From IMG/VR virus record IMGVR_UViG_3300025914_000022, positions 1 to 43,598 of that record: a stretch of DNA of 43,598 nt; one strand, written 5' to 3'. Below, in pieces: positions 1 to 43,598 of the stretch (the first letter of the stretch is position 1; every line of letters starts with the position of its first letter). This DNA is from a virus. Position numbers and translations under genes: made by a program. A model generated the notes under the pieces. It searched no databases, was not told the DNA's origin, and was given only the letters and a program-made list of their open reading frames with translations.

Positions 1-257
1 GTACATTACGACATGCTGCATTGAATTTCACAGATGATAGATGTTAATTCTATTGGATGGGACCCGCGTTGTGCGGGTGGGGCCCCCTGGTTCCTGTTCC
101 CCGCCGCGGCAGGGGGGGTGGGGGGGTCGAGGCTGGCGCGGCGAGGTCTTTTCGCCCGTGGCCGGGCTGGCAGGTAACGCCGCCGTGACCGGGGCGCCGC
201 CCTCCCCGCTTGGGGCTGCTCCCCTTGGGGGTGTTGTGGTGTTGGGGGCGAAAGACT
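1..257. other. Left-edge non-coding stretch
   Basis: No gene is convincing here. The first 60 bases are AT-rich, unlike the rest of the window. Positions 62-78 form a perfect 6-bp hairpin (ACCCGC, loop GTTGT, GCGGGT), followed by a very C-rich (minus) or G-rich (plus) segment to about 250. A minus-strand reading frame at 28-285 is Pro/Gly/Arg-rich low complexity and is probably not a gene. The stretch lies downstream of the small-terminase-like pair, so it could hold a terminator or a packaging-related segment, but nothing shows this directly. Confidence 0.4.
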
Positions 258-719
258 TCACAGGCCCGTGACCGGCTTGCGCCATGCGCGCGGCCTCTTG
301 AGCTGGGGCGAAGGCACGCCCGTCAGCGTGCGCGGCAGGCCGGCATGAATGCCCGAGGCTTCGGCCCAGGCTGGCGCTTCATTGTCGTTGGCGAAAGCCT
401 CCAGCATGGCGCGCAGCGTGGCCAGCTCGGCGCGAAGCTCGCGCAGCTCCTCGCTATGCTGCAAGTGCATGGCGGCTATGTCTGCATCCGAAAGGTGCCG
501 CGCGCCCGGCGCAGGGCTGTCAGCCGGATTGCTCATAGCTCCAGGCAGGTCGTCGCCGAACGGCCCATCGCTCACGGCTTCGTGATCAACCGCGCCGCGC
601 TTGTTCACTTTCTTGTGATCAGGCCTCCTCACGCGATTGTGATCAACGTTATCAATCACTTCGCCGTCACCGAAGCGCGCGCAACCCGCCTTCGCCGCCT
701 CATCCCTCCAACGTGTCAT
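258..719 (-). CDS. Hypothetical coiled-coil protein next to terminase small subunit-like gene
   Basis: 153 residues, unrecognised. The N-terminal third is basic and repeats a D-H-x-x-V pattern (VDHNRV, PDHKKV, VDHEAV), encoded by the repeated GTGATCA motif noted separately. The C-terminal half has a predicted helical coiled coil around residues 80-115 (HSEELRELRAELATLRAMLE). Its start overlaps the end of the upstream small-terminase-like gene by 20 bases, so the two are probably translationally coupled and co-transcribed. By position it may be a packaging or head accessory protein, but no domain supports that. Start chosen at the ATG nearest the upstream stop. Confidence 0.6.
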   Translation of the reverse strand: MTRWRDEAAKAGCARFGDGEVIDNVDHNRVRRPDHKKVNKRGAVDHEAVSDGPFGDDLPGAMSNPADSPAPGARHLSDADIAAMHLQHSEELRELRAELATLRAMLEAFANDNEAPAWAEASGIHAGLPRTLTGVPSPQLKRPRAWRKPVTGL

Positions 720-1233
720 GGCCCCGCCTCATCTTCCTAGCTTCCAGTGCCGCCCGCAGCATGGCGCGCTCATCCCGCGACAGGCCCGAAAGGTCCAGCT
801 CACGGGCCTCGGACGCGTCGTTCGGCTCATTTTGCGGCCTTTCGCGCCATCCGGAGCGCCGCGACAGCCACAAGGCGCCCGCCTGATAGCCATTCGGCCC
901 ATCGCCCAGGGCGCGTTCGAACATTTTCCGGCTCACCAGCTCTGTCGCAATAGCTTCGGCCGTCGCAATCTCGTCAGCAAAGGCTTTCGCCAGCACCTGC
1001 ACACTCACCCCGATGACATCGGCAATAGAAGCCCGAGTAACGCCAGCAGCGACCATCGAGGCGACGTACATTCGGTCCTTGTCGGTCGGGCAGAACGCAG
1101 GCGGACGACCAGAACGGCCTTGTGTCGCGAGGGAGCGCACCGCCCCCCGCAACAGCCTCTCCCGCACATCCCTCACGTCGATTTCCGTGATCAACTTTTC
1201 GTGATCATCAACCGGATTCTGGCTCATTTTCAC
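700..1233 (-). CDS. HTH protein, terminase small subunit-like
   Basis: 177 residues. The central segment has a GRPP-x-F-x-PT-x-x-D opening, a helix-turn-helix (VTRASIADVIGVSVQVLAK, about residues 65-83), then a helix ending in FERALGDGPNGYQAGALWLS and a GWRERPQ tail. This order (HTH, then x-A-x-x-G-x-x-x-A-x-x-W-L-x-x-R-x-G-W-R-E) is typical of small DNA-binding proteins in alphaproteobacterial prophages annotated as terminase small subunits. In that role it would recognise the packaging site and recruit the large subunit. The large subunit is not in this window. The gene is divergent from the plus-strand early operon and is the first gene of its own transcript. A generic HTH regulator is the alternative. 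Confidence 0.6.
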   Translation of the reverse strand: MKMSQNPVDDHEKLITEIDVRDVRERLLRGAVRSLATQGRSGRPPAFCPTDKDRMYVASMVAAGVTRASIADVIGVSVQVLAKAFADEIATAEAIATELVSRKMFERALGDGPNGYQAGALWLSRRSGWRERPQNEPNDASEARELDLSGLSRDERAMLRAALEARKMRRGHDTLEG

Positions 1234-1369
1234 CTAACCCATTGATATCAGGGTTTTACTCGTTTCGCGTATCATGATACACCATAGGTCAGGCGGTTGA
1301 TTCGTCACCGCCCGCCGCCGCAATCGGCCCTGCCACTTATCCACCCTCTGTCTTGTAGGAGATTAGCAT
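1234..1369. promoter_or_regulatory. Divergent promoter/operator region
   Basis: 136 bases between the divergent small-terminase-like gene and the first plus-strand accessory gene. It is more AT-rich than its surroundings at 1241-1282. It holds a perfect 12-bp palindrome GTATCATGATAC (1269-1280), a candidate operator, and a TTGATA hexamer at 1242-1247 that could act as a -35. No well-spaced -10 partner is clear. Further on is a short hairpin GGCGG...CCGCC (about 1293-1313). GGAG at 1360-1363 is a good ribosome binding site for the ATG at 1370. Promoter identity is inferred from the layout. Confidence 0.45.
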
Positions 1370-2449
1370 ATGTCGAAAACCCTCGCGAAGTCGGTCAAAA
1401 CCAGCGCTTCGGGCCGCATCGTTGCCCATCACATCGGCGCAGGCTCGCGGAAATGGGCACTCTGGCTTGATGGCGTAGAGATTGGCACCTTCAACAGCCG
1501 CGACGTCGAAAGCGTCATGGCCGAATACGAAGCCTCGCTCGACAAGCTCGCTTTCCAGCTCACCCAGGCAACCCAGCACGAAACCGTCTATTTCAACGCC
1601 AAGCCCGTTGCGAGCATTCAGCGTCGCAGCGTTCATGAGGCGAACGGCCCCGCTTGGAAGGCCTACAATCTGCGGGGCGAACTCATCGCCCGTTGCTGGC
1701 ACGCCAACCCCGAAAAGGCGCGCGAGATCCTGTCGCGCCGCATCCGTCAGGGCCTCGCTAATGGCCTAGCGAACACCGACGCTCAGCAGGAAATCCGCGA
1801 AGACGCCGGCATCATCGAACCCGAAGCGGCTCAAACCCAAAGCGACGCCGAGGCACTTTTCAGCACCAGTGAAACCGGAACGTTTGGCATCGAATTCGTT
1901 TGGAAGAACGGCACCCTCGAAACTTGCACGGGAACACTCGGCAAGCCGCTGCGCTATGACACGCTCGCCCAGGCAATGCGCTCCGCTTTCGCCTTCAATA
2001 GAGACCATCCCGCCGCGCTCAACGACTCGGGTTTCTTTCGTGCCCTCACCCTCGGCAAGCCCCAGGCCGAAACCCCGAAAACCCCCGGTCAAATCGCTTA
2101 CGAGACCGATTGCGCCGCCCGCCCGCTGTATGACGACAAGACGCCGCGCAAGTCATGGGCGCAGCTCGACGACATCACGCGCTATTCGTGGGAACGCGAT
2201 CCGACTCCGCGTTGGACTGTGGAAACGCCACACGCCCCGGTTGCAGCCGGCGACCGCGATGCTTTCAACGAAGCTCGCGAGGCCTTCCGGGCTGGTCCGA
2301 CACCCCATAAGGCCGCAAACTACCTTGATGCAGCTCGCAAGGCTCATCGCACCGGAGATATCGGCAATATCGCCATGCAGGATGCGAGCGAAGACGTGGC
2401 TGCATTCCTTCGAATTGCTCCCGCGACGCTTACTCGCTCCGCCCCTTGA
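1370..2449 (+). CDS. Hypothetical protein, first gene of accessory operon
   Basis: 359 residues, unrecognised. Soluble, no membrane segment or signal peptide. The N-terminal 110 residues are rich in aromatic and charged residues (SRKWALWLDGVEIGTFNS) and look like a compact beta-containing domain. A middle acidic/Gln linker (about 145-165) leads to a second domain, and the C-terminal 70 residues look helical (AREAFRAGPTPHKAANYLDA). The start is supported by a GGAG ribosome binding site six bases upstream of the ATG. It leads a plus-strand operon of small genes up to 8185. Function unknown; by position an early, host-interaction protein is possible. Confidence 0.75.
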   Translation: MSKTLAKSVKTSASGRIVAHHIGAGSRKWALWLDGVEIGTFNSRDVESVMAEYEASLDKLAFQLTQATQHETVYFNAKPVASIQRRSVHEANGPAWKAYNLRGELIARCWHANPEKAREILSRRIRQGLANGLANTDAQQEIREDAGIIEPEAAQTQSDAEALFSTSETGTFGIEFVWKNGTLETCTGTLGKPLRYDTLAQAMRSAFAFNRDHPAALNDSGFFRALTLGKPQAETPKTPGQIAYETDCAARPLYDDKTPRKSWAQLDDITRYSWERDPTPRWTVETPHAPVAAGDRDAFNEAREAFRAGPTPHKAANYLDAARKAHRTGDIGNIAMQDASEDVAAFLRIAPATLTRSAP

Positions 2450-2483
2450 ACCCACCCAGCCCTCACACCCGAAAGCCCCGACC

Positions 2484-2768
2484 GTGACCCGCAAAATTTC
2501 CTTCGCCACAGCCCAGAGCGCCTACCCGCACCGCTACACCATGGACCATGTTCCCGCATGGGCTCACGAAGCCCCCGACAGCGGCGCTCATCGCGGCGAC
2601 CCGATCCGCCCAGGCTACTACGCTCCGCAATTTCGCAGCGACCAGGAATGGTACGAAAACACCCGCTTCCCAGGCGAAGCCGGGCATTTCGGCGACAAGG
2701 ACTCTTGCTTCACCAGCGGCCAAACATGGCCTTTGGGCAAGTGGCTCGAAAAGCCCTACCGCCCTTGA
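2484..2768 (+). CDS. Small conserved-type hypothetical protein
   Basis: About 94 residues from a GTG at 2484; an in-frame ATG at 2541 is the alternative start. It is Trp/Tyr-rich with many charged residues (RPGYYAPQFRSDQEWYENT, then FPGEAGHFGDKDSC) and ends WPLGKWLEKPYRP. There is no recognisable domain. The reading frame stays open far upstream, but that part is antiphase to the preceding gene and is discarded. Its stop codon is followed immediately by RNA leader copy A. Confidence 0.6.
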   Translation: MTRKISFATAQSAYPHRYTMDHVPAWAHEAPDSGAHRGDPIRPGYYAPQFRSDQEWYENTRFPGEAGHFGDKDSCFTSGQTWPLGKWLEKPYRP

Positions 2769-2858
2769 GCCCTTCGGTTAGCGGCGCCTCACCTCGCCGC
2801 CTTCCGAAGCGCTACCGCAATCGCGCTTCATTCGAAAAACCCCGCAGGACCATCGCCC
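2769..2858 (+). ncRNA. Structured RNA leader, copy A
   Basis: One of three homologous intercistronic elements. It begins at the base after the upstream TGA and ends at the ATG at 2859. Parts in order: CCTTCGG (2771-2777), which can pair with CCGAAG (2804-2809); an inner stem GCGGCG/CGCCGC (2781-2786 with 2795-2800, 8-base loop); then GAAGCGC (2806-2812), which pairs with GCGCTTC (2823-2829) around a loop containing the shared GCAATC. The inner stem differs in sequence from copies B and C but keeps its pairing. Confidence 0.75.
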
Positions 2859-3287
2859 ATGATCACCATTCTTTCCGCCCTCACCCGCAGCAAGGCCGCT
2901 GGCCTGACCATCAGCGTCGATGGCCAGTATCTCACCTTCCATCGCCAGGGACAGGCCGTCGAAGCCGGCCGAACCCTCATTTCCGATTGCTTTGTTTCCG
3001 AGCATGCCGTGGACAGTATCTGCAAGGGCGGACCCATCGACCCGCGCCACCCCTTGCAGATTTCCGCCGACTGGATCGCCCGGCAGTTTCGCGAGCGCGC
3101 CAACGACACCCGCGACGACATCGCCGAACAAGACGCTGCCGAGGCCGAAGCGGTGCGCGAAGCCATCAAGGATCACCTCGCGATCAAACAGGAGGTGAAG
3201 GCTTACAACGAGGCGTTGAACACCGCCGAACGCGTTCCCACTGCGGACGACTATAACGAACTCCTCAACATCATCGGAATCGCCTGA
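2859..3287 (+). CDS. Hypothetical protein downstream of RNA leader A
   Basis: 142 residues, unrecognised. The N-terminal 50 residues look like a small beta fold (TISVDGQYLTFHRQG), followed by a helical, strongly acidic middle (TRDDIAEQDAAEAEAVREAI, about residues 88-107) and a helical C-terminus. No membrane segment. It is the first gene after leader copy A, so if the leader acts in cis this is the most likely target. The GCAGGAC box upstream of the ATG (2844-2850) may serve as the ribosome binding site and matches the GAGGAC/AAGGAC boxes in front of the genes behind copies B and C. Confidence 0.7.
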   Translation: MITILSALTRSKAAGLTISVDGQYLTFHRQGQAVEAGRTLISDCFVSEHAVDSICKGGPIDPRHPLQISADWIARQFRERANDTRDDIAEQDAAEAEAVREAIKDHLAIKQEVKAYNEALNTAERVPTADDYNELLNIIGIA

Positions 3288-3302
3288 ATAGGAATCACCG
3301 CC

Positions 3303-3608
3303 GTGACAATGCTTTACACGCTTTCTTTCTCACGCCACGTCCCCGGCTTTGCCGCGAGCGTTCGTACAACCCCGCGCCAGCTCGCCGGCTATCTCAACAC
3401 CGAAACGAGCGAGCTTGTCGGCCCCGACCTCGCCGCCGTCCGCGAAGCCTTGCCGCCTCACTGGCGCCCCGCCTTCGACCGCAATCGCGACTTTTGGTTT
3501 CCGAAGGACGATGCGCGCGGCATGCCCTCAATGGAGCTTCGCGACAAGCGCGGGAAGTACCTCACCACGCTTTACGCAAAACCCTACTACTACAACCCGA
3601 AGGCCTGA
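3303..3608 (+). CDS. Small hypothetical protein
   Basis: 101 residues from GTG 3303, or 99 from the in-frame ATG 3309. The upstream AGGAAT (3290-3295) is a weak ribosome binding site. Soluble and aromatic-rich, with Arg- and Tyr-rich ends (FSRHVPGFAASVRTTPRQ; TLYAKPYYYNPKA). No known domain. It sits 15 bases after the preceding gene and 4 bases before the next, so it is co-transcribed. Confidence 0.65.
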   Translation: MTMLYTLSFSRHVPGFAASVRTTPRQLAGYLNTETSELVGPDLAAVREALPPHWRPAFDRNRDFWFPKDDARGMPSMELRDKRGKYLTTLYAKPYYYNPKA

Positions 3609-3612
3609 CCCC

Positions 3613-4035
3613 ATGCCCGAATTTATCCTGTCCGGCGGACCCGGCATCGAGGCCGTCGAAGCTTTCAATCATCTCGACGCCTTTACGCGCGGCTACATCG
3701 AGGCGCTTTTCTTCACCGAGACCAGCGACCCCGCCGACGAGCTGGCCGGCATGACCGTCAGCGACATTCACCCCGACACGCTCGAAGCCATCAAGCGCGA
3801 CTGTGTCCGCTTCCAGGTCGAAAATTGCGACTGCCTCGCCCTCGCTTATGAGGGCGCCTACGACGACACGTCGGCCGGCCGCGATTTTTGGTGCACCCGA
3901 AACGGCCATGGTGTCGGCTATTGGGACCGCCTCGAATTGCCCCAGGCCGTGCAGGACGCCTTGACGAAGGCCGCCGAACAATGGGGCCAGACGGACGCCT
4001 ACAAGGGCGATGACGGCTTTCTGCATCTCGATTGA
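3613..4035 (+). CDS. Conserved phage/plasmid hypothetical (DFW-TRNGHG family)
   Basis: 140 residues. The signature is in the C-terminal half: a Tyr/Asp-rich turn followed by DFWCTRNGHGVGYWDR (about residues 95-110) and a short helix. This motif is widespread in small proteins of unknown function in phages and conjugative elements of Proteobacteria. The N-terminal half is helical (TRGYIEALFFTETSDPADEL). It may belong to one of the named DUF families, but I cannot assign it with certainty. Leader copy B begins right after its stop codon. Confidence 0.75.
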   Translation: MPEFILSGGPGIEAVEAFNHLDAFTRGYIEALFFTETSDPADELAGMTVSDIHPDTLEAIKRDCVRFQVENCDCLALAYEGAYDDTSAGRDFWCTRNGHGVGYWDRLELPQAVQDALTKAAEQWGQTDAYKGDDGFLHLD

Positions 4036-4118
4036 AGACCCTTCGCAGCGGGACCGCACGCCGGCCCCGTCACGAAGCGCCCGCAATCCGCTTCAACCCC
4101 GACCACCACGAGGACAGC
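4036..4118 (+). ncRNA. Structured RNA leader, copy B
   Basis: Second homologous intercistronic element, directly after the TGA at 4033-4035. CCCTTCG (4039-4045) can pair with CGAAG (4073-4077). The inner stem is CGGGACCG/CGGCCCCG (4049-4056 with 4062-4069, one A-C mismatch, loop CACGC). A second hairpin pairs GAAGCG (4074-4079) with CGCTTC (4089-4094) around CCCGCAATC. The ribosome binding site GAGGAC follows at 4110-4115. The inner stem sequence is unlike A and C, but the fold is the same. Confidence 0.75.
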
Positions 4119-4397
4119 ATGTTCCAGGCAATCACTACGAAATACTTCGGCCCCTCCAACGCGCGCGGCTCACGCATCAAGGCCAAGGCCGCCGCCGGTT
4201 CCATCATGGTCAGCTACAGCTACAGCTTGAACCCCGAGCAGAACCACGCCGCCGCCGCTCAGGCCCTCGCCCTGAAATTCGGATGGGGCGGCGATTGGTA
4301 CGCAGGCGGCATGCCCGAGGAAAACGGCAACGTCTATGTCTGCATTTCGGTCAAGCACCCCGAAGCGCCGGCCTTCACCACGCCGCAGAAGGCCTGA
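4119..4397 (+). CDS. Conserved small protein (MFQAITTKYFGP family)
   Basis: 92 residues. The opening MFQAITTKYFGPSNARGSR followed by IKAKAAAGS and a run with NHAAAAQALALKFGW matches a small family common on proteobacterial plasmids, integrative elements and phages; its function is not established. It looks like a compact alpha/beta fold with no membrane segment. The ATG at 4119 was chosen because the family N-terminus begins there and GAGGAC lies upstream. An in-frame ATG at 4032 would place leader B inside the coding sequence. It is the first gene behind leader copy B. Confidence 0.8.
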   Translation: MFQAITTKYFGPSNARGSRIKAKAAAGSIMVSYSYSLNPEQNHAAAAQALALKFGWGGDWYAGGMPEENGNVYVCISVKHPEAPAFTTPQKA

Positions 4398-4792
4398 TGC
4401 ACATGGCCCTCATCCCCGCCTATCTCACCGAGGCCGCCGCCGCGCTCGATAGCCCGATGGCCTGCGGCGCCACCCTCACGGCCAAGCAGGCCCACGCCGT
4501 CGCCCTGCACCGCACCCAGGAGGCCTATCGCGCCCTCGCCGATTATCGCGAGCGCGTCGCCCAGGCCCTCCGCGCCATCGACGAGACCTTGGCCAACGGC
4601 CAGCGGCTCAACCATCATGAGATGGACGAGCCCCGCTATTCGTCTGTCGTGTCGTCGATCCGCGCCGCCAACTTTCGAAACGCCCTCTACGGCTTGCGCA
4701 ACGCTCACTCGTTCCTGTTGGCGGACGCCGCCGAAACCCGCGCCTGCCTCGCCCGCCAGCGGGCCGAGCGCTTTGCCGACGCGGAGGCCTGA
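4397..4792 (+). CDS. Hypothetical helical protein
   Basis: 131 residues starting at an ATG that overlaps the upstream stop (TGATG), a sign of translational coupling; a second ATG lies six bases on. Predicted all-helical, Ala/Arg-rich, no membrane segment. The middle carries TAKQAHAVALHRTQEAYRAL, and the C-terminal half is a likely long helix. Unrecognised. Confidence 0.65.
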   Translation: MHMALIPAYLTEAAAALDSPMACGATLTAKQAHAVALHRTQEAYRALADYRERVAQALRAIDETLANGQRLNHHEMDEPRYSSVVSSIRAANFRNALYGLRNAHSFLLADAAETRACLARQRAERFADAEA

Positions 4793-4793
4793 C

Positions 4794-5030
4794 ATGCACA
4801 TCTATGCATCCAGCCCGATCGAGATCGCCGCCAGCATGGACGCCGTCGAGGCGCAATTCATGCGCAACACCCTTCGCGAAGCGGCAGCCAATGCCAACGC
4901 CGCCGCGCAGAAGGCCAAAAGCTTCGCCCAGGTGCAGGCCTGCAAGACCGCCGCCATCCGCGCCCAGCAGCTCGCCGACCAGCTCGACCGCGCCATTACC
5001 AAGCAAACCGCCCTGCGCCGGAGGGCCTGA
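4794..5030 (+). CDS. Small hypothetical helical protein
   Basis: 78 residues, almost entirely helix and Ala-rich (LREAAANANAAAQKAKSFAQ), probably a coiled coil. It starts one base after the preceding stop and ends one base before the next ATG. No recognised family. The tight spacing at both ends supports it as a genuine member of the operon. Confidence 0.6.
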   Translation: MHIYASSPIEIAASMDAVEAQFMRNTLREAAANANAAAQKAKSFAQVQACKTAAIRAQQLADQLDRAITKQTALRRRA

Positions 5031-5031
5031 C

Positions 5032-5109
5032 ATGCTCGAATCCATCGCAACCGCCATCGTCTTGTGCTGGCTCCTGCACAAGCTGTTCTTTGAGGAGAAA
5101 AAGCCGTGA
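5032..5109 (+). CDS. 25-residue putative membrane peptide
   Basis: A very short frame, MLESIATAIVLCWLLHKLFFEEKKP. Residues 4-20 are hydrophobic and could form one short transmembrane or membrane-associated helix with a charged tail. It fits exactly between its neighbours: its ATG follows the preceding TGA by one base, and its stop overlaps the GTG of the next gene. That placement argues for real translation, but it could also just be a spacer that carries the next ribosome binding site (GAGGAG at 5091-5096). Confidence 0.45.
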   Translation: MLESIATAIVLCWLLHKLFFEEKKP

Positions 5110-5396
5110 ACCGCCCTCTTCTGTTGCCCCACCAGCTCAGCCGCCTGCCCTTCCACAAGGGCGAGCCCGTCCGCACCAAAGTTGCCACCCTCGGCGATGA
5201 CGACGAGGGCAACGAGCTTGAATTCTCCGCCGGCGCCCGTGGCCGCATCGAGGATATCGAGGACTACGGCAACACCCAAGGCATCGCCTATACGGTGTGG
5301 ATTCCGCTCTACCCCGACGACCCCGATAGCCGAGGCATCGTCAACGTCTTTGACGAGGAGGACGGCCCCATCACCGACTTTCTCGAAACAGCTTGA
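5106..5396 (+). CDS. Small acidic hypothetical protein
   Basis: 96 residues from a GTG that overlaps the upstream stop, with a strong GAGGAG ribosome binding site about ten bases upstream. Notably acidic (ATLGDDDEGNELEFSAGARG; YPDDPDSRG; FDEEDGP), no membrane segment. A net-negative, compact beta-type protein would fit a DNA-mimic or inhibitor, but that is speculation. Leader copy C starts right after its stop. Confidence 0.65.
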   Translation: MNRPLLLPHQLSRLPFHKGEPVRTKVATLGDDDEGNELEFSAGARGRIEDIEDYGNTQGIAYTVWIPLYPDDPDSRGIVNVFDEEDGPITDFLETA

Positions 5397-5481
5397 GCCC
5401 TTCGCAGGACGGCGCCGCGCGCGCCGTCTCACGAAGCGCTGCAATCCGCTTCATCGTGCAACCCACAAGGACCCCCCTGTC
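5397..5481 (+). ncRNA. Structured RNA leader, copy C
   Basis: Third homologous element, directly after the TGA at 5394-5396. CTTCG (5400-5404) can pair with CGAAG (5432-5436). The inner stem is a perfect 8-bp GACGGCGC/GCGCCGTC (5408-5415 with 5421-5428, loop CGCGC). The second hairpin pairs GAAGCG (5433-5438) with CGCTTC (5447-5452) around CTGCAATC. An AAGGAC box follows about ten bases before the ATG at 5482. Confidence 0.75.
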
Positions 5482-5793
5482 ATGTATCGCTTTGCCCTCA
5501 CCTTCGAAATCGTCACCCCCGAGAGCGCCGCGCACAACGACAACACCGCCGCCGGCTACCTCGCCCGTGAACTGACTTTCCGCGAGGCCGTCGCCTTGTT
5601 CGACGACGAGCGCGGCGGCCGTTTCGTCGAGGCCGACATGGATCAGCTGCACGCCCCGCGCGAGCTGCGCGACCAGGGCCGGTTCGATCCGCGCACCAAT
5701 GAGCAGCGCAGCATTGCCCTGCACATCCCCGCCAACGTCACGCCGGCCAGCCGTCGCCGCATCGCCCGCGTGCTGCATTGCGAGGGCGTCTGA
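5482..5793 (+). CDS. Hypothetical protein downstream of RNA leader C
   Basis: 103 residues, unrecognised, soluble. It opens MYRFALTFEIVTPESAAHND, probably a beta strand, and has a helix-rich middle with acidic and Arg residues (LTFREAVALFDDERGGRFVE). An upstream-extended frame is open but runs through the leader, so the ATG at 5482 is preferred. First gene behind leader copy C. Its stop overlaps the next start (TGATG). Confidence 0.65.
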   Translation: MYRFALTFEIVTPESAAHNDNTAAGYLARELTFREAVALFDDERGGRFVEADMDQLHAPRELRDQGRFDPRTNEQRSIALHIPANVTPASRRRIARVLHCEGV

Positions 5794-6062
5794 TGGGCTG
5801 GCGCATCCTCACGGCAAACCGAAAGTACATCGGCGACGACGAGGGCAAAATCCTTGTCGCCCGCCTGTTGGGCAACGAAGAGCAGCGGCGCCTTTTGGCG
5901 CCGCTTGTCGTCGCCGCGCCGCAGATGCTGGCCGCCTTGGAACACCTCGCCAGCGTCCTTGCCATCGAAGCCGTTACGGTGCGCGGCAGCAATGCCCGCG
6001 ACCTGAAAAACTCGTTCCGCGAGATCATCGAAACCACCATTGCCAAAGCCAAAGGAGCCTGA
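5793..6062 (+). CDS. Small hypothetical protein
   Basis: 89 residues, coupled to the upstream gene by a TGATG overlap. It begins MGWRILTANRKYIGDDEGK and continues into a mostly helical stretch (PLVVAAPQMLAALEHLASVL). The second half resembles the short helical repeat seen in many phage proteins with a MLAAL-E-x-L pattern. Function unknown. Confidence 0.65.
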   Translation: MGWRILTANRKYIGDDEGKILVARLLGNEEQRRLLAPLVVAAPQMLAALEHLASVLAIEAVTVRGSNARDLKNSFREIIETTIAKAKGA

Positions 6063-6068
6063 CGACCC

Positions 6069-6473
6069 ATGCCGCGAAAGAAACCCGTACCCCTCCCCGG
6101 TTCCGAGCGCCGCGCCGCCCGTGCCGCCAGGAGCAGCGCCACGTTTGCCGCCTTCGGGCAAGCGCCCATCACCCAGCCGCGCGACGTGCTGCAAATCGCT
6201 TACACGTTTTTCGGGCACGGCTTGCCCGTCGAAACACCCATTCGCTTTGTCGCCGGCCCCTTCGTTTCCGTCTTCGATGTGGCCGAGGCTATCGCCTTTG
6301 CTGAAAACCGCGAGAACCACGGCCGCAGCATTGTCGTCACCCTGACAGGCGGACCACCTGAATACACTGTCCTTTTCGACAACGGCACGGAACAGGACAG
6401 GAGCGGCGCCGGCTTTCAGGTCGTGCCGGACCTCGCCGGCCACGTCCGCAAGCTGCGCCACGAAGACGAATAG
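6069..6473 (+). CDS. Hypothetical protein
   Basis: 134 residues with a basic N-terminus (MPRKKPVPLPGSERRAARAA) that could contact nucleic acid, then a mixed alpha/beta body. No family recognised. It ends in a TAG stop, which matters for the question of an amber-reading tRNA at 8.7 kb. It follows the previous gene by six bases and precedes the next by seven. Confidence 0.65.
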   Translation: MPRKKPVPLPGSERRAARAARSSATFAAFGQAPITQPRDVLQIAYTFFGHGLPVETPIRFVAGPFVSVFDVAEAIAFAENRENHGRSIVVTLTGGPPEYTVLFDNGTEQDRSGAGFQVVPDLAGHVRKLRHEDE

Positions 6474-6480
6474 GGGCCCC

Positions 6481-6714
6481 ATGCTCTACCGCCTGACGCT
6501 CGCCCGCGCCCGTGTCACCTACGACACGGCCGCGCTTGAACTCGACCTGTCGGAGGAGGAGGCCGAGCGCCTCGCCGCCCACTCCGAAACCGAGGCTGGA
6601 TTCCTCGCCCTGCACCATAGCCCCCGGCTCGACTGGCGCCCCAGCGCCAACGCGCAGGCGGTCTATGACGTCGCCTCCCTCGTGCCGATCGCCGAAAAGC
6701 CCGGCCCGGCCTGA
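6481..6714 (+). CDS. Small hypothetical protein
   Basis: 77 residues, soluble. The first half is probably beta, then a strongly acidic helix (LDLSEEEAERLAAHSETEAG), then a Trp/Pro-containing C-terminus. Preceded by AGGGGCCCC, a usable purine-rich site. Unrecognised. Confidence 0.6.
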   Translation: MLYRLTLARARVTYDTAALELDLSEEEAERLAAHSETEAGFLALHHSPRLDWRPSANAQAVYDVASLVPIAEKPGPA

Positions 6715-6745
6715 AAAAACCGCCAATGCAAATGGGAAAATCGCC

Positions 6746-7288
6746 ATGATGCAAAAACCCCGCGAAGAATCCGACGACGACGAATTTTCCAATCGCACTT
6801 TCGATTATCGCTCCGCCGAAGACCGGGCTCGCCTGCTAAGCGGCCCGAAATTCGACGAAGTGCTTTTGATCGAGCCACGCAAGGACATGCTGGCGGAAAT
6901 CGTCCTGCTGCGCCAGGCGATCTTTCGCGACGTCATGGACAATATCGGCCTGACCAAGGCGCAGACCGCCGCCATGCTCGGCGTCTCGCCGGCGACGGTT
7001 CTGTCGTGGCTGCGCACGCCCACGCAAAAGGCCAGCCGCAACGTGCCGACATGGGCGCTGGAGCTGCTGGTCTACAAAACCGGGACGCGGCGCTACGATC
7101 CCGGCAAGGAACGCCTGCTCGCCGCCGGCCATTCCTTTGCGCCCGCTTCCCCGCCGCGCTTCGAGCGGCCCTATAAGCGCAAGAAGACGGTGGAGGAGCT
7201 GGCATGGAAGGAGTTGAAGCGCCGGCGCACGCGCCAGAACCGGATCGAGCTGGAGCGCCTGGCGCGCCAGACGGAAGGCAAGACATGA
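6746..7288 (+). CDS. HTH DNA-binding regulator
   Basis: 180 residues. A helix-turn-helix lies at about residues 65-90 (GLTKAQTAAMLGVSPATVLSW), followed by RNVPTWALELLVYKTG, the helix typical of XRE/Cro-type domains. The N-terminal 35 residues are acidic and probably disordered. The C-terminal 50 residues are very basic (RPYKRKKTVEELAWKELKR) and could be extra DNA contacts. It is the only clear regulator in the plus-strand accessory operon, so autoregulation through the 1234-1369 region is a fair guess. Two adjacent ATGs (6746, 6749) are possible starts. Confidence 0.75.
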   Translation: MMQKPREESDDDEFSNRTFDYRSAEDRARLLSGPKFDEVLLIEPRKDMLAEIVLLRQAIFRDVMDNIGLTKAQTAAMLGVSPATVLSWLRTPTQKASRNVPTWALELLVYKTGTRRYDPGKERLLAAGHSFAPASPPRFERPYKRKKTVEELAWKELKRRRTRQNRIELERLARQTEGKT

Positions 7289-7671
7289 TCAGCCCCGAAC
7301 GCCTGCGCGCCGCCGAACGCGCCGTCACCCTGCATCTGATCGAGCGCGCCGAGGCGCAGGGCTGGCGCATCAACATCCATGATGGCGAGCGCTGGTGGCC
7401 CACCACCGAGCGCGCCACGCTCGCCGATCTTTCCCCCATCAACGAGCGCACGCTGCATTTCAGCGATCCAGCCCACCGCAACCGGCCGCAAGGCTATGTC
7501 GTGCTGGTCTTCGGCGGCATCTGCCTGCCCGAAATGCTGGTCGATTGGCCGGGCAAACTCGAGACCTTCATGGCTCCGCTCTTGCCCCAGCTCGACAGGC
7601 TGCAGCGCGCCCTGCAGCTCGACGACACCACCCCTGTTGCCGACATCGCCAAGGAGATTCTTTCAGCATGA
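7285..7671 (+). CDS. Hypothetical protein
   Basis: 128 residues. The ATG overlaps the stop of the HTH gene (ATGA), so the two are translationally coupled. It opens with a helix (LRAAERAVTLHLIERAEAQG), followed by a mixed domain with WWPTTERATLADLSP and a hydrophobic strand VVLVFGGICLP. No family recognised. It may be a partner of the regulator, but only the coupling suggests this. Confidence 0.65.
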   Translation: MISPERLRAAERAVTLHLIERAEAQGWRINIHDGERWWPTTERATLADLSPINERTLHFSDPAHRNRPQGYVVLVFGGICLPEMLVDWPGKLETFMAPLLPQLDRLQRALQLDDTTPVADIAKEILSA

Positions 7672-7889
7672 GCGAAGAGCCGCACAAACATCTCGACGCC
7701 GCCCTGCAGGCCTACACCACCGCCTATCACTCGCTGCTGTTCGAGGACCGCAGCACGCCGCCCCACGCCTTACATCGCTACGCCATGGACCAGGCCTTGA
7801 AGGCGGTCAGCGGCGAGGCGCCCGTCGGCTTTCCCGAGCGACATGCGTGGGCTATCACCAAGCTGTTCGGGCGGGGAGCAAAGCCGTGA
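7668..7889 (+). CDS. Small hypothetical protein
   Basis: 73 residues, coupled to the preceding gene by an ATGA overlap. Helical and His-rich in the first half (SEEPHKHLDAALQAYTTAYH). No domain recognised. Its end carries the GGGGAG site used by the next gene. Confidence 0.6.
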   Translation: MSEEPHKHLDAALQAYTTAYHSLLFEDRSTPPHALHRYAMDQALKAVSGEAPVGFPERHAWAITKLFGRGAKP

Positions 7890-8185
7890 CCACCATCACC
7901 GAAACCACCTTCGAGGACCGGGCCTTGATGGAACCGGTCCTCATCCGTGTCGGGCGCCTCATCCATGCCTACAACAAGCAGCACGGGGGCCAGCTGCCCC
8001 CGGCCAGCATGGTCACGAACACCATCCTTGCCGCCTGCCACGTCTGCCTCGGCCTGCCCTTTTACGAGGATGTCTTCGTGCGCACCGTCTGCGCGCTGCT
8101 CGGCTACGAGACCGACAAGATTGCTTCGGTGATCACCGGGCTCAAGGCGCCCGAGCCCGGTTCCGGCTCGACCGCGGTACATTGA
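7886..8185 (+). CDS. Hypothetical protein, last gene of accessory operon
   Basis: 99 residues from a GTG that overlaps the upstream stop, with GGGGAG about eight bases before. Helical, with three Cys (one in AACHVCLGLPFYEDVF), no membrane segment. Its last 27 codons overlap the 3' end of a convergent minus-strand gene. Unrecognised. Confidence 0.6.
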   Translation: MTTITETTFEDRALMEPVLIRVGRLIHAYNKQHGGQLPPASMVTNTILAACHVCLGLPFYEDVFVRTVCALLGYETDKIASVITGLKAPEPGSGSTAVH

Positions 8186-8553
8186 GCCTGCGCCTCCCAC
8201 CAGGCTTGCCAAGCCGCTTCGGGAATGTCTTCGCCCCCGAAGCGCACCACCAGCTTCAACACCGCCTTCATCGTGTCGGGGTGCACCGGCTGGTGCGTCT
8301 TGTTCTCGATTTCGCGATAGAGCCGGCCCTTGAGAAAGCCATAGGCCAGGCCCGAGATCCGCGCCGCCGGCCGCACCACGGTTATTCGGTGGTGGCGCAC
8401 ATGCGCATAGCCGGCGCGCTGCTCGACCGAGGTTTTCTGTTTGGATTCGAGCCGGCGCGCCCGCCGCAGCAAGCGCTCGCACTGCACCTTGTTGATGCGG
8501 CTTTCCGCCCCCAGCGTCAGGGTACGGATCTTCAATTCCAGCAAAGCGGTCAT
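8104..8553 (-). CDS. Hypothetical basic protein, last gene of replication operon
   Basis: 149 residues from the ATG at 8553, which has an AGGA site upstream. The frame is open further upstream, but that part would translate the tRNA. Very basic in the first half (CERLLRRARRLESKQKTSVE; YAHVRHHRITVVRP), with a segment ISGLAYGFLKGRLYREIENK that looks like an HTH-type helix pair, so it may bind nucleic acid. The last 27 codons overlap the convergent plus-strand gene ending at 8185. By position (end of the early operon) a late regulator is conceivable, but there is no direct sign. Confidence 0.6.
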   Translation of the reverse strand: MTALLELKIRTLTLGAESRINKVQCERLLRRARRLESKQKTSVEQRAGYAHVRHHRITVVRPAARISGLAYGFLKGRLYREIENKTHQPVHPDTMKAVLKLVVRFGGEDIPEAAWQAWWEAQAQCTAVEPEPGSGALSPVITEAILSVS

Positions 8554-8642
8554 GGCTTCCTCATGCTTTTGGGGTGGCTCGAGGAAGCCATGCGCCGGGC
8601 CTGGAAAGGCGAAATCTACGTCACGCGGTCGACCTCGATCGA

Positions 8643-8719
8643 TGGAGGGCCAGACGGGATTCGAACCCGCGAGCGTGGGGATTAGAGGCCCCTGCCCGAA
8701 CCAATCCAAGCCCTGACCA
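8643..8719 (-). tRNA. Divergent phage tRNA, anticodon unclear (UCU or CUA)
   Basis: On the minus strand this 77-base segment ends in an encoded CCA (8645-8643) and has an acceptor stem TGGTCAG/CTGGCCC with six of seven pairs (position 1-72 is T-C). It has a short D-arm with GG in the loop, an anticodon arm centred on GGGGCCTCTAATCCCC, a variable segment, and a classic T-arm (GCGGG TTCGAAT CCCGT). U8 is missing. Read as AGGGG-CCTCTAA-TCCCC the anticodon is UCU (Arg) with an unusual C33. Read with a canonical U33 and A37 (CTCTAAT) it is CUA, an amber reader, but then two stem pairs fail. It sits in a 195-base gap between two minus-strand genes, as expected of a phage tRNA. Confidence 0.6.
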
Positions 8720-8727
8720 TCCCAGTC

Positions 8728-8745
8728 GATCCGAATTTTCTGGAA
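8728..8745 (-). promoter_or_regulatory. Candidate repressor operator (site 5)
   Basis: On the minus strand TTCCAGAAAATTCGGATC, matching 15 of 18 positions of the site between cro and cI. It sits nine bases upstream of the tRNA 5' end and just beyond the HNH stop codon, so it could control an internal promoter for the tRNA and the last gene of the operon. Confidence 0.5.
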
Positions 8746-8748
8746 CCG

Positions 8749-9123
8749 TCAATCGAAAGCTGGCTCACGATCGCGTGAAGCCACCAGATCCGTCAGCGCG
8801 GCCGGCAATGCCCCATGCAACCGCCGGCGCATCTTCTGCGCCACCCAGCGATAAAACGTCACCGCCTCCTCGCTGTCGAGATCCAGAGAGCCCTTGCGGT
8901 TGTTGCATTCCCAGCAGGCCACCACCAGGTTGCCGCGCCAAAAGCCGCCGCCGCGCGACTCCGCTTTCACATGGTCGAAGGTGGCGCGCAGGCGATGGCC
9001 GTCCGGGACCACGTCCGGCGAGAGCATGCGCACCTGGCAATAGAAACAGCCCCAATGCTGCTCGATCGCCATATCGGTCAGCATCACCCGCCGGCGCCAG
9101 GCTTTGGTGAAAGGCACGGTCAT
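8749..9123 (-). CDS. HNH endonuclease
   Basis: 124 residues from the ATG at 9123, which overlaps the upstream stop (ATGA); the longer frame is antiphase to that gene. Zinc-binding CxxC pairs at C26/C29 and C70/C73 flank the HNH core: D50-H51 (ATFDHVKAESRGGG), G-N at 64-65 and WECNNRKG. This is the standard phage HNH fold (nicking or double-strand endonuclease, metal-dependent). HNH proteins beside terminases help packaging, but this one lies in the replication operon, so a role in recombination or as a homing-type nuclease is more likely. Confidence 0.88.
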   Translation of the reverse strand: MTVPFTKAWRRRVMLTDMAIEQHWGCFYCQVRMLSPDVVPDGHRLRATFDHVKAESRGGGFWRGNLVVACWECNNRKGSLDLDSEEAVTFYRWVAQKMRRRLHGALPAALTDLVASRDREPAFD

Positions 9124-9413
9124 TTTGCCGGCACCACGTCGTCGAAATCGACGCCGATCAGCACGGCGAAGCGACGCAGCAGCGCCACCTTCTCCGCCAC
9201 CTCGCAATCGGGCTCGTCATGCTTGATGTCATAGGCCTTGGCCTTGGCCAGCAGGCGCTTCATGTCCTCGAAATCGGCCTTCAGCGCCAAAAAATCCTCT
9301 TTGCGCACAAACAGGCTCGGATCGAAATAGATCGAGCCGCCTACCACCTGGCCGAACTGCGATCGATACTTGTCGAGATAATGATCGGCGATCATCGAGT
9401 AGCTGCACATCAC
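9120..9413 (-). CDS. Hypothetical protein
   Basis: 97 residues. Short N-terminal region (MIADHYLDKYRSQFGQVVGG), then a long helix (KEDFLALKADFEDMKRLLAK) likely to form a coiled coil, and a C-terminal helical part. Overlaps both neighbours by four bases (ATGA type), so it is firmly inside the operon. No family recognised. Confidence 0.65.
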   Translation of the reverse strand: MMCSYSMIADHYLDKYRSQFGQVVGGSIYFDPSLFVRKEDFLALKADFEDMKRLLAKAKAYDIKHDEPDCEVAEKVALLRRFAVLIGVDFDDVVPAK

Positions 9414-10336
9414 GGCGCACTCCCCATGGCAATGGCCTTGAGCATGCGACGCTTCCGAATTTTTTGGAAGTGTTCTTGCCGCTCGCGGGCGATCTCTTTC
9501 AGCCGGCGACGATAACCCCAGCGCTTGCGGTATTCGCGCTCGTCCAAGAGCTTGTAGCGCACCGCGATGTCGTCGAGCGCCCGGCGAAACAGCCGGCGGA
9601 TCTGGCGGGCGGGCTTGCGGATCGAGCGGGCATAATCATCGATATGGAAGCCGTCGCGGCACACGGCGCAGAGCAGCGGCCAGCACGGTTGATGCACCCG
9701 GTTCTCCAGCCCCAGGAGGCGTTCGGCCGCGTCGATCGCTGCATCGCGAATTTCGTTTTTCGGCCGGCCACCCGTGCCGCCCAGCTCGAATTTCGCCTCT
9801 TTGATCGGTGACACCATGGCGAGGGCAAAATCCCGCATCAGATTGCTGCCCGCCTGGCTGCGCAGGGCGGCGATTCCGCTCGCCCCGCCATCGGTCTTGG
9901 CCTCGTAGAGCCAGCCCTTGATCCGCGCCTCCTCCAGCCCATCCGACACGGTGCGGATCACATCGACCGGCCGGCCATTCTCGTCCTTGACCTGTTCGAA
10001 CTTGCCGCGCCGTTCCTGTCCGGCCTTGATGGCTTTGCGAGCAAAATCGCTCAGGCTTTCGCAAGGCCGCGCCCGAAACAGCGTCTCCGGCAGCGCCAGG
10101 CCGTCCGGTTGGCCCTCGCGCAGCCGGTTGAGGGCCGTTTGTCGCTCGCCCAGCGACATTTCCGAACGCGGCGTGCGCAGCGAGCGCGTCACCACCCCGC
10201 GGACCTGGCCGGCGGTCGCCCCGACCGTTCGCGCCGTATCTTGGATCGTCAGGCCCTTGAGCCAGAGCACACGCACGACAAAATCCCGTTGCGAGCGCTT
10301 CAACAGCTGCAACGGGTTCGAGGAACCACTCATCAT
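9410..10336 (-). CDS. Protein with two HTH-like segments
   Basis: 308 residues. The N-terminal helix-turn-helix (RVLWLKGLTIQDTARTVGAT, about 22-41) resembles sigma-region-4-like phage domains. A second helix-turn-helix-like segment lies near the C-terminus (HIDDYARSIRKPARQIRRLF, about 238-257), and the tail is strongly basic. The middle (about 120-200) is acidic/helical. Nucleic-acid binding is likely; a transcription regulator or replication accessory factor is possible. It has its own 144-base upstream gap. An 18-bp operator-like sequence (9452-9469) lies within its 3' coding part. Not assigned to a named family. Confidence 0.65.
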   Translation of the reverse strand: MMSGSSNPLQLLKRSQRDFVVRVLWLKGLTIQDTARTVGATAGQVRGVVTRSLRTPRSEMSLGERQTALNRLREGQPDGLALPETLFRARPCESLSDFARKAIKAGQERRGKFEQVKDENGRPVDVIRTVSDGLEEARIKGWLYEAKTDGGASGIAALRSQAGSNLMRDFALAMVSPIKEAKFELGGTGGRPKNEIRDAAIDAAERLLGLENRVHQPCWPLLCAVCRDGFHIDDYARSIRKPARQIRRLFRRALDDIAVRYKLLDEREYRKRWGYRRRLKEIARERQEHFQKIRKRRMLKAIAMGSAP

Positions 10337-10480
10337 CAGGCATTCCGGCGCAAACCGGTTTCAACTATGCGAAAGCCGCCACGCCTCGCAAGCGCCTTCT
10401 GCGGCGGCCCTAGAACGGCCGTCTTGCGCTGCGGCTACCACCCTAGCGCCCCATGGCGCCAAGGCCAGCCAGCGCCGCGC
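10337..10480. other. 144-base intergenic gap in early operon
   Basis: Nothing definite is seen. It separates the DUF1376 replication gene from the two-HTH gene. It may carry an internal promoter, but no convincing -35/-10 pair could be picked by eye. Confidence 0.4.
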
Positions 10481-11347
10481 TCAGGCCGCCTTGCGCGCCT
10501 TCCATTTGGCGACGAAGGCTGGCGGGATGCGGCAGTCGGGCTCGCCCGGTTCCGGCCCCCAGCCGATCTGCCAGCCGCCGCGCTGGTGCACGGCGAGCTG
10601 GCTCGCCCACAGCGCCTCGCTGTCCTGCGGCGCGCTCGCCGGCGGCGTGGGCGGAGCGAACAGGCCGCCCGTTTCCGCGAACTTCATCACCTTCGAGCAC
10701 CAGGTCACCCAGGCCTTGTCCCAATCGAGGAACACCGTGCCCTTGCTGCCGTGATGCGAGCAGAAGCGTTCGAACTCGCCGGCCACCAGCAGGTACGGAA
10801 TGTTCCAGCGTGCCGCCACGGCCTTGCGCTCCGCCGTCAATTCGAAATCCTTGGGGAGCTGGGAGCGCCGCGGGAGCGGTGCGTCTTTCTTTACTCCCCG
10901 AAGGGGAGTTTCTTTCTTCTTACTCTGAGTCTGACTCTGGTAAGCATCTGCATCGAGCATGCGTCCGGATTGCGCCGGCATTTTTTCTTCATTGTTATCG
11001 TTGAGATTTTTGGTTTCTTTCTTCCACCTCACGTTTGCGTGATCGCGGGCTTTGTCGATCTTTTCCCGCCGCTTTTGCAGCTCATTGGCGCAGCGCCGGT
11101 TCGAGATCAGGCCGTTTGAGCGTTCGATTTTGCCGAGCGCCACCAGCCGATCGAGCAGCGCTTCCAGCTGCGGCAGGCGCTTGCGGCAGCGCCGCGCCAG
11201 GCGCCCCGGCTCGTCCTTGATCGGGCCGCCGCTGTCGTAGATCAGGCACAGGATCACGGCATAGACGCCGATTTCCTCCACTTCCAACTCAACCACCCCG
11301 TTCAAAAAATCAGCCGCATACCACTGCACCCAGGGAATGGTTGTCAC
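10481..11347 (-). CDS. DUF1376-type phage replication protein
   Basis: 288 residues from a GTG at 11347 that overlaps the helicase stop (GTGA). The first 90 residues are a winged-helix-type DUF1376/YdaU domain: PWVQWYAADFLNGVVELEVE, then EIGVYAVILCLIYDSGG and a basic helix RLARRCRKRLPQLEALLDRL. A hydrophilic, low-complexity linker (about 105-155) leads to a C-terminal domain with the helix ERFCSHHGSKGTVFLDWDKA, as in lambda-O-like initiators. The role is likely origin recognition and recruitment of the DnaB-type helicase encoded just upstream. The frame is open further upstream, but that part is antiphase to the helicase gene. Confidence 0.85.
   Translation of the reverse strand: MTTIPWVQWYAADFLNGVVELEVEEIGVYAVILCLIYDSGGPIKDEPGRLARRCRKRLPQLEALLDRLVALGKIERSNGLISNRRCANELQKRREKIDKARDHANVRWKKETKNLNDNNEEKMPAQSGRMLDADAYQSQTQSKKKETPLRGVKKDAPLPRRSQLPKDFELTAERKAVAARWNIPYLLVAGEFERFCSHHGSKGTVFLDWDKAWVTWCSKVMKFAETGGLFAPPTPPASAPQDSEALWASQLAVHQRGGWQIGWGPEPGEPDCRIPPAFVAKWKARKAA
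10885..11035. other. Possible replication origin inside the replication gene
   Basis: This stretch is the most AT-rich part of the early operon and encodes the linker of the DUF1376 protein, as lambda's origin lies inside gene O. It contains a 7-bp hairpin ACTCCCC-GAA-GGGGAGT (10893-10909) flanked by TTTCTTT tracts and a short repeat ACTCTGA/GTCTG/ACTCTGG near 10922-10940. The inference rests on base composition and gene context only; the hairpin could equally be a terminator for plus-strand antisense transcripts. Confidence 0.3.
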
Positions 11348-12759
11348 AGCACGAGACCCCTTGCGCTCTGCGAAATGTGGGAACAGGCGATATCGCAATA
11401 GAGCATGACGGTGCGCGTCGGTCCCTTGCGATTCTTGGCGATGATCGCCTCGAAATCGTGCTCGACCTGGCTCGCTTTGATGAGCGCATCGGCATTGCCG
11501 GCGCGGTACTCCGGCGAGTTGATCACGTAATAGTGATCGCGGTAGGCGAAGATCACGACATCGGCATCCTGCTCGATTTCGCCCGAGTCGCGCAGGTCCC
11601 CCAAATTCGGCCGGCGATCGCCGCGCCCCTGCTGCTCGACCTGCCGATTGAGCTGCACCAGCAGCACCATCGGCACTTCCAGATCCTTGGCCGCCTGCCG
11701 CAGCCCGGCGGTGATCTCGCCGACCTCGAGATGACGCTGGCCGCGGTAGCGGGCGCTCGCCCGAATGTATTTCAGGTAGTCGATGATCACCGGCCCGAGC
11801 CGGCGGTTCTGGCGCGCCAGGCGCTCCTTTTCCGCCTTGACCCGCTGGACGACCTGGCCGAGCGACAGGTTCGAGGTCGTGTCCACCATCAAGGGCAGCT
11901 TGGCCAGGAGCACGCGCCCCTCCTCCAGCCGCCACATTTCTTCGGCGTCGAGATCCGACCCCTTCAGGATTTTTCCAAAGCCGAGCGCATCCGTCTTGCG
12001 ATAGACCTGATCGGCCAACATGCGCGCCGCCACCTGCTCGTCGTTCACCTCGAAGGAGAGGAGATACACGCCGCAGCGCTCGCCTTCCGTTTTGGCGATG
12101 CGCCGCGCCAGCGAACAAGCGAGCGCCGTCTTGCCCATGCCGGGGCGCCCCGCCAGGATCGTCAGCTCGCCGGCATAGAGCCCCCCCTGCAGATCCTTGT
12201 CGAGATCGGGCAAGCCGGTCGAATAGCGCAAAACCTCTTCCTTGCCCTCACGCCGGCGCTCGACACTGTCCAAAAAGCGCTCGGCCAGCGCCCCCAGCGC
12301 CTCGCGCTTGTCGATCGCGCCGGCGAGGTCGCCGCGCACCATGTCGATTTCATCGAAGGCGCGCTCGTTCGCGCTGCGCGGCTGCTCGCCGGCGCCGGCG
12401 ACCTGGCCGCCGATCGCCGCCAGCCGGCGCGACACGGCATAGTCGCGCACCAGCTCCGCCAGGCTTTCGATATCCGGTGACAGGGTGCGCCGGCTCACCA
12501 GGGCGATCAGGTAGCTCTTGGTGCTCGAGTCGCCCAAGGGCTGGTCCCCGATCGCCGGCAGCACTGTGATCGGATTGGCGGGGCGGTTGTCGTTGAGCAG
12601 GGCTTCGGAGGCGGCGAAGATCGCCCCGTGCAGCGGATCGAAAAAATGCTCGGCGCGCAGAAACCGGCCGAGCTTGCCGTAGAGCCCATTGTTGAGCAGG
12701 AGCGAACCGAGCACGGCCTGCTCGGCTTCGATCGAATGGAGTTTGTTTGCAGAAGCCAT
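11344..12759 (-). CDS. DnaB-like replicative helicase
   Basis: 471 residues, usual length for DnaB. The N-terminal domain (about 1-105) matches DnaB-N (SIEAEQAVLGSLLLNN), followed by a linker helix and a RecA-like C-terminal domain: Walker A GRPGMGKTA (about 204-212), Walker B GPVIIDYLKYI, and LVQLNRQVEQQGRGDRRP with the DLRDSGEIEQDAD motif typical of DnaB. It unwinds DNA ahead of the fork, 5' to 3', probably loaded by the DUF1376 protein with which it is translationally coupled. All key motifs are intact. Confidence 0.95.
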   Translation of the reverse strand: MASANKLHSIEAEQAVLGSLLLNNGLYGKLGRFLRAEHFFDPLHGAIFAASEALLNDNRPANPITVLPAIGDQPLGDSSTKSYLIALVSRRTLSPDIESLAELVRDYAVSRRLAAIGGQVAGAGEQPRSANERAFDEIDMVRGDLAGAIDKREALGALAERFLDSVERRREGKEEVLRYSTGLPDLDKDLQGGLYAGELTILAGRPGMGKTALACSLARRIAKTEGERCGVYLLSFEVNDEQVAARMLADQVYRKTDALGFGKILKGSDLDAEEMWRLEEGRVLLAKLPLMVDTTSNLSLGQVVQRVKAEKERLARQNRRLGPVIIDYLKYIRASARYRGQRHLEVGEITAGLRQAAKDLEVPMVLLVQLNRQVEQQGRGDRRPNLGDLRDSGEIEQDADVVIFAYRDHYYVINSPEYRAGNADALIKASQVEHDFEAIIAKNRKGPTRTVMLYCDIACSHISQSARGLVL

Positions 12760-12780
12760 CGGCGACGTCCTGGCCGGGCG

Positions 12781-13176
12781 TCAGGAGCGACCGCCCGGAA
12801 TGATGCGAAAATTTTTCTTGCTTCTCGGCGCCGGCGGAGGCGGGACCGGCGGTCCGTTCTGATCGTAATGTTCGGCATCCTCCGGCAATTGGCCGAACAT
12901 GCTCCAGCGCTTGCGCCAGAAGCGCACATAGGGGTGCACGTTCACCGAATAGGGGTGCGTGGAATCCACCGTGGTGAAGCGCAGGCCATTGCCGTCGACA
13001 TGAAAGAACACCTGATGGTAGCCGGTAAGCCCGGTGTCCTTGCCGGTGTCGTCGACAAAATTCGTGCGGTAATGTGCGCTCGCCACCGTCTGGATTTCCT
13101 GCGCCCGGCGCCGGCGCTGCAGCCGGCGCAGCGGCCAACTCAAAACCCAGATCAGCCCGCGTCCGATGCCGGCCAT
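12781..13176 (-). CDS. Hypothetical protein
   Basis: 131 residues from ATG 13176; a longer frame to 13239 is antiphase to the methyltransferase gene. The N-terminus MAGIGRGLIWVLSWPLRRLQ is a short hydrophobic helix followed by an Arg cluster, so it may be membrane-associated. A beta-rich middle (HYRTNFVDDTGKDTGLTGYH) and a proline/lysine-rich tail follow. Overlaps the methyltransferase gene by 25 bases. Unrecognised. Confidence 0.6.
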   Translation of the reverse strand: MAGIGRGLIWVLSWPLRRLQRRRRAQEIQTVASAHYRTNFVDDTGKDTGLTGYHQVFFHVDGNGLRFTTVDSTHPYSVNVHPYVRFWRKRWSMFGQLPEDAEHYDQNGPPVPPPPAPRSKKNFRIIPGGRS

Positions 13177-13760
13177 TCCCCCGACCCCTGTTCGCGCCCG
13201 TCGGCATAGAGCACGAAGGGCAATCCCCGATGGCGCCAATCCCAGACGAACCAGGAATGGTTTTGGCTCGGCGAGCCCGTCGAGCCTTCGATCCAGCGAA
13301 TGCGCCGCTGCAGCTTGACCTGGCCGGCAAAGGCCGGATGGCCGAACAGCCCGGCCCGGCCCGCCGCGTGGTCGTAATCGGCCGGCAGCAGCATCGCCAC
13401 CTGGCCGCTATGCATCCGCGTCAGCCCCAGCGCATGCTCGATAAAGCGCTGCGCCAGCTTGGCCGCGCCCCGACCATAAGGCGGGTTGCCGCAGACGGAG
13501 CCGAAACCCTCCGGCATCGAGCGCCAGGTCAGGAAATCGCTTTCGCGATTCTGGTGCATCGAACCATAGTCGACGATGTCGTTGCCGAAGACGACATGGC
13601 CGGCGTGGAACAGCACCGCGGCGATCTTGCCGGTGCCGCAGGCCGGCTCGACCAGATGCCGAGACAGCGTCATTTTCGACAAAAGCGCCAGCGTCACCCA
13701 CGCCGGAGTTTCGTAAAGCTCGTTCGCTCGCCTTTCATAGGAGAGCGCCAACCTGACCAT
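13152..13760 (-). CDS. Putative DNA N6-adenine methyltransferase
   Basis: 202 residues. SAM-binding motif I is EPACGTGKIA (residues 38-47), with an acidic follow-up ND (60-61). Catalytic motif IV is NPPY (92-95), diagnostic of N6-adenine (or N4-cytosine) amino-methyltransferases. No separate target recognition domain is obvious and the protein is short, so it may modify short or degenerate sites. No cognate restriction gene is nearby, so it is likely an orphan enzyme protecting phage DNA or altering promoter methylation. The neighbouring gcrA-like gene makes the second idea interesting. Confidence 0.85.
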   Translation of the reverse strand: MVRLALSYERRANELYETPAWVTLALLSKMTLSRHLVEPACGTGKIAAVLFHAGHVVFGNDIVDYGSMHQNRESDFLTWRSMPEGFGSVCGNPPYGRGAAKLAQRFIEHALGLTRMHSGQVAMLLPADYDHAAGRAGLFGHPAFAGQVKLQRRIRWIEGSTGSPSQNHSWFVWDWRHRGLPFVLYADGREQGSGEWPASDAG

Positions 13761-13763
13761 GGC

Positions 13764-14432
13764 TCATGAGACCTTTTCAGATACTTCTTTCAGTTCGGCG
13801 ACCAAGCCGCTGACGTAACTCTTGAATTCGCAAAACTCGTCCAGGGCGCGCGTCAAGATGCCCTCCATTTCGTCGGCCCGGCTCACCGCCGCCTTCACCC
13901 GCTCGCGCAGCTTGGCGATCTTCTGGTTTTCGCCGCAGGCGCCAAACACCTTTTCGCGGATGTTTTTGACATAGGCCAGCGGCACGTCGAGATCGCGCGC
14001 CACGTCACGGTCAGTCCAATCGCCGGCATAGCCCTCGCCGCTATCGCTCCAATGCGCCTCGATTTCGGCGACGATCGTGCGGCGCAGGCCTTCGGTCAAA
14101 GGCGGCGGCAGCTTCAGGGCCGGCGCCACCGGTTCGGCCCGAAAGCGCGGGCGCAGCTCGATCACCTTGTCTTCCGGCTCGCGGAAGACGCGCTGGCGCA
14201 ATTTCTTGGTGGTGCAGTCCGGACAAAGGTCGTCGTCCTTGCTGCCCCCCACCGTCCAGCCGCGCCGGCGCCACATCTGGTCGAGAATGTTTGGGGGCAG
14301 GATGCCGCCCCCGCCGCCCGGCGCGATGTCATTGAAATTCTGGCAGCCCGGCGCCGAGCAATGAATGCGCGAGAGCCAGATCGAACGCTTGTCTTCGAGG
14401 ATCTTGCGATGCGGGGTGAATTGACGCTGCAT
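13764..14432 (-). CDS. Zinc-finger-like hypothetical protein
   Basis: 222 residues. An N-terminal region carries paired cysteines (HCSAPGCQNF about 24-33; LCPDCTTKKLRQR about 69-81) consistent with a small zinc ribbon, with W/G-rich sequence between (MWRRRGWTVGG). A middle segment (DWTDRDVARDLDVPLAYVKN) looks like a helix-turn-helix. The C-terminal 60 residues form a coiled coil. Probably binds nucleic acid. Not assigned to a named family, though similar proteins are common in alphaproteobacterial prophages. Confidence 0.65.
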   Translation of the reverse strand: MQRQFTPHRKILEDKRSIWLSRIHCSAPGCQNFNDIAPGGGGGILPPNILDQMWRRRGWTVGGSKDDDLCPDCTTKKLRQRVFREPEDKVIELRPRFRAEPVAPALKLPPPLTEGLRRTIVAEIEAHWSDSGEGYAGDWTDRDVARDLDVPLAYVKNIREKVFGACGENQKIAKLRERVKAAVSRADEMEGILTRALDEFCEFKSYVSGLVAELKEVSEKVS

Positions 14433-14434
14433 GC

Positions 14435-15358
14435 TTACGCTCCTTTAGCCCCTGGCAAGGCGGCGCGGCCGGCCTTGTAGGTATCGATGATGCGCTGGAC
14501 GGTGACGAGAGGTAGTCCGGTCTCTGTGGCGATGCGCTCCCATTTCACGTTGACGCCGGCCGCCACCAGAATGGTGGCCACCAGGTCGTTGGTCTTGACG
14601 ACAGGCTTGTTCTTGGCCTCGTCCAATTCCTCGCTGACCTTGGCCAGGCGCAGCATCAGCTTTTCGGTTTCGGCCCGGTTGGTGGCGTGCTCGGCGCGCA
14701 GCGTCTCCAATGCCGCCTCCAGGTCGATCGAGCGAATGGCGCTGTCGAGGGCTTCGGTGGTCAGGCTTTCGCAGGAGGCGACCAGCTCGTTCACCCGGCG
14801 CTTCAATTCGAGGATGCGCTCATTGTCGGGGCGCTCCAGTTCCGCCTTGAGCTTGGCAAGCTCCGCCTGTAGTTCCCGCACCCGACCCTGTTCCTGCGCA
14901 AGGGCGCCGGTCGCGGTCTTAAGATCGGTTTCCAACTGACTGTTTTGCCGGGATTTTTCCTCTAGCGCCCGCGTCATGCCCTCGCGCATCGCCGTGAGCT
15001 GCTCGCTGGGAGGCACTGGCGCGAACGACTTTTCCGGCCCCTCGCTGATCACCGGCTGCGGCCCGGTGCCGGCCGGCACTGGCGGCGGCGCCGGCGGCTG
15101 CGGGCGTTCGGCGCGCGGCGGGGCCACCAATGTCGTCGCCCGCGGCGCAAATGAGGGCGGGGCGGGCGCCGGCGCCGTCGAGGTCTTCAAACTCGTGCCG
15201 GGCTTGAAATCCGGCGGCAGGTCGCGCTGCTTGATCGCGGCGCGCATGATCACTTCCACGGTAAATGGATCTTCCTGCATCTTGGTGGCGACGTCGTCGA
15301 TCGGCATGCCTTCTCGCAGGTGTTTCAAGACGTTATCGCGCAATTTGGGGGACGACAT
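14435..15358 (-). CDS. Coiled-coil protein with terminal HTH-like segments
   Basis: 307 residues. The N-terminus (LREGMPIDDVATKMQEDPFT) looks like an HTH-type helix pair. A proline/alanine-rich linker (about 60-110) follows, then a long coiled coil (about 120-245; VRELQAELAKLKAELERPDN). The C-terminal segment WERIATETGLPLVTVQRIID is a second probable HTH. This dumb-bell layout suggests a DNA-bridging or scaffold-type protein, but the function is unknown. Its start overlaps the gcrA-like gene by 26 bases. Confidence 0.65.
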   Translation of the reverse strand: MSSPKLRDNVLKHLREGMPIDDVATKMQEDPFTVEVIMRAAIKQRDLPPDFKPGTSLKTSTAPAPAPPSFAPRATTLVAPPRAERPQPPAPPPVPAGTGPQPVISEGPEKSFAPVPPSEQLTAMREGMTRALEEKSRQNSQLETDLKTATGALAQEQGRVRELQAELAKLKAELERPDNERILELKRRVNELVASCESLTTEALDSAIRSIDLEAALETLRAEHATNRAETEKLMLRLAKVSEELDEAKNKPVVKTNDLVATILVAAGVNVKWERIATETGLPLVTVQRIIDTYKAGRAALPGAKGA

Positions 15359-15809
15359 CAGGGTTTCCTCGGGTGGCCGGCGACGCGGGAGCCGCCTTGG
15401 CGTGGTGTTGCTCGCAATAGGGAAAGCCCCGCATGCGCTTCTTCCCGCAGAAGAGGGTGGAGGGTGTCGCGTCGGGATTGCGGCCGACGGGCCACCGGCA
15501 TTGATCGGGCCGCAGGTCGATCAGACTGCAGTTTTCCCGGGCCGGGCCCCAGAGCAGGGGCACGGACAAAAACCGCTCCTCCTTCGAGGAGCCGCGGATC
15601 GCCGGCAAGGTGATGCCGGCAGAGCGCTTGACCGCCGGCGGTCCCGGTTCGGCGCGGCGCGGCAGGCCCAGGCCATGCGCCTTCAGCGACACGGCCTTGG
15701 CGGTGAACGTGCCCAGGCGCCGGGCAATCTCGTCCGTCGACTGGCCCTCGCGCCAGAACTGGCGCAGGGCAGCGATCTGTTCGGGAAGCCATTTGACCGG
15801 GGCGCTCAT
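15333..15809 (-). CDS. gcrA: GcrA-like cell cycle regulator
   Basis: 158 residues from ATG 15809, which overlaps the upstream stop by one base. The N-terminal HTH (LRQFWREGQSTDEIARRLGT, then KAVSLKAHGLGL) is the GcrA DNA-binding domain. The C-terminal signature CRWPVG...FCGKK...YCEQHHAKA is the sigma70-interacting part of GcrA. In Caulobacter and relatives GcrA recruits RNA polymerase to promoters carrying CcrM-methylated GANTC sites. A phage copy could redirect host transcription toward S-phase or activate phage promoters. Length is close to the chromosomal protein, and all signature cysteines and histidines are visible. Confidence 0.88.
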   Translation of the reverse strand: MSAPVKWLPEQIAALRQFWREGQSTDEIARRLGTFTAKAVSLKAHGLGLPRRAEPGPPAVKRSAGITLPAIRGSSKEERFLSVPLLWGPARENCSLIDLRPDQCRWPVGRNPDATPSTLFCGKKRMRGFPYCEQHHAKAAPASPATRGNPDVVPQIAR

Positions 15810-16750
15810 CAGGCATGCTCGACTGCCTCGACGAGACCGAAATGTTCCAAGGTACGACGGCGCCACGAAACAAGTTCCATCTGCGTAAAAAAGGCGAGGA
15901 GAGGTTCAGGTTCTGGAGGTTTGAGCGCCAGTGCCTCGATCGGCACCGGCACGTCGAGATCGTCGAACAGCGAGACGAGCTGGCGCGACAGGCGGATGTC
16001 GTCGATATGGGCCTCGATCGCCTTGCGCGTCGCCGGCTTGCGGATGGTGTGGGCGAAGGCGATGACGTTCTCGACCGAGCCGAAATCGCGGATCAGCTCG
16101 GCCGCCAGCTTCTCGCCGATCTTCGGCACGCCCGGCACCTTGTCGGCCGCGTCCCCCATCAGCGACTGGACATCGACGACCTGGCTCGGCGGCACGCCGA
16201 ATTTCTCGATCACCTCGTCACGGCTCATCCATTTTTCCGGGCGGTAGCCGGCAAAGCGAGGATCACCGACCGCCGGCGAATAGAGCGTGACGCCGGGGCG
16301 CACCAGCTGGCAGAAATCCTTGTCATAGGTGACGATGACGACTTCATCGCCGTTGTTCTCGTGCAGGAGCTTGGCATAGGAGGCAATCAGGTCGTCGGCC
16401 TCATAGCCAGCCAGCTCGATCGGGATCAGGCCGAAGGCGCGCACGACATCGCGCATGAGCGGAAGTTGCTGCTTCAATTCCTCGGGGCGCTCATCCCGGC
16501 CACCCTTGTAGCCGCTATAGAGATCGTGGCGGATGGTGCGGCCGTCATAGTCAAAGACGATGCCGACGCGATCGAATTGGATGCCGCGAATGCCGTCGAA
16601 TACGAAATTCCAGATGCGTCGCGTAAAGTCACGCAAGGCCGCTACGGGGAAACCATCGGAGCGTAGGCGAAACTGATCTTCCTGCCGCTTGGAGGCATGA
16701 AAACCCTGATAGATCAACCCTGAGGCATCGACCAATACACTTTTCACCAT
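15809..16750 (-). CDS. 5'-3' exonuclease (PolA N-domain/FEN family)
   Basis: 313 residues. The family motifs are in order: VDASGLIYQGFHA (residues 7-19), VFDYDGRTIRHDLYSGYKGG, GYEADDLIASYAK, YDKDFCQLV and the helix-hairpin-helix segment SLMGDAADKVPGVPKIGEKL. The acidic metal ligands are retained. This is a free-standing phage flap/exonuclease that removes primers and processes 5' ends during replication and recombination. The C-terminus extends slightly beyond the core. Overlaps the next upstream gene by seven bases. Confidence 0.92.
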   Translation of the reverse strand: MVKSVLVDASGLIYQGFHASKRQEDQFRLRSDGFPVAALRDFTRRIWNFVFDGIRGIQFDRVGIVFDYDGRTIRHDLYSGYKGGRDERPEELKQQLPLMRDVVRAFGLIPIELAGYEADDLIASYAKLLHENNGDEVVIVTYDKDFCQLVRPGVTLYSPAVGDPRFAGYRPEKWMSRDEVIEKFGVPPSQVVDVQSLMGDAADKVPGVPKIGEKLAAELIRDFGSVENVIAFAHTIRKPATRKAIEAHIDDIRLSRQLVSLFDDLDVPVPIEALALKPPEPEPLLAFFTQMELVSWRRRTLEHFGLVEAVEHA

Positions 16751-17076
16751 AGGGACTGATCCTTTGCCAAAGCCAGGGCCTCTGTCAACTTCTGTTCTGA
16801 AAAATAGAGACGACGAGTGTTGAGTTTTCCTGAACGCCGGCCGCGCTCGATATCCTTGAGGGCGCGCGCCAGGAGTTTTTGCACGCTGCCCCCGGCGGTG
16901 CGGACATGGCAGGCGAGGAAGGCGTAGGCTTGGCCTTCGCCATTGGCGGTCTTGGCCATCACCTCGCGCTTGGCCAGGTCCCGCACCGCCGCGCCCAAAA
17001 CCGCGCCGGCCGGCAGCACGTCGGGCATGGTGCCATGTTCGAACAGAAGCCTCGCCTCACGCGCCAGCGCCATCAT
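16744..17076 (-). CDS. Hypothetical protein
   Basis: 110 residues from the first of two ATGs (17076), overlapping the upstream stop; the longer frame is antiphase to the nuclease gene. Mainly helical (MMALAREARLLFEHGTMPDV; VQKLLARALKDIERGRRSGK). The middle holds RDLAKREVMAKTANGEGQAY, seen in small phage proteins of unknown role. Its company (exonuclease, PD-(D/E)XK nuclease) suggests DNA metabolism. Confidence 0.6.
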   Translation of the reverse strand: MMALAREARLLFEHGTMPDVLPAGAVLGAAVRDLAKREVMAKTANGEGQAYAFLACHVRTAGGSVQKLLARALKDIERGRRSGKLNTRRLYFSEQKLTEALALAKDQSLW

Positions 17077-17405
17077 CAAAACACCTCTGTCGTCCAGTCC
17101 GAGCCGGCGCGCTGCACCGCCAGGAAGCGAAACGGGAACAGTTCGGCCGCGACCTTGATCTTGACGCGGGCATCCTCGCGCCAGAACCCCTTGACCTCGT
17201 GCATCTCCAAAACGCTGTCGCCGGCCATGACGGCGAAATCCGGTCGATAGAAGGTGTCCGGCGCCAGGCGCAGGCTCAGGGCGCCGAACTCGTACCAGAG
17301 GATCTTCCCGGCCCGGCGCAGCAGCTCCAGCCGCTGCGCATAGGCCGCCTCGGTCTTGTTCATCGAGCCGGGCTTGAGATGCCCCAGGGCGAGATCGCGC
17401 ACCAT
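17076..17405 (-). CDS. DUF1064-like PD-(D/E)XK nuclease
   Basis: 109 residues. The order MNKTEAAYAQRLELLRRAGK, ...LRLAPDTFYRPDF..., ...EMHEVKGFW... fits the small DUF1064-type phage nucleases: E in the first helix, YRPDF as the PD, and EVKG as the (D/E)XK. It is probably a structure-specific or Holliday-junction-type nuclease acting with the exonuclease and the RecT annealing protein. The start could also be the internal Met at residue 15, which is where the family core begins. Confidence 0.78.
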   Translation of the reverse strand: MVRDLALGHLKPGSMNKTEAAYAQRLELLRRAGKILWYEFGALSLRLAPDTFYRPDFAVMAGDSVLEMHEVKGFWREDARVKIKVAAELFPFRFLAVQRAGSDWTTEVF

Positions 17406-17408
17406 GCC

Positions 17409-17687
17409 TCACTTCTTCAGGCCCAGCAGGAAATCGGCCGCCGGCTTGAAGGTCACGGTTTTGCGTTCGGGCACGGCGATAGGCTCATTGGTCAGCGGCT
17501 TGCGATACTGGCGCGCCGGCCGGACCTTGATCTTGAAATAGCCGATGCCGGGAATGAAGGCGCGCTCGCCGGTATTGAGCGTCACCTTGAGGGCCTGCCC
17601 GAGCTGGTACAGCGTTTCGCGGGCCTGTTCCTTCGTGCAGCCGACGCGATCGGACATGACCGCGATGGCGTCCCTTTGATTGCGCAT
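17409..17687 (-). CDS. HU/IHF-family DNA-bending protein
   Basis: 92 residues, normal for HU. The beta-arm signature is clear: LNTGERAFIPGIGYFKIKVR, then RPARQYRKPLTNEPIAVPER and a final helix segment KTVTFKPAADFLLGLKK. The usual GRNP at the arm tip is replaced by an R-Q-Y-R-K-P-L variant, so contacts at the tip may differ. Likely bends phage DNA at the origin, attP or during packaging. Dimeric, cytoplasmic. Confidence 0.88.
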   Translation of the reverse strand: MRNQRDAIAVMSDRVGCTKEQARETLYQLGQALKVTLNTGERAFIPGIGYFKIKVRPARQYRKPLTNEPIAVPERKTVTFKPAADFLLGLKK

Positions 17688-17690
17688 GCC

Positions 17691-18155
17691 TCAGGCGACC
17701 TTGGTGTCATCATGGTTGTCGTTGAGCGTCTGGTCGAGATTTTCGGCCAGGCGCAGCGGCGGAAACACTTTCAGCTGCCCGGTCGGGAGCGGCGTCGAGA
17801 TCTGGGAGAGCACAGTGCCGCGGATCTTTTCGGCGGCACTGGTCAGATCGCGCAGCGACTGGTCGACGACGTTGGCGACGGTGGAGAGCTGCGTCATCTG
17901 CACGGCATGGCCGGCCTCGACGTGGCTCAGCATGGAATCGCAGACTTCGCCGAACGCCGCCCGCATTTCCTCGATCGACTTGCCGAGCGCGGAGCGCGAG
18001 GACAGGGCGAGCTGGCGCATCTCCTCCAGCGACATCGCCGCGTGCTTGGCGGTCTGCTCGATCGCATGCTGCAGGTCGCCGAGGTTGAAGGCGACGCCCT
18101 CACTGTGGTGGTTGAGCTTGTCCGTCGCCTCTTTGAGGATCGCTACGATTTCCAT
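17691..18155 (-). CDS. Hypothetical helical protein
   Basis: 154 residues, nearly all helical with amphipathic repeats (LQHAIEQTAKHAAMSLEEMR; VANVVDQSLRDLTSAAEKIR), suggesting a coiled-coil or helical bundle. No membrane segment. The AGGAGGCGAGG just upstream of the ATG is a strong ribosome binding site. Function unknown. Confidence 0.65.
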   Translation of the reverse strand: MEIVAILKEATDKLNHHSEGVAFNLGDLQHAIEQTAKHAAMSLEEMRQLALSSRSALGKSIEEMRAAFGEVCDSMLSHVEAGHAVQMTQLSTVANVVDQSLRDLTSAAEKIRGTVLSQISTPLPTGQLKVFPPLRLAENLDQTLNDNHDDTKVA

Positions 18156-18288
18156 CCTCGCCTCCTATCTTGTTGTCGGCCCAGTCCGAGATCTGCATGT
18201 TGGTCCGGCCCGCCCGGATGTGAATCCGGGCCAGCCAGAGCGAGAAGGCGGAGATGAGACGCAGGCCCCAGAGCTGCAGCCGGTTCAC
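18100..18288 (-). CDS. Small basic membrane-type protein
   Basis: 62 residues from a GTG that overlaps the upstream stop (GTGA). Residues 2-21 (NRLQLWGLRLISAFSLWLAR) form a hydrophobic/basic helix that could insert in the membrane; the rest is polar. It overlaps the next gene by 56 bases in another frame, which is more than usual here, so the C-terminal part may be fortuitous. Coupled start and position support it; no family does. Confidence 0.45.
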   Translation of the reverse strand: MNRLQLWGLRLISAFSLWLARIHIRAGRTNMQISDWADNKIGGEDGNRSDPQRGDGQAQPPQ

Positions 18289-18698
18289 GGCATCTGCTCG
18301 AGCTTGGCCGCCATTTCCGCCATTTCCGCCCGCAGCTGTTCCTTGACCTCGCTGCGATAGGCCTCCTTCAGCCACTCCGGCCCATTGGGCAAAAGCGCCA
18401 CCGCCAGCGAGGGGCCGTAGGCGATGAGCAGCCGCAGCAGCGGCACGCCGCTGGGGATCGAGGCCCGGTTCAGCCATTTGTCGACGCTGTGCGGTGAGAT
18501 CCCGGTCAGGCGCCCGACCGCCTTGGCGGTGTCGTGGGGATGGCGCTTGCGCAGGAAGGCGCGCAGCGCCTCGCCGACATCAGGCTCCCTCAAGGAGCCC
18601 AGCAGTCTCGCCGTCACGCCCAACTGTCTGTCGACGATGGGCAGAATAGGCGACGTCGGAGGGTAAGCGTTGCGGACGTTGCGTTGCGTCGAGGACAT
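18285..18698 (-). CDS. HTH protein of early operon
   Basis: 137 residues. A helix-turn-helix lies around 55-80 (DTAKAVGRLTGISPHSVDKW followed by LNRASIPSG), followed by a helix-rich C-terminus with a coiled-coil tail (LRAEMAEMAAKLEQMP). It is the second gene after cro in the minus operon, a place where lambdoid phages carry CII-like activators, but the fold cannot be called from this. Transcription regulator or replication accessory are both possible. Confidence 0.7.
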   Translation of the reverse strand: MSSTQRNVRNAYPPTSPILPIVDRQLGVTARLLGSLREPDVGEALRAFLRKRHPHDTAKAVGRLTGISPHSVDKWLNRASIPSGVPLLRLLIAYGPSLAVALLPNGPEWLKEAYRSEVKEQLRAEMAEMAAKLEQMP

Positions 18699-18700
18699 CT

Positions 18701-18918
18701 TGGATCACCAGGACAACTGGCGCCCGATCGGCGAACTGGCCAGCGAACTCGTGCAGGCCGTGCGTGTCGATCGGGCGGCGTGGTGGGCGATGGCGGTGGA
18801 GCGATGGGAAGCGGGCACGTTCAACTCGCAGGATGAAAGGTTGGTCCACTGTGAACCGTTTCGGTCGGATCGATCATCCCCCACAGCGCTACCGGCGCAC
18901 AATAGCCGGCCCGCATGA
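18701..18918 (+). CDS. Possible small antisense gene
   Basis: On the plus strand, opposite the gap between cro and the next early gene. From a TTG at 18701 the frame gives about 72 residues, Trp-rich (NWRPIGELASELVQAVRVDR; AWWAMAVERWEAG). Codons show the strong third-position GC of real genes here over 18701-18840, where the minus strand has no gene. The last third runs antisense to cro and loses that quality. No family is recognised and no clear ribosome binding site is seen. Confidence 0.3.
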
Positions 18919-19102
18919 GAGCCAAAGACAGGACGACATAGGTCTTGGCGGGAAAGCTGTTCAGAGCCCGCCAGGACCACACCGTCTTGTTGCGCACCGG
19001 ATGGAGAGGGGTCGAGGTCAATTCGGCGACGACATTATTGCCGCCGAGCACTTCGATCACCGCATCGACCCGATACAGGGGCGTCAAACTCGCAACGAAC
19101 AT
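18821..19102 (-). CDS. Cro-like repressor, first gene of replication operon
   Basis: 93 residues from ATG 19102. The sequence VDAVIEVLGGNNVVAELTST, followed by a Trp-containing recognition segment and RALNSFPAKTYVVLSLALMR, is the layout of small Cro-type HTH proteins of alphaproteobacterial phages (usually ...GG-x-x-x-VAELTG...VSNWR-x-x-x-FP-x-x-T). It is divergent from a CI-like gene with two dyad operators between them, and heads the operon that ends with DnaB and nucleases, as cro does in lambda. It probably represses the cI promoter during lytic growth. A longer frame upstream runs across the operators and is discarded. Confidence 0.72.
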   Translation of the reverse strand: MFVASLTPLYRVDAVIEVLGGNNVVAELTSTPLHPVRNKTVWSWRALNSFPAKTYVVLSLALMRAGYCAPVALWGMIDPTETVHSGPTFHPAS

Positions 19103-19112
19103 GGCCCGACCA

Positions 19113-19153
19113 TATCCAGATTTTCTGGAATGTAAATCCGAAAAATCTAGATC
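19113..19153. promoter_or_regulatory. Paired operators between cro and cI
   Basis: Two 18-bp sites. Site 1 (19113-19130; minus strand TTCCAGAAAATCTGGATA) holds the dyad TCCAGA-AAA-TCTGGA. Site 2 (19136-19153; ATCCGAAAAATCTAGATC) has the same spacing, with TCCGAA in the left half and TCTAGA in the right. Their centres are 23 bp apart, about two helical turns, allowing cooperative binding. They lie in the 76-base gap between divergent starts, AT-rich against GC-rich surroundings. The assignment to the CI/Cro pair is inferred from position. Confidence 0.7.
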
Positions 19154-19178
19154 GTCAAATTGGAGAATCGCTTTTACC

Positions 19179-19487
19179 ATGGCGCACATGGCAACGGATC
19201 TGAATTTCGATTACGGCGCGGTCGGCGCCCGTCTGAGGCTCCTGCGCACCCTGCTCGGCTATCCGACGCAGGGTGCTTTCGCAACCGTATACGCCATCGG
19301 CTATTCCACCTGGTCAGCCTATGAAAATGGTAAACCGTTGCCGCAATGGGCTGCCATCCATCTGGTGCAGCGCATCCCCGGCCTGACACTGGACTGGATC
19401 TATTTCGGCAACGAGTCCGGATTATCCGGCAAGCTATTGTCGAAACTGTCGGAAATCCGCTCCGCGTTGCCGGGAAAGACCGGCTGA
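19179..19487 (+). CDS. CI-like XRE-family repressor
   Basis: 102 residues from ATG 19179 (GGAG 12 bases upstream; ATG 19188 is an alternative). A XRE-type HTH spans about 13-60: VGARLRLLRTLLGYPTQGAF, then STWSAYENGKPLPQWAAIHL, ending in GLTLDWIYFGNESGL, the typical close of short XRE domains in alphaproteobacterial phages. There is no C-terminal LexA/CI peptidase domain, so RecA-driven self-cleavage is not expected; induction must differ from lambda. Divergent from cro across two operators. Its last 29 codons overlap a convergent minus-strand gene. Confidence 0.78.
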   Translation: MAHMATDLNFDYGAVGARLRLLRTLLGYPTQGAFATVYAIGYSTWSAYENGKPLPQWAAIHLVQRIPGLTLDWIYFGNESGLSGKLLSKLSEIRSALPGKTG

Positions 19488-19630
19488 TCCGGCGCGATGA
19501 AGCCGATGAGCTGACGCAAAAACTCCACCACTTCCAGGGCATCCTGCCGGCTGTCGGGCAGCTGTGCGGCCAAGTTGAGGGCAATCCGTCGATTATAGCT
19601 GTAGTTGGCCGTCGACTGTTCCACGCCCAT
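19400..19630 (-). CDS. Small hypothetical protein, antisense to cI end
   Basis: 76 residues with a good GGAG ribosome binding site eight bases before the ATG. Helical N-terminal half (TANYSYNRRIALNLAAQLPD; LEVVEFLRQLIGFIAPDQPV), polar C-terminus. The last 88 bases overlap the end of the CI-like gene on the other strand. It is divergent from the recombination operon and shares a gap that holds two operator-like sites, so it is probably repressed in the lysogen. An antirepressor or cI-antisense role is imaginable but unsupported. Confidence 0.5.
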   Translation of the reverse strand: MGVEQSTANYSYNRRIALNLAAQLPDSRQDALEVVEFLRQLIGFIAPDQPVFPGNAERISDSFDNSLPDNPDSLPK

Positions 19631-19765
19631 CTGAAAAATCTCCCTATGCCCACCTTTCGAGGGCGTTTTATCGGCTTTGCCGAATCACGCGATATGCGCG
19701 TGGCCAAAAAGCGGGTACTCGGCAACCGACATTCCAGTATCGTTGCACACTTTTTGCCGGCAACA

Positions 19766-19806
19766 AATCCATATTTTGGAGAAGTTCGTTCTTGAAAATC
19801 TGGAAT
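19766..19806. promoter_or_regulatory. Paired operators ahead of recombination operon
   Basis: Site 4 (19766-19783; minus strand TTCTCCAAAATATGGATT) and site 3 (19789-19806; TTCTTGAAAATCTGGAAT) match the cro/cI site at 13 and 14 of 18 positions, keep the AAAAT core, and are again 23 bp centre to centre. They sit between the minus-strand gene starting at 19630 and the plus-strand gene at 19856. Confidence 0.6.
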
Positions 19807-19855
19807 TTTTGGCATAGGGTCCTCTGGCAATCGACCCTCAAGCCGGAATCCTCTC

Positions 19856-20251
19856 ATGATTTCACTCTTCAAGAGCGCTCAAAAAGTGTCCTATTCGGTG
19901 TTCCTGGCCGAGCTGGCCGCGCTGCAACCGGGCATCCACGAACTGAACGGCGAGCCCTGGCCCGAAGATGCCAGGGAAATTCGTGATCGTCATCGCAAAA
20001 TCCTGGAGATCGTCGCCGCTCTTTTTGTGCGCGAGGTTAAGGATTTGAAGCAGTTCAGCGGCGCCGACGTGGCGCCAGAAGCTCTGGCCTCGGTGATCGA
20101 GGACACTTGGCAGGATCTGCTGCGCCCCGAATACAACGCCATCGAGGACTTCATTCGCGAGACCGGCGAATTCGACGCGCCGGCCAAGCGTCGCGACCCC
20201 AATGACGAGCATCGCCTGACCGCGGCGCAGCTCGGCGTCGGAGGGCGCTGA
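19856..20251 (+). CDS. Hypothetical protein, first gene of recombination operon
   Basis: 131 residues, soluble, acidic and helical (DRHRKILEIVAALFVREVKD). Unrecognised. ATG at 19856 is 50 bases past the operator pair. The upstream region lacks a strong Shine-Dalgarno sequence (CCTCTC), so it may be a poorly translated leader gene. Its stop is directly followed by the next start. Confidence 0.6.
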   Translation: MISLFKSAQKVSYSVFLAELAALQPGIHELNGEPWPEDAREIRDRHRKILEIVAALFVREVKDLKQFSGADVAPEALASVIEDTWQDLLRPEYNAIEDFIRETGEFDAPAKRRDPNDEHRLTAAQLGVGGR

Positions 20252-20506
20252 ATGCGGGCTGTTGATCCGATCGCGCATCTGGTCGCCAACGGCTTCGACT
20301 ATCTGAAATTCTCCAACCATCATTTCCGGATCGAGCATCGGGTCGACTTCTGGCCCAGCACCGGCAAATGGCGGTTTGCCAATGGCGAGGACGGGCGCGG
20401 TGTCATCACCCTGATCGCCCGCCTGCGCCGCATTCCCGAATTGGCGCCTCTCTATGACGAGGCCCCGGCCCGCAACGCCGATCCGACCCAGAAAGCGAAA
20501 CGATGA
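20252..20506 (+). CDS. Hypothetical protein
   Basis: 84 residues, starting on the base after the upstream stop, with GGAGGGCG as ribosome binding site. Aromatic-rich N-terminal half (HLVANGFDYLKFSNHHFRIE), then a strand and helix (GRGVITLIARLRRIPELAPL). Small alpha/beta fold; not assigned. Its end overlaps the next gene (ATGA). Confidence 0.65.
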   Translation: MRAVDPIAHLVANGFDYLKFSNHHFRIEHRVDFWPSTGKWRFANGEDGRGVITLIARLRRIPELAPLYDEAPARNADPTQKAKR

Positions 20507-21495
20507 GCGAATGGCAGTTCTATCTCGACGCCCTGGCCGGCAAGCGGCCCGAGGCGCATGAAGGCGACATTCACACCGGCTATTACCGCACCCGCCGCTT
20601 CGATCCGGTGGCGATCTGGTTTCATGAGGGCAAGCCCGTCGCCTTGAAGGCCGGCAAGCCCGTGGGCGATGCCAACGACATCGCCGACCTGTTTTTGCAG
20701 GTCGCCGGCTTTCCGATCGAGCATGCGCTCTATCTCGACGTCATGGCCGGCAAGGGCTGGCCGCACGAGCGCATCCTCCCCGCCAGCGGCTTTGCCGCCG
20801 CCACGGCCGAGGTGGTCAAGACCGCCGTCGCCCAGCCGGCACCGCGGCGCGAGGCCGATCCGAGCGCCAGCACCAATGTGCTGCCCGCCGAACTGGCCGA
20901 GCAGATCGAAAAGCCGAGCGACGAAATCGTGCCCTCCATCGGCCACAACCAGCCGCCGGACGAATTCACCCTGCTCAAGGAAGACATTGCCGCCAAGGCC
21001 GAAACGGCGCGGGCGCTGCCCGATCCCAAGAACCAGATTCAGGCCGACGCCTATGCCGATCTGGTCAAGTCGCTGCAGGAGCTGCAGAACGAGGCCGACG
21101 CCCGCTATGAAAAGGAAATGCGCCCGCACAACCGGGCCCTGCAGGTCTTGCGCGAAAAGTACTTCCCGCTGTCGAACCAGGCCGAGGCCGCCAAGAAGCT
21201 GGTCAAGACCAAGATCGCCGGCTTTCTGACCGCCGAGAAGGCGCGGCGCGAGGCGAACGCTGCCAAGACAGAAGGTGTCACCGCCGAACCGGTCAAGGCC
21301 GGCACGCGCGGTACCGTGGCGATGCGCGAATTCCGCCGCGCCCAGATCACCGACTATGCCATGGCGCTCGCCTACTTCGCCGAGAGCGAGGAAGTGCGCG
21401 CCGTGGTCCAGAGCCTGGCCAACGCCCTCGCCGCCTCCAAGGCGCGGATCGCGGCGCCGGGTTGCGAGATCATCACCGAACAACGCGCGGCCTAA
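20503..21495 (+). CDS. RecT-companion phage protein
   Basis: 330 residues. N-terminal domain about 1-85 (GYYRTRRFDPVAIWFHEGKP), an Ala/Pro-rich linker with SIGHNQPPDEFTLLKEDIAA (about 145-164), then a long coiled coil (160-260) and a compact C-terminal domain RRAQITDYAMALAYFAESEE...VQSLANALAASKA...PGCEII. Proteins with this C-terminal segment are usual just upstream of recT in alphaproteobacterial phages. It probably works with the annealing protein, for example as a nuclease partner or nucleic-acid-binding helper, but no nuclease motif is seen. Confidence 0.7.
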   Translation: MSEWQFYLDALAGKRPEAHEGDIHTGYYRTRRFDPVAIWFHEGKPVALKAGKPVGDANDIADLFLQVAGFPIEHALYLDVMAGKGWPHERILPASGFAAATAEVVKTAVAQPAPRREADPSASTNVLPAELAEQIEKPSDEIVPSIGHNQPPDEFTLLKEDIAAKAETARALPDPKNQIQADAYADLVKSLQELQNEADARYEKEMRPHNRALQVLREKYFPLSNQAEAAKKLVKTKIAGFLTAEKARREANAAKTEGVTAEPVKAGTRGTVAMREFRRAQITDYAMALAYFAESEEVRAVVQSLANALAASKARIAAPGCEIITEQRAA

Positions 21496-21504
21496 GGAGC
21501 TTCC

Positions 21505-22848
21505 ATGTCCGCACTGCAGATCGAAGACGCGCGCCCGAACAAGGGCCCGATCGTCGCCGGCGCCACCGTCAAGGCGATCGTGCCGACCACGATCGACGAG
21601 GCCTGGCGCCTGGCACAGCTCGCCGTCGCCGCCGGCTGGACGCCGTTCAAGAGCGCAGAGACGGCCGTCGCCGCCATCCTGCACGGCATGGAAGTCGGCT
21701 TGCCGCCGATGATGGCGCTGCAGTCGATTGCCATGATCAACGGCCGCCCCTCGGTTTGGGGCGATGCCGCCCTCGGCCTGTGCGAGCGCTCCGGCCTGCT
21801 CGACGACCATGAGGAATTCATGGAGGGCGTCGAGTTCACCGATTCATGGAAGGCGGTTTGCCTCGTTCACCGCAAGGGCAAGAAGCCGAAGAAGGGCGAG
21901 TTTTCGGTAGCCGAGGCCAAGCGCGCCCAGCTGTGGGCCAAGCCCGGCCCCTGGCAGGGCTATGCCAAGCGCATGCTGCAGATGCGCGCCCGCGCCTTCG
22001 CCTTGCGCGATGCTTTCCCCGATGTGCTCAAGGGCCTGGCCATTATCGAAGAGCAGCAGGACGTGCCGATGCAGGACGGCATCTCGCTGCAGCCGCCTCC
22101 GCCGCCGATCGGCCACAACAGGCCGCCGGCCGACGAGGTCATCATCGATGCCGTGGTCGAGACCGATGGCGGTTCGGTGCAGGTCGGCGCGCCGCGCGAG
22201 ATCCCGGTCCCCGCCAATCAGAACGAGCCGGCGCCCGAGCCGGAGAGCGAGGACGTACCGCCCGAAGATATGCCCCAGGAAGCGCCGCAAACGCCCCCTG
22301 CGCCGCCTCCTCCTCCGCCGGCACCCGAACCCCCACCGCCACCCTCGGAGCCGGCGCCGCCCACCCCGCCCCCACCGCCTGCGCCCAAGCCGGCCCCGGC
22401 TGAGGCCCCGGTGCGCGAAGTCGTCGGCGAGAGCGATTTCGACTTCGCCCGCTATTTGATCGCCGCCGACAAGGCGCTGGCCGCCTGCAAGTCACCGATG
22501 GAGATCGAGGAGCGTTGGGCCAAGCGCCAGCAGCCGCCGCGCGTGCTGTCGGCCGCCGAGACCCGCACCCTGATCGCCATGAAGGCCCGGGCGATCGAGC
22601 GCACCCTGGCCGACACGCCGGAACCGGCCACCCCGCCGGCACCGCCCGCGCCCCCGCCCGGTCGCCCGCAGGTCCAGGCCGATGCGTCGGTCGACGACGA
22701 AGAGCTGTCCCGGGCCCGCAAGCGCGGCTCGCTCGCCGCCGCCGCCGGCAAGATGGCCGATCCGCCGGAAGACCTTATCGAAAACACCCCTCTCCGCCAG
22801 GCCTGGCTGGCGGGCTATCAGGCCAGGCACAAAACCCTCCAGCAGTGA
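21505..22848 (+). CDS. recT: RecT-family annealing protein with extended C-terminus
   Basis: 447 residues; typical RecT is about 270-310. The core (1-185) shows the family pattern: AILHGMEVGLPPMMALQSIA, MINGRPSVWGDAALGLCERS, the SVAEAKRAQLWAKPGPWQGY motif and MLQMRARAFALRDAFPDVLK. It anneals complementary single strands during phage recombination. A second IGHNRPPADE motif (about 195) is shared with the preceding gene. Then come a long Pro-rich linker (about 230-310), a helical domain (315-370), a second Pro-rich stretch, and a C-terminal 45 residues (RKRGSLAAAAGKMADPPEDL...PLRQAWLAGYQAR) resembling the ribosome modulation factor/CrpP-type motif. Confidence 0.88.
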   Translation: MSALQIEDARPNKGPIVAGATVKAIVPTTIDEAWRLAQLAVAAGWTPFKSAETAVAAILHGMEVGLPPMMALQSIAMINGRPSVWGDAALGLCERSGLLDDHEEFMEGVEFTDSWKAVCLVHRKGKKPKKGEFSVAEAKRAQLWAKPGPWQGYAKRMLQMRARAFALRDAFPDVLKGLAIIEEQQDVPMQDGISLQPPPPPIGHNRPPADEVIIDAVVETDGGSVQVGAPREIPVPANQNEPAPEPESEDVPPEDMPQEAPQTPPAPPPPPPAPEPPPPPSEPAPPTPPPPPAPKPAPAEAPVREVVGESDFDFARYLIAADKALAACKSPMEIEERWAKRQQPPRVLSAAETRTLIAMKARAIERTLADTPEPATPPAPPAPPPGRPQVQADASVDDEELSRARKRGSLAAAAGKMADPPEDLIENTPLRQAWLAGYQARHKTLQQ

Positions 22849-22856
22849 GAAATGCG

Positions 22857-23273
22857 ATGTTCCACGATCGTCTTTTGCACGTTGCCGACGTCGTCGAGGC
22901 CGGTTCCATCGAAGGACTCGGCTTCAATATGGGCGCCTACCATCCCGAGCAACATTTCACCGATTACGGCGGACGCAATGCTGAGCGCGCCGGTTGCCTT
23001 GCGGCGTGGACCGTTCATATCGCCGCAAAGCTGACACGCGCCAGCGATTTGGCCGGTATCCCCGTGCGCCAGACGGCGCAGGCGTGGCTCGGCTTGGACG
23101 ATGATCAGACCTACGAGCTGTTCAGCATCTGGCCGCCGCACGCCACGCCCGCCGAAGGGGCGCAGGCAATGCGCAGCCTCGCCGAAACCGGCGCGGTGAA
23201 ATGGCCGCGCGAACCAAGCGTTCTCAACACTCCCTTCACCCTCTTTGCCGCTCCGGTCGGCGCCCTTCCCTGA
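22857..23273 (+). CDS. Hypothetical protein
   Basis: 138 residues from ATG 22857; a GTG at 22845 overlapping the recT stop would add four residues. The middle reads RQTAQAWLGLDDDQTYELFS and then WPPHATPAEGAQAMRSLAET; a segment of this type (helix, glycine, loop, Trp/Pro) occurs in many phage proteins of unknown function. Soluble. Part of the recombination operon. Confidence 0.65.
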   Translation: MFHDRLLHVADVVEAGSIEGLGFNMGAYHPEQHFTDYGGRNAERAGCLAAWTVHIAAKLTRASDLAGIPVRQTAQAWLGLDDDQTYELFSIWPPHATPAEGAQAMRSLAETGAVKWPREPSVLNTPFTLFAAPVGALP

Positions 23274-23283
23274 GGAATCCCGC

Positions 23284-23739
23284 ATGATCGAGATCGCCGC
23301 CTGCCGTATTGGCGTGACGCTGGTGCCTGCCGCCGAATACGACAGGCTGGCGCTTGCTCGCTTCGCCGAAAACAAGCCCATGCTCGTCATCCTGGCCATG
23401 AAGGATGCCGACAAGTTGCGGCGCTTCTACCGCAATCTCTGCCACTATCTGGCCAAGGGCATGGGCCTGCCCAACGGCGATGCCGTGCATTCGATCTTCA
23501 TGATGCGCGCTTTTCGCATCAAGGCCGCCAAGATCGGCCAGGAGGGCGAAGTCCTGCACTTCGAATCCTCCTCGACCAAGGACTGGACGCCGCCCGAATG
23601 GCTCGACCATGTCGAGTTCTGTCGGGAAATCGTGCTGCGCGAAATGCTGCCCGGTATTCCCACCGGGCATTGGCGCCGGGAAGTCGAAAGGGTTTCCGGC
23701 GTCAACCTGACCGATGCGATCGAGGAGGCTGCGGCGTGA
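23284..23739 (+). CDS. DUF1367-like phage protein (tentative)
   Basis: 151 residues. The layout fits DUF1367/NinB-neighbourhood phage proteins: an N-terminal strand (GVTLVPAAEYDRLALARFAE), a helix with DADKLRRFYRNLCHYLAKGM, a beta-containing middle, and EWLDHVEFCREIVLREMLPG near the end. The match is by general layout, so the family call is weak. Such genes lie among recombination genes and may assist single-strand annealing. Start at ATG 23284, preceded by a TGAGGAATC site. Confidence 0.5.
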   Translation: MIEIAACRIGVTLVPAAEYDRLALARFAENKPMLVILAMKDADKLRRFYRNLCHYLAKGMGLPNGDAVHSIFMMRAFRIKAAKIGQEGEVLHFESSSTKDWTPPEWLDHVEFCREIVLREMLPGIPTGHWRREVERVSGVNLTDAIEEAAA

Positions 23740-24017
23740 TCTACAAAGAGCAGGATGCCCATGATTTCTGCTGCCCGGCGAGCTTTTCGGGCGGAGAGAT
23801 GGGTTGCCGCGGCTCCGGCTGCATGGCTTGGCGCTGGTTCGTCGAGCAGGAAGAACTTTTCCTGTCCAACGGTCAGCCGCCGCCGGCCGCCGAGGAGCGC
23901 TGGATCTTCAATTGCAGCGGCAACAACGGCGAGGCCGCTGGCGGCTGGTACACGCGCGAGCGCCAGCCGATGCGCGGCTATTGCGGCCTTGGCGGCAAAC
24001 CGGAGGTCATCGATTGA
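23736..24017 (+). CDS. Cysteine-rich conserved phage protein
   Basis: 93 residues from a GTG overlapping the upstream stop, with GAGGAG eight to ten bases before. Cysteines group as DFCCPASFSGGEMGCRGSGC (residues 10-29), then MAWRWF, a single Cys mid-protein and a terminal GYCGLGGKPE. This C-x(n)-C-x(3)-C-M-x-W-R-W...GYCGL arrangement recurs in small phage and prophage proteins and looks like a metal site (zinc or an iron-sulfur cluster). Function not known. Confidence 0.7.
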   Translation: MIYKEQDAHDFCCPASFSGGEMGCRGSGCMAWRWFVEQEELFLSNGQPPPAAEERWIFNCSGNNGEAAGGWYTRERQPMRGYCGLGGKPEVID

Positions 24018-24433
24018 CCACGGCCAAGCATCGCAAATATGTTCCCGTCGGCGTGCGGCTCGACGCTTGCCTGCTCGCCCTCGGCTTTACGCTGGAGCAG
24101 ATCCGCCGCGGCCAGATCCACTGGGATCACATGCCCCCGCTCGGTACGAGGGCCGTCAACGACGATGGCGTCATGACGCCGGACCCGAACGACCCGCGCT
24201 ATATCCAGCCGCTCTTGGTCGAGGAGCACGAGATCAAGACCTGGGGCACGCCGGCGACCTCCGCCGGCAGCGACATCGCCGCGATCGCCAAGGCCAAGCG
24301 CCTGGCCGCCGACCAGGCCGCCTTTCGCGCCACGCTCCTCGCCAGAACCACCGGCGAGGCGCCCCCACCCGAAAAGCCGAAACGGCCCTGGCCGTCCCGA
24401 CCGTTCCCCAAGCGCCGGAAGAATGAAAAATGA
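24014..24433 (+). CDS. HNH-like protein lacking zinc cysteines
   Basis: 139 residues from a TTG that overlaps the upstream stop. The core HWDHMPPLGTRAVNDDGVMT, then PNDPRYIQPLLVEEHEIKTW and GTPATSAGSDIAAIAKAKRL, is a known phage variant of the HNH fold: WDH supplies the first His, EEHEIKT the last. No CxxC pairs exist. Members occur next to recT-type genes, so a recombination-linked nuclease is a reasonable guess. The C-terminal 30 residues are basic and disordered. Confidence 0.65.
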   Translation: MTTAKHRKYVPVGVRLDACLLALGFTLEQIRRGQIHWDHMPPLGTRAVNDDGVMTPDPNDPRYIQPLLVEEHEIKTWGTPATSAGSDIAAIAKAKRLAADQAAFRATLLARTTGEAPPPEKPKRPWPSRPFPKRRKNEK

Positions 24434-24666
24434 GCGACGGCTTCATGTCCCTCCCCTTCACCAGCTATGTCGGTTGCCGGGTCGAAAAGGTCGGTGGCGA
24501 CTATTATTTTCGGGGCAACTTGGTCGCCGTCTTTCAAAAGCGCAGCGGCCAGTGGCGCGCCGTGGTCGAAAACGACGACGGCATCGTGCATATTTTCAAC
24601 TTCATGCAACTGCGGCTGGTCGGGACCGATCTCGAGAGCCTGTCCGTCGGCGATGAGGTGCCCTGA
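24430..24666 (+). CDS. Small hypothetical protein
   Basis: 78 residues, ATGA overlap with the upstream gene. Probably all-beta (GCRVEKVGGDYYFRGNLVAV; QWRAVVENDDGIVHIFNFMQ), which resembles a small SH3-like barrel. No named family. Its stop overlaps the excisionase start by one base (TGATG). Confidence 0.65.
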   Translation: MSDGFMSLPFTSYVGCRVEKVGGDYYFRGNLVAVFQKRSGQWRAVVENDDGIVHIFNFMQLRLVGTDLESLSVGDEVP

Positions 24667-25040
24667 TGGAAGCCCTGCTCACCCTGCACGAGGCCGCCGG
24701 TCTCTTGAAGATCAGCGCCAAAACCCTGCGCCGGCATATCGACGACAACGAAATCACCTTCATTCGCGCCGGCAACGGCAAGGTTCGCAAGAAGATCCTC
24801 TTTCAGGAAGCCGACCTCTCCGCCTTTATCGAACGCAACAGGAGCACCGCCCCTTGGGCAGCAAACTCGTCTACAAACCAAAGGGGTCCAAGACCTACGT
24901 CTACGATTTCGAGCGCGGCGGCCGTCGGTTCTCTGGATCAACGACCGCCACCACCGAAGCCAAAGCCCGGGCCGCCGTCCAGCCGATCCTCGCCGAAGCC
25001 GAGGAATGGGCCCGGCAAAGTCGTGCCGCTAAGGCCGTAG
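24666..25040 (+). CDS. xis: Excisionase-like HTH protein
   Basis: 124 residues. Residues 5-57 form a MerR/Xis-type winged helix: LTLHEAAGLLKISAKTLRRH, IDDNEITFIRAGNGKVRKKI, LFQEADLSAFIERNRS. After residue 62 the sequence turns into Pro/Ser/Lys low complexity, where it overlaps the integrase gene in another frame for 187 bases; that tail is probably a by-product of the overlap. As excisionase it would bind at the attachment site and favour excision by Int. Located directly before int, as expected. Confidence 0.8.
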   Translation: MEALLTLHEAAGLLKISAKTLRRHIDDNEITFIRAGNGKVRKKILFQEADLSAFIERNRSTAPWAANSSTNQRGPRPTSTISSAAAVGSLDQRPPPPKPKPGPPSSRSSPKPRNGPGKVVPLRP

Positions 25041-26068
25041 GCAAGGGCCTGGCCCCGATGACCATCGGCCAGGCCTGCGATCGCTATTGGGCCGAGGTGG
25101 CGATCGGCCAAGCCATGGCGAGCCAGCTGCACACCCACCTCAATCGCGCCCGCGACTATTTTGGGGCCAACCGCCGGCTCGACAGCATCACCGACAACGA
25201 CATTGCTCTTTGGGTTGCCAGCCGCCGCGGCGAGACGCGCTGGGGCCGCAAGAAGACCAAGGCCGGCGCGGCCGAACAGCTCGTGGCACCGCGCACCGTC
25301 AACATGACCACGATCAAGCTGCTGCAGCCGATCTTTCGCCGCGCCAAGGAAGTGTGGAAGCAGGCCCTTCCCTTCGAGCCGAAATGGACGACCCACCTCC
25401 TGCCGACGCGCAAGGGCGCCGTCATGCGCGTCCTGAAACTATCCGACGAGGACCGCATCGCCGAAGAGTTGCCCGAAGGCTTTCGCGATGTCTTCCGCTT
25501 CGCCCTGGCCGCCGGCCTGCGCCTGGCCGAGTGCCTGCTGCGCTGGGATCAGATCGATTGGGATAGCCGCACCATCACCGTCACCCAGAAGGGTGGCCGC
25601 CCCCACACCATCCCGATTTCCAACGCCATCGCCGCGATCCTGTCTGCCTGTCCGAAGGCCGACGACGAATGGGTTTTCACCTATGTGTGCGAGCGCACCT
25701 GCCGTGAGAACAAGACCAAGATCCTGCGCCTGCGCGGCACGCGCTACCCTGTGACCTATCAGGGCCTCAAGACGAAATGGCGCCGCGTCGTCCAGGACAA
25801 GAAGGGTTTGGGCTTGGCCGTCCGCTTCCACGATATGCGTCACACGCGGGCCTCGCGCCTGATCCAGAAGACCGGGAACCTCAAGGCGACGCAGAAACTT
25901 TTGGGGCACGCCACCATCGCCATCACGGCGCAAACCTATGCCCATCTCGACATGAACGACGTGCGCGACACCCTTGATGCCGCAGACGCGCAGCCGAGAA
26001 AGTCCCAGAAAAAGTCCCAGAACCAGGTCGAGATGGACCTTAAACCTATGTCAGTAAAGGAGAAATAG
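24854..26068 (+). CDS. int: Tyrosine recombinase integrase
   Basis: 404 residues from a TTG at 24854 with AGGAG ten bases upstream; a longer frame exists but runs through xis. The N-terminal arm-binding part is beta-like (SKLVYKPKGSKTYVYDFERG), followed by a SAM-like core-binding domain (about 70-170). The catalytic domain has R in AAGLRLAECLLRW (about 223), the H-x-x-R box HDMRHTRAS (about 325-335), KLLGHATIAITAQ and the nucleophile Tyr in TYAHLD (about 361). It integrates the phage at tRNA-Pro(GGG). The gene ends with TAG seven bases before the attP core, and its last codons carry the left arm repeats. Confidence 0.95.
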   Translation: MGSKLVYKPKGSKTYVYDFERGGRRFSGSTTATTEAKARAAVQPILAEAEEWARQSRAAKAVGKGLAPMTIGQACDRYWAEVAIGQAMASQLHTHLNRARDYFGANRRLDSITDNDIALWVASRRGETRWGRKKTKAGAAEQLVAPRTVNMTTIKLLQPIFRRAKEVWKQALPFEPKWTTHLLPTRKGAVMRVLKLSDEDRIAEELPEGFRDVFRFALAAGLRLAECLLRWDQIDWDSRTITVTQKGGRPHTIPISNAIAAILSACPKADDEWVFTYVCERTCRENKTKILRLRGTRYPVTYQGLKTKWRRVVQDKKGLGLAVRFHDMRHTRASRLIQKTGNLKATQKLLGHATIAITAQTYAHLDMNDVRDTLDAADAQPRKSQKKSQNQVEMDLKPMSVKEK

Positions 26069-26074
26069 GATCTG

Positions 26075-26129
26075 GCGCACAAGTCTGGGGGACTTGGGGT
26101 CCCGAGTTCAAATCTCGGCGCTCCGACCA
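26075..26129 (+). repeat. attP core: 3' part of tRNA-Pro(GGG)
   Basis: Starts at the 3' strand of the D-stem (GCGCA). It continues with a perfect anticodon arm CAAGT-CTGGGGG-ACTTG (anticodon GGG, 26087-26089), the variable GGGTC, the T-arm CCGAG-TTCAAAT-CTCGG, the acceptor 3' strand CGCTCCG, A73 and CCA (26127-26129). The 5' half of the tRNA is absent, so it is not a working gene but the stretch that restores the host tRNA on integration. About 55 bases of identity with the host gene are expected. Confidence 0.88.
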
Positions 26130-26162
26130 CAATTTCCCCTCAAAAATCAATGTCATAACGAA

Positions 26163-26204
26163 TGTTCTCCACCTCCCTCACGGGAGGCAACCAAGGGAGA
26201 ACAA
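26163..26204. repeat. Nested inverted repeat beside attP
   Basis: Outer arms TGTTCTCC (26163-26170) and GGAGAACA (26197-26204) pair perfectly over 8 bp. Inside lies a second stem CTCCC-TCAC-GGGAG (26173-26186). No T-run follows on either strand, so it is not a standard terminator. It sits between the att core and the right arm repeats and may bind Xis, HU or another accessory factor. Confidence 0.5.
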
Positions 26205-26288
26205 AGGCCAACAAGGGACAGCTGCGGACCCGAAAGTCCCAGGAAAAGTCCCAGGACTCGTTCGCGAGTCGTTCACGCCCGAGGCCTC

Positions 26289-26516
26289 ATGGAAACGGAT
26301 TATGAATACGTGCCTTTCCCGCCCGAAAAATGGGATTTGCCAGATCCATATTTCCTGGACAATTATGGACACTGCGTCGTGCAGCCATGCGTCTGCATCA
26401 TGCATGGCTGGCTCGGCCAACCCTGCTTCAACTGGCGGCCTTTGGGGGCCAGGTCGTGGATCGACCTGCAGCGTTTGATCGAGGAGAAGCCGGATGGCCC
26501 TTCAGACCGTTCTTAA
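26289..26516 (+). CDS. Small cysteine-containing hypothetical protein
   Basis: 75 residues. Trp/Pro-rich start (YVPFPPEKWDLPDPYFLDNY), then three Cys in VVQPCVCIMHGWLGQPCFNW, possibly a metal site, then a short helix. Unrecognised. It is the first gene beyond attP, so after integration it lies at the opposite end of the prophage from int, a typical place for lysogenic conversion or accessory genes. An operator-like sequence overlaps its early codons at 26343-26360. Confidence 0.6.
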   Translation: METDYEYVPFPPEKWDLPDPYFLDNYGHCVVQPCVCIMHGWLGQPCFNWRPLGARSWIDLQRLIEEKPDGPSDRS

Positions 26517-26820
26517 CGAGGCTGTGATCTTCTGGCGTCCCGGCGAGACGATCGCGATCACCTGTCCGCCCGAGCACACCTTCGTGACCTATTCCAAGAG
26601 CATCAAACCCTCGCATCTTTCGATCGAGCAGCCCGGCCGCTACGAGGTCGATGTGCCGATCGCCGATCCCGGCTGCTTTCCGATCGTGCTCATGGTGGTG
26701 CGCCAGGCCGACCTCGAAGCCTATCTCGCCATGCCGCGCCCGATGGTGGTGGAAATGATCAATGCCGTCATCCAGGCCAACCAGCAGATGCAATCCCCCT
26801 CGTCCACCACCGTGCACTGA
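26494..26820 (+). CDS. Hypothetical protein
   Basis: 108 residues; GAGGAG lies seven bases before the ATG, inside the upstream gene. Beta-rich body (IFWRPGETIAITCPPEHTFV; GRYEVDVPIADPGCFPIVLM) and a C-terminal helix (MVVEMINAVIQANQQMQ). No family recognised. Confidence 0.65.
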   Translation: MALQTVLNEAVIFWRPGETIAITCPPEHTFVTYSKSIKPSHLSIEQPGRYEVDVPIADPGCFPIVLMVVRQADLEAYLAMPRPMVVEMINAVIQANQQMQSPSSTTVH

Positions 26821-26827
26821 GGCCGCC

Positions 26828-27238
26828 ATGCCGATCATCTACGCCTACGAGATCACCCGGCAGATGTGTCGCGACAATCCCGAGGCCCGCTTCGTCTTCG
26901 GCGACAACGTCGCCAAGCGCGGCCTCGGCGGACAGGCCCGGGCGATGCGCGGCGAGCCCAATGCCATCGGCGTTCCCACCAAATGGGCGCCGACCCTGTT
27001 CGACGGCGACTTTTTCCGGGACGACCAGGACGATGCCCGCGAAGAGATCCTGTGGGCGCTCGACCGCGTGCAGCTGGCGGCTGCCGATGGCCGGCTGATC
27101 GTCATCCCGCGTGACGGCATCGGCACGGGCCTGGCTGAAATGCCCAAGCGCTGCCCGCGTCTGCATGCGCTGATCGTCGAGGAGATCAGGCGTCTGGAGC
27201 GCGTCTATGGCGTCGGCGACGCCAGCCAGCTGCGGTAA
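26828..27238 (+). CDS. Macrodomain-like protein
   Basis: 136 residues. The order FVFGDNVAKRGLGGQARAMR, GEPNAIGVPTKWAP, a variable acidic loop (DDQDDAREE), then VIPRDGIGTGLAEMP and a C-terminal helix matches small phage and bacterial proteins with a macro-type fold (an ADP-ribose or related nucleotide site, with GGQA and GIGTGLA forming the phosphate loops). They have sometimes been grouped as DUF7831. It may bind or hydrolyse an ADP-ribose-type molecule; in a phage accessory cluster this could counter a defence signal, which is inference. Confidence 0.68.
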   Translation: MPIIYAYEITRQMCRDNPEARFVFGDNVAKRGLGGQARAMRGEPNAIGVPTKWAPTLFDGDFFRDDQDDAREEILWALDRVQLAAADGRLIVIPRDGIGTGLAEMPKRCPRLHALIVEEIRRLERVYGVGDASQLR

Positions 27239-27243
27239 GGCCC

Positions 27244-27534
27244 ATGATCACACCCAACGAATTGCCGCAAGCCATCCGCCAGGAATATGTCACCATGCGC
27301 AATCTGCCCGACGGGCGCTTATGCGGCATCCACCGGCTGATGTTTCATTGGACGATGCACGTCGACATCGACTTTGTCGGCTATGCCGAGCGCTATTGCT
27401 ACCAGTCTCTCGAAGGCGCCCTCATCGCCCTGATCCAATGGAATGGCAGCGGCGATCCCGAGGGCTGGCACCGGCACCCCAAAACCGGCCGGCGACGCAA
27501 TCTCGAGACCGGCGAAGAGTGGATCGCCTCATGA
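27244..27534 (+). CDS. Conserved alphaproteobacterial hypothetical protein
   Basis: 96 residues. Signature: RNLPDGRLCGIHRLMFHWTM, VDIDFVGYAERYCYQSLEGA and a C-terminal WNGSGDPEGWHRHPKTGRRR. Such proteins are common on alphaproteobacterial chromosomes, prophages and plasmids, with no known role. Several conserved His/Cys/Trp residues are retained. It overlaps the following membrane-protein gene (ATGA). Confidence 0.75.
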   Translation: MITPNELPQAIRQEYVTMRNLPDGRLCGIHRLMFHWTMHVDIDFVGYAERYCYQSLEGALIALIQWNGSGDPEGWHRHPKTGRRRNLETGEEWIAS

Positions 27535-27851
27535 ATGTCCAAGCTCTCACCGTCGAGATCGCCTTGACACTCACCGGCCAAGCCATCCTGGCCGTCGCCG
27601 GCGCAACCGTTCTATGGGCCCTCGGCGTCCAGCCGACATGGATGGTCGGTTTCAACTACATCCTCAACGCCACCACCGTCGCCCTCTTGCTTTTTCTTCT
27701 CGTGCGCGGCTGGCTTTTCGATCGCAGGATGCGACGGCAAATCCGGAAGGCCGAGACCGAGATGGCAGAAATGATAGCGCGCCTCGAACGAGAAATCTTG
27801 GCGGCACAGGCTACCCGGGAAGGCCAGCCGACCAACCACCTGCGCCAATGA
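27531..27851 (+). CDS. Two-helix membrane protein
   Basis: 106 residues. Two transmembrane segments, about 8-30 (IALTLTGQAILAVAGATVLW) and 42-62 (ILNATTVALLLFLLVRGWLF), followed by a strongly charged coiled coil (RRQIRKAETEMAEMIARLER) in the cytoplasm. This resembles low-conductance lambda-unrelated 1.5-2 TM phage membrane proteins, but it is not in the lysis cluster, so a holin role is unlikely. Superinfection exclusion is an alternative. Coupled to the upstream gene. Confidence 0.65.
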   Translation: MNVQALTVEIALTLTGQAILAVAGATVLWALGVQPTWMVGFNYILNATTVALLLFLLVRGWLFDRRMRRQIRKAETEMAEMIARLEREILAAQATREGQPTNHLRQ

Positions 27852-27863
27852 ACGGAGACGACA

Positions 27864-28391
27864 ATGGCCTATAGCGATTATGGCGGCTACGCCTACCGAA
27901 ACGGCCTGCGCGTCGAGGAGCGCAGCGACGTCGAGTTTACCCCTGCAGGCCTGCGCTCGACGCCGGGCGCCTGGCCGGGCTGGACCTCGGCGAATCCGGA
28001 CCCCTCCGCCATTCGCGGCTTCCATGTCGTGCTCGGCGACGGCCCGATTTTCGTCTGTCTGTACAAGCAATCCTATACGAGCCTGTATCGCGGCTTTGCC
28101 GAAGAGCTGTCGCCGCCCTCCTTCGATGCCTATACCCACGCTGAAAACAATCGGCCGCCGATCGTCATGGAAGTCGACGGCCACAAGATCGAGGCGCACT
28201 ACATCGTCGCCGACAACCATTTCCAGTTCATCCGCCTGACGCAGCCGGACGGCAACGTCTGGACCGGCTTTTCCGGCTATGGCGTCGGCGCGGGCTTGGA
28301 GGATTCCGAGAACCACGGCGGCCTGCACCCCTATTGTCTCGAGAAGATCGAGGCGCTGTTCGGTCCGCATGACCACGGCGAGCCGAGCTGA
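27864..28391 (+). CDS. Hypothetical protein
   Basis: 175 residues, GGAG ribosome binding site nine bases before the ATG. Rich in Tyr, Gly, Pro and His (MAYSDYGGYAYRNGLRVEER; SGYGVGAGLEDSENHGGLHP). Probably a beta-sandwich type protein, acidic, with no membrane segment. The C-terminal region has several His/Asp that could bind metal. Not assigned. Confidence 0.65.
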   Translation: MAYSDYGGYAYRNGLRVEERSDVEFTPAGLRSTPGAWPGWTSANPDPSAIRGFHVVLGDGPIFVCLYKQSYTSLYRGFAEELSPPSFDAYTHAENNRPPIVMEVDGHKIEAHYIVADNHFQFIRLTQPDGNVWTGFSGYGVGAGLEDSENHGGLHPYCLEKIEALFGPHDHGEPS

Positions 28392-28394
28392 CCA

Positions 28395-28628
28395 ATGCTC
28401 CGGTCGAACGGTCATTGGTACACCGTCTTTCGCCCTCCCCCCGCGATCCGAAAGGTGATCTGGGCCGAAGCCCGCTGGCGCCGCAAAACCGATCGCTTCA
28501 GCCCCTATGTCGATATCGAGACCGCCGATCGTCGCTCCACCAGCGTTTTCGGCTGCTTCGCCACAGCGCTCCCTTGGAACCGTCCGCACGCAAAAAAGCC
28601 GCCGCCTCCATTACGGAAGCGGCGGTAG
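28395..28628 (+). CDS. Small hypothetical protein ending in terminator
   Basis: 77 residues, with Trp/Arg-rich N-terminal half (NGHWYTVFRPPPAIRKVIWA; EARWRRKTDRFSPYVDIETA). It starts three bases after the upstream stop. The last 11 residues (KKPPPPLRKRR) are encoded by the hairpin of the late-operon terminator, so this gene either really ends there or its C-terminus is accidental. No family recognised. Confidence 0.5.
   Translation: MLRSNGHWYTVFRPPPAIRKVIWAEARWRRKTDRFSPYVDIETADRRSTSVFGCFATALPWNRPHAKKPPPPLRKRR
28592..28625 (-). terminator. Rho-independent terminator of late operon
   Basis: On the minus strand CCGCCGC (28625-28619) pairs with GCGGCGG (28605-28599), loop of 13, followed by T6 (28597-28592). 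It lies 36 bases past the last minus-strand gene (28662) and so closes the late transcript. No T-run on the plus side. Confidence 0.85.
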
Positions 28629-28661
28629 GCCCACAGGCGACAGGACGGGGCCGCAGGGATT

Positions 28662-29030
28662 TCAGGGAAACTTCAGGCCACCTTGGCGCATCAGCACATA
28701 AATCGTGAAGGCGAACATGGCGATGCCGTACCAGTTGGCGATGGCCCAGCCGACAATGCCGACGGCTCCTTGCTGGATCGCAAGGCGATCTTCCATGCTG
28801 CGCACCCGTTCCGTCAGCGCCGCCACATCGGCGCGGGTGTCCTGCATCTCGACGCGGATCATGCGCTCTCCTATTTCCTGGAGGCGGTCATTCATTTTCT
28901 CCCCGTTGGAATCGATGCGCTTAATGGCGTCCTGAATCGAACGCAGAACCAGGATCTCCGCCTCTTTGAGGACGCGGGCATCATCAACGGGCATCAGCAA
29001 TTCGCCGGCAGGCATTATTTCGGTTTCCAT
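28662..29030 (-). CDS. Coiled-coil protein with C-terminal membrane helix
   Basis: 122 residues. A long amphipathic helix or coiled coil (about 20-85: IQDAIKRIDSNGEKMNDRLQ, VAALTERVRSMEDRLA) is followed by one transmembrane segment (about 90-112: VGWAIANWYGIAMFAFTIYV). This is the arrangement of XhlA-type lysis-associated membrane proteins. As the last gene of the lysis cluster it probably assists holin function or timing. No signal peptide. Confidence 0.65.
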   Translation of the reverse strand: METEIMPAGELLMPVDDARVLKEAEILVLRSIQDAIKRIDSNGEKMNDRLQEIGERMIRVEMQDTRADVAALTERVRSMEDRLAIQQGAVGIVGWAIANWYGIAMFAFTIYVLMRQGGLKFP

Positions 29031-29236
29031 CCGCAGACGGCCGCTCCAGCGGCATCATGTTCGCGGATCTGGCGGCGTGTTGCGTCAGTGTCTTGCTTGG
29101 AATAGGTGATCGGCCCGAAGACGCCACAGGCCGCCACCTTCGACAGTTTCTGCCAATCAGTCTCGCTGCCACCCGTCAGGTTGCTGCAACCCGCCAGGAG
29201 CAGAATCGCGAGCGCGAGCAGCAGCGCGAGCAGCAT
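29015..29236 (-). CDS. Lipoprotein, outer-spanin candidate
   Basis: About 73 residues from ATG 29236 (an in-frame start at 29308 is possible). A signal peptide (MLLALLLALAILLLAGC) with lipobox LAGC places the lipidated Cys at position 17. The mature part TDWQKLSKVAACGVFGPITY...HDAAGAAVC belongs to a lipoprotein family common in alphaproteobacterial phage lysis clusters (C-x-x-F-x-P-I-x-x-S...DT...T). Its start lies inside the upstream helical gene in another frame, the Rz/Rz1 arrangement, supporting an outer-membrane spanin role. Overlaps the next gene by 16 bases. Confidence 0.68.
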   Translation of the reverse strand: MLLALLLALAILLLAGCSNLTGGSETDWQKLSKVAACGVFGPITYSKQDTDATRRQIREHDAAGAAVCGWKPK

Positions 29237-29384
29237 TGCCGGCGGCGATATCGGCCAAGGCGGCTTTGGTGATACGGGCAAAAGCATCGGCCCTCCCCTC
29301 GTCAGCAAGCTTTTGCTCGCGCGCCAGGCTCGCGAGCGTATTGACCAGCTCCAGCAAGGCCAGGAAGGCCTGCAGCCAGGTCAC
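29157..29384 (-). CDS. Inner-spanin candidate
   Basis: 75 residues from a GTG overlapping the holin stop (GTGA). The N-terminal helix (MTWLQAFLALLELVNTLASL) is hydrophobic enough to be a membrane anchor, followed by a long Ala-rich helix (DAFARITKAALADIAAGNAA) that could span the periplasm. It overlaps the lipoprotein gene by 80 bases in a different frame. Length, topology and overlap match an i-spanin, but the sequence family itself is not diagnostic. Confidence 0.55.
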   Translation of the reverse strand: MTWLQAFLALLELVNTLASLAREQKLADEGRADAFARITKAALADIAAGNAARAAARARDSAPGGLQQPDGWQRD

Positions 29385-29560
29385 GAAGAGGCCGGCTTGT
29401 TCGGCACGAAGTAGGTCAGGATGCCGGCGATCAGCGCGCCGATCGTCGCCTGCAACGTCGGGTCCTCCAGGAAGGTCGGCACCGGCACGTGCAACAGCAC
29501 AAGGATAGAGAGCAGCGCGCCGAGGAAGGCGGCGATCGCCTTGTCAAAGGTCGTAATCAT
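29381..29560 (-). CDS. Holin-like two-helix membrane protein
   Basis: 59 residues: MITTFDKAIAAFLGALLSIL continues as VLLHVPVPTFLEDPTLQAT and ends IGALIAGILTYFVPNKPASS. Two hydrophobic segments (about 7-25 and 39-52) are joined by a short Pro-containing loop, with a short polar tail. Size, topology and place (between endolysin and spanin-like genes) fit a class II holin that opens the inner membrane for endolysin release. The start is ATG 29560; the stop overlaps the next GTG. Confidence 0.75.
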   Translation of the reverse strand: MITTFDKAIAAFLGALLSILVLLHVPVPTFLEDPTLQATIGALIAGILTYFVPNKPASS

Positions 29561-29568
29561 GGGAGGCC

Positions 29569-29772
29569 TCAGTCGATTTCTTCGATGATGATGCGGCGGG
29601 TGTCGGTGACGTAGAGCGAGAGCACTTCGCCCTTTTCGACGATGTCGGCGGGCCGCTCGTCTTCAGCGCCCCACTCGCGCTCGCCCGGCACGGTGACGAC
29701 CGAATCTTGTGTGATCACCTTCACGCGCCTGTGGTTCTGTTTCGGCAGGACGATATGGACCGTCGTCGTCAT
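29569..29772 (-). CDS. Small beta-rich hypothetical protein
   Basis: 67 residues, ATGA overlap with the endolysin gene. Alternating hydrophobic pattern (TTTVHIVLPKQNHRRVKVIT; VLSLYVTDTRRIIIEEID) suggests an all-beta fold. No membrane segment. It sits inside the lysis cluster, but no lysis role can be seen; small proteins of this type are common near endolysins. Confidence 0.65.
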   Translation of the reverse strand: MTTTVHIVLPKQNHRRVKVITQDSVVTVPGEREWGAEDERPADIVEKGEVLSLYVTDTRRIIIEEID

Positions 29773-30221
29773 GGGCTCGCTCCGTAGGGGTTGAGGAATT
29801 GCTTGCGCTCAGCCTTGCGACGGCCGAGCAGGATCGGCTTGCCGCCGGCATTGGCCCACATCAGGAAGGCTTCGGCGGCGCCGGCCCGATCGCCGGCATT
29901 AAGTTTGCGCACCAGGGTCGAACGGGCGAAGGCCTCATCGCCGATGTTGAAGGCGAGCGAGACCAGGGCGTCGAACTCGTGATCGGCCAGCGGCACATGC
30001 ACGGCGCCCGACACCGCCGCTTCGAACTTGGCGAGGTCGTGCGACAGGATCTGATCGGACTGGCTCGGCGTGATCGTCATGCCGGCCACCGGCACCGGCG
30101 CTCCCGCCGCAGCGGTGTGGCCGACGCCGATCGTCCAGATGCCGACGGCGTCGCGATAGGCCTTCAGACGCGCGCCCTCGCGCTGCGTGATCAGGGCCCG
30201 GCCCCGCGCAGTGGTTTGCAT
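29769..30221 (-). CDS. Endolysin (GH24 lysozyme)
   Basis: 150 residues. The catalytic triad of T4/P21-type lysozymes is present with exact spacing: E15, D24, T30 in the segment ITQREGARLKAYRDAVGIWT, followed by IGVGHT. The C-terminal half carries DHEFDALVSLAFNIGDEAFA and TLVRKLNAGD, then GLGRRKAER-type ...LLGRRKAERKQFL. It cleaves the glycan strands of peptidoglycan. No signal-arrest-release segment is visible, so it needs the holin for export. First of the lysis genes in transcription order. Confidence 0.93.
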   Translation of the reverse strand: MQTTARGRALITQREGARLKAYRDAVGIWTIGVGHTAAAGAPVPVAGMTITPSQSDQILSHDLAKFEAAVSGAVHVPLADHEFDALVSLAFNIGDEAFARSTLVRKLNAGDRAGAAEAFLMWANAGGKPILLGRRKAERKQFLNPYGASP

Positions 30222-30236
30222 GACGAAAGCTTTCGG

Positions 30237-31748
30237 TTAGAGGCGCTGATAGACCATCATCGACCAGGAATCGCCCGCGCGCGGCGAGAGCTGGCCGGAG
30301 GAATTGGCGCCCTTGACACTGAATCCGGTCGTCGTCTTGTTGTAGAGGGTGACGCCGGTGTTGCCGACCGCCGGGTTGCCTTCCGAGACGACATCGACAT
30401 GGTAATTGGCATTCACGCAGGCGATCGTGAACGTGAAAACCATGCCGGCCGTTACTGAATCATAGGAAACGCTGGCCAGATTGTTGCCCGCGGTGATCGT
30501 CGGCGACGAGCCCCAGAGCCCATAGCCCTGCGCAAAGAGCGACAGGGCCGAGCCGCTGACGCTCGTGCCGAACGAATTGAGGTAGCCGTACATCACCACC
30601 GAGGTGATGGCCGAACCGCTCGCCACGCCCTGGCCGAGGAAGACGACGCGCACCGTCGAGGTGCCGGCACCGGTGCCCAGATACATCTGCCCGGCGGTGA
30701 TGTCGTAAGTGTACTGACCCGAGGTCGTCGAGATCGAGCCGCCGCGCTGATAGAGCGGGCGCAGCGTCGTGTTGACCACGGCCGAGGTCTGCAGGTTCCA
30801 GCCGAAATAGGTCGTCGTGCTCGCCGTCGCCGTCCAGGTCTGATTCGTCGAGATCGAGGCGATATAGTTGACCAGGCCGTTGGCGCCGTAGCCGCCCGAG
30901 CAGGTCACCACCAACGGTGTGGTGGTCAGCCCTTGCGACAGCAGCGAGAGCGAGGCCGACGAGGTCGGGAAAAACGAGGGATTGCCGCTCGAATCCTTCG
31001 GGCCAGACAGGATCGTCTGCGGCACAGACACGAAGGTCGAGGACGGCGTGACCAGCGCCTGGCCGGAGGCGAGAAAGGCGCCGATGATGCGATAGACGCC
31101 AGCGCCCGCAAACCAGACCAGATAGACGTCATTGGTCGCCGTGGTGATGTCGGCGCTGCCAGGGCAGACGATCGAGGCCGAATTGGTGATGGTGTTGACG
31201 CCGTTGAACTTGACATAGAACAGCGTCTGCACCGTGCGCGCCGTCGACCCGAAATTGGTGATGGTGGCGCCCGAGCCGGTGACGTTGACCAGGCCGTTCG
31301 GCACCGTGCCGATATCGACGCTGGCCGCCGCCGCGACATCGACGAAAATGCCGAGCGGCTGGCGCACATTGTAGACGTTGGTGCCGTCCGTCAGAAAATA
31401 GGCGGCATAGCTGCGCGGCAGGATCTGCGAAGTACCGCCGCCCGCCGAAGCGATGGTGACGGTGAAATTGCCGGTGGTCGAGTTGAGGAAGATGAAAAAG
31501 CCGCCGACGGCCGGAATCGTCACGGTGACGTTGGCGGTCAGGACGCCGGTAAAGGAAATGGCGAGGTTTTGCGTCTGCGCCGTCGACAGCGTCACCGGCG
31601 AGGCCGCGAGCGCAATCGAGGTGGTCGAGCCCAGGCACTGGTCGACCAGGGTGAAGACGGCCGTGTTCAGCTCGGAACCCCAGGTGCCGGAATTGTCGCC
31701 GGTGCCCTGCAGCTCGAGATGCTTGTTGGTGGTGAAGGTTGACGCCAT
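30237..31748 (-). CDS. Tail fibre protein
   Basis: 503 residues, low in charge and rich in Thr, Ser, Gly and Val, as in beta-helical or beta-prism fibres. The N-terminus MASTFTTNKHLELQGTGDNS followed by GTWGSELNTAVFTLVDQCLG is a known attachment-type start of phage tail fibres. The C-terminal half is repetitive beta sequence and ends PRAGDSWSMMVYQRL. It is probably trimeric and binds the host receptor. It lies between the endolysin and the ejection-protein genes. Confidence 0.85.
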   Translation of the reverse strand: MASTFTTNKHLELQGTGDNSGTWGSELNTAVFTLVDQCLGSTTSIALAASPVTLSTAQTQNLAISFTGVLTANVTVTIPAVGGFFIFLNSTTGNFTVTIASAGGGTSQILPRSYAAYFLTDGTNVYNVRQPLGIFVDVAAAASVDIGTVPNGLVNVTGSGATITNFGSTARTVQTLFYVKFNGVNTITNSASIVCPGSADITTATNDVYLVWFAGAGVYRIIGAFLASGQALVTPSSTFVSVPQTILSGPKDSSGNPSFFPTSSASLSLLSQGLTTTPLVVTCSGGYGANGLVNYIASISTNQTWTATASTTTYFGWNLQTSAVVNTTLRPLYQRGGSISTTSGQYTYDITAGQMYLGTGAGTSTVRVVFLGQGVASGSAITSVVMYGYLNSFGTSVSGSALSLFAQGYGLWGSSPTITAGNNLASVSYDSVTAGMVFTFTIACVNANYHVDVVSEGNPAVGNTGVTLYNKTTTGFSVKGANSSGQLSPRAGDSWSMMVYQRL

Positions 31749-31894
31749 CGCCCCGCCCGATCGAAGAACGGGGGGTCCTCAAACGCGAAACGGCCAGCGC
31801 AAGCGCCAGCCGTCCCGCAATCTACCACTAGGCCACCCGCCCTGCCACTACGCGAAGGAGAGTGTCATTATGGTACTGAGAAGCCCCCTTCGGG
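31749..31894 (-). promoter_or_regulatory. Structured spacer upstream of tail fibre gene
   Basis: 146 bases between the 1,420-residue protein and the tail fibre. On the minus strand there is an imperfect hairpin ACGGCTGGCGCTTGCGCTGGCCGT (31805-31782 region) followed by short T-tracts, possibly an attenuator. Then comes CCCCCG...CGGGCGGGG directly before the ATG, which would pair the purine-rich translation start region. A stretch GGTGGCCTAGTGGTAGA looks like a tRNA D-arm, but no cloverleaf forms. Confidence 0.4.
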
Positions 31895-34800
31895 TCAACC
31901 GGCGGGTTGCGCCGGGCCCTGATTTTGCACATGGCTGCCGGCGAGTGCCGCCCGCAGCAATTTCGTCCTCAGGCCCAGGCCCGTCATGCCGGCGTCCTTG
32001 GCGTGCGCCATCTGCATGAAGGTGCGGCCCATCTCGGGATTGAGGATCGCTTCGCGCTTGAGCTGCTCGACGCTGGCAAAGCCGGCCTTGCGCAGCTCGC
32101 CGATCGAATAGCCCACACCCGCCGCCGGCACGCCGCCGATCAGCCAGCCGAGCCCGGCGAACATTTTTGAGGTCAGATCCTTTTGGGCATAGTTCTGAAA
32201 GGCCCGCTTCAGCGTGCCGCCGGCCGGCTGCGCCCCCGGCTCCTCCACCTTGCCCAGCTCCCGCGTGCGGGCCGAGCGCGCCATATCTTCCGCCACGGCA
32301 TTGACCCGCGCCAGCTGATCGGGCGCCAGCACCGCCTGCAGCCCGGCCTGATGCTTGCGCACATAGTCGCGGAATTCCTTTTCCTTCAGCGCCAGCTCGC
32401 TGTCCGAAAGGCTTTTGGTGCCGGTCTGGCGGTTGAAGATGTGATCGAGCACGCCCTGCCGCAGGCCTTCGATCGCATCGGCGTTGCCGTGCGTGGCCCG
32501 CATCAGTTCCTGCAGCTTGCCCACGCCCCCCTGGCCCTCCAGGATCTGGCCGAGCTTTTTGGCGACATCGGCGCCGGCGGTCAGATGCATGATCTTGCCG
32601 GCTTCCGACTTGGCGAAACCATCCGCCAGGGCCCGGCGCGTCGTCACCGCCTCTTCCATCGCCCGTTCGGCGCCGGCATAGGAATCGAACCGGGCCAGAA
32701 AACCCGGCCGCGCCTGTTCCATGGCTTGGATCGCCGAATCATGGTCGGCGCGCCAGCGGTCATATTTGGCCGGGCTCAGCCGCCCGTCCTGGCCGAGTTT
32801 GCGCTGCAGCGACAGCGCCGCGGCCGATTCGAGCGCGTCGAGGCCGGTCTTGCTCTTGCCGGTGAAGGCGACATAATCGTTGATCGCATTCGCGCCACTG
32901 GCGCCGCTCTTCCACAGATGATCGGGCAGGCTGTCGTCCGTGATCTTGTAGGGCGACGTCTTGTAGGGGGCGCGCTGCAGCAGGCCCTTGACCGGGCGCT
33001 TGCGCTCCATGAAGGCCTTGTATTCGGCATCCGCCTTGCGCAGGCCCTCGAGCTGCTGGCGGCTGGCCAGTTCCGGCCCGGCCGTCTCACCGGCGCCAGT
33101 GGCGAAACTCGGCGCCGCTTCCTCGCCTTCCTTACCGAGTTTGTCGACCGTCGCTTTCAGGACGTCCTTGGCCGGCAGTGCCTCACCGAAGAGCCGATCG
33201 CCGGCGGTGTTCTTCAGGGCGTTTTCGGCATAACGCTGCAGGTTGTCGGCGATCTTCTGCTCGCCGGCCAGCCGGGTGCCGGCCTTGGTTTGCGAAAACA
33301 ACAGGTCGTGCGCCGCGGCATCTTCGCCCAAGAGCGAGGCCTGATCCAGGATCGACTGCGCCGAAAAGCCCTTGGCGCGGGCCTGCATCACCGCATGCAG
33401 GTCGGTCAGGAGCGCGTCGGTGATGTCGTGGTCGGCGGCGATGCCGCCGGCCTTGGCGGCCTCGCGCATCTTGGCCCAGATCGGCGCCGCCTTGACCATG
33501 CCGTTGGCGATGGAGCGCACCGTCGGGTCGGGCGTGGCGAAAGCCTGCTCGATCACCGAGCGGTCGCCGAAAGCCTTCATGGTCAGCGCAGCATTGATGC
33601 GGTCGCGCCCGGGCTTTGTCAACGCGCCCTTGGCGTCCACCAGGTCGGCGCGCTCGTTCGCCGGCAGCTTGGCCATGAAGGCGCGGACGAAGTCGCCATT
33701 CTCTTCCGAGAGAAGATCCCCGCCGCGCGCCCGCTGCAGCACGTCGTCGCCGAGCAGCTTGGCATCGCTCGCCGCCTTCTCGACGCCGCTGCGGCCGAGC
33801 CCCTGATTGAGGGCGGCCGAGCCGGTCATGTATTCGCGCGCCTTCGGCGACAGCGCCGTGGTGCGCCGGGCGATCAGCACCGGGCGCTGATAGCCGGAAA
33901 CGTCATAGCCCTGCGCCTGCAGCCACTGCCGATAGGCTTCATTGTTGCCCTTGGCATAGCGCTGCGCCAGCGCCAGGGTGCGGCCATTGCCGCTTTCCAC
34001 GACATTGTCGGGCCCGACCAGCGGCGCGCCGGCATTGATTTCGCTGGAGCGGCCGAGCCGTTCGGGCTGCAGGCCGTTCGCCATCTGATTGACCTGATCC
34101 TGCGCCGCATAGCCCGAACGATCGCGCGGCTGCAGCTCGGCCGGATAGTCCGGATTGGCCCGGAAATCGGCATCGTGCGAAGTCTTCAGGTCGGCGAGGT
34201 CGGCCAACTCATAGCGCACATCGACGGCGCCGCCGGGATAATGCAGGCGCCCGGCGCCTACCGGCCCGGTTTGTGCGGCGGCAGGGGCTGGCGGCGTGCC
34301 AAATTCTCGTAGGCCCTGATCGCCTGCGCCATTTGAAAGTCGCTTTGCGCCCGCGCTTCCTTCCACAGGGCTTGGAGCAGGCCCGGCCGCTGCCACGGCT
34401 CTTGCCGGCTCATTGCGTCCTGTATCAGTTTCAGATGCGGGGCGGTTGTATTCGTCGACAACTTTCTTGATCCTGGCAGCCGTCGTATCATCGGGAGCCA
34501 AAGTGCCGTTGGCAACGGCAGTTCGTTCCAAATCATCGACTTTGGCGAGAGTATCATCAATAGACGAATCGACGCCCTTTCGCAACTCGCCCATGCGCTG
34601 GTACGGCATCGCCGTATTGTCCATTTTGCGCATTTCGGCCGAAATCCAGCTCTTCAGGCTACCCAGTTCCGACAGTGGAATCTGCGGCCCCAGCGTATCG
34701 ATATGCGCCGTGATGGTCTTCTCGATCGGATCGAGCGTCTTTTGCGCCGTCGGGTTGAGCGAATCATAGGCCTTGGCCTTGGCCTCCTGCACGCCCGAGG

Positions 34801-36157
34801 TCAGGACGTTGACGGGACCATTGGCCTCGGCGGCATCGTAGAGGCCTTTCATGCGGGCCTTTTCGGCCGTATCCATGTCCTCCAGCACCGAGCGACCGGC
34901 CGCGCCGACCTTGGCCTCCTTCAGGCCACCGATTCCGACCGCTGCCTTGGCCTGATCGGCCGCCTGCGCTTGGCGCTGTAGCGCGGCCTGCGTGTCCTGT
35001 TCGATCTTCGCCGCCTGATCGCGAAACAGCTGCGGCAGGCTGGTGGCATCGCCCCGCCCGGCCCCGGTCAGGGCCTCGACGCGGGCGCGCTGCTGCTGTT
35101 CCGCCAGGTCCGCGCCTTCCTTCGTCGTCGGCCCGGCAATGCGGCCCTGCAGGCCCTGCAGGCCCGGATCGCTATAGGCTTCGCCCAGGCTCTGCGGCGA
35201 CTCCGGCAGGATGCGCTTGTCGGTCACCGGACCGGTATCGCCGATGATCGCCTGCGGATTGTCGGCCGCCTTGATCAGATCGCGGCCGACGGCGATGCGC
35301 TTGCCAGCCGTGGTCACCGGCGGCACGGCGACGCCGGCCGCCTTGCCCAGAATGCCGGGCACCGCCGCGGCGCCGAGGCCGAGGCCAGTGCCGACCAGAC
35401 CGGCGAGCGGCTTGTATTTGTCCGGCACCACCTCTTGCGCCAGGCTGCTGCCCGCCCCGGCCGCCGCGCCCAGGCGGGCATTGGCGAGCATGCTCTGCGT
35501 CGTGCCCGAACCCAAAACCGGCTCGAGCGCCGCCTTGGCGCCGGGCCCGAGAATGCCGGCGCGGGAGACCAGCGCCTCCGGCAGCACCAGCGAGGCGGCG
35601 GCGCTGGTGATGCCCTCCGCCACCCGCTCCGGGCCGTTGGCCGGGCGCGGCAGATAGTCGTTGGCGTTCAGGCCGACGGCGCTCTGCGCTTTCTGCAGCA
35701 GCGGCCCCGACACCGGCTGGTAGCCCTGCCCCTCCGGCGCGGGCGTGGAGACCATGCCGAGATCGCGGCCGAGCTGCTTGAAATAGCTCTCGCCGGTATC
35801 CGGGTTGCTGAACGGATGCAGCTTTTCCCAAAGCCCGGTCTCGACCAGGTTCGCCATGCCGGCCGGCGTATCGCTGAGGCTGCGGATCGGCCCGAACGCC
35901 GCATGCTTGAGGACACCGCCCGGCGTCGCCAGGCTCTCCTCGCCGCTCGGCGCCGGCGTACCCCCGCCCGTCGGGCTCGGCGGCAACCCTGTCGGACTTG
36001 CGGGCTGCGCCGGTGCCGGCGCGCTCGTAAAGATCGAGGCGTAGGGGTCAGCCGTGGTCGAGGGCGGCGCCGGCGTGTCCTTCGGCGTCAGCGGCGGCGC
36101 CATCGGCGTCGTCTGCGGGCTCGCGGGCCCGAAGATCGAGGCATAGGGATCGGTCAC
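31895..36157 (-). CDS. Giant virion/ejection protein with DdrB-ParB-like domain
   Basis: 1420 residues from a GTG overlapping the upstream stop. The N-terminal 75 residues are Pro/Ala/Ser-rich with a repeated DPYASIF motif (residues 3-9 and 37-43). Hydrophobic Gly/Ala segments (about 215-275) could insert in a membrane. A long helical region (350-560) and a Pro-rich linker precede a domain at about 640-765 (YELADLADLKTSHDADFRAN; ...GPDNVVESGNGRTLALAQRY) that matches the DdrB/ParB-like domain of 'polyvalent' phage proteins. The rest is helical. It is probably packaged in the capsid and injected with the DNA. Confidence 0.75.
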   Translation of the reverse strand: MTDPYASIFGPASPQTTPMAPPLTPKDTPAPPSTTADPYASIFTSAPAPAQPASPTGLPPSPTGGGTPAPSGEESLATPGGVLKHAAFGPIRSLSDTPAGMANLVETGLWEKLHPFSNPDTGESYFKQLGRDLGMVSTPAPEGQGYQPVSGPLLQKAQSAVGLNANDYLPRPANGPERVAEGITSAAASLVLPEALVSRAGILGPGAKAALEPVLGSGTTQSMLANARLGAAAGAGSSLAQEVVPDKYKPLAGLVGTGLGLGAAAVPGILGKAAGVAVPPVTTAGKRIAVGRDLIKAADNPQAIIGDTGPVTDKRILPESPQSLGEAYSDPGLQGLQGRIAGPTTKEGADLAEQQQRARVEALTGAGRGDATSLPQLFRDQAAKIEQDTQAALQRQAQAADQAKAAVGIGGLKEAKVGAAGRSVLEDMDTAEKARMKGLYDAAEANGPVNVLTSGVQEAKAKAYDSLNPTAQKTLDPIEKTITAHIDTLGPQIPLSELGSLKSWISAEMRKMDNTAMPYQRMGELRKGVDSSIDDTLAKVDDLERTAVANGTLAPDDTTAARIKKVVDEYNRPASETDTGRNEPARAVAAAGPAPSPVEGSAGAKRLSNGAGDQGLREFGTPPAPAAAQTGPVGAGRLHYPGGAVDVRYELADLADLKTSHDADFRANPDYPAELQPRDRSGYAAQDQVNQMANGLQPERLGRSSEINAGAPLVGPDNVVESGNGRTLALAQRYAKGNNEAYRQWLQAQGYDVSGYQRPVLIARRTTALSPKAREYMTGSAALNQGLGRSGVEKAASDAKLLGDDVLQRARGGDLLSEENGDFVRAFMAKLPANERADLVDAKGALTKPGRDRINAALTMKAFGDRSVIEQAFATPDPTVRSIANGMVKAAPIWAKMREAAKAGGIAADHDITDALLTDLHAVMQARAKGFSAQSILDQASLLGEDAAAHDLLFSQTKAGTRLAGEQKIADNLQRYAENALKNTAGDRLFGEALPAKDVLKATVDKLGKEGEEAAPSFATGAGETAGPELASRQQLEGLRKADAEYKAFMERKRPVKGLLQRAPYKTSPYKITDDSLPDHLWKSGASGANAINDYVAFTGKSKTGLDALESAAALSLQRKLGQDGRLSPAKYDRWRADHDSAIQAMEQARPGFLARFDSYAGAERAMEEAVTTRRALADGFAKSEAGKIMHLTAGADVAKKLGQILEGQGGVGKLQELMRATHGNADAIEGLRQGVLDHIFNRQTGTKSLSDSELALKEKEFRDYVRKHQAGLQAVLAPDQLARVNAVAEDMARSARTRELGKVEEPGAQPAGGTLKRAFQNYAQKDLTSKMFAGLGWLIGGVPAAGVGYSIGELRKAGFASVEQLKREAILNPEMGRTFMQMAHAKDAGMTGLGLRTKLLRAALAGSHVQNQGPAQPAG

Positions 36158-39100
36158 TGCTGGCCTGCCAGTCCCAGAACATATTTGGCCGTGCCCTGCC
36201 CGACATGGCTTTCGAATTCGCGCCAGGTGCCGGGATTGCGCCGCAGCATCTGCACCGCCGGAATCAGCTGCTGCGCCGGCGTATTGGCCATCAGGGCATA
36301 GAGTTCAGGCGGCGCGAACTTGTTGAAGGTCGCATCGGCGCCGGTCAGGTCGCCGGCGCTGCGCGCGCCATATTTCTGGATATAGTCGGCATAGTCGATC
36401 TTGCGCTGATTGGCCGCCTTCATCGCCGCGATCAGCTTTTTCGAGCCTTCCGGCGACAGCGCGCCGCCAGGCACCGAATTGACCGCTTGCTGCACGATAA
36501 AGCCGGCCTCGCGCGAACCCAGCGTCTTGGCCAGCTCGAAGCCGAGGCCCGTCTGCGCCTTGATCAGGGCCTCGCCGGCCGCCACTTCTTCCGGCGGGAT
36601 CTGTGACTGGAATCCGAGCTTGTTGAGCGTGGTGTTGAGCGCCCTCGCCCACTCGACTCGAGTCGCATGCGCCGTACCGGGCGCCACCCAGCTGTTGGCC
36701 GGGATCTGCGAAAGATATTCCTGCATCTGGTCGAGCGCCAAGTTGGTGCTCTGCGCCGCGGCAGCGACGTCGCCGGCGCCCTCGACCTTCTTTTGGTAGA
36801 TCTGGCCGAGAACCTTTGGCCCTTCCTGGCCGAACTGCATCATCGAGAACGGCGCCGACCGCACTTCCGGCTCGAGCCCCTCGAGATTGCCCTTGGCGGG
36901 CGCCATGTTGTAACTCGGCTCGACCGCCGCGGCCGGCGGCACCGGCCCAGAAGGCGCCGGGGCGGGGCCGGCCGGCGGGGCCACCAGGCCCGAAGGCGCA
37001 GGGCCGGCCGGCATTTCCGGGGCAGCCTGCGGCGTCAGCACGCCGCCCGGCTTGGGCGGGGCAATCGCACCGGCGACGGCCGGGGGCGGCGTACCAATCG
37101 CCGGCGGTCCCGACGGAATCTCGCCCGAGGCCTGCGCCGCCTGCAGCTCGTCCATGTTCATGAACCGGGTGTTCAGCGGGTTGTAGCGGTCCTGCACAAT
37201 GAAGCCGTTCGGGCCTTGCGTAACATTGTAGCGGCCGGCCGAAACCTCGGCCTGATTCTTGGCGATCTCGCTGGCCTGATAGGCGCTCTGCTGCGCCAGC
37301 TCCTGCCGCTTAAGGTCGGCATCCTGCGCCAGGCGCTTGCCTTCCAGGTCGACGCGCTGGCCCTCGAGACCGAGCTGACCTTTCTTGTACCCGATATCGC
37401 TTTGCGCCAGCGCCTCCTCGCGCCGCATGTTGCGGCCCTGCAAATATGCCTCGACGCCCTTCTGGCCGCCCTGGCCGATATTGACAAACGGGTTGCGCGA
37501 GGTGCCCCCCATAATGCCGAGACCGGCCTGTAGAAGGCCAATGCTGGCCTCATCCGACAGGCCCTGAGGAATGCCGAGGGCATTCTTGAGGCCCTGCAGA
37601 ATGCCGCCTTCATTGCCGGTCGGCGCGGCGGCGTTTTGAGCAACGACTCCACCGGTTTGCGGGATGGAGCCGGTGGTATCGTTGCCGGTCGCATTGCCGG
37701 TCTGCGCCACCGCGGTCGGCGAACCGCCCAGGATCGCCATGCCGTTGGCCAGGCGCGCATTGTCGTTGCCGTGCCGGTCGTCGCGCTTGTAGCCGATGAA
37801 ATGGGCCAAGGCCTCCTGCGCCTGCTGCGGCGTCTGCGCCGCCAGGAACTGCTGCCACGGCCCCTTCAGGCGCGGGATATTCTCGCCTTCCCAGCGCATG
37901 AAATTGGCCTGCACCTGCGGATCGCGCCAATCGCGTCCGGAGCGGGCGGCGAAGGCCTGCAGGCCGTTCGGACCATCCCAGCGGTCCCCTTCCCACTGCA
38001 TGGCGCCATGGGCGTTCTCGGCGTGATTCCAGGCATCGGGGCGGAAGGAGGATTCGGTCTGGATATTGCCGGCCATCATCGCCGCATGCATGTGATCCAG
38101 GCCCGCATTGCTCAGGCTCTGCAGCCAGTTTTGCGCACCGGCGACCGAGGCACCCGAAAGCCGCGGCACATAGATCGGCTGGCCCTGCGCCACCCGCGCC
38201 TGCTGGCCGGCACTCAGGCGGCCGACCGGGGCGTCCGGATTGTCGGCATTGGCCTGCTTGGCCGTCATGCCGTGCACCTTGGGCGCCGGGGCGACGCTGA
38301 TCGGCGCCGGCAGAGCCGGGGCGGCCGGGGCGTTGTCGTTGCTCGGCGGCGGCACCGAACCGGTCTGGTCGGGGGCAACGCCGCCCTGACCGCCGAGGAT
38401 CTGGCCCTTGGGGCGCGGCGGCGGCAGCGGCACCAGGCCGGCCATCGCCGGCGCGTCCGCTTGCGGCGCAACGCCGGGCTTGGGCACCTCGGCCGCCTGC
38501 GCCGCCGCAATGTTCATCAGTTCATCGCCCGAGCCTTCCGGCGCCAGCGGGATCTGCGGCTTGGGTGCCGCCATCGCCGGATTGGCGAGCCCGGCATTGC
38601 GGATCACGCCATAATCGTCCGCCGCCGTTTCGGGGGCGATCGGCTCGGCCTGCGCCTGCGGCGTCACCAGGCCGGCCTGCCGCGCCGCCAGGTTCATCAG
38701 CGGGTCATTGGCATAGGGCGCATCCGCGGTCGGTGCCCCGCTCGCCGCCTTGGGCGAATCCTCGGGGCGATAGCCCTTTTCGTTGTCCTTGGGCGGGGGC
38801 GTCGGCTTGATGCCGAGCACGCCGCCGGCCGGGCGCTCCGGCGGCGAAGGCACCACGCCCGGGTCGCTGCGCGGCGTCGAATAGCTCGGGCTGTCTTCGG
38901 GGCGATAATCCTGCGTATCCGGCAGACGGCTCGCCGCGAAAGGCTTCGCCGGCGCGGCGGGGGGAATCGGCGGTCCTTGCACCGGCGGCGGCGTCGGTGC
39001 GCTCAAGCCGTCATTGCGCAGCATGTCGGCATCGTCAAACGAGGGCCAGACATCGCCGCCATCGTCATAGCCCTTGCGCCCGACCACGCCACCCTTGGAG

Positions 39101-40497
39101 AACAGCCCCATCAACGCCGACATCAGGCCGCCAGTGCCCCCCGCCGCACCGGCCGCCGGTGCGGCGGCAGTGCCGAGGCCCTGCGCCGCCATGGTCGCTT
39201 CCTGCGGCAAGGTGGCGCTGGCATCGGCGCCGGTCAGCGAGGCGATCTTTTGCGGCAGGCCCAGTTCCCGGCCGGTCTTGGCCATGTCGTTGACGCCCTT
39301 GACGCCACTCATCACGCCCTGCAGCGGATCTTGCTGCTGGCTCGCGCCGCTACTGCCGCCCTTGGGCAGGGCGCTGCCGCCGCCCACCGGTGACGGGGCC
39401 GGGATATAGCTGGCATCGGCGCCGGTCGCCGGCGTAGTGCCGGGTGTGCCCCCATAAGGGACGACCCCTCCGGGCGCGAACTTGCCGCGATCGGCGGCAT
39501 CCTCGGTGGCGGCGCGATAATCCACGCCCTTCACGCCGCCGGATTCACCGACCGCCTCGGGATGGCGCTGCTCGACTTCCTGCGCCAGGAAACCGACATG
39601 GGTTTGCGGCTCGCCCTTGTAGCGAAAGCGATAGAGGGTCTGGCCATCAAAGGCCTTGCCGATCGGTTCGATATCCTCCTTGGAGCGTTCATCGGAGCGA
39701 AGGAGGAGTGCCCCAAGCCCCAACGCGCCGCCAAAAATACTGGAGAGACCATTGCCCCCTTGCGAGGTTGTCGTTGAACTGCCGCCGGCCGAGGAGCCCA
39801 GGCCCTCGACGATCGAACCGAGCCAGCTCGCCTTCTGGAAGGGGTAGGATTGCTCGGCCTGATACTGCGCATAGTCGCGGTTGTACTGGTTCTCGCCGCC
39901 CTGCAGCGCCGCCAGACCCGACTGCACGGCCGCCGTCGAGGCCGCGGTGCCCAGGCCCGAATAGGTGTTGGCCGCCTGCAGGCCGAGTGCCTGCTGGCCC
40001 TGCGCCGCCTGCAGGGCCTGCGAATAATTCTGGTTCCACAGGCCGGAAATCGTCTGCTGATTGGCCAGGTTCTGTTGGCGCGCCAGTTCCGACTGCGCCA
40101 CGCCGACACGGTCCCCGCCCATGGCGCCCTTGGCAATGGCGTTGCCCAGAACCTGCTGCTGCTGCTGCTGGTTCTGTTCGTTCATGTTCGCCATCGTCGC
40201 ATTCACGACCCCCGACGTGTAGGGGTTCATGTAATTGCCGACGGAGTTGTAAGCCGGATTCAGGGCGTTGGAGAGCGCACCGGTGGCGGCGCCGAAATAG
40301 GGGTCGCCGGCCGTCGCCGAATTGGTCAGCGTCGAATTGGCCGCATCGATCAGCGAGTTGGACGAGCCGCCGGAATAGGGCGTGTACGAGGTATTGTTGT
40401 AAATACCCTGCGCCTGGCCGACCAGATCCTTATAGGCCTGCCGCAGCTCCGGCGGCAGCTGTGTCGTGGTGGTCGAGGAGGTGGATTTTCCGCCCAT
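36154..40497 (-). CDS. Giant tail/ejection protein: internal S74 and tail lysozyme
   Basis: 1447 residues. N-terminal 250: Asn/Gln/Ser-rich, with a poly-Gln run (NEQNQQQQQQVLG). At about 266-335 is a peptidase S74-type chaperone motif (LRSDERSKEDIEPIG, HVGFLAQEVEQRHPEAVG, VKGVDYRAAT), here internal instead of C-terminal. Pro-rich linkers follow. At about 785-910 is a phage tail lysozyme domain (AAMMAGNIQTESSFRPDAWN; HGAMQWEGDRWDG; ALAHFIGYKRDD). Coiled coils (1040-1110) and a helical C-terminus come last. It probably cuts peptidoglycan during DNA entry, like the ejection proteins of short-tailed phages. Confidence 0.82.
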   Translation of the reverse strand: MGGKSTSSTTTTQLPPELRQAYKDLVGQAQGIYNNTSYTPYSGGSSNSLIDAANSTLTNSATAGDPYFGAATGALSNALNPAYNSVGNYMNPYTSGVVNATMANMNEQNQQQQQQVLGNAIAKGAMGGDRVGVAQSELARQQNLANQQTISGLWNQNYSQALQAAQGQQALGLQAANTYSGLGTAASTAAVQSGLAALQGGENQYNRDYAQYQAEQSYPFQKASWLGSIVEGLGSSAGGSSTTTSQGGNGLSSIFGGALGLGALLLRSDERSKEDIEPIGKAFDGQTLYRFRYKGEPQTHVGFLAQEVEQRHPEAVGESGGVKGVDYRAATEDAADRGKFAPGGVVPYGGTPGTTPATGADASYIPAPSPVGGGSALPKGGSSGASQQQDPLQGVMSGVKGVNDMAKTGRELGLPQKIASLTGADASATLPQEATMAAQGLGTAAAPAAGAAGGTGGLMSALMGLFSKGGVVGRKGYDDGGDVWPSFDDADMLRNDGLSAPTPPPVQGPPIPPAAPAKPFAASRLPDTQDYRPEDSPSYSTPRSDPGVVPSPPERPAGGVLGIKPTPPPKDNEKGYRPEDSPKAASGAPTADAPYANDPLMNLAARQAGLVTPQAQAEPIAPETAADDYGVIRNAGLANPAMAAPKPQIPLAPEGSGDELMNIAAAQAAEVPKPGVAPQADAPAMAGLVPLPPPRPKGQILGGQGGVAPDQTGSVPPPSNDNAPAAPALPAPISVAPAPKVHGMTAKQANADNPDAPVGRLSAGQQARVAQGQPIYVPRLSGASVAGAQNWLQSLSNAGLDHMHAAMMAGNIQTESSFRPDAWNHAENAHGAMQWEGDRWDGPNGLQAFAARSGRDWRDPQVQANFMRWEGENIPRLKGPWQQFLAAQTPQQAQEALAHFIGYKRDDRHGNDNARLANGMAILGGSPTAVAQTGNATGNDTTGSIPQTGGVVAQNAAAPTGNEGGILQGLKNALGIPQGLSDEASIGLLQAGLGIMGGTSRNPFVNIGQGGQKGVEAYLQGRNMRREEALAQSDIGYKKGQLGLEGQRVDLEGKRLAQDADLKRQELAQQSAYQASEIAKNQAEVSAGRYNVTQGPNGFIVQDRYNPLNTRFMNMDELQAAQASGEIPSGPPAIGTPPPAVAGAIAPPKPGGVLTPQAAPEMPAGPAPSGLVAPPAGPAPAPSGPVPPAAAVEPSYNMAPAKGNLEGLEPEVRSAPFSMMQFGQEGPKVLGQIYQKKVEGAGDVAAAAQSTNLALDQMQEYLSQIPANSWVAPGTAHATRVEWARALNTTLNKLGFQSQIPPEEVAAGEALIKAQTGLGFELAKTLGSREAGFIVQQAVNSVPGGALSPEGSKKLIAAMKAANQRKIDYADYIQKYGARSAGDLTGADATFNKFAPPELYALMANTPAQQLIPAVQMLRRNPGTWREFESHVGQGTAKYVLGLAGQQ

Positions 40498-40501
40498 GGC
40501 C

Positions 40502-40984
40502 CTATTCCGCGGCGCTCAGCCAATGGCCGCCGGCGAACTGCGGATTCCACACGAAGAATCCGCCGGCCGGTTCCAATTTCTTGCCGTAAATGCGCAGCTT
40601 TGCCGCCGTGCGCTTGTTGGAGATGATGCCGATCATCAGCGTCAGCTGGGTTTCGTCCGAGCAGCGCTTGGCAAAGTCCAACAGCTTGCCGACATGATCC
40701 TTGGTGCGATGTGCCGGGTGCACCATGTTCCACAGTTCGGTCAGCTGCAGGTCTTCCGAATAATAGGGCTCTTCGATCGAGAGGAAGATCGAGCCCTCCA
40801 CCGCGCCGATCGGGCCGATGACGCCGAGAATGGCGGTGCCGCCCTTGTAATAGCGATCGAGCTGCTGTTCGACCTTGCGGTCGGAGAGCGAAAACAGGCC
40901 GTTTTCGTCGTGCAGCAGATGGATGAGGTCGACCACGCTCGCCCGATCCTGAGGCGTGGCGACACGAACGGCGTATTCGCTCAT
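40502..40984 (-). CDS. GNAT-family acetyltransferase
   Basis: 160 residues. Pattern VRVATPQDRASVVDLIHLLH at the N-terminus, a central strand LTELWNMVHPAHRTKDHVGKLLDFAKR (the acetyl-CoA-binding turn, variant of Q/R-x-x-G-x-G/A), and C-terminal YGKKLEPAGGFFVWN. GNAT proteins are often placed among structural genes of alphaproteobacterial podophages; substrates are unknown and may be a virion or a host protein. The pyrophosphate loop is degenerate (HRTKDHVG), so activity is not certain. Confidence 0.78.
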   Translation of the reverse strand: MSEYAVRVATPQDRASVVDLIHLLHDENGLFSLSDRKVEQQLDRYYKGGTAILGVIGPIGAVEGSIFLSIEEPYYSEDLQLTELWNMVHPAHRTKDHVGKLLDFAKRCSDETQLTLMIGIISNKRTAAKLRIYGKKLEPAGGFFVWNPQFAGGHWLSAAE

Positions 40985-41454
40985 TTCTTGGCCGGTCCCG
41001 GGAGTTTCTTCAGCGTCTTGATGGTCTTGCGCCGCGTGTGCTTGACGAAGGCGTCGAGAATGGCGTGACCGCGGTCGAGATCCCCGCCGCCGATCTGGCG
41101 CACCTGATCGGGCGAGAGCACCACTTCCCCGCCCGCCGCGACGATCGGCACGTTCTCGCCCGGCTGCTCGGCGGCGCCGCCCTTGGCGAACTGCATGCGC
41201 CCGCCATAGGGCGTTTGGTTGGAGCCGAACATGTGGTGGATCACCTGCATGCCGGAAATGGTGTTGCCCTCGCCCAGGCCCGAGACCACGTCGGCCGGCA
41301 GCACATAGGAGCCGGCCATGACGTCGATCGGCAGATGGTCGGTGCGCCCGGCCACGGCCGAGAGTAGCGGCCCGACATGCGGCTTGCGCATGCCCGAGCG
41401 CATGGCGGTGGCGATCGCGTGCTCGCGATATTGGGCGGTCAGCGGATCAGGCAT
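40981..41454 (-). CDS. Conserved podophage structural protein
   Basis: 157 residues, overlapping the acetyltransferase by four bases. Segments YVLPADVVSGLGEGNTISGM, NVPIVAAGGEVVLSPDQVRQ and the basic C-terminus TRRKTIKTLKKLPGPAKK are typical of a small protein found next to the GNAT gene in related phages. Gly-rich, likely beta. Role in the virion or in assembly is inferred from position. Confidence 0.7.
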   Translation of the reverse strand: MPDPLTAQYREHAIATAMRSGMRKPHVGPLLSAVAGRTDHLPIDVMAGSYVLPADVVSGLGEGNTISGMQVIHHMFGSNQTPYGGRMQFAKGGAAEQPGENVPIVAAGGEVVLSPDQVRQIGGGDLDRGHAILDAFVKHTRRKTIKTLKKLPGPAKK

Positions 41455-41668
41455 AATACGGGATCTTGGCGGCGGTGCCGTCGGGCAGCGTCACGGTGAT
41501 GAATCCGACCGGATTGGCCGGCAGTGTCGCGGCGCCGGCGGTGGCGCTGCTTGAGGTTCCCCCGGTCTGGGGAAAAGTGGTCGAGAGCGTCGTGGCGATC
41601 TGGCCGAGATAGCGCACGCCGTTGAGCAGCGTGGTGATCAGGTTGGCATTGGAATTGTTGTCGGCCAT
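41447..41668 (-). CDS. Small virion-type protein
   Basis: 73 residues, MADNNSNANLITTLLNGVRY onward, Thr/Ala/Gly-rich and uncharged (TGGTSSSATAGAATLPANPV), ending LPDGTAAKIPYYA. Probably all-beta; similar short proteins serve as fibre-base or head-tail decoration parts. Its start overlaps the upstream stop by one base. The longer open frame is antiphase to the upstream gene. Confidence 0.65.
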   Translation of the reverse strand: MADNNSNANLITTLLNGVRYLGQIATTLSTTFPQTGGTSSSATAGAATLPANPVGFITVTLPDGTAAKIPYYA

Positions 41669-43598
41669 CAGCGCCTTCCCATCGGGGCGAAGCGAAAGCG
41701 CACGTCGCCGTAGCGCCACCACGTCCCCAGATCCTGGCTTTCGAACTTGAAGGCGATCTGGCGCCCGCGCACCCGCACACCGGAGACGAATCGCTGCGCC
41801 ACGCTCAGCGTGAACGGGCCGTAGCTCCTCGGCGTGTCGCCCGGAAAATCCACCGCATAGATCGTCACCAGCAGCACGGCGGTCTGCGCGCCGCCGGCGT
41901 AGCCATATTTGAAATCCGGCACGATCAGGTCGACGAACGAATAGTCTTCCGCTTCCGACAGCACGAAATAGCCGGTCTGGAACGAGGGATTCATCGCCGT
42001 GCCGTCGGCATCCGGCGAAATCTCGTGCTGGTAGATCAGCCCTTGCGGCGAGGCGCCGATCGGCTGGCCCAGCACCGATTGATCGATCCAGGCCGAGCGC
42101 GCCAGGCTGCCATAGTCCCACTGCAGCGAGGAGCCGCCGATATTGACCTTGACGTAGCTGTCGATCTCGCCGGTGCCAGACAGGCTCGGATAGTACCAGG
42201 CCATTTCGTCAAAGCCGGACGAGGGCGCGGCGCGGATCTTGTGCAGGTTGTCGGTGTCGAGGTTTTGAAAGACCACATCCCAGACATCGCAGGGCAGCCC
42301 CGCCACGCCGTTGCCGGTCAGCACATAGAACTGGTCGAGGCCCATCCAGTAGACGGCCGAGCCGAGCGCTGCCATCGCGTGCGAGGACAGGGCGCCGCAG
42401 CCGGTGGCGATCTTGTTGAAGCCGAAGACCAGCGGCGGCTCGATATATTGCATGGCCCAGATATCGACATCGGTCCAGATCAGGGCTTGCTGCGGCGCCT
42501 GCAGGCCGCCGACGATTTTTGAGCCCGTCGGCACCCGGAACGAGCCGGCCTGATTGGTCGAGAGCGGCACGAAGTCGGTGAAGTCGCCGGCATCCGACCA
42601 GCGGATGAGCAGCGGGTCCTGCACGCCGCCGGTGGACGAACCCCAGCACACCAGGATCTGCGCCGGCATGGCGATAAAGATGCCGCCGTTGATGATCGGC
42701 GTGCCGAAGACCTGCACGCCGGTGGTGAAGCCCGAATCCGGCGACCAGGAATAGACCGCGCCCCCTTGCGGGCAGGCGAGCAGGATTTCGCCCCAATTGT
42801 CCGTCGTCCAATCGGTGGCGGTGATCGGCGTGCCCGGCGTGCCGGTTTGCGACTGGCCCGTGCCATAGCCGCCCAGGCCATAGCCGCCGACACCGTAGCC
42901 GGCGCTTTCCGGCGGCGGCCCGAGCGCGGTGAAGTAGATGAAATGGGCGTTGCCGCCGTTCTCGAAACCGGAGGTCGAGGAGGTCGCCGCGGCCGAGACG
43001 TTGATGGTAAAAGTGTTGGCCGTCGGCACCGTCTGAATGACGTAGTTGCCGGCGATGGTGACGCCGCCGACCGTGGTCGAGACCGCGACGTTGAAGGATT
43101 CTCCCACGATATAGCCGTGCGCCGCCAGGGTAACGGTGACGGTGGCCGAACCTGATACCGTGGTGAACTGCGGCACTGCGCCGCCATGGTTCACCGTGGC
43201 ATTGGCATTGGCGGCGGCCAGAATGGTGTAGCTGTGCGCGCCGGTGACTGTGGCGATGGCATAAGAGCCCGACAGGACCAGGCCGCCGATTGCCACCGGG
43301 GTCGACAGGAACAGCGTGTCATAGGTGGTCGGCGTGATGCCGGCATCGATGATGGTGACGACGTTCGAGGCGTTGATCGTCGAAAAATCCACCGTCGGAT
43401 CGGTGGAGACCTGCCGCGGCGTGATGTCCTGCGCCACGCCCGAGCTGATCACCAGGAGCGAAGATTCCGCCACCACCGACAAATGCGTGTCGTTGTTGAT
43501 GCCTTCCCAGGCGTGCAGGTCGCGGATCGGGCTCGAGACGGCGTTCGGATAGAATTTCGACCAGCCGCCGAGCTTTTCCGGCAGGTTGGCGCGGTGGC
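41668..43598 (-). CDS. Packaged-DNA-stabilisation-like tail protein (5' end outside window)
   Basis: Partial. The frame is open to the window edge: reading back from 43482 it continues RANLPEKLGGWSKFYPNAVS...IRDLHAWEGINNDTHLSV, which is the conserved start of podophage DNA-stabilisation/neck beta-propeller proteins (P22 gp10-type). At least 642 residues are visible. Beta-rich with Gly-rich repeats (GYGVGGYGLGGYGTG) and a C-terminal FRFAPMGRR. It would seal the portal channel and join the tail fibres. The TTG at 43482 is not the true start. Confidence 0.78.
   Translation of the reverse strand, partial: HRANLPEKLGGWSKFYPNAVSSPIRDLHAWEGINNDTHLSVVAESSLLVISSGVAQDITPRQVSTDPTVDFSTINASNVVTIIDAGITPTTYDTLFLSTPVAIGGLVLSGSYAIATVTGAHSYTILAAANANATVNHGGAVPQFTTVSGSATVTVTLAAHGYIVGESFNVAVSTTVGGVTIAGNYVIQTVPTANTFTINVSAAATSSTSGFENGGNAHFIYFTALGPPPESAGYGVGGYGLGGYGTGQSQTGTPGTPITATDWTTDNWGEILLACPQGGAVYSWSPDSGFTTGVQVFGTPIINGGIFIAMPAQILVCWGSSTGGVQDPLLIRWSDAGDFTDFVPLSTNQAGSFRVPTGSKIVGGLQAPQQALIWTDVDIWAMQYIEPPLVFGFNKIATGCGALSSHAMAALGSAVYWMGLDQFYVLTGNGVAGLPCDVWDVVFQNLDTDNLHKIRAAPSSGFDEMAWYYPSLSGTGEIDSYVKVNIGGSSLQWDYGSLARSAWIDQSVLGQPIGASPQGLIYQHEISPDADGTAMNPSFQTGYFVLSEAEDYSFVDLIVPDFKYGYAGGAQTAVLLVTIYAVDFPGDTPRSYGPFTLSVAQRFVSGVRVRGRQIAFKFESQDLGTWWRYGDVRFRFAPMGRR

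Follow-up and report, generated by a model that had tools for sequence, protein, structure and literature searches.

A repeated intercistronic RNA element with two competing hairpins in phage operons, placed where type II hammerheads also occur

The virus record IMGVR_UViG_3300025914_000022 (positions 1 to 43,598, the whole stretch of 43,598 nucleotides analysed here and called the window) raises the question of what a repeated element is doing between the genes of one operon. An original prediction, made from the letters alone, described three RNA leaders, which we compared with other viral and bacterial sequences and with known RNA families.

Copies of the element in the window and their genes

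The leaders had been placed at 2769-2858, 4036-4118 and 5397-5481, and each of these intervals does fill a gap between a TGA and an ATG, the latter at 2859 for copy c1, 4119 for c2 and 5482 for c3. The core CGAAGCG-N-GCAATC-N-CGCTTC was found three times in the window, always within c1-c3, and not once in 100 dinucleotide shuffles. In the list below, P1 is the pairing of CUUCG (strand 1) with the GAAGCG strand, P2 is the inner hairpin that P1 encloses (together fold A), and P3 is the alternative pairing of GAAGCG with CGCUUC (strand 3). R3 is a covariance model of the element.

2769 to 2830, plus strand: copy c1, CUUCGG/CCGAAG with a 3x3 internal loop, directly 3' of the TGA at 2766-2768; R3 59.7 bits
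2772 to 2777, plus strand: c1 strand 1, the P1 5' half CUUCGG, partner at 2804-2809 (sequence and pair counts, alignment A9)
2781 to 2800, plus strand: c1 hairpin P2, GCGGCG 2781-2786 with CGCCGC 2795-2800
2806 to 2829, plus strand: c1 alternative hairpin P3, GAAGCG 2806-2811 with CGCUUC 2824-2829, 12-nt loop
2843 to 2861, plus strand: unstructured linker end with a Shine-Dalgarno-like AGGA and the ATG at 2859 of the gene behind c1
2859 to 3287, plus strand: gene behind c1, function unassigned, no phage homologue found
3613 to 4035, plus strand: gene before c2, phrog_1915 family (E 1.1e-26)
4038 to 4095, plus strand: copy c2, CUUCG/CGAAG with a CA/CA internal loop, 3' of the TGA at 4033-4035; R2 78.5 and R3 37.1 bits
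4041 to 4077, plus strand: c2 fold A, P1 CUUCG 4041-4045 with CGAAG 4073-4077 enclosing P2 4048-4056 / 4062-4070
4074 to 4094, plus strand: c2 alternative hairpin P3, GAAGCG 4074-4079 with CGCUUC 4089-4094
4119 to 4397, plus strand: gene behind c2, phrog_3199 family (MFQAITTKY..; E 1.2e-19)
5397 to 5453, plus strand: copy c3, same subtype as c2, 3' of the TGA at 5394-5396; R2 76 and R3 36.8 bits
5400 to 5436, plus strand: c3 fold A, P1 CUUCG 5400-5404 with CGAAG 5432-5436 enclosing P2 5407-5415 / 5421-5429
5433 to 5452, plus strand: c3 alternative hairpin P3, GAAGCG 5433-5438 with CGCUUC 5447-5452
5482 to 5793, plus strand: gene behind c3, function unassigned, distantly related to genes of Xanthomonas and Erythrobacter phages

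By blastp the genes behind the three copies were mutually unrelated, as had been proposed. The inner stem was said to differ in every copy and always to pair; it does differ and pair, but not throughout, as copy 2 carries one A.C mismatch (5'-GCGGGACCG / CGGCCCCGU). In copies 2 and 3 this stem is nine positions long and closed by a G.U. Copies 1 and 3 folded more strongly than their shuffled sequences (z -4.1 and -2.6) and copy 2 did not (z -0.6); the case for the element therefore rests on comparison.

Homologues, covariation and the two folds

Four extra copies were found in three other virus records, c4 in L292, c5 and c6 in G399 and c7 in G1220, giving seven copies in four viruses. The R3 scores of the seven ranged from 36.8 to 59.7 bits, and the next best match reached 22. 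Record G001 is the same phage (99.97% identity) and was left out as independent evidence; a match at L439 16499-16552 (18.7 bits) without strand 1 was left out of the copy count. The new homologues carried compensatory changes, which supports the proposed conserved cis-acting RNA. They precede other genes in the three other viruses, and the element is thus not specific to the accessory operon. The shared GCAATC, present in c1-c3 as described, is absent from three of the four extra copies (c6 retains just AATC); it is part of a variable loop and not a feature of the family.

R3 detected no additional copy in 88 loci, none was found in the complete records of 36 viruses with phrog_3199 and 13 phages, and a sequence-free descriptor gave no convincing diverged copies on G399, G398 and G001. 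Among viral contigs, the exact core was matched by the same phage and otherwise only by chance. A core scan of 85,000 species genomes gave, among the matches listed, chance matches in coding regions and the widespread repeat TCATTGCGAGGAGCGAAGCGACGAAGCAATCC, which we think has CGAAGCG and GCAATC in common with the element by chance. Sampled alphaproteobacterial genomes, searched with covariance models and patterns, contained no convincing match and nothing with the P2 stem; the covariance searches are weak negatives, scoring about 13 candidates per genome.

Rfam 15 gave no match to the window above the gathering cut-offs, and the best weak match on the element, on the minus strand, scored 15.9 bits where the cut-off is 49.4. 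The suggested kinship to reported structured-RNA candidates found no counterpart either, since no such candidate in Rfam matched. We concluded that the three leaders are members of an RNA family without an Rfam match.

Across the seven copies, eight of the nine P2 pairs changed on both sides. The covariation score of fold A was 0.47, compared with a mean of 0.17 for shuffled alignments (0/500), and slid partners did not exceed 0.10. The conserved bases lie nearly all in helices. P1 and P3 are nearly invariant because only four viruses carry the element; P1 shows one U.G change among the copies, while P3 pairs in all seven and shows a compensatory change and a G.U change, both in c6, so that the covariation of P1 and P3 comes from this one divergent copy, in which all three strands are altered and both helices retained. 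The second, competing helix GAAGCG/CGCUUC had been overlooked in the original prediction. Both helices can form in every copy, they exclude each other through the common strand GAAG, and the P1-fold and the P3-fold have similar computed energies. On paper a triple helix of two CUUC strands with GAAG (mirror-symmetric) is also possible. Four copies have a CA/CA internal loop and the other three UCU or UUA/CUU, and P3 loops range in length from 4 to 12 nt. The CUU of strand 1 begins 0-5 nt 3' of the stop codon in 7/7 copies; each copy ends shortly 5' of the Shine-Dalgarno, and the start codon follows 15-34 nt beyond P3.

Since the element is repeated, partly palindromic and sits between unrelated genes, we considered a DNA-level repeat (recombination, packaging or REP-like) that merely resembles RNA. 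This is very improbable: the P3 spacing is variable, P2 is kept only as pairing, identical bases are too few for homologous recombination, and all seven copies are oriented with the genes and always follow stop codons. G.U pairs also favour the sense strand, with a G.U closing P2 in six of seven copies and U.G/G.U in c6. We are highly confident that the element is a conserved sense RNA element.

The nearly invariant strands beside a freely varying P2 would also suit a binding site, recognised as one fold, for an RNA-binding protein of phage or host (an operator, antitermination or stabilising factor), and several sites per operon would suit a regulon. One strand pairing with two partners also explains the invariance, however, and c6, with its three altered strands, disfavours sequence-specific recognition; no candidate protein was identified. 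We regard such a site as unlikely.

Three known types of element were ruled out. No copy has the U run of an intrinsic transcription terminator directly behind P2 or P3. The nested double pseudoknot of HDV-like ribozymes has a P2 strand between P1 and P3, whereas just 2-3 nt lie between P1 and the inner hairpin in every copy of the element. The 3' terminal sequence of each copy, CGCUUC or GGCCUUUC, is not the conserved GTTRRRY box of an integron attC.

A niche in common with type II hammerheads

In L275 a phrog_3199 gene lies directly behind a type II hammerhead, in the order TGA-A-hammerhead-ATG. In L012 too a hammerhead directly precedes the phrog_3199 gene, and two more hammerheads, above the Rfam cut-off, lie further along the record; in L292 the phrog_3199 relative is preceded by element copy c4. 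Like the element, the type II hammerhead of prophage and phage operons (RF02276) fills stop-to-start gaps before phrog_3199 (L012, L275), abuts the stop codon and occurs in several copies per operon, and its intercistronic placement in phage operons is a trait that the element shows too. Two copies also have a hammerhead-like core at a distance of one gene, before c5 at L436 1214-1269 and after c7 in L523, both detected by an in-house descriptor that gave 7 real against 3 reversed-control matches in 4.5 Mb; in Rfam the L523 hammerhead reached 17.9 bits, under the cut-off of 37, and the L436 one was not listed by the scan.

In structure the two differ, the hammerhead being a three-way junction and the element a hairpin with a competing hairpin. 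No element copy contains the hammerhead CUGANGA / GAAA core with its NUH cleavage site, and no hammerhead was found in the window by the Rfam scan (window and 2700-5560) or the in-house descriptor (window). The same gene family and gap could still point to an undescribed self-cleaving (or ribosome-gated, self-processing) RNA class swapped with hammerheads gap by gap, in which the third-strand switch would set the timing of the cut. The copies are without a common unpaired catalytic core, however, the internal loop and P3 loop vary, and known ribozymes gave no Rfam match. Twister sister, pistol and hatchet likewise gave none, and the element has no conserved unpaired core. We consider self-cleavage quite unlikely.

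It has been argued (Perreault et al. 2011, PMC3088659) that clustered hammerheads produce gene-length mRNAs by cleaving the long transcripts of phages. Because the niche is common to the element and hammerhead ribozymes, mRNA processing is a likelier use than the processed small RNAs that had been offered as an alternative.

Possible roles: processing, insulation or a ribosome-controlled switch

Ribosome-controlled attenuators of the ermC type alternate between 1:2 and 2:3 pairing. The element has exclusive 1:2 and 2:3 helices as well, and its strand 1 would be covered by a ribosome standing at the upstream stop; in contrast to the ermC type there is no stalling leader peptide, and just 3/7 copies engage a fourth strand, the Shine-Dalgarno. 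The element could be a translation-coupled bistable switch. A ribosome at the stop would cover strand 1 (CUUCG), and P3 would form instead of P1; with the upstream gene untranslated, P1 would form and strand 3 (CGCUUC) would be free, for example for the Shine-Dalgarno. The 0-5 nt spacing of strand 1 from the stop agrees with this, and masking 15 nt from the stop led to P3 in six of seven modelled copies (probability 0.84-1.00; 0.08 in c5). Strand 3 complements the Shine-Dalgarno in c4, c5 and c7 (5-bp duplexes, -5.7 to -5.9 kcal/mol), but this pairing is poor in c1, c2, c3 and c6 and not above that of shuffled linkers, and masking clearly altered Shine-Dalgarno accessibility in c7 only. Sequestration of the Shine-Dalgarno was rejected as a general feature, being strong only in c4, c5 and c7. 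Hammerheads, which work independently of coupling, lie directly against the stop as well, so the abutment may reflect mere compactness. A switch of this kind seems to us rather improbable.

On balance we favour intercistronic processing or insulation, by a modest degree. The element would mark where a long message gets cut or insulated, a job that would fall to type II hammerheads in the same gaps of related phages. The early mRNA of phage T7, a polycistronic transcript, carries RNase III signals that are irregular internal-loop hairpins between early genes, several per operon. An irregular hairpin between genes of this form, P1-loop-P2, is possible in 7/7 copies of the element, although its helix is shorter than in the T7 signals and a conserved third strand competes for the central strand. 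The nascent RNA may fold into a long irregular hairpin of P1, a 2x2 or 3x3 internal loop and P2, and an endoribonuclease of the host, with RNase III the likeliest, would cut this hairpin in trans at the internal loop or close to it. Once released, the central strand CGAAGCG would pair with CGCUUC as P3, which would cap the downstream mRNA at its 5' end, and P2 could shield the upstream mRNA at its 3' end. At roughly 12-17 base pairs, interrupted by an internal loop, P1 and P2 together are short for a classical substrate, which counts against RNase III. We infer the cutting itself, the identity of the enzyme and the refolding step; gene order suggests that the genes flanking the element are co-transcribed. 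This particular route of cutting by a host RNase and refolding is tentative and likelier wrong than right.

The structure and the niche of the element are well supported. The whole account, a sense cis-acting element that serves as a separator between genes on polycistronic phage transcripts and does a hammerhead-like job, falls slightly short of even chances in our judgement. The element is a small RNA family without an Rfam entry and with a clear two-state design, one strand being shared by two partners, and it probably represents a new means of cutting or insulating the long messages of phages. An unrelated RNA in the same gap, before the same gene as a hammerhead, offers a direct test of the purpose of hammerheads in phage operons: if both the element and the hammerhead create message ends at the gap, their common function would be transcript processing.

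Leaders in the window and their homologues in other viruses

The original prediction of three homologous RNA leaders between genes of one operon was confirmed, each leader at the position described:

2769-2858, first leader, carrying copy c1 of the element
4036-4118, second leader, c2, between a phrog_1915 gene and a phrog_3199 gene
5397-5481, third leader, c3

In the operon stretch from 1370 to approx. 6500 these were the only gaps above 50 nt, all filled by leaders, and the remaining junctions measured 0-35 nt in our own reading of the ORFs. Within the window the common core was restricted to the three leaders and it had zero occurrences in shuffles. DNA of part of the phrog_1915 gene (3844-3930) was approx. 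80% identical to Caulobacter jumbo phages and Erythrobacter phage XM05.

A longer, near-identical record of the phage (G001, 69,948 bp) bears the same three copies and therefore gives no independent evidence. The window (1-43598) is part of this genome (loci L445-L448), and its alignment to G001 wraps round the record ends with an overlap of approx. 120 bp, suggesting a circular phage genome of approx. 69.8 kb, of which approx. 26 kb would be missing from the window. The minus strand at 8645-8730 resembled one half of a tRNA gene, the 3' one (GCGGGTTCGAATCCCGTC ... TGGCCCTCCA), where ARAGORN gave no tRNA; this is possibly what is left of an attachment site.

R1, a covariance model of copies c1-c3, was run on 80 viral loci gathered via phrog_3199 relatives and gave one strong further match, c4 (L292 5909-5958, 42 bits), immediately 5' of a phrog_3199 gene. 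Copy c5, in another virus (G399), was reached by a sequence pattern from the sharpened consensus; the divergent c6, in the same record, was indicated by the model at 15.6 bits, and c7 (record G1220) was reached with a pattern for the c1/c6 subtype. With a model built on all seven copies (R3), their scores ranged from 36.8 to 59.7 bits and no other match exceeded 22; high values are expected from a model that scores its own training copies, and the independent evidence is the route of discovery and the placement of each copy. In 7/7 copies the strand 1 CUU begins 0-5 nt past the stop codon, and the 3' end of the element lies 15-34 nt from the start codon. Over 4.5 Mb, a simple element descriptor recovered all seven copies, each after TGA, with four or five other matches, none following a stop codon, and 2 in reversed sequence.

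None of 13 cultured phages held a copy. In sampled alphaproteobacterial genomes no copy with the P2 stem (inner hairpin) was found by pattern search or by covariance model, the latter a weak negative with few candidates scored per genome. The repeat TCATTGCGAGGAGCGAAGCGACGAAGCAATCC is widespread, with copies in many unrelated genomes (L143, L148, L156, L198 and others), and contaminates searches with the pattern CGAAGCG...GCAATC. In G399, alongside c5 and c6, a gap at L439 16499-16552 holds a hairpin followed by GGAAGCGCCAGGGCTTC, like P2 and P3 without strand 1 (18.7 bits), possibly a decayed copy; L439 11516-11603 (minus strand) exceeded the gathering score for the suhB/mmgR small RNA (Rfam RF00519).

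Compensatory change and alternative pairing

Strand 1 pairs with the central strand in P1 (CUUCG/CGAAG) and the central strand with strand 3 in P3 (GAAGCG/CGCUUC); both draw on one central strand, and full coexistence is impossible. GCAATC, originally listed as common to the copies, lies in a loop; the P3 loop varied from 4 to 12 nt. In fold A (P1 with P2) 97.9% of cells were paired and 8/9 pairs of P2 had changes on both sides, counts that depend on our hand alignment of the seven copies via N-padding; an alignment of five copies made by R1 alone agreed, with 7 pairs changed on both sides. Covariation of fold A was 0.47 vs 0.17 shuffled and at most 0.10 with slid partners. In c6 all three strands are altered, while P1 and P3 are both kept, with one compensatory pair in P3:

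c6 strand 1: CCUUUCGG
c6 central strand: CCGAAGGGCC
c6 strand 3: GGCCUUUC

A G.U pair closes P2 in 6/7 copies; c6 further shows a U.G pair in P1 and a G.U pair in P3. Since such pairs would read A.C on the opposite strand, the sense strand is favoured; two A.C mismatches (c2, c5) oppose it, and the tally is 8 to 2 for sense. Energies of the two folds, computed for six copies with ends trimmed, differed by 0.6-0.9 kcal/mol in c2, c4, c5 and c6 and by approx. 2 kcal/mol in c1 and c3, or up to approx. 4 in c1 counting an extra small hairpin. We concluded that the copies form a small RNA family without an Rfam entry, whose compensatory changes are real and whose design has two states; the original observation is correct, yet understated.

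Two subtypes were distinguished. Copies c2-c5 have CUUCG and an internal loop CA/CA; c1, c6 and c7 have CUUCGG (or CUUUCGG) and an internal loop UCU or UUA/CUU. The element is possibly a new ribozyme class; no catalytic core can be made out, since the unpaired bases differ between the subtypes.

The hammerhead niche and a proposed processing step

In other phages (L012, L275) a type II hammerhead fills the same gap before relatives of the phrog_3199 gene that follows c2 and c4. Hammerheads over the Rfam cut-off were found in L012 (two) and L017 (two). The one at L275 5917-5971, short with a perfect core and strong stems, lies before its phrog_3199 gene as TGA-A-hammerhead-ATG, the same order of stop, element and start as in the window; Rfam RF02276 gave no report of it at its cut-off, and this threshold thus misses some hammerheads. 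Hammerhead-like cores were also found in G399 before the gene preceding c5 (L436 1214-1269) and in G1220 after the gene behind c7, directly past its stop codon, both by our own descriptor, with 7 matches in real and 3 in reversed control sequence over 4.5 Mb. By rough estimate, approx. 0.002 chance matches are expected within a few hundred bases of any of the seven elements. The element occupies the niche that hammerhead ribozymes have in phages. Clustered hammerheads have been suggested to divide long phage transcripts into mRNAs of gene length, and cleavage in vivo was shown for one such cluster, from Agrobacterium, on expression in E. coli (Perreault et al. 2011, PMC3088659).

The features that need explanation are a hairpin of free sequence and fixed pairing, a ubiquitous internal loop, a central strand complementary to both flanks, strict placement between stop and start, and exchange with hammerheads. 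The main rival explanation is that the element is coupled to translation of the upstream gene. A modelled ribosome at the stop codon shifted 6/7 copies into P3, but the Shine-Dalgarno release expected from such coupling was clear in only one copy in the model, and in three copies strand 3 has strong complementarity to the Shine-Dalgarno sequence. In the processing that we propose instead, the polycistronic message would be cut at the element, after which the RNA would refold into a 5' cap hairpin. Processing with refolding would account for all of these features, the cut itself being proposed.
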